A stretch of DNA of 34,522 nt from a bacterium (GTDB lineage: Bacteria; Joyebacterota; Joyebacteria; Joyebacterales; Joyebacteraceae). The DNA is taken from positions 1 to 34,522 of the forward strand of contig JALGWI010000035.1 of NCBI GenBank assembly GCA_025774245.1, written 5' to 3'. Below the pieces are notes generated by a model, which was not told where the DNA came from, did no database searches, and saw only the letters and a program-made list of their open reading frames with translations. Numbering within the stretch: position 1 is the stretch's first letter; each line of letters begins with the position of its first letter. Position numbers and translations under genes: made by a program. Shown piece after piece: positions 1 through 34,522 of the stretch.

Positions 1-961
1 GCTGTACGCGTTCTCGTACGGGCCGAAGGTCGAGGCTCTGGCGGCTCCGTCGCCCGTGTCGGTACCGCTGTAGTACCAGGCAGAGACGCCGCTGCCTTCC
101 CAGTTGGAGCCCTCGGGCATCTCGACCCTGCCGCCGCCCCAGTAGTGGACCTTGTCGTTCGCGTCCCAGCCGATGTTCGCGTCTCCGCCATTGTCGCCGG
201 GACTGATGCCTCCCCAGAGGAGGACCGGGCCCTGATAGCCGTAGTACTGGAGCCCCGGGCGCGAACCGCTGCTGTTCAGGCGCGCCTCATCAACCAGGAC
301 GTCACCATCCTCGTTCTCGGGCGCCCCACCGGACGACTTCACAGCGAAGACGTCTGCCTTGATGGGCCCCATGATCCTGAGTCGATTCGGGTAGCAACCG
401 TAGTCCCTCGCCGGGACGTTACCGACGACGAGGTTGCCCCACGTGCTGCCCCCGAGGGAGGTTGTGGAACCCGAACTTGTACCAGCTGTAGTGGTAGTGG
501 CGGTCGTCGAACGCCATCTCGATGAAGATCGACGTGTTCTTGTAGATGCTGCCCGCGACGAAGAACTGGACCCAGTTGGTGTTGCCGTAGGCCCACTGAT
601 CCTTGAGCTCGTCGTCCGCGTCCTCGCTCTTCTTCACGAGCTGGTTCGTCTTCAGGCCGATGGGCGTGAGGTTCAGGCGGACGCCGAACAGGTTCCCGAC
701 CTTGTCGATGAAGGTCGCGTCGTTCAGCTGCTTCTTCCCGAGCGTGTCGCCGTCCGGCTCGCCGGCATCCGGGTCCTGATAGCCGTTGCGCATGAACCGC
801 TGGCCATACGCGTTGAGCCTCGGGAACCCCGAATGGCACGTCCGGCACGAGACACCGTACTTCCGTGACCACTGCGCGGTTGCCGATGCCGTGGAGGCAA
901 GCAACGCCACCATGAACGCCAGCACAACGCACGTAAGCACCACGCGGTGCACAGTCTTCAT
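1..961 (-). CDS. Monoheme cytochrome c / porin-like outer-membrane protein, frameshifted and partial
   Basis: The ATG at 961 follows a strong ribosome site (AAGGAGG). The protein opens with a signal peptide (residues 1-27, ending near ASA). A single CxxCH haem c site follows at C39-H43, inside a WSRKYGVSCRTCHSG context. Such N-termini occur on cytochrome-porin fusions and on related outer-membrane proteins with one N-terminal haem. The rest is rich in alternating aromatic and polar residues, as in beta-strands. The starting frame stops at 419. One base less in the run of five C at 449-453 (G on the coding strand) restores an open frame from 444 to the window edge. That continuation reads TWGNLVVGNVPARDYG and about 130 further residues with no stop. 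The gene is therefore either a recent pseudogene or carries a sequencing error. The C-terminus lies outside the window. A Cyc2-like role in electron transfer across the outer membrane is possible but unproven. Confidence 0.7.
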
Positions 962-1220
962 TCCCCCTCCTTCGCTTCCGCGCCCGCTACCCCCAGCGGA
1001 GCGCGTCTCCCCCTCGTTGACCCACGAATCGCGGTCCTCTCTCCTCCTGCGCTGAGTCCTGTTGTGTCCCCTCCTCCCGGTTACGCTGCGGGACGGGTGC
1101 CGTCGCCGGCCGGCCTGGCCGTGCGGGTGCGACGGTCGACGAACGGGGTGCGCCTTCCACTGGATGTGCGTTCCACCCGGATGACTGCCCACTGCAGCGT
1201 CGCTCCGGGCGGTTTCCGCA

Positions 1221-1250
1221 AACCTAAGCGTCTCCCGAATCGACTGTCAA
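1221..1250 (-). promoter_or_regulatory. Possible promoter for the cytochrome-porin gene
   Basis: On the minus strand a perfect TTGACA (1250-1245) is followed after 18 bases by TAGGTT (1226-1221), a weak -10. A small inverted repeat, GGTTT-ccgc-AAACC (1211-1224), overlaps the -10 and could be an operator. The leader to the ATG at 961 would be about 250 bases. Only the -35 is convincing. Confidence 0.3.
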
Positions 1251-1353
1251 GCCGCGATTGTGGCGAATTGCGCGGTGTTTCTGAATGCGCTCAGTTGTGC
1301 GACGCGTCGCTCCGCGCGCGGTCGTGCATCCCATTTCCTGAGCCAAAACGGCT

Positions 1354-1378
1354 GGACGGCGCTCGTCGAGCGCCGTCC
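1354..1378 (-). terminator. Probable terminator of secDF
   Basis: A perfect 11-bp stem with a three-base loop (GGACGGCGCTC / GAGCGCCGTCC) lies 57 bases past the secF stop. On the minus strand it is followed within five bases by TTTT. The U-run is short, so termination may be partial. Confidence 0.55.
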
Positions 1379-1434
1379 GGGGAATCGCTATGCCGTAATC
1401 GCACTCTGACGCGCCGCGGCGCGCCGCGAGAGCG

Positions 1435-2334
1435 CTACCTCCGTCTCCTGCGCGCCTCGCCGTGGATCTGCCACTCGACGACGAGCGGGCTCGCCACGTA
1501 GAGCGACGAGTACGTTCCGACGATGACGCCGATCATGAGCGCGAACGCGAAGTCGCGGATGACCTCTCCTCCGAAGACGAAGAGGCAGGCCACGACCATG
1601 AGAGTCGTCACCGACGTCACGACCGTCCGCGAGAGCGATTCGTTCAGGCTCGTGTTCACGATGTCGACGAAGCTCTTGCCGTACATCTTCCTCCGGTCCT
1701 CCCTGATACGGTCGTAGATGACGATCGTGTCGTTCAGGGAGTAGCCGACGATCGTGAGGAGCGCCGCGATCACCGGCAGCGTCACCTCCAATCCCGCCAG
1801 CGAGAACACGCCGAGCGTGATGAGGACGTCGTGAACGAGGGCCGCCACGGCGCCGACGGCGAACTTGAACTCGAACCGGATGGAGATGTAGATGAGAATC
1901 AGGACGAGCGCGAAGAGGATCGCCCGCGTCGCCGTCGCACGGAGCTCGCGACCGACCTTCGGCCCGACGAGCTCCACCCTCCTCACCTCGGCCGGGTTGT
2001 CCGGAGCCTTGTCCGCCAGTGCAGCGAGGATCTCATCCGTCGCATCGCCGGCTCCCTCCCCCACCCGGATGATCGCCTCGCGCTCCCCGCCGAAGTGCTG
2101 GATCTCGGCGTCGCCGAACCCGACCTCCGACAACGCATCGCGGATGTCCTGCGCCTGGATCGGATTCTCGAACTGCACCTGGATCAGGATCCCGCCCCGG
2201 AAGTCGATGCCAAGCTTCGGGCCGCCGTGGGCGATGAGCGAGATCACCCCCGCCACGATGAGCGCCAGCGAGAGGATGAACGCGCCCCTTCGATGGCCCA
2301 GGAAGTTGAACTTCGTGCCTACAAGAAACTCCAT
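1435..2334 (-). CDS. secF: Protein translocase subunit SecF
   Basis: SecF works with SecD in the inner membrane, using the proton gradient to pull preproteins out of SecYEG on the periplasmic side. The 299-residue product has a first membrane span at about residues 17-35. The SecD/F signature GIDFRGG follows at 42-48, then a periplasmic domain of about 90 residues ending in VGPKVG. A five-span C-terminal half carries YSLNDTIVIYDRIRE at 198-212, the conserved loop after TM4. The tail is a basic run, ARRRRR. The ATG at 2334 has GGAGGA seven bases upstream. The gene lies 34 bases after secD, in the usual secD-secF order. Length and all motifs are normal. Confidence 0.97.
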   Translation of the reverse strand: MEFLVGTKFNFLGHRRGAFILSLALIVAGVISLIAHGGPKLGIDFRGGILIQVQFENPIQAQDIRDALSEVGFGDAEIQHFGGEREAIIRVGEGAGDATDEILAALADKAPDNPAEVRRVELVGPKVGRELRATATRAILFALVLILIYISIRFEFKFAVGAVAALVHDVLITLGVFSLAGLEVTLPVIAALLTIVGYSLNDTIVIYDRIREDRRKMYGKSFVDIVNTSLNESLSRTVVTSVTTLMVVACLFVFGGEVIRDFAFALMIGVIVGTYSSLYVASPLVVEWQIHGEARRRRR

Positions 2335-2368
2335 GTGGATTCCTCCGATCGACTCTCGTGCGGCGAGT

Positions 2369-4018
2369 CTAGATGCTCAGATGCTTGACGTTCCACTTCA
2401 CCGTGATGAGGTCGAAGACCACCCTCGTGGCGATGATCGCCGTGAACATGCTCGCGAGAATGCCGAGAGAGAGCGTGACCGCGAATCCCTTGATGGGGCC
2501 GCTTCCGAACCTGAGGAGGACACCGGCGGCGATCAGCGTCGTCACGTTTGCATCCAGAATCGTCACGAGCGCGCGCTCGTACCCGTCGCGGATCGCGGCT
2601 CGGATCGTCTTCCTGTTTCGGAGCTCCTCGCGGATCCGCTCGAAGATGAGGACGTTCGCGTCGACCGCCATGCCGATCGTCAGGATGATTCCCGCGAGGC
2701 CGGGGAGCGTAAGCGCCGGTTTCGGGTTCACCGGGAGGCTCGACATGAGCGCGACGATGAGGAGGATGTTCGCCGCGAGCGCCCCGATCGCGACGGCTCC
2801 CGCAGCTCGGTAGTAGACAAGCATGAAGATGACGACGAGAAGTCCGCCGATCATCATCGCTCGGAGGCCGAGCGTGATCGAGTCGCGTCCGAGCGACGGG
2901 CCGACGGTCCGCTCCTCGACGATGGTCATCGGCGCCGGGAGCCTGCCGGCCCGGAGGAGGATTACGAGGTCACGCGCCTCCTCGTCGGTGAAGTTGCCCG
3001 TGATCGAGGCGGGCGTGCCCGCCGGAATCCTCGAGCGGATGACGGGGGCCGAGTTGACCACGCCGTCGAGAACCAAGGCCACGAACTCCCCTATGTGGGC
3101 GCCCGTGTGCTCGGCGAAATCACGGCCGCCGCTGCGCGTGAGCCGCATCGACACGCCCGGCGCGTTCGGATAGTCGGAGTCGAGGCCGGGCCGCATGTCG
3201 GCCGAGATGACGACCGATCCCGTCATGAGCGCCTCTCTCGACATCACGTAGAATGCCCTGTAGTCCTGCTCGTCCTGCCATCGGGACGTGTCCTTGTCCC
3301 AGCCGAGCCTGACCCGCGGTGTTGTCGTCGGATCGTCGGGGTCGTGCGGAAGGATCTCGTCGAGGTCGAGTCTGGCGAGCTGCCGCTTGGCCCACGGCAC
3401 GTCCTCCTCCAGGAAGAACGGGATCTGCGACTGGAACCGTATCCTTGCGGAGAACGGCCGCTCCCTCTGCAACTGCTCCAACTCGGACAGCTGCAGGTCG
3501 TTCTCGGAATCGGGCTCCATCTCACCGTACGCGATGAGCGTGTCCCTGAGCGCCCGGTCGATCCCGCGCAGCGTGAGATCCATCTGCTCGGGCGGCTCCA
3601 CCGGAACGAACTCGAGGAGCGCCGTGCGACCGATCAGTCGCTTCGCCCGCTGCTCGTCCTCGAGACCCGGCAGCTGGACGATGATCCGGTTGTCGCCCTC
3701 CCTCTGGATCGAGGGCTCGGCCACGCCGAACTGGTCGATCCGGTTGCTGATGACCTCGAGTGCCCGGTCCATCACGTCCGCCGCCTGATCGGCGGGGAGC
3801 CCTTCCTTGTCTACCTCGAGCACGAGGTGCATGCCGCCCTTGAGGTCGAGACCGAGCTTGAGCGACTGGCCTTCGAGGGCCTCCACCTGCTCCACCGGCG
3901 TGTTCGCCTTCTGCTCGTCGGAGAGCGAAAGGAACCGGAAGGTGTACGAGGCTCTCCAACCGGCCCAGACCAGCACCACCACTACTAAGATGATCTTCCA
4001 CCGCATTTTCGATGTCAT
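2369..4018 (-). CDS. secD: Protein translocase subunit SecD
   Basis: This is the larger partner of SecF in the proton-driven Sec accessory complex. The product is 549 residues, within the family range. It shows TM1 at about 7-23 and GLDLKGG at 56-62. The periplasmic P1 region follows, with NRIDQFGVAEPSIQ and IIVQLPGLED. The RND-like membrane part carries the conserved V452-D453-A454-N455 followed by FERIREELR. The Asp is the residue implicated in proton coupling in this family. The ATG at 4018 is preceded by GGAGGAG with four bases between, which decides this start over the Met at codon 5. There is no yajC upstream; the neighbour there is a secreted beta-helix protein. Confidence 0.97.
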   Translation of the reverse strand: MTSKMRWKIILVVVVLVWAGWRASYTFRFLSLSDEQKANTPVEQVEALEGQSLKLGLDLKGGMHLVLEVDKEGLPADQAADVMDRALEVISNRIDQFGVAEPSIQREGDNRIIVQLPGLEDEQRAKRLIGRTALLEFVPVEPPEQMDLTLRGIDRALRDTLIAYGEMEPDSENDLQLSELEQLQRERPFSARIRFQSQIPFFLEEDVPWAKRQLARLDLDEILPHDPDDPTTTPRVRLGWDKDTSRWQDEQDYRAFYVMSREALMTGSVVISADMRPGLDSDYPNAPGVSMRLTRSGGRDFAEHTGAHIGEFVALVLDGVVNSAPVIRSRIPAGTPASITGNFTDEEARDLVILLRAGRLPAPMTIVEERTVGPSLGRDSITLGLRAMMIGGLLVVIFMLVYYRAAGAVAIGALAANILLIVALMSSLPVNPKPALTLPGLAGIILTIGMAVDANVLIFERIREELRNRKTIRAAIRDGYERALVTILDANVTTLIAAGVLLRFGSGPIKGFAVTLSLGILASMFTAIIATRVVFDLITVKWNVKHLSI

Positions 4019-4335
4019 GAAGCTCCTCCGAGGACGCGTCCGGGACCCCGTGACGGGGCGCCTGCGTCGATTCCGCTACGAGAAATAACTCTTGATGGTA
4101 CCCCATCTTGGAACCCCCGGTCAACGGGAATCGGGGGCCGGGCGGCAGGAAGGACCCAGCATACATGGCTTCCCGGCCGGCGGCGCGGGCGGGCCGAGGG
4201 GCCGGGCGTGAACGGCCGGTGGCTCCGTGCCCCCGCGTGGCCCCGGCGCGGGCGACTCCCCGACCTCGGGGGCGACGCGAGAGCGGCGGGGTCTCCCCCG
4301 CCGCTTCGCACCTGCCCGTTCTCTGTTCGGTGAGG
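4019..4335. other. GC-rich intergenic region upstream of secD
   Basis: This 317-base region has no credible gene. It contains a candidate secD promoter (4095-4124) and a perfect 10-bp hairpin (4282-4305, AGCGGCGGGG / CCCCGCCGCT, loop TCTC). The hairpin lies 30 bases past the stop of the beta-helix gene. It lacks a T-run on the minus strand, so it is at best a Rho-assisted or transcript-stabilising end. Confidence 0.5.
4095..4124 (-). promoter_or_regulatory. Candidate secDF promoter
   Basis: On the minus strand TTGACC (4124-4119) is followed after 18 bases by TACCAT (4100-4095). Transcription would start near 4088, giving a leader of about 70 bases to the secD ATG. The -35 matches the sigma-70 consensus at five of six bases, the -10 at four of six. 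Confidence 0.4.
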
Positions 4336-5598
4336 CTACCGGTACAACCCCTTGATCGCCCCCCAGCTCGTGCTCGAGACGGGGACGGGCCCGGAACAGC
4401 CAACTCCGTGCGCGCCGATGAGCACACCGAAGGGGTTGTTCTCCGGCAGACACGGCGAAGACTCGTGGAGCGTCACGTCGTCCGCCATGAGGTCGCAGAA
4501 GTATGGAGCCTCGAAGATGTTGTCGTAGTAGGTGCCGCAGAGACCGTCGCCGCCCGCGTTCCCGAAGACGCAGCATTGGGTGATCGTCGGATGGCCATAC
4601 GCCTGGCAGGCGACCCCGCCCCCACCCAGGTTGAAGGCGAAGATCGAGTTGCTCACCTCGAGCGTGGCTCCGTCCTTGACGTAGAGCCCGCCCGCCGGGA
4701 GACCTGAATTCATCGCGAACGTGCAGTTCGTGACGACCGCCGTCACCGACCAGCAGATCATCCCGCCGGCGATCGGTGCGGAGTTGCCGAGGAACGTGCA
4801 GTTCACGATCTCGCTCGTGACAGATCCCCAGCCGATGCCCAGTCCGCCGCCCATCTGGGTCGCCTCGTTCCTGAGAAAGAGGACGTTCGTCAGAAGGGCG
4901 TTGGAGTTCTCGACCCTCATGCCCCCGCTCCAGTCGGCAGTGTTCGCCTCGAACACGACGTCGGTGAGCGTCGGTCCGCTCTGCTCGCGGGCGACCATGC
5001 CGCCGCCGAAGTCCGCGCGATTCCCGTAGAAGTAGACGTCGACGAGCGCCGGCTTGCTGGAGCCGCTGACTCGGAGACCGCCGCCGCCGGCACCCGCGAC
5101 GTTCGTCACGAAGCGGCAGTTCTCGATCCTCGGATTGGACTCCGCGTCGCAGTTGATCCCGCCGCCGTACGACGCTATGCAGTTGAGGAACTCGCAGTTC
5201 CTGATGGTCGGCTGCGACCCGTTGGTGCAGTTGATGCCACCACCCGACCCGGCGTCGCCGCGCGTGACGAGAAACCCGTCGACGATCGCGTCGGCGCCCT
5301 CACCGCTGTGGAAGTAGAACGCGCGGTTCAGGAACTCGCAGTCGACGACGGTCTCGTCGGTGCCCTCCTCCGAAACGAGGAGGACGCTCATTCCCATGAA
5401 GTCGATGTTCCGGTTGAGCGGACCGGTGTAGGTCCCCGGGGCGACGAAGACCGTGTCTCCCGAGGTCACGGCGTTCAGACCGTCCTGGATCGTGAGGTAG
5501 TCGCCTCCCCCGCTCCAGTCGACGCGGACGCTCGCCGCCGAAGCGGCCACGACCGCAAGCAGCAGGATGGCCGCGGAGATCGGTGCACCGCGCTTCAC
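4336..5598 (-). CDS. Secreted right-handed parallel beta-helix protein
   Basis: The frame is open to 5661, but the start is taken as the GTG at 5598. It has AAGGAGG six bases upstream and leads straight into a signal peptide (ISAAILLLAVVAASAAS). The mature protein begins with VRVDWSGGGDYLTIQDGLNAV, then a GDTVFVAPGTYTG turn, as in pectin-lyase-fold proteins. About ten imperfect coils of 22-25 residues follow, marked by N-C-x-F, GGG and T-I-x-N. Paired Cys residues recur in many coils (NCEFLNC, ENCRF, NCTF), which suggests a Cys ladder or disulfides. I see no catalytic set, so no enzymatic role is claimed; surface adhesion or glycan binding is possible. The protein ends in TSWGAIKGLYR, a tail echoed in the lipoproteins at 8676 and 9617. 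It is 420 residues with its own candidate promoter. Confidence 0.85.
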   Translation of the reverse strand: MKRGAPISAAILLLAVVAASAASVRVDWSGGGDYLTIQDGLNAVTSGDTVFVAPGTYTGPLNRNIDFMGMSVLLVSEEGTDETVVDCEFLNRAFYFHSGEGADAIVDGFLVTRGDAGSGGGINCTNGSQPTIRNCEFLNCIASYGGGINCDAESNPRIENCRFVTNVAGAGGGGLRVSGSSKPALVDVYFYGNRADFGGGMVAREQSGPTLTDVVFEANTADWSGGMRVENSNALLTNVLFLRNEATQMGGGLGIGWGSVTSEIVNCTFLGNSAPIAGGMICWSVTAVVTNCTFAMNSGLPAGGLYVKDGATLEVSNSIFAFNLGGGGVACQAYGHPTITQCCVFGNAGGDGLCGTYYDNIFEAPYFCDLMADDVTLHESSPCLPENNPFGVLIGAHGVGCSGPVPVSSTSWGAIKGLYR

Positions 5599-5642
5599 GA
5601 TGCGCCTCCTTTCGCTGTCGGGGGCTTCTTCCAGGTACCGCA

Positions 5643-5671
5643 ATTCTACCACGCTCCACATTCCCGACCAA
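5643..5671 (-). promoter_or_regulatory. Promoter of the beta-helix protein gene
   Basis: On the minus strand TTGGTC (5671-5666) and TAGAAT (5648-5643) are separated by 17 bases. The -10 matches five of six consensus bases. A start near 5636 gives a 38-base leader to the GTG at 5598, with AAGGAGG inside it. Confidence 0.5.
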
Positions 5672-5857
5672 GTATCATTATTCGGCAGTCGCCGATCCCG
5701 TTTGCGTGCGTGGTTCCCGGCCGCGGGGGCGGCGGCAGTCGGCGACGACCGCCGGTGGAGAGAACGGGCGAGAATCCGCTTGCGGAGAGGAGGGGCGCTC
5801 CGTAGGCTCTCGTGTGCGCAGGCAGGATCGCAGTCCCCCGCGGTCAGGAGAGAATCC

Positions 5858-6529
5858 GTGTCGACCGAGTGGTCTTCCTACTGGCAGGACGTCCACAACC
5901 TCAGGTGGACGGTGATCGATCAGGAGGTCCTCGAGAGGGTCGCCAACACCCTCGGCTGGGGACCCGAGCGCACGCTTCTCGAGATCGGCGCCGGCCGCGG
6001 CATCCACAGCAAGCAGCTCTTCGAGATGATGCGGTGCGAGTCGCCGGACCTCTACGAGGTGTGCCCCGAGACGATCCTCTATATGAAGCGCGTCGGACTG
6101 AACGCGATCGGCGACGAGAGCGAGCTCAAGGATTCCTACGACATCGCGTGGTCGTACGGTGTCCCGGAGCACTTCGAGGAGCCGATGCGCCAGGAGATCA
6201 TCGACCAGCACTTCGAACGCTCGCGCGACTGGGTGCTTCTCGTGATCCCGCGGAACACGTGGTTCAGGAGGGCGGTCGGGCGGCAGGACAGGATTCCCGC
6301 GAGGGACTTCACCGACGAAGAGCTGAGGAGGCGCCTCGCTGACGGCGCCGGCAGGCACTGGGGCGGGGCCGAGGTCGAGATCCACGTCGAGAGCTTCTGC
6401 CCGCTCTTCGGCGTGCGGCACATCCCGCTCGGCTGGTACAACGTCGTCGACCGTCTGGTCGGCTGGGCGCTGCCGGGCGGCCTCCTGCTCGGTTGGGCGC
6501 GGAGGCGCGGAAGCGCGAGCGGGCCCTAG
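5858..6529 (+). CDS. Class I SAM-dependent methyltransferase
   Basis: This is one of only two plus-strand genes. The GTG at 5858 has AGGAG seven bases upstream and gives 223 residues; the open frame further upstream has no start signal and no recognisable sequence. Motif I is TLLEIGAGRGIHS, with the SAM-binding E42-x-G-x-G-x-G48. DLYEVCPETILYMKR follows, with an acidic residue where the ribose is bound. DIAWSYGVPEHFEE then resembles the motif IV/post-IV region of glycan- or small-molecule methyltransferases. The C-terminal 35 residues are hydrophobic (VVDRLVGWALPGGLLLGWA) and may lie on the membrane. The substrate is unknown. The gene is divergent from the beta-helix gene, and its stop shares the CTAG at 6526-6529 with the stop of pdxJ. 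Confidence 0.8.
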   Translation: MSTEWSSYWQDVHNLRWTVIDQEVLERVANTLGWGPERTLLEIGAGRGIHSKQLFEMMRCESPDLYEVCPETILYMKRVGLNAIGDESELKDSYDIAWSYGVPEHFEEPMRQEIIDQHFERSRDWVLLVIPRNTWFRRAVGRQDRIPARDFTDEELRRRLADGAGRHWGGAEVEIHVESFCPLFGVRHIPLGWYNVVDRLVGWALPGGLLLGWARRRGSASGP

Positions 6530-7245
6530 CCCATCACGTCCACGAGCGCCAGCATCTCCCTGACAGCCAGGTCCATCCCGACGAGCACGGCACGAGCGAT
6601 GATGCTGTGGCCGATGCTGACCTCGTCGATCTCACCGATCGCAGCGATCGGTTGGATGTTCCTGTAGGTGAGGCCGTGGCCTCCGTGCGCCGTGAGCCCC
6701 ATCTCGGCGGCAGCGATCCCCGCGACGCGCACCTTCTCGAGCTCGCACTGGGCGTCGTCGGGATCGTCCGCGTCCGCGTAGATCCCCGTGTGAAGCTCGA
6801 CGATGTCGGCCCCGACCGCCTTCGCGCGGCCGACCTGGACGACGTCGGGATCGATGAAGATGCTGACGGCGATCCCCTTGTTCCTGAGCCGCTCGACCCC
6901 CGCCCTCACCGCGCCCTCCTCGGCCATGATGTCGAGACCGCCCTGCGTCGTCAGCTCGCCCTCGCCCTCGGGCACGAGCGTGACCATGTCCGGCATGATC
7001 CGCGTCGCGATGTCCAGCATCTCATCGGACGCCTTCATCTCGAGGTTGAAGACGCCGGCGACGGTCTTCCTCAGAATCTCGACGTCGCGATCGCCGATGT
7101 GTCTCCTGTCGCCCCTCAGGTGGACCGTGATCCCCGACGCGCCGGCGAGCTCCGCCTGGGCCGCCGCCCACACAGGATCGGGCTCGTCCGTCATGCGCGC
7201 CTGGCGAATCGTGGCCACGTGATCGACGTTGACCGAGAGTCTCAT
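6526..7245 (-). CDS. pdxJ: Pyridoxine 5'-phosphate synthase PdxJ
   Basis: PdxJ condenses 3-amino-2-oxopropyl phosphate with 1-deoxyxylulose 5-phosphate to form pyridoxine 5'-phosphate. It works on the product of PdxA, whose gene is also in this window. The product is 239 residues, the usual length. It starts with RLSVNVDHVATIRQAR, then GITVHLRGDRRHI, FNLEMKA, LVPEGEGELTTQGG, ELHTG.YAD and LTAHGGHGLTYRN, all family signatures of the TIM barrel active site. The C-terminal EVSIGHSIIARAVLVG helix is typical. The ATG at 7245 has GGAGGA nine bases upstream. It follows the deacetylase gene by 14 bases, so the two are co-transcribed. The stop overlaps that of the convergent methyltransferase gene. 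Confidence 0.97.
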   Translation of the reverse strand: MRLSVNVDHVATIRQARMTDEPDPVWAAAQAELAGASGITVHLRGDRRHIGDRDVEILRKTVAGVFNLEMKASDEMLDIATRIMPDMVTLVPEGEGELTTQGGLDIMAEEGAVRAGVERLRNKGIAVSIFIDPDVVQVGRAKAVGADIVELHTGIYADADDPDDAQCELEKVRVAGIAAAEMGLTAHGGHGLTYRNIQPIAAIGEIDEVSIGHSIIARAVLVGMDLAVREMLALVDVMG

Positions 7246-7259
7246 GGTCGTCGTTCCTC

Positions 7260-8471
7260 CTATTTCACGAGTTGCGAGACATAGACCACTTCGATGCCCT
7301 GCTCCCTGAGCCGCGGGAGCACCCTCTCGAGCGCTGCGAGGGTCTCCTTGCGGGGATGTCCGATCCCGACGGCGTCCCCGCGCCGCCGCGCGATCGCCGC
7401 CAGCTCCAGGAGCTGCGGCTCGACGGCCAGCTTCCCGTGCTCGTCCAGCCGGCTGTCGAGGAACATGCGGTTTCGCGTGGTCGGCACGCCCGCGCGGGAG
7501 GCCTCCGCGAGCCCCACCGATTGCGCCGTCGTCATGCTGTCGATGAAGAAGAGGTCCTCCTTGCGGATCGACTCCATGACCGTTCGCATCCGGGCGCGGT
7601 CTTTCGTCAGCGCGGACCCCATGTGGTTGTTCGCGCCGACCGCGTGCGGCACGTCGGCGATCGCCTGAGCGACGAGCTCCCTGATCTGCGCGTGCGTGTG
7701 CTCGACCAGGAGCACCCCGTCCCCCGCGTTCGTCGCCGGCCAGTCCTCGGGCTGCATCGGGATGTGAACGAGGACCTCCTTCCCGGCGCGATGCGCGGCC
7801 TCCGTCACGTCCCCGGAGTGAGGACAGTGGGGAAGGACGGAGAGCGTGAGCGGGAACGGCGAGTCGATGAACCCGTTCGTCGTCGCGGAGCGGTTGTATC
7901 CGAGGTCGTCGATGATGATCGCGATCCTCGGCCCTCGCGCGGCCGGCGTCGGGCGGGCGGTCTCCACCCGCGGGTCGGATTCCTTGAGGATGATCCGATG
8001 GGTCTCCCGGTCGTCGATGCCGCAGCGGATGTCGAGGGTCGTAATGCCGCGCCAGTCCGGGCCGCTCTCGCGCGCCCGGATGATGCGGCCACCGGCGGAG
8101 CGCACGGCGCGCGTCACCGCGAGGTTGGATTCGATCGGACTGAGATCGTACGGAAGGCGCCCCTCCGTGTCCCAATGCGTCCAGCGGTAGCCCCCCCCGC
8201 TCCGCTCCTCCATCTCCGTCTCGACGTCGAGAACCCCGAGCTTGACGAGGGACGTGCTCACGGCCCGATCCACCTCTGCTGCGCGCTTCGTGAGGTCGCG
8301 CTCACCGAAGACCCTCTCCGCGATGGTGCCGCCTCTGCCGCTCAACACGACCTCCCAGATCACCAGGAGAAACACGAGCAGGAGCGCCGCCGTGATGATC
8401 CACAACCTCAGGTGTCTCAGAAACCCGGGCGTGGCCTTGCCCTTCGACTTGCGGGACTTCCCCTTCGGCAT
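7260..8471 (-). CDS. Divergent polysaccharide deacetylase (DUF610/YibQ family), membrane-anchored
   Basis: The 403-residue protein has a very basic N-terminus (PKGKSRKSKGK) and one membrane span at about 21-42, so its enzymatic domain is periplasmic. A low-complexity linker leads to the NodB-like domain from about 183. That domain shows IAIIIDDLGYN (Asp pair near 188), LSVLPHCPHS, VLVHIPMQP, GANNHMGSALTKD (281-291), FFIDSMTT and the terminal GIGHPRKETLAAL. These are the signatures of the divergent polysaccharide deacetylase family. Members are thought to act on an envelope glycan, but the substrate is not established. The start lacks a clear Shine-Dalgarno sequence. The gene is the first of a two-gene unit with pdxJ and lies downstream of the terminator at 8620-8650. 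Confidence 0.88.
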   Translation of the reverse strand: MPKGKSRKSKGKATPGFLRHLRLWIITAALLLVFLLVIWEVVLSGRGGTIAERVFGERDLTKRAAEVDRAVSTSLVKLGVLDVETEMEERSGGGYRWTHWDTEGRLPYDLSPIESNLAVTRAVRSAGGRIIRARESGPDWRGITTLDIRCGIDDRETHRIILKESDPRVETARPTPAARGPRIAIIIDDLGYNRSATTNGFIDSPFPLTLSVLPHCPHSGDVTEAAHRAGKEVLVHIPMQPEDWPATNAGDGVLLVEHTHAQIRELVAQAIADVPHAVGANNHMGSALTKDRARMRTVMESIRKEDLFFIDSMTTAQSVGLAEASRAGVPTTRNRMFLDSRLDEHGKLAVEPQLLELAAIARRRGDAVGIGHPRKETLAALERVLPRLREQGIEVVYVSQLVK

Positions 8472-8619
8472 GGCGGGACATCCGATCGGAATGACGGGAA
8501 CGGAGACCGTGCACCGCTTGGGATTCTATGGGCGATGGCCCGGGCAGTCAACAGCGGCTGAGGAGGGCAGGTCGAGCGCGCTCGCCGGGGGATGCGGGGA
8601 CACACAGACCGCGGCCCAC

Positions 8620-8650
8620 AAAAAGAGGGGGACGATTGCTCGTCCCCCTC
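8620..8650 (-). terminator. Intrinsic terminator of the lipoprotein gene at 8676
   Basis: A perfect 11-bp stem (GAGGGGGACGA / TCGTCCCCCTC, loop TTGC) is followed on the minus strand directly by TTTTT. It lies 25 bases past the lipoprotein stop and is the most convincing intrinsic terminator in the window. Confidence 0.9.
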
Positions 8651-8675
8651 GTCGGTATCGTCCGATGAAACCGCT

Positions 8676-9365
8676 CTACTCGAGATACCTGGACTTGATG
8701 CGACCGACAGACGTGATCTCGGTGTCCGGATCACCCCTGTGCACGGCGCCCGCCCGCTCCTCGAGATCCTCCCACTCGATGATCTCCCACAGCGGCTCCC
8801 CGTTCGGGCCCACCTGTCCGGGATCGAGGTCTATCTGGAAGGTGAACATGTTGTCGGCCGTCGCGAGGTACATCAGCTCATCGTCGGGCAGCGGAATGAA
8901 GACGCGGAGGTCGACTTCCTCGGTGTACATCCACACGTCGTCGTAGGTCTCGTCGGGGAACGGTCCCGGGACGAACTCGATGGGGCCATCCGTGAGATCG
9001 AGCGTGATCCTGTCGACGTCGCTCTCGTCGCCGAACATGTTCTCGTGGATCTCTCGCTCCACCTGCTTGCCCCAGTCGGGAGGGAGCGGTTCGTTCGGAT
9101 CGTTCTGGTCGGCCTCGGCGGTCAGGAACATGAACTCCTCCGCCAGGCAGAGCAGGTACTCCTCGGCGTTCATGTATTCGTAGGCCGTCGTCAGGTTGTG
9201 CAGGACGTCCTCCGGCGTCAGGCGATACCGATAGGTCTCCGACTCGCCTCCACCGTTCCCGTCCCCCTCGTCCGGAGCGAACGGGTTCCAGCAGCCACCC
9301 AGCCCCACGAGCAGGACGGCGAGCACGGTCAGCAGTGCCAGACTTCGCTTCTGAATCCGAGCCAT
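8676..9365 (-). CDS. Lipoprotein, paralogue of the one at 9617
   Basis: The product is 229 residues from the ATG at 9365. An alternative ATG at 9383 adds MGVDFI and has a GAGG close by, so the start is uncertain. The signal peptide ends in the lipobox GLGGC (Cys25), followed by an acidic Gly-rich linker. The mature part starts TPEDVLHNLTTAYEYMNAEEYLLCLAEEFMF and ends ITSVGRIKSRYLE. Both ends align with the 9617 lipoprotein (DIVLRNLKAAF...YRNCFTEDYRF and TWGVLRGDYRS). The pattern of a helical start, a beta-rich middle and a Trp near the end recalls the NTF2/SnoaL-like fold, but I cannot assign a family. The gene stands alone between a near-consensus promoter and a strong terminator, so it is probably well expressed. 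Confidence 0.8.
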   Translation of the reverse strand: MARIQKRSLALLTVLAVLLVGLGGCWNPFAPDEGDGNGGGESETYRYRLTPEDVLHNLTTAYEYMNAEEYLLCLAEEFMFLTAEADQNDPNEPLPPDWGKQVEREIHENMFGDESDVDRITLDLTDGPIEFVPGPFPDETYDDVWMYTEEVDLRVFIPLPDDELMYLATADNMFTFQIDLDPGQVGPNGEPLWEIIEWEDLEERAGAVHRGDPDTEITSVGRIKSRYLE

Positions 9366-9407
9366 AATAAAGTCCACCCCCATGTGTCCTCACTCACACA
9401 ACTACTC

Positions 9408-9436
9408 ATTATATCAAGCAGATGGCCGTAAGTCAA
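9408..9436 (-). promoter_or_regulatory. Near-consensus sigma-70 promoter of the lipoprotein gene
   Basis: On the minus strand TTGACT (9436-9431) and a perfect TATAAT (9413-9408) are separated by exactly 17 bases. Transcription should begin near 9401, giving leaders of about 18 or 36 bases depending on the start codon used. It lies in an otherwise gene-free 251-base stretch (9366-9616) that also holds a 6-bp hairpin at 9468-9483. Confidence 0.85.
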
Positions 9437-9616
9437 GCCGCTCCCGGACCGTCGGAGCTCCCGTCCCGCCCAGCGGGCTGGGCCTCCCGGGCACCATTCC
9501 TGCCAAACAGTCAAAACGGTGCAAGTCCCATGCCTGCATCTCCCTGCAACATCCGACCCCGGCGGCTCGAGCGCCGACGGCCGGTCCGGAGCCCCCCAGC
9601 AGCCCCTCTGGAGCCG

Positions 9617-10222
9617 CTAGCTCCGGTAGTCCCCTCGGAGCACCCCCCACGTATCGTGGATGAGGGGTCCGGGGGGCCGCCTGTCCACCCAGCGGAAGAT
9701 CGCCCAGCGCCCCGTCACCCCGCGCCGCATGTGAAGCCGCGCGACGCCCTTGTAGGTGATCTCCTCGTCGACGTGAGCTCCCGATCCCCACACGATCGTC
9801 AGCTCGTAGGCCTCTTCCCGATACGTCTCGGTCTGCGTCTCGTCGGGCTCCAGGAGGGTTGTGAACGTCACCGTCGATGACGACGCGTCGGCGAAGATGG
9901 CGCTCGCCACCTGCTCCTCGTCGTCCCGGGTGAAGTTGGCGTAGCGGTCCTCGCCCTCTTCCCCGGCGTCGAGCGAGTCCTGGGGATCGACGTGGAACCG
10001 GTAGTCCTCCGTGAAGCAGTTCCTGTAGTTCGTGATGTTCTCGCCCTCGAACGCGGCCTTCAGGTTCCGGAGCACGATGTCTGTGTTGATCGGCGTCTCC
10101 CAGTCCGTCTGCCCGCCGTCGGGCGGGCCGTCCGCCTCCCGCGGCTCGAAGATGCATCCCCCCTGGAGGAGGAGGGAGAGCGTTACCAGGATCGCCGCCG
10201 CTGTGATTCGCTGCCAGCTCAT
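9617..10222 (-). CDS. Lipoprotein, paralogue of the one at 8676
   Basis: The start is set at the ATG at 10222, which has GGAGGA ten bases upstream and opens a lipoprotein signal (SWQRITAAAILVTLSLLLQGGC, Cys23). The open frame further upstream is the antisense shadow of the barrel gene. The 201-residue product has DIVLRNLKAAFEGENITNYRNCFTEDYRFHVDP, an aromatic and acidic middle (TFTTLLEPDETQTETYREEAYELTI), then WAIFRWVDRR and the end TWGVLRGDYRS. It is clearly related to the 8676 lipoprotein and probably has an NTF2-like fold (inference). It follows the beta-barrel gene by 19 bases, so the two are likely co-expressed and may work together at the outer membrane. The lipobox is slightly unusual, with Gln at -3. 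Confidence 0.78.
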   Translation of the reverse strand: MSWQRITAAAILVTLSLLLQGGCIFEPREADGPPDGGQTDWETPINTDIVLRNLKAAFEGENITNYRNCFTEDYRFHVDPQDSLDAGEEGEDRYANFTRDDEEQVASAIFADASSSTVTFTTLLEPDETQTETYREEAYELTIVWGSGAHVDEEITYKGVARLHMRRGVTGRWAIFRWVDRRPPGPLIHDTWGVLRGDYRS

Positions 10223-10241
10223 CGCTCTGACGTCCTCCGGG

Positions 10242-12251
10242 CTAGAAGGTCTTGCTGATGTTCGCGGTGATGTCCCAGACCTGCCGCTGCCGCTCCACGA
10301 TGTTCGTCGCGTCGCGATGCGTCCTTGCGACTGAGAACTCGAACTTCGTTCCATCTTCCCAGGTGTGATCGGCGACGGCCCTCCCCGAAATGCTGCTGTC
10401 GTACTTCTCGTTGGCGAGCCGTCTCACGCCGTCCACGAATGCCCACCTTCGTATGACGGAGAAGTCGTGCCGCAATTCGAAGCCAATGATCCCAAATATC
10501 CGATATCGTACAGTAAAGTCGATCCTGTTCTCGACGCGCTCGCTGTTCTTGCCGTATCGCTCGACCCCGGATTCGTCCGCGAGGTACGACCCCTCGTCCT
10601 GAGAACGGAACGTGTGATTCACGATCACCCTGACGGGGTCGATCGGCTTCCACTCGGCCCCTGTCGACACGCCGAAGTTCCGGATGAGGAAGTTCGAGTC
10701 CCGGTCGAAGGTGTAGAGCGTGTAGTCGGCGGAGAGTTCGTACCTCTGACGCAGACTGAAGACCGGCGAGAACACCTTCCTGATGAACGGCTGGATCGAG
10801 AACGTCTGCGTCGATTTGTTGTCCGCGGTCCGTGAGGTCCGGATGTAGATCAACCTGTCCTCCCGGACCTTCACCTGGACGCCGGTGGCGAAGTCGGGCC
10901 ACGGATCGTAGTCGAGCCTGAGGGAGAGCTCGCGATCGTAGAGGTCGCGGTCCTGGTCGTTCTGCTCCATGTTGACCTTCTCACCTGCGTCGTGCTGGAC
11001 GGTCGCCAGGAGCGAACTGGTGAAGACGTCGCCGGTCTGGGAATCGAAGTACTCGTTGCGCTTCGTGTCGGACCGAAGGTCGAAGCCGTATTTCGTCTCG
11101 CCGATCGTGTAGTTGACGTTGCCCCGCACGGCGCGCGTCGTGATGTCGCTGTCCCTCGTGGTCTCGATGGCGTAGTACGACTGGGAGCGGTTGTAGTCGT
11201 ACGTCAGTTTCGTCTCGAGGCCCGGCAGGAGGAAGATCGAGGCGTTGATGGCGGCCCCGTCGGTGTCCTGTTCCCGCGTCTCTGTCTCCAGGTTCTTCGG
11301 GTACTCCGACAACGCCATCGCCCGCCTGAGGTCGGCGGTCATACTGTGCTCGCCCCAGCGGTAGTCCATTCGTCCGGTCATGGTGTGGCCGAACGACTCG
11401 TCCTCGCTCTCGACGCCTCCCTGCTCCGAGTCGAGGAGGGAGTGCGAGCCCTGATAGCCGAAGTCGGTCGAGAACCGTTCGTGGGGACTGTACCGTACGC
11501 TGGCGTTCACCGACTGCCTGGAACCGGCGCTCTCGACGTCCGAGTAGCGGTTCTTCTCCATGCCGGCGGTCCCGCCCATGCTCAGGTGGAGGCCGCTCAG
11601 ATAGGTCTTCGCGAAGCCGAGGTTCAAGTCCATGCTGTCTTTCTCGCGGAAGCTCGTCGTCTCGTTGGGCATGCCCTGGTTCCGGGCGTCGCGCTGGACG
11701 GTGCGAACGTATCTGACGCCCGTGGAGATCACCTGCGACAGGGGGAGATTGAGCCCTATGTTCCAGTTCTCGTTGCGGTTCTCCCTGTTGAGCACCTCGT
11801 TATCGCGAATGGTGATCTTCGTCGTCGCCCTGAACATGAGCCTCTTGGTCAGGGGATAGCTCATATCGAAGTCGTGGTTCCAGGAGGTCACGTCCTGGTC
11901 GCGACCGTACGAAAGCTTGTAGATGGGATGGAACTCGCGATCAAAGCCCCCGCCCTCGGGCCGCTGGAACGGGCGCTCGATGACAGGAACCCAGTCGTCG
12001 TCGCCGGGGACCTGCTCGCCCTCTTCGGGTTCCCCCTCGACGCCCTCCCCCTCGACGGGCTCCCCCTCGACGCCCTCCCCCTCGACGGGTTCCCCCTCGA
12101 CACCCTCTCCCTCGACTGCTCCCTCGTCCCCATCGCCGCCGGATCCGCCCTCCGGATCGCCGTCGCCGTCCTGCGCGCAGACGGGGAGCGCCACGGCAAG
12201 AAGCACGAGCGCCGCAAGGAGGATCACCGGATGTCGTCTGATGAGGAGCAC
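10242..12251 (-). CDS. Large outer-membrane beta-barrel protein with a Glu/Gly repeat linker
   Basis: The GTG at 12251 (GGAAGG nine bases upstream) opens a clean signal peptide (LLAALVLLAVALPVCA) and gives 669 residues. The frame extends upstream to 12389, but that Pro/Ala-rich stretch would overlap rsmA and has no ribosome site. The mature protein begins with a very acidic Gly-rich linker built from three copies of VEGEGVEGEP. About 500 residues of alternating polar and hydrophobic strands follow, with many Arg, Asp and Tyr and few Cys. Examples are YVRTVQRDARNQG, FSTDFGYQGSHS and LTYDYNRSQSYY. It ends in ANISKTF, a terminal Phe as recognised by the Bam machinery. There is no OstA, POTRA or plug domain, so it is not LptD, BamA or a TonB receptor. 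The function is unknown. Confidence 0.8.
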   Translation of the reverse strand: MLLIRRHPVILLAALVLLAVALPVCAQDGDGDPEGGSGGDGDEGAVEGEGVEGEPVEGEGVEGEPVEGEGVEGEPEEGEQVPGDDDWVPVIERPFQRPEGGGFDREFHPIYKLSYGRDQDVTSWNHDFDMSYPLTKRLMFRATTKITIRDNEVLNRENRNENWNIGLNLPLSQVISTGVRYVRTVQRDARNQGMPNETTSFREKDSMDLNLGFAKTYLSGLHLSMGGTAGMEKNRYSDVESAGSRQSVNASVRYSPHERFSTDFGYQGSHSLLDSEQGGVESEDESFGHTMTGRMDYRWGEHSMTADLRRAMALSEYPKNLETETREQDTDGAAINASIFLLPGLETKLTYDYNRSQSYYAIETTRDSDITTRAVRGNVNYTIGETKYGFDLRSDTKRNEYFDSQTGDVFTSSLLATVQHDAGEKVNMEQNDQDRDLYDRELSLRLDYDPWPDFATGVQVKVREDRLIYIRTSRTADNKSTQTFSIQPFIRKVFSPVFSLRQRYELSADYTLYTFDRDSNFLIRNFGVSTGAEWKPIDPVRVIVNHTFRSQDEGSYLADESGVERYGKNSERVENRIDFTVRYRIFGIIGFELRHDFSVIRRWAFVDGVRRLANEKYDSSISGRAVADHTWEDGTKFEFSVARTHRDATNIVERQRQVWDITANISKTF
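12031..12120 (-). repeat. Three 30-bp tandem repeats coding VEGEGVEGEP
   Basis: There are three back-to-back 30-base units at 12031-12060, 12061-12090 and 12091-12120. The first two differ at one base and the third at several. The length is a multiple of three, so copy-number change would keep the frame of the barrel protein and only alter the length of its acidic linker. Confidence 0.9.
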
Positions 12252-12363
12252 GTTCCTGGACCTTCCCGTTCCGGTCGTGGCCTTCGGTGCTGCGCGTGGC
12301 TCCGGGGCCGCGCGCGGCTGCGGCGTGACGCGTGATCCCTGGTGCTCCGCGTGATCCCCGGCG

Positions 12364-13224
12364 TTACGCGCGGCCTTCGGGCCCGTCATCCTTCCGGAGC
12401 CCCGACGTCAGCTCGTCGAACTCCTCGACGGAGAGCGACTCGCCCCGCCGCGACAGATCGATGCCCGTCGCTGCTTCGAGGTCGCCAGCGAGGATGTCGG
12501 CGCCGTCGATGAGCGCCCCGAGCGAACGGCGGAGCATCTTCCGGCGCTGCCCGAAGGCCGCGTGGACGACCTCCGAGAACGCGGCAGGATCGGAGCGCCG
12601 CTCGAGAGGCTCCTCGAAGCCGATCTCAACGACGCGCGAGTCCACCTTCGGCCGCGGATGGAAGCACGTCCGGCGCACCCCGAAGAGCTGCCGGACCCGC
12701 GCGTGGAACTGGAGCACGACCGAGAGCGCCGAGTAGTCCCGCTCGCCGGGCGTGGCGACCATCCTCGCGCCGACCTCGGCCTGGACCATCAGGACCGCGC
12801 GCGAGACGACATTCTTCTCCTCGAGGAGGAGGCGGACGACAGGGCTCGTCACCGCGTACGGGAGGTTTCCGGCGACGAGCACCCTCTCGACCCCGCGCTC
12901 CCCGGCGACACCCGCGAGGTCGAACTCGAGGATGTCTCCGTTCACGAGCGTGATGCCCGATGGCTTGCCGTACTCCGCTTCGAACGCCCGCGCGATCCCG
13001 GAGTCGATCTCGACGGCCACCACGTGGCCTGCCTTCTCGGCCAGCCCAAAGGTGATCGCCCCGAACCCCGATCCGATCTCGACGACTACGTCGCTTGGGC
13101 CCGCCCCGACCGCGTCGACCACCTTCCGCGCGACATTCCCGTCAGCGAGGAAATTCTGCCCCCGTCGCTTCGATGGCGCAAGCCCGTACTTCGCGAGCAT
13201 TGCTGATGCGGGTGTCGGCTGCAT
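12364..13224 (-). CDS. rsmA: 16S rRNA dimethyladenosine transferase RsmA (KsgA)
   Basis: RsmA dimethylates two adjacent adenines in the 3' hairpin of 16S rRNA late in 30S assembly. The product is 286 residues, a normal length. It shows KRRGQNFL at 20-26, motif I VVVEIGSGFGAIT (E49 to G55), VAVEID at 70-73, NGDILEFD and the catalytic NLPY at 120-123, then AVTSPVV. The C-terminal domain has the family signature FHPRPKVDS and AFGQRRKMLRRSL. The ATG at 13224 has GGAGGT eight bases upstream, inside the end of the TatD-radical SAM gene. Only two bases separate the genes, so translation is probably coupled. Between this gene and the barrel gene (12252-12363) lie CGTGAT-type imperfect repeats. Confidence 0.96.
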   Translation of the reverse strand: MQPTPASAMLAKYGLAPSKRRGQNFLADGNVARKVVDAVGAGPSDVVVEIGSGFGAITFGLAEKAGHVVAVEIDSGIARAFEAEYGKPSGITLVNGDILEFDLAGVAGERGVERVLVAGNLPYAVTSPVVRLLLEEKNVVSRAVLMVQAEVGARMVATPGERDYSALSVVLQFHARVRQLFGVRRTCFHPRPKVDSRVVEIGFEEPLERRSDPAAFSEVVHAAFGQRRKMLRRSLGALIDGADILAGDLEAATGIDLSRRGESLSVEEFDELTSGLRKDDGPEGRA

Positions 13225-13226
13225 CC

Positions 13227-14705
13227 CTACGGACCTCCGGAACGCCCCGAGGAGTGGGGCCGTCTCCCATTCCTCGGGACCCCGCCGCCCCTCACCCGGA
13301 GGGGTGCGCCGAGCCTGCCGGCAAGCGCCTCGGCCTCCCCGAGGTCGATCTCGGGGACGTCGACGACGCTCACGGTCACCGGGAGCCCGACCTTCCGGCA
13401 CTCCCGCACGAACGCCTGCACGTGATCGAACGTGTCGCTGCCGAATCGCGGCCGGCAGATCGCCTCGTACGCCTCGGCCGTCGTCGCGTTGAGGCTGACC
13501 CAGACCGCGTCCACGGCATCGACGAGCTGCGGAACGATGTTCCTGTTCCAGATCAGGTTCCCGTGCCCGTTCGTGTCGAGCCTGACCCGCCCGCCCTGCG
13601 CCCGGACGCGCTTTCCAACCTCGAGGATCGCGTCGAGCCGCACGGTCGGCTCCCCGTAGCCGCAGAAGACGACCTCGCGGTAACGTGCGGGATCGCCGAT
13701 GGCGTCGAGGATCTCCTCCGCCGTCGGCTCGCGATCGAGCCGCAGGTTGTAGCCCCAGAGGGAATCGGACTCGTAGCGGACACAGAAGTAGCACTCGTTC
13801 GTGCAGCGGTTGGTGATGTTGAGATAGAGGTTCCCCCACATCTCATAGGCAATAGACGGGGCCGGCAGCTCGGGGATTCGAAAGAGCTTGAGGGCGTTCC
13901 CGGTCGTGGCCCTCGCCAGGTCGTCGACGTCGATCCCGCGGATCTCCGCGATCGTCTCGGCGACGCGCGCCACGTAGGCGGGCTCGTTCCGCTTCCCGCG
14001 GTGCGGCGCGGGTGCCAGCCACGGCGCGTCCGTCTCGAGAAGGAGCCGCTGGATCGGGACCGCACCAGCCACCTCGACGAGGCGACCGCGCTTCGAGTAC
14101 GTGACCGGGCCGCCGATCCCCACGTGGAATCCCCTCGCGATGACCTTCCTCGCGTAGTCGACGTCCCCGGGGAAGCAGTGCATCACGCCTCCGCCGGCTC
14201 CGGCCTCCTCGTCGTCGACGATGTCGAGGACGTTCCTGAGCGCTCCGCCAGGCTCGTCCCTGGCGTCCCGCGAGTGCACGATGAGCGGCAGGCCGAGCCT
14301 GCGTGCGAGACGGATCTGCTCGCGAAACGCCCGCCGCTGATCCTCGCGCGGCGACAGATCGCGGTAGTAGTCGAGCCCGGTCTCGCCGATCGCGATGACC
14401 TTCGGGTGCGCCGCGAGCCGCTCGAGCTCATCGAGAAGCGATTCGCTGAGCTCTCCGGCCTCGTGCGGGTGGAGGCCGACCGACGCGTAGACGAACTCGT
14501 AGCGCTCCGCGAGCTCGATCGAGCCGAGGCTCGTCTCGAGATCGAAGCCGACGTTCACCATGATCCCTACGCCCGCGGACCTCGCGCGGCGAATGACGTC
14601 CTCGCGATCGCCGGCGTACGGATCGAGGTTGAGATGCACGTGGGTGTCTGAGAGAAGGAGCGGCGCCTGCGTCGAGGCGCCCTCCGCTGTCTCGGAGGTA
14701 GACAC
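13227..14705 (-). CDS. TatD-family metal-dependent hydrolase fused to a radical SAM domain
   Basis: This is one continuous 492-residue protein with two enzyme domains. Residues 18 to about 282 are a TatD hydrolase with the full metal set: H22-x-H24, E108 in GETGLDYY, H144 in VHSRDA, H176 in MHCFPG and D226 in LETDAPWLAP. Residues from about 290 are a radical SAM domain with C301-x3-C305-x2-C308 in NRCTNECYFCVRY, then VVFCGYGEPT and RLDTNGHGNL. This matches the radical SAM family named for its association with TatD genes. The start is the GTG at 14705 and its ribosome site is weak. The last 20 residues are a Gly/Arg-rich tail of unclear meaning. The gene sits between metG and rsmA, where Bacillus has tatD (yabD). 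The substrate of the radical SAM half is unknown. Confidence 0.9.
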   Translation of the reverse strand: MSTSETAEGASTQAPLLLSDTHVHLNLDPYAGDREDVIRRARSAGVGIMVNVGFDLETSLGSIELAERYEFVYASVGLHPHEAGELSESLLDELERLAAHPKVIAIGETGLDYYRDLSPREDQRRAFREQIRLARRLGLPLIVHSRDARDEPGGALRNVLDIVDDEEAGAGGGVMHCFPGDVDYARKVIARGFHVGIGGPVTYSKRGRLVEVAGAVPIQRLLLETDAPWLAPAPHRGKRNEPAYVARVAETIAEIRGIDVDDLARATTGNALKLFRIPELPAPSIAYEMWGNLYLNITNRCTNECYFCVRYESDSLWGYNLRLDREPTAEEILDAIGDPARYREVVFCGYGEPTVRLDAILEVGKRVRAQGGRVRLDTNGHGNLIWNRNIVPQLVDAVDAVWVSLNATTAEAYEAICRPRFGSDTFDHVQAFVRECRKVGLPVTVSVVDVPEIDLGEAEALAGRLGAPLRVRGGGVPRNGRRPHSSGRSGGP

Positions 14706-14771
14706 GATGACCCGCCCTCTCAGGAGGTTGTCACGGGAAGAGACGCTCGAGGGGAGCGTCTCCGGAAGACG

Positions 14772-16727
14772 CTAGCTCACGCCCGTGCCCGGGGGGAGGT
14801 CCTTGTCGGGAACGACGAGCGCAAGCGCCCCGTCGCCCACGGCCGCGAGGAGCATCGCCTGGGACTCGATCCCCCTGATCTTCGCCGGCTCGAGGTTCGC
14901 GACCACGACGATCGTCTTCCCCACGAGATCCGCCGCCGGGTAGCTCTCGGCGATACCGGCGACCATCTGCCTCTCGTCGTCGCCGCCGAGGTCGATCTTC
15001 ATGAGCACGAGCTTCGTCGTGCCTTCGACCTTCTCGGCCTCGAGGATCTTCGCGAGCTTGAGATCGAGCTCTTTGAACTGCTGGAAGGTCACCATGGTCG
15101 ACTCGCCCCCTTCGCGCGTGTCGTCGGCGCGTGCGCCGCCTCCGCCGGCCGGCCCGGCGGCCGCCGCCTTCGCCGCCCCGGACACGACGTCGAACCTCGC
15201 CGCCAGATCTTCGTCGGTGTACTTCGGGAAGATCGCTTCGCCCTTCGTCACCCGGATCGTGTCGCCCCATCCACCGCCCCACCGCAGGAGCTCGTCGATG
15301 GGAACGTCTCCCGGCGCGAAGGAGAGACCCAGCTCACCGAGGATGGCCTCGCACTTCCCCGGCATGACGGACCACGAGAGGACCGTCACCTGCCGGATCG
15401 CCTCGAGCACGTCGAAGAGAACCTGCTCGAGCCTCTCCCGGTCGCCCTTCGCAAGGACCCAAGGCTTCTCCTCCTCGATGTAGGCGTTGGCGCGCCGCAC
15501 CAGCTCCCAGATCCGCGCGAGCGCCGACTGCGGAGCGTACGCGAGCATGTCGGCGGTGACCCCTTCCCTCACGCTCGCCGCAAGAGAGGGGAGCGCATCG
15601 CCGCTCGACGACGCCAGGTTCCGCACCTCCCCGCCGAGGAACTTCCCGACCATCGCCGTCGCGCGCGACACGAGGTTGCCGAGATCGTTCGCCAGCTCGG
15701 AGTCGTACCGGACGCGGAACTGCTCCCACGTGAAGTCGACGTCGCGGCCGTAGGTTCCCTCGCGCATGAGGAAGTACCGGAGCGCCGACGGCCCGAACAT
15801 GTCGGCCGCCTCGAGGGGATCCACGGTCACGCCGCGGCTCTTCGAGAGCTTCTCGCCTTTGAAGTAGACGAAGCCGTGCCCGTAGATCGTCTTCGGAAGC
15901 TCGACCCCGGCGCTCATGAGCATCGACGGCCAGATCACGCAGTGGAAACGCGTGATGTCCTTCCCGATGACATGCACGTCGGCCGGCCACCACCTTCGGA
16001 AGAGCTCGTCGTCGTGGCCGTAGCCGACGCCGGTCACGTAGTTTGTGAGCGCGTCGACCCAAACGTAGATGACCTGCGACTCGTCGAGGGGCAGCGGAAC
16101 GCCCCAGTCGGTCCCGGCGCGCGTGATGCTGATGTCTTCGAGCCCGCCCCTGATGAGCTGGAGGATCTCGTTCTTCCTCGATTCCGGCTGGATGAACTCC
16201 GGGTTCGCCTCTATGTGCGCCAGGAGCCGGTCGGCGTACTTGGAGAGCCGGAAGAAGTAGTTCTCCTCCTTGATCCACGCCGGCTTCGTCCCGTGCGTCG
16301 GACAGCACCCGTCCACGAGGTCCTTCTCCTGCAGGAACGCCTCGCAGGACTCGCAGTAGTGGCCCTCGTAGTGCCCCCGGTAGATGTCGTGCTCGAGGGC
16401 GCGGAAGAGGGTCGAGAGTCCCTTGACGTGGTCGGGCTCGGTCGTCCGGATGAACCGGTCGAACGACACCTCGAGCTTCTCCCAGATCCGGCGGAAGACC
16501 CGTTCCATCTCGTCGCAGTAGGCAGTCGGGTCCATGCCCTTCGCCCTCGCTGCGCGGAGCACGTTCAGGCTGTGTTCGTCGTTCCCCATCAGAAAGAAGA
16601 CGTCGTCGCCCAAGAGCCGGTGGAAGCGCGCGAAGACGTCAGCCGAGATCTTCTCGTACGCCGTCCCGATGTGGGGCGCGCTGTTGACGTAGTCGATCGC
16701 TGTCGTGATGTAGAACTTACTCGCCAT
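14772..16727 (-). CDS. metG: Methionyl-tRNA synthetase with C-terminal tRNA-binding domain
   Basis: MetG charges initiator and elongator tRNA-Met. The start is taken at the ATG at 16727 (GAGGGTGGGA just upstream), giving 651 residues and an 11-base overlap with ricT. An ATG 12 bases earlier would add MRVG. The Rossmann half has the HIGH-type motif APHIGTAY at 17-24 and KLSKS at 293-297. One zinc knuckle, YCESCEAF...CCPTHGT (Cys3His), is as in the Thermus and Bacillus type. After a helical anticodon domain and an Ala/Gly-rich linker comes a C-terminal EMAP-II-like domain. It shows FKELDLKLAKILEAEKVEGTTKLVLMKIDLG, VGKTIVVVANLEPAKIRGIES and MLLAA, and aids tRNA binding and dimerisation. Confidence 0.97.
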   Translation of the reverse strand: MASKFYITTAIDYVNSAPHIGTAYEKISADVFARFHRLLGDDVFFLMGNDEHSLNVLRAARAKGMDPTAYCDEMERVFRRIWEKLEVSFDRFIRTTEPDHVKGLSTLFRALEHDIYRGHYEGHYCESCEAFLQEKDLVDGCCPTHGTKPAWIKEENYFFRLSKYADRLLAHIEANPEFIQPESRKNEILQLIRGGLEDISITRAGTDWGVPLPLDESQVIYVWVDALTNYVTGVGYGHDDELFRRWWPADVHVIGKDITRFHCVIWPSMLMSAGVELPKTIYGHGFVYFKGEKLSKSRGVTVDPLEAADMFGPSALRYFLMREGTYGRDVDFTWEQFRVRYDSELANDLGNLVSRATAMVGKFLGGEVRNLASSSGDALPSLAASVREGVTADMLAYAPQSALARIWELVRRANAYIEEEKPWVLAKGDRERLEQVLFDVLEAIRQVTVLSWSVMPGKCEAILGELGLSFAPGDVPIDELLRWGGGWGDTIRVTKGEAIFPKYTDEDLAARFDVVSGAAKAAAAGPAGGGGARADDTREGGESTMVTFQQFKELDLKLAKILEAEKVEGTTKLVLMKIDLGGDDERQMVAGIAESYPAADLVGKTIVVVANLEPAKIRGIESQAMLLAAVGDGALALVVPDKDLPPGTGVS

Positions 16728-17646
16728 TCCCACCCTCATCTGGCACCGCCCCGCGCTCGTCCCTCTCCCAGTACTCGTCGATGAGCTTCTGCTCGTCGTC
16801 GGTGCCGACGGCCGTGATGCGGCCCTTCTTGAAGTCGTCGAGCGTCACCGTTGCGGTCTTCCCGTCCGGGTCGGAGAGCGTCACCCTCCGGCGGAAGATG
16901 TCGACGGCCACGACCCTGTTCTTGACGCCCTGGATCTCGATCTTCGTGCCGATCTTGGGGTACTCCTTCCCCGCCTCGATGTAGAAGCTCCGCTCGTACC
17001 GGAGACAGCACATGAGCCGGCCGCAGCCCCCGGAGATCTTCGGCGAGCCCGGAGCGAGGTGCTGCTCCTTCACCATCTTGAGCGTCACCGGATCGAAGTC
17101 GTTGATCACGCCGCGGCAGCAGTAGTAGCGGCCGCAGCGCCCGAACCCGCCGAGCCGGCGCGCCTCGTCGCGGACGCCTATCTGTCTCATCTCGATCCGC
17201 GTCTTGAAGATGCTCGCGAGGTCGCGAACGAGCTTCCTGAAGTCGACGCGGCGGTCGGACGTGAAGTAGAAGCGTATCTTGTTGCCGTCGAACTGCCACT
17301 CGACGTCGACCAGCTTCATCGGCAGTCCCTGCTTCGCGATGTTCTGCTGGCAGATCCTGTGCGCCTCCGCCTCCTTGTCGCGAAGCTCATTCATCGCGTC
17401 GAGGTCGGTCCGCGTGGCGCGCCGCAGGATCGGGCCCTGGATGCCCTTCTCCTTGAGCTTCCTGCTGACGTTCTCGCCCTCGCGTACGATCCTGCCGACG
17501 TCCTGACCTCGCTCCACGTCGACGATCGCGTAGTCGCCGATCTGGAACGGTATGTTCCGTGGATTCGCGAAGAGGGCCTTGCGCCCTCCCTTGAATTCCA
17601 TCTCGAACGATTCGGGCGTCCTGCCCAGCACTCCCTCAGGCTGCAT
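16717..17646 (-). CDS. ricT: PSP1-domain protein RicT (YaaT)
   Basis: RicT belongs to the PSP1 family. In Bacillus it joins RicA and RicF in an iron-sulfur complex that helps RNase Y process mRNA. The 309-residue product has the family's cysteine clusters: GRCGRYYCC (C171, C176, C177) and GGCGRLMCC (C208, C213, C214). These are preceded by the core IRFYFTSDRRVDFRKLVRDLA and RIEMRQIGVRDEA. RicA and RicF were not found in this window. The ATG at 17646 lies inside the last codons of holB (11-base overlap) and the stop lies inside metG, so translation is probably coupled in this trio. The acidic C-terminal tail is probably disordered. Its role in this organism is inferred from the family. Confidence 0.93.
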   Translation of the reverse strand: MQPEGVLGRTPESFEMEFKGGRKALFANPRNIPFQIGDYAIVDVERGQDVGRIVREGENVSRKLKEKGIQGPILRRATRTDLDAMNELRDKEAEAHRICQQNIAKQGLPMKLVDVEWQFDGNKIRFYFTSDRRVDFRKLVRDLASIFKTRIEMRQIGVRDEARRLGGFGRCGRYYCCRGVINDFDPVTLKMVKEQHLAPGSPKISGGCGRLMCCLRYERSFYIEAGKEYPKIGTKIEIQGVKNRVVAVDIFRRRVTLSDPDGKTATVTLDDFKKGRITAVGTDDEQKLIDEYWERDERGAVPDEGGNGE

Positions 17647-18766
17647 AACCTACACCTCTCGTCGCCCCGGCCCTCTTCCTGGCAACCGCCATGTCGAGGA
17701 GGACCGAGGTGAAGACGATGGTCGGATTCGAGTAGCGCTCTATTGCCGTTCTTGCCTCGTCGATCTTCTCGATCAGCCGCCCGATCGTCGCGAAGTCCAT
17801 CCCGCGCGCGTGCGACTCGAGTGCCTTCCTGTGTCTCGCGTACAGAATGTCCGGCGGATCGGTCGACTCGTCGGACTGCGAGAGCACGAGGACGTCTCTG
17901 AACCAGAGGAGCATGAGGTCGAGGAGCTTCTGCTGCTCGTGTCGACCGAGGCGGAACGCCAGCGTGTTCGCCTCGTCGACGAGCGTCTTCACGTCCCGCA
18001 CCCTCGTCCCCTGCACGATCGCAGCGACGCGGTCGAGCTCCGCCGCGAGCCCCTCCTTGTCGGTCCTGACGGCCCTTCCGGCACTGCCCCGGGCGAGAGC
18101 CGCCGCCGCCTTCGCGCCTTTGCTGTCGAACCCGAACCGCGGATCCGACAACAGTATTCCCTCGATCGTCGCCGGGGCGAGGCGCGAGAACGGCACCTTC
18201 TGGCAGCGCGAGACGACCGTCGCCGGCAGGGCGCTCGGCCGCGACGTCGTCAGGATGATCACCGTCATGTCGGGCGGCTCCTCGAGGGTCTTCAGAAGCG
18301 TGTTCGCCGCCTCGGTCGTCATCCTGTCGGCGTCCGCGAGGATGAACGCCTTCCACGGTCCGACGTAGGGCCGCTGGTTCGCTCTGACCACGACCCCGGA
18401 GAGCACCATCTCCACCGAGATGATGGCCGTCTTCCTTCCGAAGTCCTCGTCGCGGTACCCGTCCCGCAGATACCCTGCGATGATCTCGGCCCGCGCCTCG
18501 GCCTTGAGGTCCCTCGGCACGGGGAAGATCATGTGGATGTCCGGGTGCGAGAGCCCGTCCGCCATCCGGCAGGCCCGGCACTTCCCGCAGCTCGCGTCCC
18601 CTCCGGCCTCGCAGTTCAGGTACTTCGCGAGCTCGACGGCGGTCGTCTCTTTGCCGACGCCGTCCGGGCCGTGGAACAGGTATGCGTGCGAGAGCCGGCC
18701 GGCCTCGGACGCCGAGGCGAGGAGACCGACGGCACGTTCCTGGCCCTTGATCCTCGACAAACGCAT
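17636..18766 (-). CDS. holB: DNA polymerase III delta' subunit
   Basis: Delta' is the rigid stator of the clamp loader that places the beta clamp on DNA. The start is set at the ATG at 18766 (GGAGG four bases before), giving 376 residues; the open frame above it has no start signal. Residues show SHAYLFHGPDGVGKET at 26-41, a P-loop with Glu after the Lys where Thr or Ser is usual, as in the degenerate loops of many delta' proteins. Zinc ligands C52, C60, C63 and C66 follow, then FILADADRMTTEAANTLLKTLEEP and the SRC motif VVSRCQ. The C-terminal third is helical and variable. The gene begins the holB-ricT-metG run and has a candidate promoter at 18896-18924. Confidence 0.93.
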   Translation of the reverse strand: MRLSRIKGQERAVGLLASASEAGRLSHAYLFHGPDGVGKETTAVELAKYLNCEAGGDASCGKCRACRMADGLSHPDIHMIFPVPRDLKAEARAEIIAGYLRDGYRDEDFGRKTAIISVEMVLSGVVVRANQRPYVGPWKAFILADADRMTTEAANTLLKTLEEPPDMTVIILTTSRPSALPATVVSRCQKVPFSRLAPATIEGILLSDPRFGFDSKGAKAAAALARGSAGRAVRTDKEGLAAELDRVAAIVQGTRVRDVKTLVDEANTLAFRLGRHEQQKLLDLMLLWFRDVLVLSQSDESTDPPDILYARHRKALESHARGMDFATIGRLIEKIDEARTAIERYSNPTIVFTSVLLDMAVARKRAGATRGVGYAA

Positions 18767-18895
18767 CTGGCCTCCGGCGCTCGGAATCCGCGACGGGGTC
18801 GGTCGGGGGCCGCCGGGCACAACGCCTCGCCCGGCTACCAGAAGCCCCGGGCGGAGCGCCGCGGTGCGGAACCGACCGCTCGGAGCCGAACCATC

Positions 18896-18924
18896 ATTCT
18901 ATCGGCGCCCGTGGGCAGGCGCAA
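18896..18924 (-). promoter_or_regulatory. Candidate promoter for holB-ricT-metG
   Basis: On the minus strand TTGCGC (18924-18919) and TAGAAT (18901-18896) lie 17 bases apart, just past the pdxA stop. The -10 matches five of six bases, the -35 only three. The leader of about 120 bases contains a 7-bp hairpin (GCCGGGC / GCCCGGC, 18812-18835). This would allow the lower half of the cluster to be transcribed independently of surA-pdxA. Confidence 0.42.
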
Positions 18925-18930
18925 GGCGAT

Positions 18931-19995
18931 TCACCCACGGCGCCCTCCGGCCGACCTCTGCGCCATCTCTCCGGCCAGCCGGACGGCCGCGATCATGCTC
19001 CCGGCGTCGGCGTCCCCCCGTCCCGCCCGGTCGAACGCCGTCCCGTGGTCTACCGACGTGCGGACGATCGGGAGGCCGAGGGTCACGTTCACGCCGCGTC
19101 CGCAGGCTAAGAGCTTGAAAGGGATCGTGCCCTGATCGTGGTACATCGCGAGGACGGCGTCGAAGCCTGCGCCCGGTCCCGCCCGGTCCGGTTCTCCGAG
19201 GCCGCGATAGATCGAATCGGCCGGGAAGGGACCCTCGGCATCGATCCCCATCCTCGTCGCGGCGGCGATCGCCGGTGCGATGATCCGTTCCTCCTCTTCA
19301 CCCAGGCGGCCGCTCTCGCCGGCGTGGGGATTGAGGCCGGTCACGGCGATCCTGGGGGTCGCGATCCCGAAGCGATCCGCGAGACCCCGAGCGAGGAGTG
19401 CGAGCTTGTCCGTCACGAGCTTCTCACTGAGCGCGGAGGCTACCTCGGAGAGAGGCAGGTGCGTGGTCGCGAGTCCGACCCGGTACGCGCCCTGAACGAA
19501 CAGCATGAGGACGTTCTCGCTGCCCAGGAGCTCGGCGAGGAACTCGGTGTGTCCGGTGAACGGTTGTCCCGCCTCGACGATGGCCGCCTTCGACACCGGA
19601 GCCGTGACCATGGCGTCGGCCTCGCCCGCCCGGCACATGCCCGCGGCCCGGACCACGGCCTCGAGCGCGGCGCGGGCGCCGGCGACCGTCGGGCGTCCCG
19701 GCTCGGCGACGGCGCCCTCGATTCCCGGATCCACGACCTCCGCGTCGAGCGGGAGTTCCAGCCGTGCCGACCAAGCCTCGAGCGCCTTGCTGCTCCCGAC
19801 GACGGTGAGATCGAAGAGGGCCCTGAGCGCAGGCTCCCCGATCGCTCTCAGCACGACCTCGGGGCCGATGCTCGCCGGATCGCCCATCGTGACGGCGATG
19901 CGCGGCCTGATTCCACCGCCCGAGCCGCCGCCCGTCTCGCCTTCCCCACCAAAGAAGAGGGCCAGCTCCGGCTGGCCCCTAGGAGTCCCGTACAT
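18931..19995 (-). CDS. pdxA: 4-hydroxythreonine-4-phosphate dehydrogenase PdxA
   Basis: PdxA oxidises 4-phosphohydroxy-threonine to give the amino-ketone that PdxJ uses, in the DXP-dependent vitamin B6 route. The product is 354 residues. Motifs in order are RIAVTMGDPASIGPEV, DAMVTAPVSKAAI, FTGHTEFLAELLG, IAVTGLNPHAGESG and AMYHDQGTIPFKLL, including the metal-binding His residues of the family. The C-terminal VNVTLGLPIVRTSVDHGTA is typical. The ATG at 19995 has AGGAG four bases upstream and overlaps the rqcP end by 17 bases. It adds a Gly-rich N-terminal extension of about 30 residues compared with the usual start. It follows surA as in E. coli, with rqcP inserted between. Confidence 0.96.
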   Translation of the reverse strand: MYGTPRGQPELALFFGGEGETGGGSGGGIRPRIAVTMGDPASIGPEVVLRAIGEPALRALFDLTVVGSSKALEAWSARLELPLDAEVVDPGIEGAVAEPGRPTVAGARAALEAVVRAAGMCRAGEADAMVTAPVSKAAIVEAGQPFTGHTEFLAELLGSENVLMLFVQGAYRVGLATTHLPLSEVASALSEKLVTDKLALLARGLADRFGIATPRIAVTGLNPHAGESGRLGEEEERIIAPAIAAATRMGIDAEGPFPADSIYRGLGEPDRAGPGAGFDAVLAMYHDQGTIPFKLLACGRGVNVTLGLPIVRTSVDHGTAFDRAGRGDADAGSMIAAVRLAGEMAQRSAGGRRG

Positions 19996-20245
19996 CCCTC
20001 TCCTCGATCAGTTCGTAGAGCGTGCGCGCACGCTCCTTGCTGACGTTTCCCTTCGGTATCTCGAGTACCCTGACGACGAGAAACCTGTCCCGGAGGTCGA
20101 GTGCCAGCTCGTCGCCGGGCTCGACGACGGTCGCGGCCTTCGCCTTCCGACCCATGAGCGTCACGCGCCCGGCGTCGCAAGCCCACTTGGCCACGCTGCG
20201 CTGTTTGATCAGTCGTGAGGCCTTGAGGAACTGGTCGAGTCTCAT
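19979..20245 (-). CDS. rqcP: S4-domain RNA-binding protein of the RqcP/Hsp15 group
   Basis: The 88-residue protein is a single S4 domain with a short tail. It begins RLDQFLKASRLIKQRSVAKWACDAGRV, close to B. subtilis RqcP (YabO) as I recall that sequence, and continues KAKAATVVEPGDELAL. RqcP helps RqcH add alanine tails to nascent chains on stalled 50S subunits; the related Hsp15 (HslR) also binds stalled 50S. No rqcH lies in this window, so the choice of RqcP over Hsp15 rests on the N-terminal sequence and the length. The ATG overlaps the surA stop in ATGA and the end overlaps pdxA, so the three genes are almost certainly translated from one mRNA. In Bacillus yabO also lies downstream of mfd. 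Confidence 0.85.
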   Translation of the reverse strand: MRLDQFLKASRLIKQRSVAKWACDAGRVTLMGRKAKAATVVEPGDELALDLRDRFLVVRVLEIPKGNVSKERARTLYELIEERDVRDS

Positions 20246-21570
20246 TGCTCGGATGCCATGCGCGTTCTGATGTCGATGTGGATCTCGCTGTGGAGACGAT
20301 CGAGCAGCTCCCGGTATCCCTCTTCGGCCTTGAGGCTGAAGAGGAACTCCCGGAGGTCCTCGCGGATCTCGTCGAGCGAAGCGAGGTGCGGTTCCTCGTG
20401 CGCCACGAGCTTGAGGACGTAGTACCCGCTGTCACCCCTGACGACCTCGGCGATCTCTCCCACCTCGAGGTCGAAGAGAACGCCGGTAAACGCCGGCGCG
20501 ACGCCGTCCACGGTGAACTTGCCCAGCTCGCCGCCTCGCTCACGCGAGATCGGATCGTCCGAGTACTCGTAGGCGACGCTGGCGAAGTCGTCGCCAGCGA
20601 GAACGAGCTGTCTCAGGCTCTCCGCTCTCGCCTGAGCGAGGACGTCGTCCGCAGGCCCAGGAGTGACGCGCGCGAGGATGTGCCTGGCGCGGACCCTGTC
20701 GTCCTCCTTCTCGTCCACCCGGATCAGGTGGAAGCCGAAGCGCGTCGGAACGATGCCGCTCACCTCCCCGGCCTCGAGGGCGAAGACGGCCTCCTCGAAC
20801 TCGGGGACCATGATCCCTCGCGTGACGTACCCGAGGTCGCCTCCCAGCTCCGCGCTCGCGTCGTCGGAGTGCTCGCGGGCGAGGTCCTCGAACGCCTCGC
20901 CGGCTTCGAGCCTGTCCTTGATTCCGGTCATCCGCTCGATGGCGACGCGCTTCGCCGCCTCGCTCACCTTGGGAACGACGAGGATGCCGGCGATCTCGTA
21001 CGTCTCCGGCATCTGCGCGATCTCCTCGGTGTGCTCGGCGTAGTACGTATCGACCTCTCCCCACGTGACGTCGAGCTTCCTGTGGATCTCGCCGCGGACG
21101 ACCATCTCGGCGAGAAGGCGTCGCTCGATGTCGTCGCTGTACATCCCCATGAGCTGGTCGATCGTCAGCCCCTGCGCCTCGAGGGCGGCCTCGAGCGCCT
21201 CCTGCGAGCCGTGGCGCTCTCGAAGATCGTCGATCCGGTTGTCCATCTCAGCCTCGAGCATGCCGGGCTCGAGCTCGATCGTGTCACGCTTCGCCATCGC
21301 GACGAGGAGCATCTCGTCGATCATCTCGCTGACGATCTGCGTCCGGATCGCCAGGCCCTCGGGCCCGGCGATCCCGGCCGTGCTGCCGCCGGTCCTCATC
21401 TGATAGAGGTAGAACTCCTCATCGATCTCGCTCTCAAGGACGATCTGATCTCCGACGACGGCGGCTATTCCGTCGACGAGCTGCCGCTCGGCGGCAACGC
21501 CTGCCGCGGCTCCAGCGAGGAGCCCGGCACACACGATCGCGAGAGCCAGTGTGGTCGGTCGTCGCAACAT
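20242..21570 (-). CDS. surA: Periplasmic chaperone and peptidyl-prolyl isomerase SurA
   Basis: SurA escorts unfolded outer-membrane proteins through the periplasm. The 442-residue precursor has a signal peptide (about 1-27, ending GVAA). The SurA N-terminal core follows, RQLVDGIAAVVGDQIVLESEID at 29-50 with its long helices. Two parvulin domains come next, at about 190-286 and 292-390, each with the GG-[DE]-LG turn (ELGGDLGYVTRG and ERGGELGKFTVDG) and an F/Y-G-[FY]-[HY] end. The C-terminal helix (SLDEIREDLREFLFSLKAEEGYRELLDRL) completes the core chaperone fold. The ATG at 21570 has GGAGAG nearby. It is the third of three successive PPIase genes and comes just before rqcP-pdxA, matching the surA-pdxA neighbourhood of E. 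coli. Confidence 0.95.
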   Translation of the reverse strand: MLRRPTTLALAIVCAGLLAGAAAGVAAERQLVDGIAAVVGDQIVLESEIDEEFYLYQMRTGGSTAGIAGPEGLAIRTQIVSEMIDEMLLVAMAKRDTIELEPGMLEAEMDNRIDDLRERHGSQEALEAALEAQGLTIDQLMGMYSDDIERRLLAEMVVRGEIHRKLDVTWGEVDTYYAEHTEEIAQMPETYEIAGILVVPKVSEAAKRVAIERMTGIKDRLEAGEAFEDLAREHSDDASAELGGDLGYVTRGIMVPEFEEAVFALEAGEVSGIVPTRFGFHLIRVDEKEDDRVRARHILARVTPGPADDVLAQARAESLRQLVLAGDDFASVAYEYSDDPISRERGGELGKFTVDGVAPAFTGVLFDLEVGEIAEVVRGDSGYYVLKLVAHEEPHLASLDEIREDLREFLFSLKAEEGYRELLDRLHSEIHIDIRTRMASEQ

Positions 21571-21621
21571 CGTCTCTCCACAATGTGAATGGGCGCGGTT
21601 CCGCCCGGAGACCCGGCCCCG

Positions 21622-22551
21622 CTACGGGGCCTCGCCGTCCGTGCTGTCGACGGGCGCGGACTCGCCCTCGTCGAAGGACCCTTCGCCGGCCTTCTCTTCC
21701 ATGCGGGCCCGCGCCGCGTCCCGCACGCGCGCCGTGTCGATCACGACCCTCGCCCGCTCCTCGAGCGAGACGAGCCAGTCATCGAACGCCCGCCTCCGGC
21801 GCTCCGAGGTGAGGAAGTTCAGGACGGCTGCCCTCTTCGAATCGAACGACGGCTGTCCCGCGCCCGGGTGGCGGTCGAGGACCTTGACGATGTGGTACCC
21901 GTAGTTACTCGGTATGACGTCGCTCACCTCGCCGACCTTCAGGGAGAAGGCTGGCTCCTCGAGCTCGTGGATCATATCACCGCGCCGCATGTAGCCGAGG
22001 TCGCCCCCGAGCGACGCAGTCTGGTCGATCGAAGCCATGGCCGCCACGGTCTCGAAGGGCGTCCCGGCGGTGATCTGCCCGTGGGCCCTCTCGGCCTCGG
22101 CCTCGCTTCTGACGAGGATGTGGGCCAGCCGCACCTGGATGCCGTAGTCGTTCTTGTGCGACTCGAAGTAGATCCTGGCGTCGACCTCGGTCACCTCCGG
22201 GATCTCATCCATGTATTGCTTGACGCACTCCTCCGCGACGAGCTCGCGCTCGATCTCCCTCAGGCGGCGCTGGAGCGCCACGTCCTCGCCCACGCCGCGC
22301 CGAAGCGCCTCCTGGTAGAAGAGCTCCGTCTTGACCCACGTCCTCAGAGCCTCTTCCTGATCGTTGAGGCTCATCACCGCGAGGAGCTGCTCGGGGACCG
22401 AAGCGTAGAACTCCTCCACGGTGAGCGTGGAGCTGTTCACGCGGGCGACCACTTCCCCTTCCTCGTTCCCCCCGCACCCGGCGGCCGCCACAGCAAGGAC
22501 GGCGACGAGCGCCGCCGTCCTCCAGACTGCACTGCGGAAAGCAGGCTTCAC
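21622..22551 (-). CDS. Lipoprotein peptidyl-prolyl isomerase, PpiC/PrsA type
   Basis: The product is 309 residues from a GTG start at 22551. The signal peptide ends in the lipobox VAAAGC (Cys26). A SurA-N-like helical region (VVARVNSSTLTVEEFYASVPEQ) is followed by one parvulin domain at about 139-227. It reads VRLAHILVRSEAEAERAHGQI, SLGGDLGYMRRGDM, AFSLKVGEVSDVI and YGYHIVKVLDR, all expected isomerase positions. The C-terminal tail is acidic and probably disordered. As a membrane-anchored foldase it may act beside SurA on the same exported clients (inference). It lies 15 bases after the larger PpiC lipoprotein gene and 51 before surA. Confidence 0.9.
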   Translation of the reverse strand: MKPAFRSAVWRTAALVAVLAVAAAGCGGNEEGEVVARVNSSTLTVEEFYASVPEQLLAVMSLNDQEEALRTWVKTELFYQEALRRGVGEDVALQRRLREIERELVAEECVKQYMDEIPEVTEVDARIYFESHKNDYGIQVRLAHILVRSEAEAERAHGQITAGTPFETVAAMASIDQTASLGGDLGYMRRGDMIHELEEPAFSLKVGEVSDVIPSNYGYHIVKVLDRHPGAGQPSFDSKRAAVLNFLTSERRRRAFDDWLVSLEERARVVIDTARVRDAARARMEEKAGEGSFDEGESAPVDSTDGEAP

Positions 22552-22566
22552 TGGTCCGCCTCTCTC

Positions 22567-24387
22567 CTACCCGAACGTCTTCGTGACCGAAACCTTCTCG
22601 GACTCCTTCTGCTTGAGAACCTCCGCGGGGTCCTTCACGTACTGGAGGTTCGAGTCGATGATCTCGATGGTCACGCTCTCCCTGATGTTGTCGAGGAGCT
22701 CAAGGAGCCGCGCCTCCTTGGCGATGTTCCACACGGAGATCTTCACGACGTCGGCGACGTCGCTGAACGTCAGGAGCTCCTCGGGATAGGACGCCGTCAC
22801 GCGGATCACGGCGTATCCCCCGGGTGCCCGGAACGGCTCACTGATCTTGCCGATCTCGAGATCGAAGGCGACGCCCTGGAGGTAGTCGAGCCTGCGCTCC
22901 CCCTGCTCGTAGCCGACGATCATGCCGTTCTTGGCCTTGCTCCACTCGTCGATCGAGTGCTTGTCCACGAGCTCGTCGAAGGTCGCCTCGCCCGCCCCCA
23001 GTCGCTGGACGATGTGGTTCGCCTCCGCCTCCGTCCCGACGATGAGCTGCTGGACGTCCACGGCGGCCGGCTTCTTGAAGTCCTCGCGGTGCGACCTGAA
23101 GTAGTCCCTGATCTCCTGTCCGGTCGGCTGGGAGATCTTCATGTTGACCTCGTTCTCGTAGACCAGGTCGACGATCATCTCCTCGTGCCGCTCGGCGACG
23201 TAGTCGTCGATCTCGGGCAGGTCCGCGTACCCGGCGAGGTCGATCTCGTACTCGATCATCCCGTCGCGAACCTGGCGTCGGATGTAGCTCTTGATGCGGC
23301 CGGGCTCGCCGCCCTTCATGGTCTCGATGCCCGGCAGAGCCGCCATCTCGTCGCGCAGGGTTCCGAGGGTCATGACATGCTCGGTCTCGCCGATCCTGTA
23401 CGTGGCAAGGAGCATCTCCGCCTCTTCCTCGGTGAAGTCCGGCACGACGGAGATCCTGGCGAGCTCCATCCGCTCTTCGAACGACATCGACTCGTCCGGC
23501 GGAGGGATCACCTCCGCCACCATCTCGTCGATTCGCGTGCCGGCGACCGCGATCCCTTCGTCGTTGAAGGTGAGGTCGGACTCGGACATGAGCTGCTCGT
23601 TGAGCCGGTTCTCGACGATCGATCGCTTGAAGCTCCGGGTCTCCGCGGCCACGGCAGTCTTGAACGCCCCCTCGAAGGCCTTCGGCTGCGGGCCCTCCTT
23701 CCGCGAGAGCACTCTGTAGAGGAAGTGGGTCTCGCCGATCGCGAACGGTGGGGTGACGTCACCCTTCTGGGAGAACTGCAGCTCGAGGCGGGTGAGCGGA
23801 TGGAGGTCCATCCAGGCGATGACCGGCCTCCGCCCCTGGTCGGCGGCCGTCTTGGCCGCGGAGACCTCGGCCGCCACCACGCCGAAGTCCTCGCCGCCTT
23901 CCGTGACGCGGCGGTAGGCATCGGCGGCAGCCTCCTCATCGGGGACCGTTATCTCCTGCAGGAGGAAGGTCGTCTCGCGGAGATGATAGAAACTCTCCAC
24001 CTCCTCGTCGGTCGGCTGGCTCGGCTTGTTGATCGCGTCCTCGCGGAACATCTCGTTGATGCGCTTATCGATGAAGTAGGGCGTGGCCATCTCGAGGAGG
24101 GGATCCTCGCTGTACGCGAGCCGGTGGCCCTCGATCACGAGGAGCTCCTTCTTCACGATCTCCTCGATGAACTGCCTCTTGCCCTCCTCGCCCGGCGTAT
24201 CCGGAAGGAGTAAGGGCGACATCCGGTCGAGCCGATCGTTGACGTACCCGACCGTCACCACGTGCTGTTCGACCACTCCGGTGTTGTCTGTGAGCTTCAC
24301 CACCGGCTTGTCGGCCACGTCCGAGCAGCCGGCCAGGATCACGACCAATGCCGCCGCCAGGATCAACGAGCCCGTCAACTTCCTCAT
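22567..24387 (-). CDS. Large lipoprotein with two PpiC-like domains
   Basis: The product is 606 residues with a lipobox at Cys21 (VILAGC). The ATG at 24387 has an excellent ribosome site, AGGAG six bases upstream. The N-terminal part resembles the SurA core (VVTVGYVNDRLDRM, then a long helix KRQFIEEIVKKELLVIEGHRLA). There are two parvulin-like regions. The first (about 140-232, FLLQEITVPDEEAAADAYRRV ... FLYRVLSRKEG) has lost the usual GGDLG turn. The second (about 445-540, VDVQQLIVGTEAEANHIVQRL ... GYAVIRVTASYPEE) also departs from consensus. Together they suggest a holdase rather than an active isomerase. A middle segment (about 310-420) repeats the SurA-core-like pattern, so the protein may be an internal duplication. 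It heads a trio of folding factors. Confidence 0.85.
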   Translation of the reverse strand: MRKLTGSLILAAALVVILAGCSDVADKPVVKLTDNTGVVEQHVVTVGYVNDRLDRMSPLLLPDTPGEEGKRQFIEEIVKKELLVIEGHRLAYSEDPLLEMATPYFIDKRINEMFREDAINKPSQPTDEEVESFYHLRETTFLLQEITVPDEEAAADAYRRVTEGGEDFGVVAAEVSAAKTAADQGRRPVIAWMDLHPLTRLELQFSQKGDVTPPFAIGETHFLYRVLSRKEGPQPKAFEGAFKTAVAAETRSFKRSIVENRLNEQLMSESDLTFNDEGIAVAGTRIDEMVAEVIPPPDESMSFEERMELARISVVPDFTEEEAEMLLATYRIGETEHVMTLGTLRDEMAALPGIETMKGGEPGRIKSYIRRQVRDGMIEYEIDLAGYADLPEIDDYVAERHEEMIVDLVYENEVNMKISQPTGQEIRDYFRSHREDFKKPAAVDVQQLIVGTEAEANHIVQRLGAGEATFDELVDKHSIDEWSKAKNGMIVGYEQGERRLDYLQGVAFDLEIGKISEPFRAPGGYAVIRVTASYPEELLTFSDVADVVKISVWNIAKEARLLELLDNIRESVTIEIIDSNLQYVKDPAEVLKQKESEKVSVTKTFG

Positions 24388-24479
24388 CGCCTACTCCTTT
24401 CGCACCAGCGGGTACGCGGCCGCGCCGCCTTCCCGGGTCCGTCAGCTCTCCCGCGCATACTTGCACCAATACGCCAAGA

Positions 24480-24495
24480 AGCCCGGATTCGGGCT
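24480..24495 (-). terminator. Weak hairpin after mfd
   Basis: A 6-bp stem (AGCCCG / CGGGCT, loop GATT) lies 12 bases past the mfd stop. On the minus strand it is followed only by TCTTGG. It may attenuate rather than end transcription. The rest of the 119-base gap before the PpiC lipoprotein shows no clear promoter. Confidence 0.3.
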
Positions 24496-24506
24496 CCGAG
24501 GGTCAA

Positions 24507-27500
24507 TCACCGGATGTTAGCACACTCGACGAACTGCTTCAACACCCGGGCCCCGAGGCGGATGGCCTCCCGGCGCTCCCGGGGCGCTCTGAGCCTCATG
24601 AGGAGTCCGCCCCGCGCGTCGAATTCGAGCGGGTAGTCGCACCGTCTCAACACCTCTTTCATCTGTTTGGGCCTGGGCTCCCGTCCGCGGGCGAACTCGG
24701 CCACCAGCATCCCGTCCTCGAGGCCGACCCTCCGGACCCCCGCGCTCCGGCAGAGGGCCCTCAGGACCTGGACGTCGAGGAGCGACTGGACCTCCTCCGG
24801 GGGCTCGCCGAAGCGGTCCCGGATCTCCTCGACGAGCCCCTCGACGGCCGCCGGCTCGAGCGAGTCCCGGATGCGCTTGTAGACGTCTATCTTCATGTCG
24901 TTGTCGGCGATGTACCTGTTCGGGATGTATGCATCGACCTTGATATCGATCCTCGCCTCCGGCTCCTCCTTGACCTCCTGCCCTCTGAGGCTCCGCACCG
25001 CGTCCCTGAGGAGGCGCGAGTAGAGGTTGAAGCCGACGGCCATCATGTGGCCGTGCTGCTCGGCGCCGAGGATGTTGCCGGCCCCGCGGATCTCGAGATC
25101 GCGCATGGCGAGCTTGTATCCGGACGACAGCTCCGTGAACTCCTGGATCGCGCCGAGCCTCCGCCGGGCGATCGCGGTGATCGGTCGGTCGTGCGGCACG
25201 AGGAGCAACGCGTACGCGCGGTGGTTCGAGCGGCCGACGCGTCCCCTCAGCTGATAGAGCTGCGCCAGGCCGAAGCGGTCGGAGCGATTGACGATGATCG
25301 TGTTGACGTTCGGAATGTCGAGGCCGGACTCGATGATCATGCTGCACACGAGGACGTCGATCTGCCCGTCGAGGAACCGGAGCATGACGTTCTCGAGCTG
25401 CCGCTCGGGCATCTGGCCGTGGCCGATATCGATGACGAGATCCGGGAGAAGCGTTCGCAGGTACGACGCCATGCCCTCGATCGTCTGAACCCGGTTGTGA
25501 ACGAAGTAGACCTGGCCTCCCCTGTCGATCTCCCTCAGCACGGCCTCGACGATGAGGTCCTCGTCGAACGTTCTGATCTCGGTCCTGACCGGCAGACGGT
25601 CGCGGGGAGGGGTGTTGATGATCGACATGTCGCGCGCGCCCATGAGCGCCATGTGGAGCGTCCGGGGGATCGGCGTGGCCGTCATCGTGAGGACGTCGAC
25701 CGTCCTCCTCATCTTCTGGATGGTCTCTTTGTGGAGGACGCCGAACTGCTGCTCCTCGTCGATCACGAGGAGCCCGAGATTCTTGAGAACGACGTCCTTC
25801 TGAATGAGGCGGTGCGTCCCGATGACGATGTCGATCTTCCCCTCGGCGAGACGCTCGATGATGTGGTCCTGCTCCTTGTCGGTCCGGAACCGGGAGAGGA
25901 CGTCGACCTCGACCGGGTAGTCGGCGAGGCGGTCGCGGAACGTCGTGAGGTGCTGCTGCGCCAGAATCGTCGTCGGCACGAGCACCGCCACCTGTTTCCC
26001 GTCCATGACGGCCTTGAACGCGGCCCTGATCGCGACCTCCGTCTTGCCGAACCCGACGTCGCCGCAAATGAGACGGTCCATCGGGCGCCCCGACTCCATG
26101 TCCTCCTTGATCTCCTCGGCCGCTCGGAGCTGGTCCTCGGTCTCCTCGTAGATGAACGCCGCCTCCAGCTCCTGCTGCCAGACGACGTCCTTTCCGAAGG
26201 CGTGGCCCGGCCCGGCTTTCCGCATCGCGTAGAGCTTGAGGAGCGAGCGCGCCAGCTCCTGGACCGCCTCCTTCGCCCTCGCCTTCGTGCGCGACCACGC
26301 GCTGCTCCCGAGCCTCGAGAGGCGAGGCCGTATCCCCTCCTTGCCGATGTACTTCTGGATCCGGTCGATCTCGTCCGCCGGAACGTAGAGCTTCCCGCTC
26401 TCGGCGTACTCCACGACCACGCAGTCGATGAGGCGGCCGTCGGCTTCGACGCGCTCTATTCCCACGTACCTGCCGATCCCGTGGTTCATGTGGACGACGT
26501 AGTCGTCCTGCGTGAGCGCCTCGAAACTCGAGATCGGCGCCCCGCCCCGGAACTTCGGGCGACGACGTCGGCGGTAGCGGTCGAAGATGTCGTGATCGGT
26601 GTAGACGACGAGTCCCGCCTCGGGGACGGTGAAGCCCTTCTCGAGGCTTCCGACGTCGAGCGTCACGTCGGTCGCCGCCTCGCCGAGGAGTTCCATGAGC
26701 CGCGCCGCCTGGCCGCGGTTGTCACACATGACGAAGACGCGGGCCGCCCGCGCCATCTGGGACAGCCGTTCGCGGAGGGCGTCCAGGTTGGAGCCGAACG
26801 ACTCCTGGAGCTTGGTCTGGATGTGATGGCGCTCGAAGTCTGAGCACGCCCTGCTCCGGACGAGCCCGGACGCGACGATGGGCCGACCGCGGAACCGGTA
26901 CACGATGTGCTCGAGCGGAACGAGCAGCGACTCGGGATCGCAGAGCGGCGTCTCCTTCCGCCTGTCCATGTAGATCTTGGCCGCCTCGAGCGAGAGCAAC
27001 TCGGCGCGGTCCCACACCTCCTCCTCGCGGATGATCACGAGGCCAGCGCGCTCAGGGAGGTGTTCCACGAGCGTCTCCGCGTCGTCGTGGATCGCCGGGA
27101 GGTACTGCTCCACGCCGTCGAAGTAGAACCTCTCGTCGAGGCCGTTCAGGAGATGGTCCCGGTCGGCGGAGTCGGTGGGGTTCGCCCGCCTGAGGCGCTC
27201 GGCGAGCTCCCCGGCGCCCTCGCCGGCGACGACGACCTCGCGCCGGGGGAGCACGGCGGCCTCGTCGAGCCCGCGGAGTGATCGCTGCGTGTACACGTCG
27301 AACTGGCGGATCGACTCGATCCGGTCGCCCTCGAGCTCGAGCCTGATCGGATCGTCGTACCCGAACGGAAGGAGATCGACAATGCCACCGCGAACGCTGA
27401 AGTCGCCCGACTCCTCGACCATCCGCACCCTGCGGTAGCCGAGGTCGACGAGCGAGCGCTGGAACTCGGGGAGCTCGAGCGTCTCACCTGAGATCAGCCT

Positions 27501-27926
27501 TCTGGTCGAAGCGGCGAGGAGCCGCCGCGAGAGCGTCGCCTGCATGATGCCCTTCGGCGTCGTCACGACGACGAACGAGTCGCCCTGGGCCAGCCGGTGG
27601 AGCGTGACGAGTCGCGACTCCGTGATCGAGGAGAGCGGGGAGCGCCGCTCGTACGGCAGCGTCTCCCACTCGCCGAAGAACTGCACCTCGCTCTCGCCCA
27701 GGAGGGTGGCGAGGTCGTCGTGGATGTGCTCCGCGTCGGAGACGGTGGGAGCGATCACGACCCAGGTGTGGGGGAACTGCTGCCGGAGCACGGCGGTGAA
27801 GAGCGACTTCGCCGAACCCAAGAGGCCCCCGACCCAGAGGCGTGTGTTCCCGGCGGCGATCCGCTCCGCGACGCGGACGAACGGCTCGGCCTTCTGCGCG
27901 ATGTCGACGATCGTCCTTCCGGACAT
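24507..27926 (-). CDS. mfd: Transcription-repair coupling factor Mfd
   Basis: Mfd pushes stalled RNA polymerase off DNA and brings in UvrA. The 1139-residue product is full length. The N-terminal UvrB-like module has FFGEWETLPYERRSP, SRLVTLHRL and SGDFSVRGGIVDLLPFG. The RNA-polymerase-interacting CarD-like domain follows at about 480-560 (DDYVVHMNHGIGRYVGIERVE ... LYVPADEIDRIQKY). The RecG-like translocase has Walker A GDVGFGKTE at about 621-629, VIDEEQQFGV, TMTATPIPRTL, IESGLDIPNVNTII and QLRGRVGRSNHRAYALL. The TRCF C-terminal domain closes the protein. The ATG at 27926 lies 15 bases after the BatA-like gene, so mfd is probably part of the moxR operon transcript. Confidence 0.98.
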   Translation of the reverse strand: MSGRTIVDIAQKAEPFVRVAERIAAGNTRLWVGGLLGSAKSLFTAVLRQQFPHTWVVIAPTVSDAEHIHDDLATLLGESEVQFFGEWETLPYERRSPLSSITESRLVTLHRLAQGDSFVVVTTPKGIMQATLSRRLLAASTRRLISGETLELPEFQRSLVDLGYRRVRMVEESGDFSVRGGIVDLLPFGYDDPIRLELEGDRIESIRQFDVYTQRSLRGLDEAAVLPRREVVVAGEGAGELAERLRRANPTDSADRDHLLNGLDERFYFDGVEQYLPAIHDDAETLVEHLPERAGLVIIREEEVWDRAELLSLEAAKIYMDRRKETPLCDPESLLVPLEHIVYRFRGRPIVASGLVRSRACSDFERHHIQTKLQESFGSNLDALRERLSQMARAARVFVMCDNRGQAARLMELLGEAATDVTLDVGSLEKGFTVPEAGLVVYTDHDIFDRYRRRRRPKFRGGAPISSFEALTQDDYVVHMNHGIGRYVGIERVEADGRLIDCVVVEYAESGKLYVPADEIDRIQKYIGKEGIRPRLSRLGSSAWSRTKARAKEAVQELARSLLKLYAMRKAGPGHAFGKDVVWQQELEAAFIYEETEDQLRAAEEIKEDMESGRPMDRLICGDVGFGKTEVAIRAAFKAVMDGKQVAVLVPTTILAQQHLTTFRDRLADYPVEVDVLSRFRTDKEQDHIIERLAEGKIDIVIGTHRLIQKDVVLKNLGLLVIDEEQQFGVLHKETIQKMRRTVDVLTMTATPIPRTLHMALMGARDMSIINTPPRDRLPVRTEIRTFDEDLIVEAVLREIDRGGQVYFVHNRVQTIEGMASYLRTLLPDLVIDIGHGQMPERQLENVMLRFLDGQIDVLVCSMIIESGLDIPNVNTIIVNRSDRFGLAQLYQLRGRVGRSNHRAYALLLVPHDRPITAIARRRLGAIQEFTELSSGYKLAMRDLEIRGAGNILGAEQHGHMMAVGFNLYSRLLRDAVRSLRGQEVKEEPEARIDIKVDAYIPNRYIADNDMKIDVYKRIRDSLEPAAVEGLVEEIRDRFGEPPEEVQSLLDVQVLRALCRSAGVRRVGLEDGMLVAEFARGREPRPKQMKEVLRRCDYPLEFDARGGLLMRLRAPRERREAIRLGARVLKQFVECANIR

Positions 27927-27941
27927 GGTCTTCCGTTTCCT

Positions 27942-30098
27942 CTAGATCAGTCGTGAGCGCGCCAGGAGCATCTCGAGGGCGATGAGAACGAGCGCCGCGT
28001 ACACGAAGAGCCGCCAGAGCTCGCGGCCGTGCCGGGCTTCGAGAACCTCTTCCTCGAGCGGCCGATCGGGCGACACCACGGTGAGTTTCACGTCTCCGCC
28101 GAGACCCTCGATCTCCGCAGCGGCGACCGGCGCGAGATCGGACTCGCGCGGATCGACGTTGACCGCCCCGAGCGCAATCGGGACCGCGTCGATCGCGAAC
28201 CGGTAGATGCCGGGCTCCCGCACGCCGGCCAGAACCGCGCCGCGCCGCCCGACCGCCCTCGCTTCCGCGATCGCCGTCCCGCCGCCCGGCAGCTCGACGT
28301 CGATCCGGCCCCGTGCGGTCTCCTCGATCGGCACGAAGAGGTCCTCGCCGACGAGCGTCCGCGACGCCCGGGCGTGGCCGCCCTCGAGGCGCCCCACGAG
28401 CCGGTGCACGAGAGGAACCAGGAAACCGCTCTGCGGAAGGTCGCTCCACGTCGGGTCGACCCCCGTCAAGAGCGCCGCCACCTCACCTCCGCCATCCGTG
28501 CGACCGAGCACGAGTACGGGCCCGAGGCCCGGGAGCTCGAGCACGTCCTCCCGGAGGTTCGCCTCGACGTCGAAGGCGCGCCGCACGCTGACGTCGTCGA
28601 TCAGCCGCTCGCCGACCACGAGTCCGGAGAGGAGCGGGTGCCCCACGGCCGACGGGGCGAGCCTGACGCCCGCCGGCCGCTCGACCAGCCCCCGGAGCGT
28701 GGCGCCCAGGAGGCCCGGGAGGAGTTCGGCGTTCCAGTACCGCATGTCCGTCCGGCTGCCGAGGACGATGAGCAGGCCGCCGCCGTCCTCAACGTGTTCC
28801 TCGATCCAGCGCTCCCCCGCCCGGTCGAGCCGGCCGACGTCGGCGAGCACGGCCACGGGGAACCTGCGTCGCTCCTGGCTCCCGAGCGCCGAGGCCTCGA
28901 CGACGGCCGGGGCGAACCGCATGCCGTCGCCCGCCGGATCGAGCGCCCGCACGAGGTAGTACGCGTCGTCCCTCGGGTCTTCCCCGTCGGGCCGCACCAC
29001 GAGGATCTCCACGCGTCGCGCGGGAGGGATCGTGAAGTACCTTCGGTTGTCGGTCGGAAGCGCGTCGTCGGGAAGTTCGATCCATCCGGCGTGCCACTTC
29101 GATTCGTCGACGGCAGCGGCGAACCTCGCCGTCCCTGCCGCGCCGGGCTCGAGCTCGACGCCGGCCTGTCCGACCTGAACGCCGTCGACGAAGAGCTTGA
29201 CGGGCATCTCGACGCTCCGCCTGCTCCAGTTCCGCACCTCGGAGGAGAACGAGAAGAGCCCGGCCGTTCCGCCGTGCTTCCGCGCGACCTCGACCCCGAC
29301 GACTCCGAGGTTGCCCTCCGGACCCGTCAGGGGAATGAGGTAGCCGCGGACCGCGGGGACGTCGCCGGGTTCGCTCGCGGCGTCGGCGGGGTCGTCTCCG
29401 CCGGTCGCTCCGCCCGTCGGATCGGCGGCAGGCGCGGCGTCGCTGCGTGGCCCCGCGTCCTCCCGCGCGCTTCCGATCCACCCCGTCCGCTGGAGATCGC
29501 CGACGACGTAGATCTCCCTATTGAGGTTGCGTGATCCGCGAAGGAGGCCGAGCGCCGAGTCGATCGCCTCGGGGTAGTCCGTCGCCGCAGCCGAGACGGC
29601 GAGGCCGCCGAGCGCCTCGCGGAGCGCGTCGGGGCTGTAGGTTCCGTCGGCCAGCACGCTCACGGGAGGAGCACCGGCCGTGACGAGGAACGCCTGGTCC
29701 CCCTCGTCGAGGAGATCGGCGATCCGCTCGCCGACGGCGACCGCCTGGGTGAAGAGATCGTCGCCGTCGATCCTGCGGGACATGCTCGCACTCTCGTCGA
29801 GGACGATGGCGACCGACGTCTTCGCGTGCGCCCCCGCGCCCCCGGCGAACCGTCCTCTCAGGGTCGGCCGCGCGAGCGCCAGCGCGACGGCGAGTAGTAT
29901 CAGGCTCCTGATGATCAGCAGGAGTATCTGTCTGAGCCGCACCCTCCGGATCCGCTTCCGCTCGAGCTCCTTCAGGAACCTGAGCGAGCTGAAGTCGATC
30001 GTCTCGACGCGCCTCCGGCTGATCAGGTGGATCACGATGGGAACGAGCGCCGCCAGAGCGGCGATGAGGAAGGCCCCGTTCAGAAACGTCAGACCCAC
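27942..30098 (-). CDS. BatA-like membrane protein with von Willebrand A domain
   Basis: The product is 718 residues from a GTG at 30098 with AGGAG six bases upstream. The N-terminus is the BatA signature: a first span (about 7-26, FLIAALAALVPIVIHLI), the cytoplasmic loop ETIDFSSLRFLKELERKRIRRVRLRQ split by basic residues, then a second span (58-76). A von Willebrand A domain follows with the metal site D101-x-S103-x-S105 in VLDESASMS. A Pro/Asp/Ala-rich insertion, beta-rich segments and a glutamine-amidotransferase-like stretch (VEILVVRPDGEDPRDDAYYLVRALDP) come before a last span at about 695-712. Such proteins accompany MoxR ATPases and DUF58 proteins, as here, probably in assembling or maturing envelope complexes. 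The client is unknown. Confidence 0.88.
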   Translation of the reverse strand: MGLTFLNGAFLIAALAALVPIVIHLISRRRVETIDFSSLRFLKELERKRIRRVRLRQILLLIIRSLILLAVALALARPTLRGRFAGGAGAHAKTSVAIVLDESASMSRRIDGDDLFTQAVAVGERIADLLDEGDQAFLVTAGAPPVSVLADGTYSPDALREALGGLAVSAAATDYPEAIDSALGLLRGSRNLNREIYVVGDLQRTGWIGSAREDAGPRSDAAPAADPTGGATGGDDPADAASEPGDVPAVRGYLIPLTGPEGNLGVVGVEVARKHGGTAGLFSFSSEVRNWSRRSVEMPVKLFVDGVQVGQAGVELEPGAAGTARFAAAVDESKWHAGWIELPDDALPTDNRRYFTIPPARRVEILVVRPDGEDPRDDAYYLVRALDPAGDGMRFAPAVVEASALGSQERRRFPVAVLADVGRLDRAGERWIEEHVEDGGGLLIVLGSRTDMRYWNAELLPGLLGATLRGLVERPAGVRLAPSAVGHPLLSGLVVGERLIDDVSVRRAFDVEANLREDVLELPGLGPVLVLGRTDGGGEVAALLTGVDPTWSDLPQSGFLVPLVHRLVGRLEGGHARASRTLVGEDLFVPIEETARGRIDVELPGGGTAIAEARAVGRRGAVLAGVREPGIYRFAIDAVPIALGAVNVDPRESDLAPVAAAEIEGLGGDVKLTVVSPDRPLEEEVLEARHGRELWRLFVYAALVLIALEMLLARSRLI

Positions 30099-30153
30099 GT
30101 CGGTCTCCTTGCCGGGTCAGGTCCCCGGGCCCGTCGGACCCTGGAGGACGGAG

Positions 30154-31053
30154 TTATCCGAGCCGCTTCCTCTTCTCGAGATACGAGAAGAGCGCCCGGT
30201 CGTACGGCGTCGACGTCTGGATGGGAACGTAATCGATCCTGCTCTCGCCGCACTCGCGCCTGAGGTGCGTCATCCACCGGTCGACCGCCTCCACATAGTC
30301 GCGCCTGATCGAGAACGGCTCGGTCGTCATGAGCTCGCCGGTCTCCATGTCGCGGAACGTCGCGTCGGCGTCGAAGCCGAACTCCGTCTCCCGGGGATCG
30401 AGCACGTGGAAGACGATGACCTCGTGTTTGAGGTGGCGGAAGTGCTTGAGGCCCGGAAGGACGTCCTGCGGATCGTCGAGAAGGTCGGAGATCAGGATCA
30501 CGAGTCCCCGGCGCTTGATCCGTCGGGCCAGCTCGTGGAGCACGAGGCCGATGTCGGTCTCCGAGGACGGCCCGGCGCGGTCGAGCTCGGAGAGGAGCAG
30601 GTGCAGCTGCCTCGGGTTCGAGCGCGGCGGTATGAACTCGCGCACGGCCTCGTCGAAGACGAGCAGGCCGACCGAGTCCTGCTGCTTGAGCATCAGGTAG
30701 ATGAGCGCCGCCGCGAGGTAGCGCCCGTACTCGAGCTTGGAGATCCCGCCGGAGGTGTAGGCCATCGACGCGCTCGCGTCGAGCAGGACGTGCCCGCGGA
30801 GGTTCGTCTCCTCCTCGTACTCCTTAATATAGAGGCGGTCGGTCTTGCCGTAGACCTTCCAGTCGATGTGCTTGAGGGGATCGCCGGGCATGTACTGGCG
30901 GTGCTCGGCGAACTCGACGCTGAACCCCTTGTACGGGCTGCGGTGCAGGCCCGTCACGAAGCCCTCGACCACGAGCCGCGCGCGAAGCTCCATCGTCGCG
31001 AGCTTCGAGACTACGACCGGATCGAGGAATCTCCTGTAGGACTCTTCCGCCAT
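30154..31053 (-). CDS. DUF58 domain protein
   Basis: The 299-residue soluble protein is the usual partner of MoxR ATPases. It carries the DUF58 signature VEFAEHRQYMPGDPLKHIDWKVYGK at about 46-70. A von Willebrand-like fold follows with D92-A-S94-A-S96 (LLDASASMAY), the likely metal site. ILISDLLDDPQDVLPGL and VIVFHVLDPRE are further conserved blocks. The ATG at 31053 has GGGAGGT ten bases upstream. It lies between moxR, separated by a 145-base repeat-filled gap, and the BatA-like gene, 55 bases away. This is the standard moxR-DUF58-BatA order known from the Bacteroides aerotolerance cluster and many other bacteria. The biochemical role of the family is not settled. Confidence 0.93.
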   Translation of the reverse strand: MAEESYRRFLDPVVVSKLATMELRARLVVEGFVTGLHRSPYKGFSVEFAEHRQYMPGDPLKHIDWKVYGKTDRLYIKEYEEETNLRGHVLLDASASMAYTSGGISKLEYGRYLAAALIYLMLKQQDSVGLLVFDEAVREFIPPRSNPRQLHLLLSELDRAGPSSETDIGLVLHELARRIKRRGLVILISDLLDDPQDVLPGLKHFRHLKHEVIVFHVLDPRETEFGFDADATFRDMETGELMTTEPFSIRRDYVEAVDRWMTHLRRECGESRIDYVPIQTSTPYDRALFSYLEKRKRLG

Positions 31054-31074
31054 CGGTCGAGCGACCTCCCCGTT

Positions 31075-31197
31075 CGTGACTGCGCGGTCCTGCTTGCGTG
31101 ACTGCGCGGCCCCCGTTCATGGCTGCGCCGTGTCCCGACGCGATTGCGCGGTACTCCGTGCGTGACCGCGCCGTTCCCCCTCGTGCCCGTGCGGCGC
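31075..31197. repeat. Six degenerate repeats with a 21-22 bp period
   Basis: The gap between moxR and the DUF58 gene holds six related 16-base units starting at 31075, 31097, 31118, 31139, 31161 and 31182. The first two are CGTGACTGCGCGGTCC and CGTGACTGCGCGGCCC; later ones drift but keep the GCG core. The steps are 22, 21, 21, 22 and 21, close to two turns of DNA, and not a steady multiple of three, so coding is unlikely. Possible roles are a phased binding site or an RNA structural element. Confidence 0.65.
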
Positions 31198-31198
31198 G

Positions 31199-32209
31199 CT
31201 AGCTCGCTTCGCCGACCAGGCGGTCGACGATGTCGGACGCGCTGACGCCGTCGGCCTCGGCGTTGAAGTTCGTCACGATGCGATGCCGGAGGACCGACTG
31301 GGCCGCCTCGCGGACGTCCTCGGTCTCCGGCGCGAACTTCCCGCGGAGGACGGCGCGAGTCTTCGCGCTGAGGATCAGGTACTGCGACGCCCTCGGTCCC
31401 GCGCCCCAGCTGACCCAGTTGCGGATGTAGTCGGGCGATCCCTCGGTCGGCCGCGTGCTGCGCGCGAGCGAGACCGCGTAGGTGAGCACGTGATCGGGCA
31501 CGGGCACCCTTCGGACGAGCTTCTGGAGGCCGAGGATGTCACCGCCCGACAGGACCTTCTTGAGATCCGGGACGTAGGCGCTCGTCGTCGACTCGACGAT
31601 CTCCTTCTCTTCGCTCTCGGTCGGATAGTCGACGTGGATGCTGAACATGAAGCGGTCGAGCTGCGCCTCGGGGAGCGGATAGGTCCCCTCGAGCTCGATC
31701 GGGTTCTGCGTCGCGAGCACGAAGAACGGAAGCTCGAGCGGGTAGGTGTTGCCGCCGGTGGTGACCTCCTTCTCCTGCATGGCTTGGAGGAGCGCCGCCT
31801 GCGTCTTCGGAGGCGTGCGGTTGATCTCGTCGGCGAGCACGACGTTCGCGAAGACTGGACCCTTGATGAACTTGAAGGTCCGCGCGCGCGTCGACGGGTC
31901 CTCCTCGATGATGTCGGTCCCCGTGATGTCGGACGGCATGAGGTCGGGCGTGAACTGGATCCGGTTGAACGAGAGGTCGAGCACGCCGGCGAGCGTGCTC
32001 ACCATGAGGGTCTTCGCGAGACCGGGCACGCCGATCAGGAGGCAGTGTCCGTCCGCCAGAATCGCGGTCAGAAGCTCGTCGATCACGCGGTCCTGCCCGA
32101 CGATCACCTTCCTGATCTCCCCGAGGATCTTGTCCCGCGCGGACGAGAGCGCCTCGATTGCCTCGAGGTCGCCCCGGCCCGTTCCGCCTGTTCCTCTCTC
32201 AGAATCCAT
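31199..32209 (-). CDS. MoxR-family AAA+ ATPase
   Basis: The start is set at the ATG at 32209 with an AGGGAG ribosome site; the upstream open frame is low-complexity and unsupported. The 336-residue product has IVGQDRVIDELLTAILADGHCLLIG, Walker A GVPGLAKT at 60-67, the MoxR signature RIQFTPDLMPSDITG and Walker B VVLADEINRTPPKTQAALLQAM (near 124-144). Sensor 1 ATQNPIELEGTYPLPEAQLDRF and the helical lid complete the domain. MoxR proteins are chaperone-like ATPases that work with von Willebrand partners, here the DUF58 and BatA-like proteins encoded next. It is the first gene of the presumed operon leading into mfd. Confidence 0.95.
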   Translation of the reverse strand: MDSERGTGGTGRGDLEAIEALSSARDKILGEIRKVIVGQDRVIDELLTAILADGHCLLIGVPGLAKTLMVSTLAGVLDLSFNRIQFTPDLMPSDITGTDIIEEDPSTRARTFKFIKGPVFANVVLADEINRTPPKTQAALLQAMQEKEVTTGGNTYPLELPFFVLATQNPIELEGTYPLPEAQLDRFMFSIHVDYPTESEEKEIVESTTSAYVPDLKKVLSGGDILGLQKLVRRVPVPDHVLTYAVSLARSTRPTEGSPDYIRNWVSWGAGPRASQYLILSAKTRAVLRGKFAPETEDVREAAQSVLRHRIVTNFNAEADGVSASDIVDRLVGEAS

Positions 32210-32524
32210 GTCTCCCTCTCTTGAGGTCGGTTCGTGGGCGCCACGCAGCGCCGCATCGTTCTCTCTGTGGTCGCCCGGGCTCGGGGGACCCGTCCCGGCG
32301 GGGCGGGGCCCGCGGGCGCTCTCGACCCCCGGTCGGTCGGTCGGAATGCACCTACCCGCCGCGCCGGGCCGCCCCTCGGCCCCGCGCCGCGGTTTCGATC
32401 GTGATTCAGAACGACCGCACATCCAACTCCGACACGTGTGGTCCGTGTGAGTTTATCAGGAGCACCCGGCGCAATCAAGCGCATCGCCGGGCTGCGCTCG
32501 CAGACCTGCTTCAGGACGTGTATA
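32210..32524. other. Divergent control region between moxR and the M28 peptidase gene
   Basis: This 315-base gap lies between divergent starts. It holds a candidate moxR promoter (32450-32478) and, at its edge, a perfect TATAAT for the M28 gene. An 8-bp palindrome ACACGTGT (32432-32439) has GTCCGTGTGA just after it and may be an operator. The stretch 32290-32345 is GC-rich with three GGTC steps and nothing gene-like. Confidence 0.5.
32450..32478 (-). promoter_or_regulatory. Candidate promoter of the moxR operon
   Basis: On the minus strand TTGATT (32478-32473) and TAAACT (32455-32450) are 17 bases apart; each matches four of six consensus bases. The leader to the moxR ATG would be about 235 bases, long enough to carry leader-based control. 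Confidence 0.4.
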
Positions 32525-32526
32525 AT
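32521..32526 (+). promoter_or_regulatory. Perfect -10 hexamer overlapping the M28 gene start
   Basis: TATAAT at 32521-32526 runs into the first ATG (32525). No good -35 is seen 16-18 bases upstream. If it is a real -10, transcription would begin near 32533-32534, at the in-frame ATG at 32534, making a leaderless mRNA. Confidence 0.4.
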
Positions 32527-34522
32527 GATGAACATGCGGGAAGCGTCAGACACCGGCCCACTGTCCGCTCGAAAAGCAGCTGGCACGGCGATCCTCCGGA
32601 TCGCGACCGTCCTCGTCGTCGCGCTCTGCCTGATCCCGGGCGCCGATTCCCGGGGGACCGTCCCGGCCCCGGAGCTCCCCGGCGCCGACCGCCTGCCGCT
32701 GGCGATGTCTTCCGGTCTCGTCGAGCGGCCGTCGACCGTACGGCCCGCGGAGGCCCTCGAGCGGGCCCATCCGGGGTCCGACCTCCTCGCGCGCGTCCCC
32801 TCCGACGAGATCATCCAGGCCCTCGTGGACTCGACCGATTCCGCGAACATGATGGCGACCATCCAGCGGCTCCAGGATTTCGTCAGCCGCTACGTAGTCG
32901 TCGACTCGTGCTGGGCCGCGGGGTACTGGCTCGAGGAGCAGTTCCGCTTCCTCGGCTACTCGGACGTCCGGCTCGACACGTTCAGAACCTGGACCTTCCA
33001 GGACCCCGTCGACGCGCTGAACGTCCTCGCATACAAGGAGGGGACGACGAGCCCGTCCGAGTACGTCGTACTCGGCGGCCACTACGATTCGGTGACGACC
33101 GACAACTTCTGGGACCCCGACGCGCCGGCCCCCGGCGCGGAGGACAACGGCACCGGCGTCGCCGCCGTCCTCGAGGCGGCGAGGATCCTCGCGGACGTGC
33201 CGACCGAGCGGAGCATCATCTTCGCCTGCTGGTCAGCCGAAGAGGTCGGCCTCTGGGGGAGCCGGGACTTCGTCGCGAAGGCCGTCGAGCAGGACCTCGA
33301 CATCGTCCTCTATCTGAACGTGGACTGCATCGGGATGCCGGCCTCGGAGGCGCCGCACGCCACCGTCTACTCCGACTCGACGGCGCTGGCGGTCGGGGCA
33401 TTCATGTCGGATGTCGCCGCCGGATTCACCGACCACATCTTCGACACGACCGTCCAGCCCCTGGGCGCGAGCGACCAGAACAGCTTCTGGGAGGCCGGCT
33501 ACAACGTCGTCGACACCGATCCGAACGGCTGGAACCAGTACATCCACACGCCGGTCGACGTGATCGACCACGTCGACCCCGACATCCTCTGGTCCATCGC
33601 CGCCGTGAACATCGTGACTACCGCGGCCGTTGCCGGCGTCGTCGGTGACGACCCCAACCTCCCGCCGGAGACGACGCTCCTGGAGAACTGTGAGGCGACG
33701 CACGATCTCCTCACATGCTGCCCGGTCTTCGAATGGGAAGCCGTCGATTTCGACGGGGTGGTCGTGTCCTACGAGTACGCCGTCACCGGCGTGGCGTCCT
33801 ACGAGTACGCAGTCAGCGGCAGGGACTGGGACGGTCGCCGCGAGTGGGTCCCGCTCCCGGCCGACCAGACGTCGGTCATGCTGCGGAGCCTTGAGGAGGG
33901 GAATCACGTCTTCGAGGTGCGCGCCGTCGACGACGACGGCGCGCCCGATCCGACGCCCGCGTTCCACGCATTCGCGGCGCAGCTTCTGCACCCGACGATC
34001 TCGGTCGATGCGAACTTCCTCCCGGGACCGATCGAGTTCGAGGGACACTGGAGCTCTGTGGACGACGTCCGGGTCGCGGTCTTCGATGGTGAGCTCCTGG
34101 AGTTCGATGTCTCGTCGGACTCGGGGTGGTACTGCGGCGTGGCCGACACGGTGGCCGTCGCGCTGAACGACACCACCGCGTGGTCGGGCCCGGCGCCGTC
34201 TCCGTTCGCGTTCTCGTTCCGGCCCGGCCCAGCGGACACCGCCGTCTTCTTCCGGACCCGCGACGAGAACGGAATCGCCACCGTCGGCAAGATGGCCCTC
34301 GCCGTCGTGCCGGCGCCGATGGACCGCCCGCTCCTCCACGTCGACGACTGGCACGACTCCTCCGTCGGCGAGGAGTTCCACGACGCATTCTACGAGACGC
34401 TCCTCGCGGCGCACGACTGGGACGAGTGGGACCCCCTCGAGCACATCGAGGGCGGCTGGCCGGCGCTGCCCCCGATGGAGGAGCTCGGGCGGTACCGCAC
34501 CGTGCTCTGGACGCTCGACAAG
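32525..34522 (+). CDS. Secreted M28-family zinc peptidase with C-terminal Fn3-like modules, partial
   Basis: The frame is open from 32525 to the window edge (666 codons so far). ATGs at 32525, 32528 and 32534 are all possible starts; AGGA lies nine bases before the first. A signal peptide (ILRIATVLVVALCLIPGADS) precedes a propeptide-like stretch. The M28 aminopeptidase domain has every zinc and catalytic residue: H186 and D188 in GGHYDS, D207 in AEDNGTG, E239-E240 in SAEEVGLWGS, D267 in LNVDCIG and H341 in YIHTP. From about residue 383 come Fn3-like repeats (EWEAVDFDGVVVSYEYAVTG ... HVFEVRAVDDDGAPDPTPAFHAF) and a further domain starting RPLLHVDDWHDSS. The protein is probably exported to degrade peptides outside the cell. 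It is divergent from moxR. Confidence 0.92.
   Translation, partial: MMNMREASDTGPLSARKAAGTAILRIATVLVVALCLIPGADSRGTVPAPELPGADRLPLAMSSGLVERPSTVRPAEALERAHPGSDLLARVPSDEIIQALVDSTDSANMMATIQRLQDFVSRYVVVDSCWAAGYWLEEQFRFLGYSDVRLDTFRTWTFQDPVDALNVLAYKEGTTSPSEYVVLGGHYDSVTTDNFWDPDAPAPGAEDNGTGVAAVLEAARILADVPTERSIIFACWSAEEVGLWGSRDFVAKAVEQDLDIVLYLNVDCIGMPASEAPHATVYSDSTALAVGAFMSDVAAGFTDHIFDTTVQPLGASDQNSFWEAGYNVVDTDPNGWNQYIHTPVDVIDHVDPDILWSIAAVNIVTTAAVAGVVGDDPNLPPETTLLENCEATHDLLTCCPVFEWEAVDFDGVVVSYEYAVTGVASYEYAVSGRDWDGRREWVPLPADQTSVMLRSLEEGNHVFEVRAVDDDGAPDPTPAFHAFAAQLLHPTISVDANFLPGPIEFEGHWSSVDDVRVAVFDGELLEFDVSSDSGWYCGVADTVAVALNDTTAWSGPAPSPFAFSFRPGPADTAVFFRTRDENGIATVGKMALAVVPAPMDRPLLHVDDWHDSSVGEEFHDAFYETLLAAHDWDEWDPLEHIEGGWPALPPMEELGRYRTVLWTLDK
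33761..33820 (+). repeat. 30-bp tandem duplication inside the M28 gene
   Basis: Two adjacent 30-base units (33761-33790 and 33791-33820) encode VVSYEYAVTG and VASYEYAVSG. The duplication keeps the frame and lengthens one strand pair of the first Fn3-like module. Confidence 0.75.

Follow-up and report, generated by a model that had tools for sequence, protein, structure and literature searches.

The left end of the analysed DNA raises the question of what is encoded by a gene that opens with a signal peptide and a haem-binding motif and whose reading frame breaks before the contig ends. The window (the whole stretch of DNA that was analysed, 34,522 nucleotides) belongs to a 3.23 Mb metagenome-assembled genome (completeness 97.4%) of Candidatus Eisenbacteria, from an organism that is uncultured and apparently anaerobic; contig C34 ends at the left edge of the window (G000:C34:1). 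The explanation that we regard, as a whole, as somewhat probable is that the gene specifies a 16-strand porin with one haem, that this porin would take part in a three-protein relay with the quinone pool in which outward flow is the likelier direction, and that the break is recent or arose in assembly.

The frame that carries the signal peptide and the haem site is on the minus strand; it starts with an ATG at 961 and runs into a premature stop at 421-419. It encodes the signal peptide region (residues 1-27, MKTVHRVVLTCVVLAFMVALLASTASA, positions 881-961, recognised by inspection, with a predicted cleavage site), the segment ATAQWSRKY (857-883), the haem-binding site CRTCH (residues 39-43, 833-847, evident in the sequence and in the alignment of homologues) and, as delineated by the same alignment, a stretch with FPRLN (a PXL motif) and GxxFMRNGY that includes Met57 (779-832); FPRLNAYGQRFMRNGY lies in this frame as well. 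A second frame, out of phase with the first, is open on the same strand from 450 to 1 (150 codons to the contig edge) and, according to its homologue matches, encodes barrel strands. The G+C content by codon position shows the switch of frame where the break lies, and the product read across the break has 320 residues; its parts 1-175 and 170-320 follow directly on each other in intact genes, the same full-length homologues matching both halves end to end. Because both halves match the same intact homologues and the G+C signal switches frame, they are one gene, well beyond chance; the initial annotation, which described a signal-peptide/CxxCH frame ending at 419, a run of five C at 449-453 and an open frame of the same gene continuing to the edge, was therefore right on these points. 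The intact homologues have one continuous frame, with identities of 80% and 77% in the same genus and 66-68% in the same family, and more distant intact homologues come from records labelled Nitrospirae, Acidobacteria, Deltaproteobacteria (Myxococcota on the tree) and Candidatus Yanofskybacteria.

The gene does not stop at the edge. The reverse complement of positions 1-114 is identical to the first 114 bases of contig C105, and C105 continues the gene in frame for about 121 further residues (L023:115-480) to FVNIRTMF and a stop codon, so that the window holds the 5' three quarters (1-961, minus strand) of a gene for about 441 amino acids. Across the join the two contigs are collinear with the two sister genomes, G001 and G002; extended leftward in this way, as had been proposed, the gene has its neighbours in the order of these genomes. 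Beyond its end, C105 carries a class-I cytochrome c of 174 amino acids (L023:493-1017, a PF00034 profile match) and a NapC/NirT-type tetrahaem cytochrome of 193 amino acids (L023:1023-1604), which matches PF03264 (E 5.8e-10, 39.6 bits against a cut-off of 24.1) and has four CXXCH motifs and, on inspection, an N-terminal membrane anchor. Upstream of the barrel gene lie two minus-strand genes, at 1435-2334 and 2369-4018, which we take, from general knowledge of such sequences, to be SecF-like and SecD-like, respectively. The order secD-secF-barrel is common to the window, both sister genomes and L016.

What kind of break this is can be read from the alignment with intact relatives. An AAC (Asn) codon and the codon aligned after it are separated by 13 nucleotides here and by 9 in the relatives (a net difference of +4), and the run of five C (449-453, plus strand) lies inside the 13-nucleotide stretch. 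The initial annotation had ascribed the break to a single surplus base in this run. Dropping one C does restore the frame, but the product then still has one residue more than the relatives (HN-LPRG-ST versus HN-WFD-ST); judged from the aligned sequences, a short segment has been replaced, adding four nucleotides on balance, and the break is more than a C run with one base too many. It is the sole frame break among about 30 genes collinear with the sister genomes. A general homopolymer error rate was rejected as its cause, because just one gene is broken despite the 75 G/C runs of five or more in the window, and apparent multi-frame matches at secD and secF proved to be cross-matches between the two paralogues. 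Relative to L017, dN/dS is 0.30 before the break and 0.33 after it, compared with 0.32 between intact relatives, which rejects old decay.

Since the break is alone among about 30 genes and constraint downstream of it is normal, we attribute it to a very recent mutation or to an assembly error, a component of the overall explanation that shares the grade given to the whole. The idea that it is an artefact draws support from the intactness of the other nearby genes and from the constraint that continues past it, but both observations fit a very recent mutation equally well. A real mutation, leaving a genuine recent pseudogene in a strain that has lost the conduit, is a serious contender that we place somewhat short of probable: the absence of a general homopolymer error and the exchange of 13 for 9 nucleotides, which is no bare run-length slip, speak for it, whereas constraint is not relaxed after the break and the contig ends within the same gene, so assembly is evidently difficult here. 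That programmed frameshifting accounts for the change of frame is highly improbable; a five-G run does stand on the coding strand at the frame change, but all intact relatives read straight through without an equivalent sequence.

The barrel protein has no family in Pfam or NCBIfam, and sequence searches of solved structures gave no match. We rely on AF2 models of two intact homologues (not of the broken copy), both of moderate confidence that is lowest in the haem domain and loops: L017 (pLDDT 64, pTM 0.68) and the mature form of L020 (pLDDT 72.5, pTM 0.76) each consist of short helices followed by 16 strands. Their best Foldseek matches are solved 16-strand porins (E 5e-11 for the L017 model and 6e-12 for the L020 model), and the top seven for L017 include OprO and OprP; OprO/OprP templates were likewise reported for Cyc2 by Keffer et al. 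(PMC8406198). The C-terminal Phe of the FVNIRTMF tail in the C105 part also counts in favour of a barrel. Thus the proposed architecture, a single N-terminal haem followed by a beta-rich barrel, is borne out by the homologue models and their porin matches. Met57 and His168 are invariant in eight aligned homologues and, on this conservation, would be candidates for the second (distal) haem ligand.

The resemblance to Cyc2-type conduits that was first noted holds in part. HHalign comparison with a Cyc2 set (Cyc2-like plasmid genes retrieved with a query peptide based on the published consensus) gave a probability of 97.6% and an E value of 3.7e-12 over 131 columns, from the signal peptide to the first strands, and a plasmid search with the new protein returned a single match, a Cyc2-like protein that is a member of this set. 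Of the features by which Cyc2 is recognised, the protein has the signal peptide, one CXXCH near the N-terminus, the PXL motif four residues after it (CHSGFPRL) and, at about 441 amino acids (more than 400 in full-length homologues), the length of at least 365 amino acids; the 16-strand OprO/OprP-like porin is found in homologues L017 and L020 rather than in the broken copy itself. The sequence AXPXFAR[Q/K][T/Y] upstream of CXXCH, which is unique to Cyc2 and has been used as a screen (PMC8406198), is absent from the aligned members: ATAQWSRKY has A for P, W for F and S for A, and relatives have ATSQWARKY or AVSQWSRKY.

In a tree of 41 sequences, the new clade forms one group (SH-aLRT 91; 100 with L060). 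It stands apart, on long branches, from the six-member Cyc2 set (Cluster 1 and 3 reference sequences were left out of the tree) and is nearest to ARKY-type proteins of the Nitrospirota sample. Looser relatives, detected by profile match, occur in 41 of 198 genomes in the phylum of L019 and in 62 of 297 in that of L020. Because such relatives are common and their motifs intermediate, we consider the protein to be a divergent arm of a broad cytochrome-porin superfamily, with a haem domain related to that of Cyc2 and a 16-strand porin, but without the published signature and, on this tree, in a clade of its own. Cyc2 homologues have already been reported in Eisenbacteria (PMC9769843), and the presence of a Cyc2-like protein in this phylum is therefore not new; what is new here is the clade, its signature and the cassette. 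Separately, L048-L057, in the phylum of L019, form a tight group of AIPAFARKY cytochrome-porins that fits the published Cyc2 signature and is followed by dihaem cytochrome genes.

The barrel, cytochrome c and NapC-type genes adjoin in the host genome, in both sister genomes, in L020 (Acidobacteriota) and in L021 (Myxococcota), and matches to PF03264 and PF00034 are above cut-off in the host, L014, L020 and L021. L019 has the barrel and cytochrome c genes adjacent; it was rejected as a three-gene cassette, as the NapC match of its genome is on another contig. Barrel genes without adjacent cytochromes occur in L015, L016 and L018 (same family) and in L022, L015 and L018 being short contigs. Among 20 genomes of the phylum, 6 have the barrel and 13 a NapC-type gene, which is present in all six barrel genomes. 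The cytochrome c/NapC pair also occurs in loci that have no barrel, where Rnf or multihaem genes adjoin it, indicating that it is a reusable module. Two such Eisenbacteria loci (L081:1610-6789 and L083:6239-10943) have the pair beside Rnf genes, a proximity that suggests a possible link of ferredoxin/NAD to periplasmic cytochromes. A variant at L012 (G048:C8; IAAWGRKY..CSACH..WDLNKDGQEFLRRGH) is a one-haem, barrel-sized protein adjoining a large multihaem NapC-like protein.

Genes for Omp85 and for cytochrome c assembly (PF01578) are present in the host genome. An intact haem-barrel gene also lies at L022:9914-11194 (MGJB01000015.1, Candidatus Yanofskybacteria), on a contig with genes for ribosomal protein S12 and elongation factor G; on the tree this copy and that of Acidobacteriota are sisters, and neither Omp85 nor the cytochrome c assembly family was found in its CPR genome of about 0.8 Mb. 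Either the contig has been misbinned, or the gene was acquired by transfer in a genome that lacks what is needed to use its product.

In the mechanism that we propose, one c-type haem domain at the N-terminus would sit at or in the periplasmic mouth of the 16-strand outer-membrane porin, the membrane-anchored NapC/NirT-type tetrahaem cytochrome would exchange electrons with the quinone pool, and the small class-I cytochrome c would carry them across the periplasm. In this genus, the haem barrel would form the outer end of this relay and exchange electrons with a dissolved redox partner entering its pore from the external side. This partner would have to be small, since a single haem probably does not suffice to bridge the membrane. 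Outward flow would amount to anaerobic respiration on an external acceptor. Against the relay it weighs that the cassette is not strict (barrels occur without adjacent cytochromes in the four loci named above, and the pair without a barrel) and that the models, which represent homologues, are only moderately reliable in the haem domain. The same solitary barrels favour another reading, in which the protein is no respiratory conduit but a porin for small molecules and its haem serves to sense a ligand or to detoxify it; we hold this to be unlikely, because in three phyla the barrel recurs beside cytochrome c and a quinol-type cytochrome.

Direction is the remaining point. The initial annotation had named iron oxidation or other extracellular electron transfer; some form of extracellular electron transfer is still the reading that fits best, but iron oxidation is unsupported. 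Were the protein a true Cyc2-type Fe(II) oxidase, Fe2+ would enter the barrel and reduce the haem, and electrons would pass inward via cytochrome c. This fits the haem-domain homology, the shared architecture and size, the PXL motif and the cytochrome c gene that also comes next downstream of the plasmid Cyc2-like genes. Yet the Cyc2 signature is lacking in the aligned members, the clade is separate from the Cyc2 set (albeit on long branches), the partners are cytochrome c and a NapC/NirT-type quinol cytochrome, and no haem-copper (PF00115) or bd (PF01654) oxidase was found in any of 20 Eisenbacteria genomes, the named control genomes being positive for both; we judge inward flow from iron to be improbable. 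Because of the absence of these oxidases in the phylum and the quinol-oxidising, NapC-type inner partner, outward flow is likelier than Fe(II) oxidation. On the other hand, electron flow through NapC-type proteins can be reversed (Table 1 of PMC10654088 includes CymA in the Mto pathway of iron oxidation), and the lack of an oxidase is compatible with anaerobic Fe(II) oxidation, for example with nitrate. We put forward only tentatively the proposal that a Cyc2-like one-haem porin works outward here, in a phylum in which no oxygen-reducing oxidase is detectable, and that one quinol cytochrome, one cytochrome c and the single-haem barrel together make up a minimal respiratory conduit.

Cyc2 homologues serve as markers of microbial iron oxidation, and for Cyc2 of M. 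ferrooxydans PV-1 a redox potential of +208 mV has been reported. The clade keeps the Cyc2 architecture and differs in signature, partner genes and respiratory setting (no oxidase found), and because of these differences it is a test case for electron export by fused cytochrome-porins. If the outward reading is true, Cyc2-like genes alone do not mark iron oxidation. The clade also suggests that a reported Cyc2 homologue (PMC9769843) is by itself no sufficient ground for classing Eisenbacteria as iron oxidisers. In open-licence papers (titles, abstracts and term counts), we found no description of Cyc2 linked to NapC and outward transfer.

Among known systems, the ARKY-type Cyc2-like cytochrome-porins of Nitrospirota and Acidobacteriota (L048-L057, L061-L072) share the architecture, are the nearest groups on the tree and include intermediate motifs (AVPAWARKY, AIPAWSRKY), but most have the Cyc2 signature, and many have dihaem cytochrome neighbours and no NapC-type gene. 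With the Cyc2 fused cytochrome-porin family (PMC8406198; PMC7029218) the new clade has in common the signal peptide, one N-terminal CXXCH, PXL, a length of about 440 amino acids, the 16-strand OprO/OprP-like porin and a profile homology that extends across the haem domain and the first strands; it differs in having AT[AS]QW[SA]RKY in place of AXPXFAR[Q/K][T/Y] and FMRNGY in place of FKLNGY, in lacking the NNNPT..D.WN stretch of the Cyc2 plasmid set, in its NapC-type partner and in its separate position on the tree. The CymA-type quinol dehydrogenases that serve Mtr/Mto conduits are alike in that a tetrahaem membrane cytochrome links the quinone pool to an outer-membrane conduit, but the Mtr/Mto conduit is a 26-strand barrel around a decahaem protein (PMC8406198), whereas the new one would be a single protein with one haem and 16 strands.
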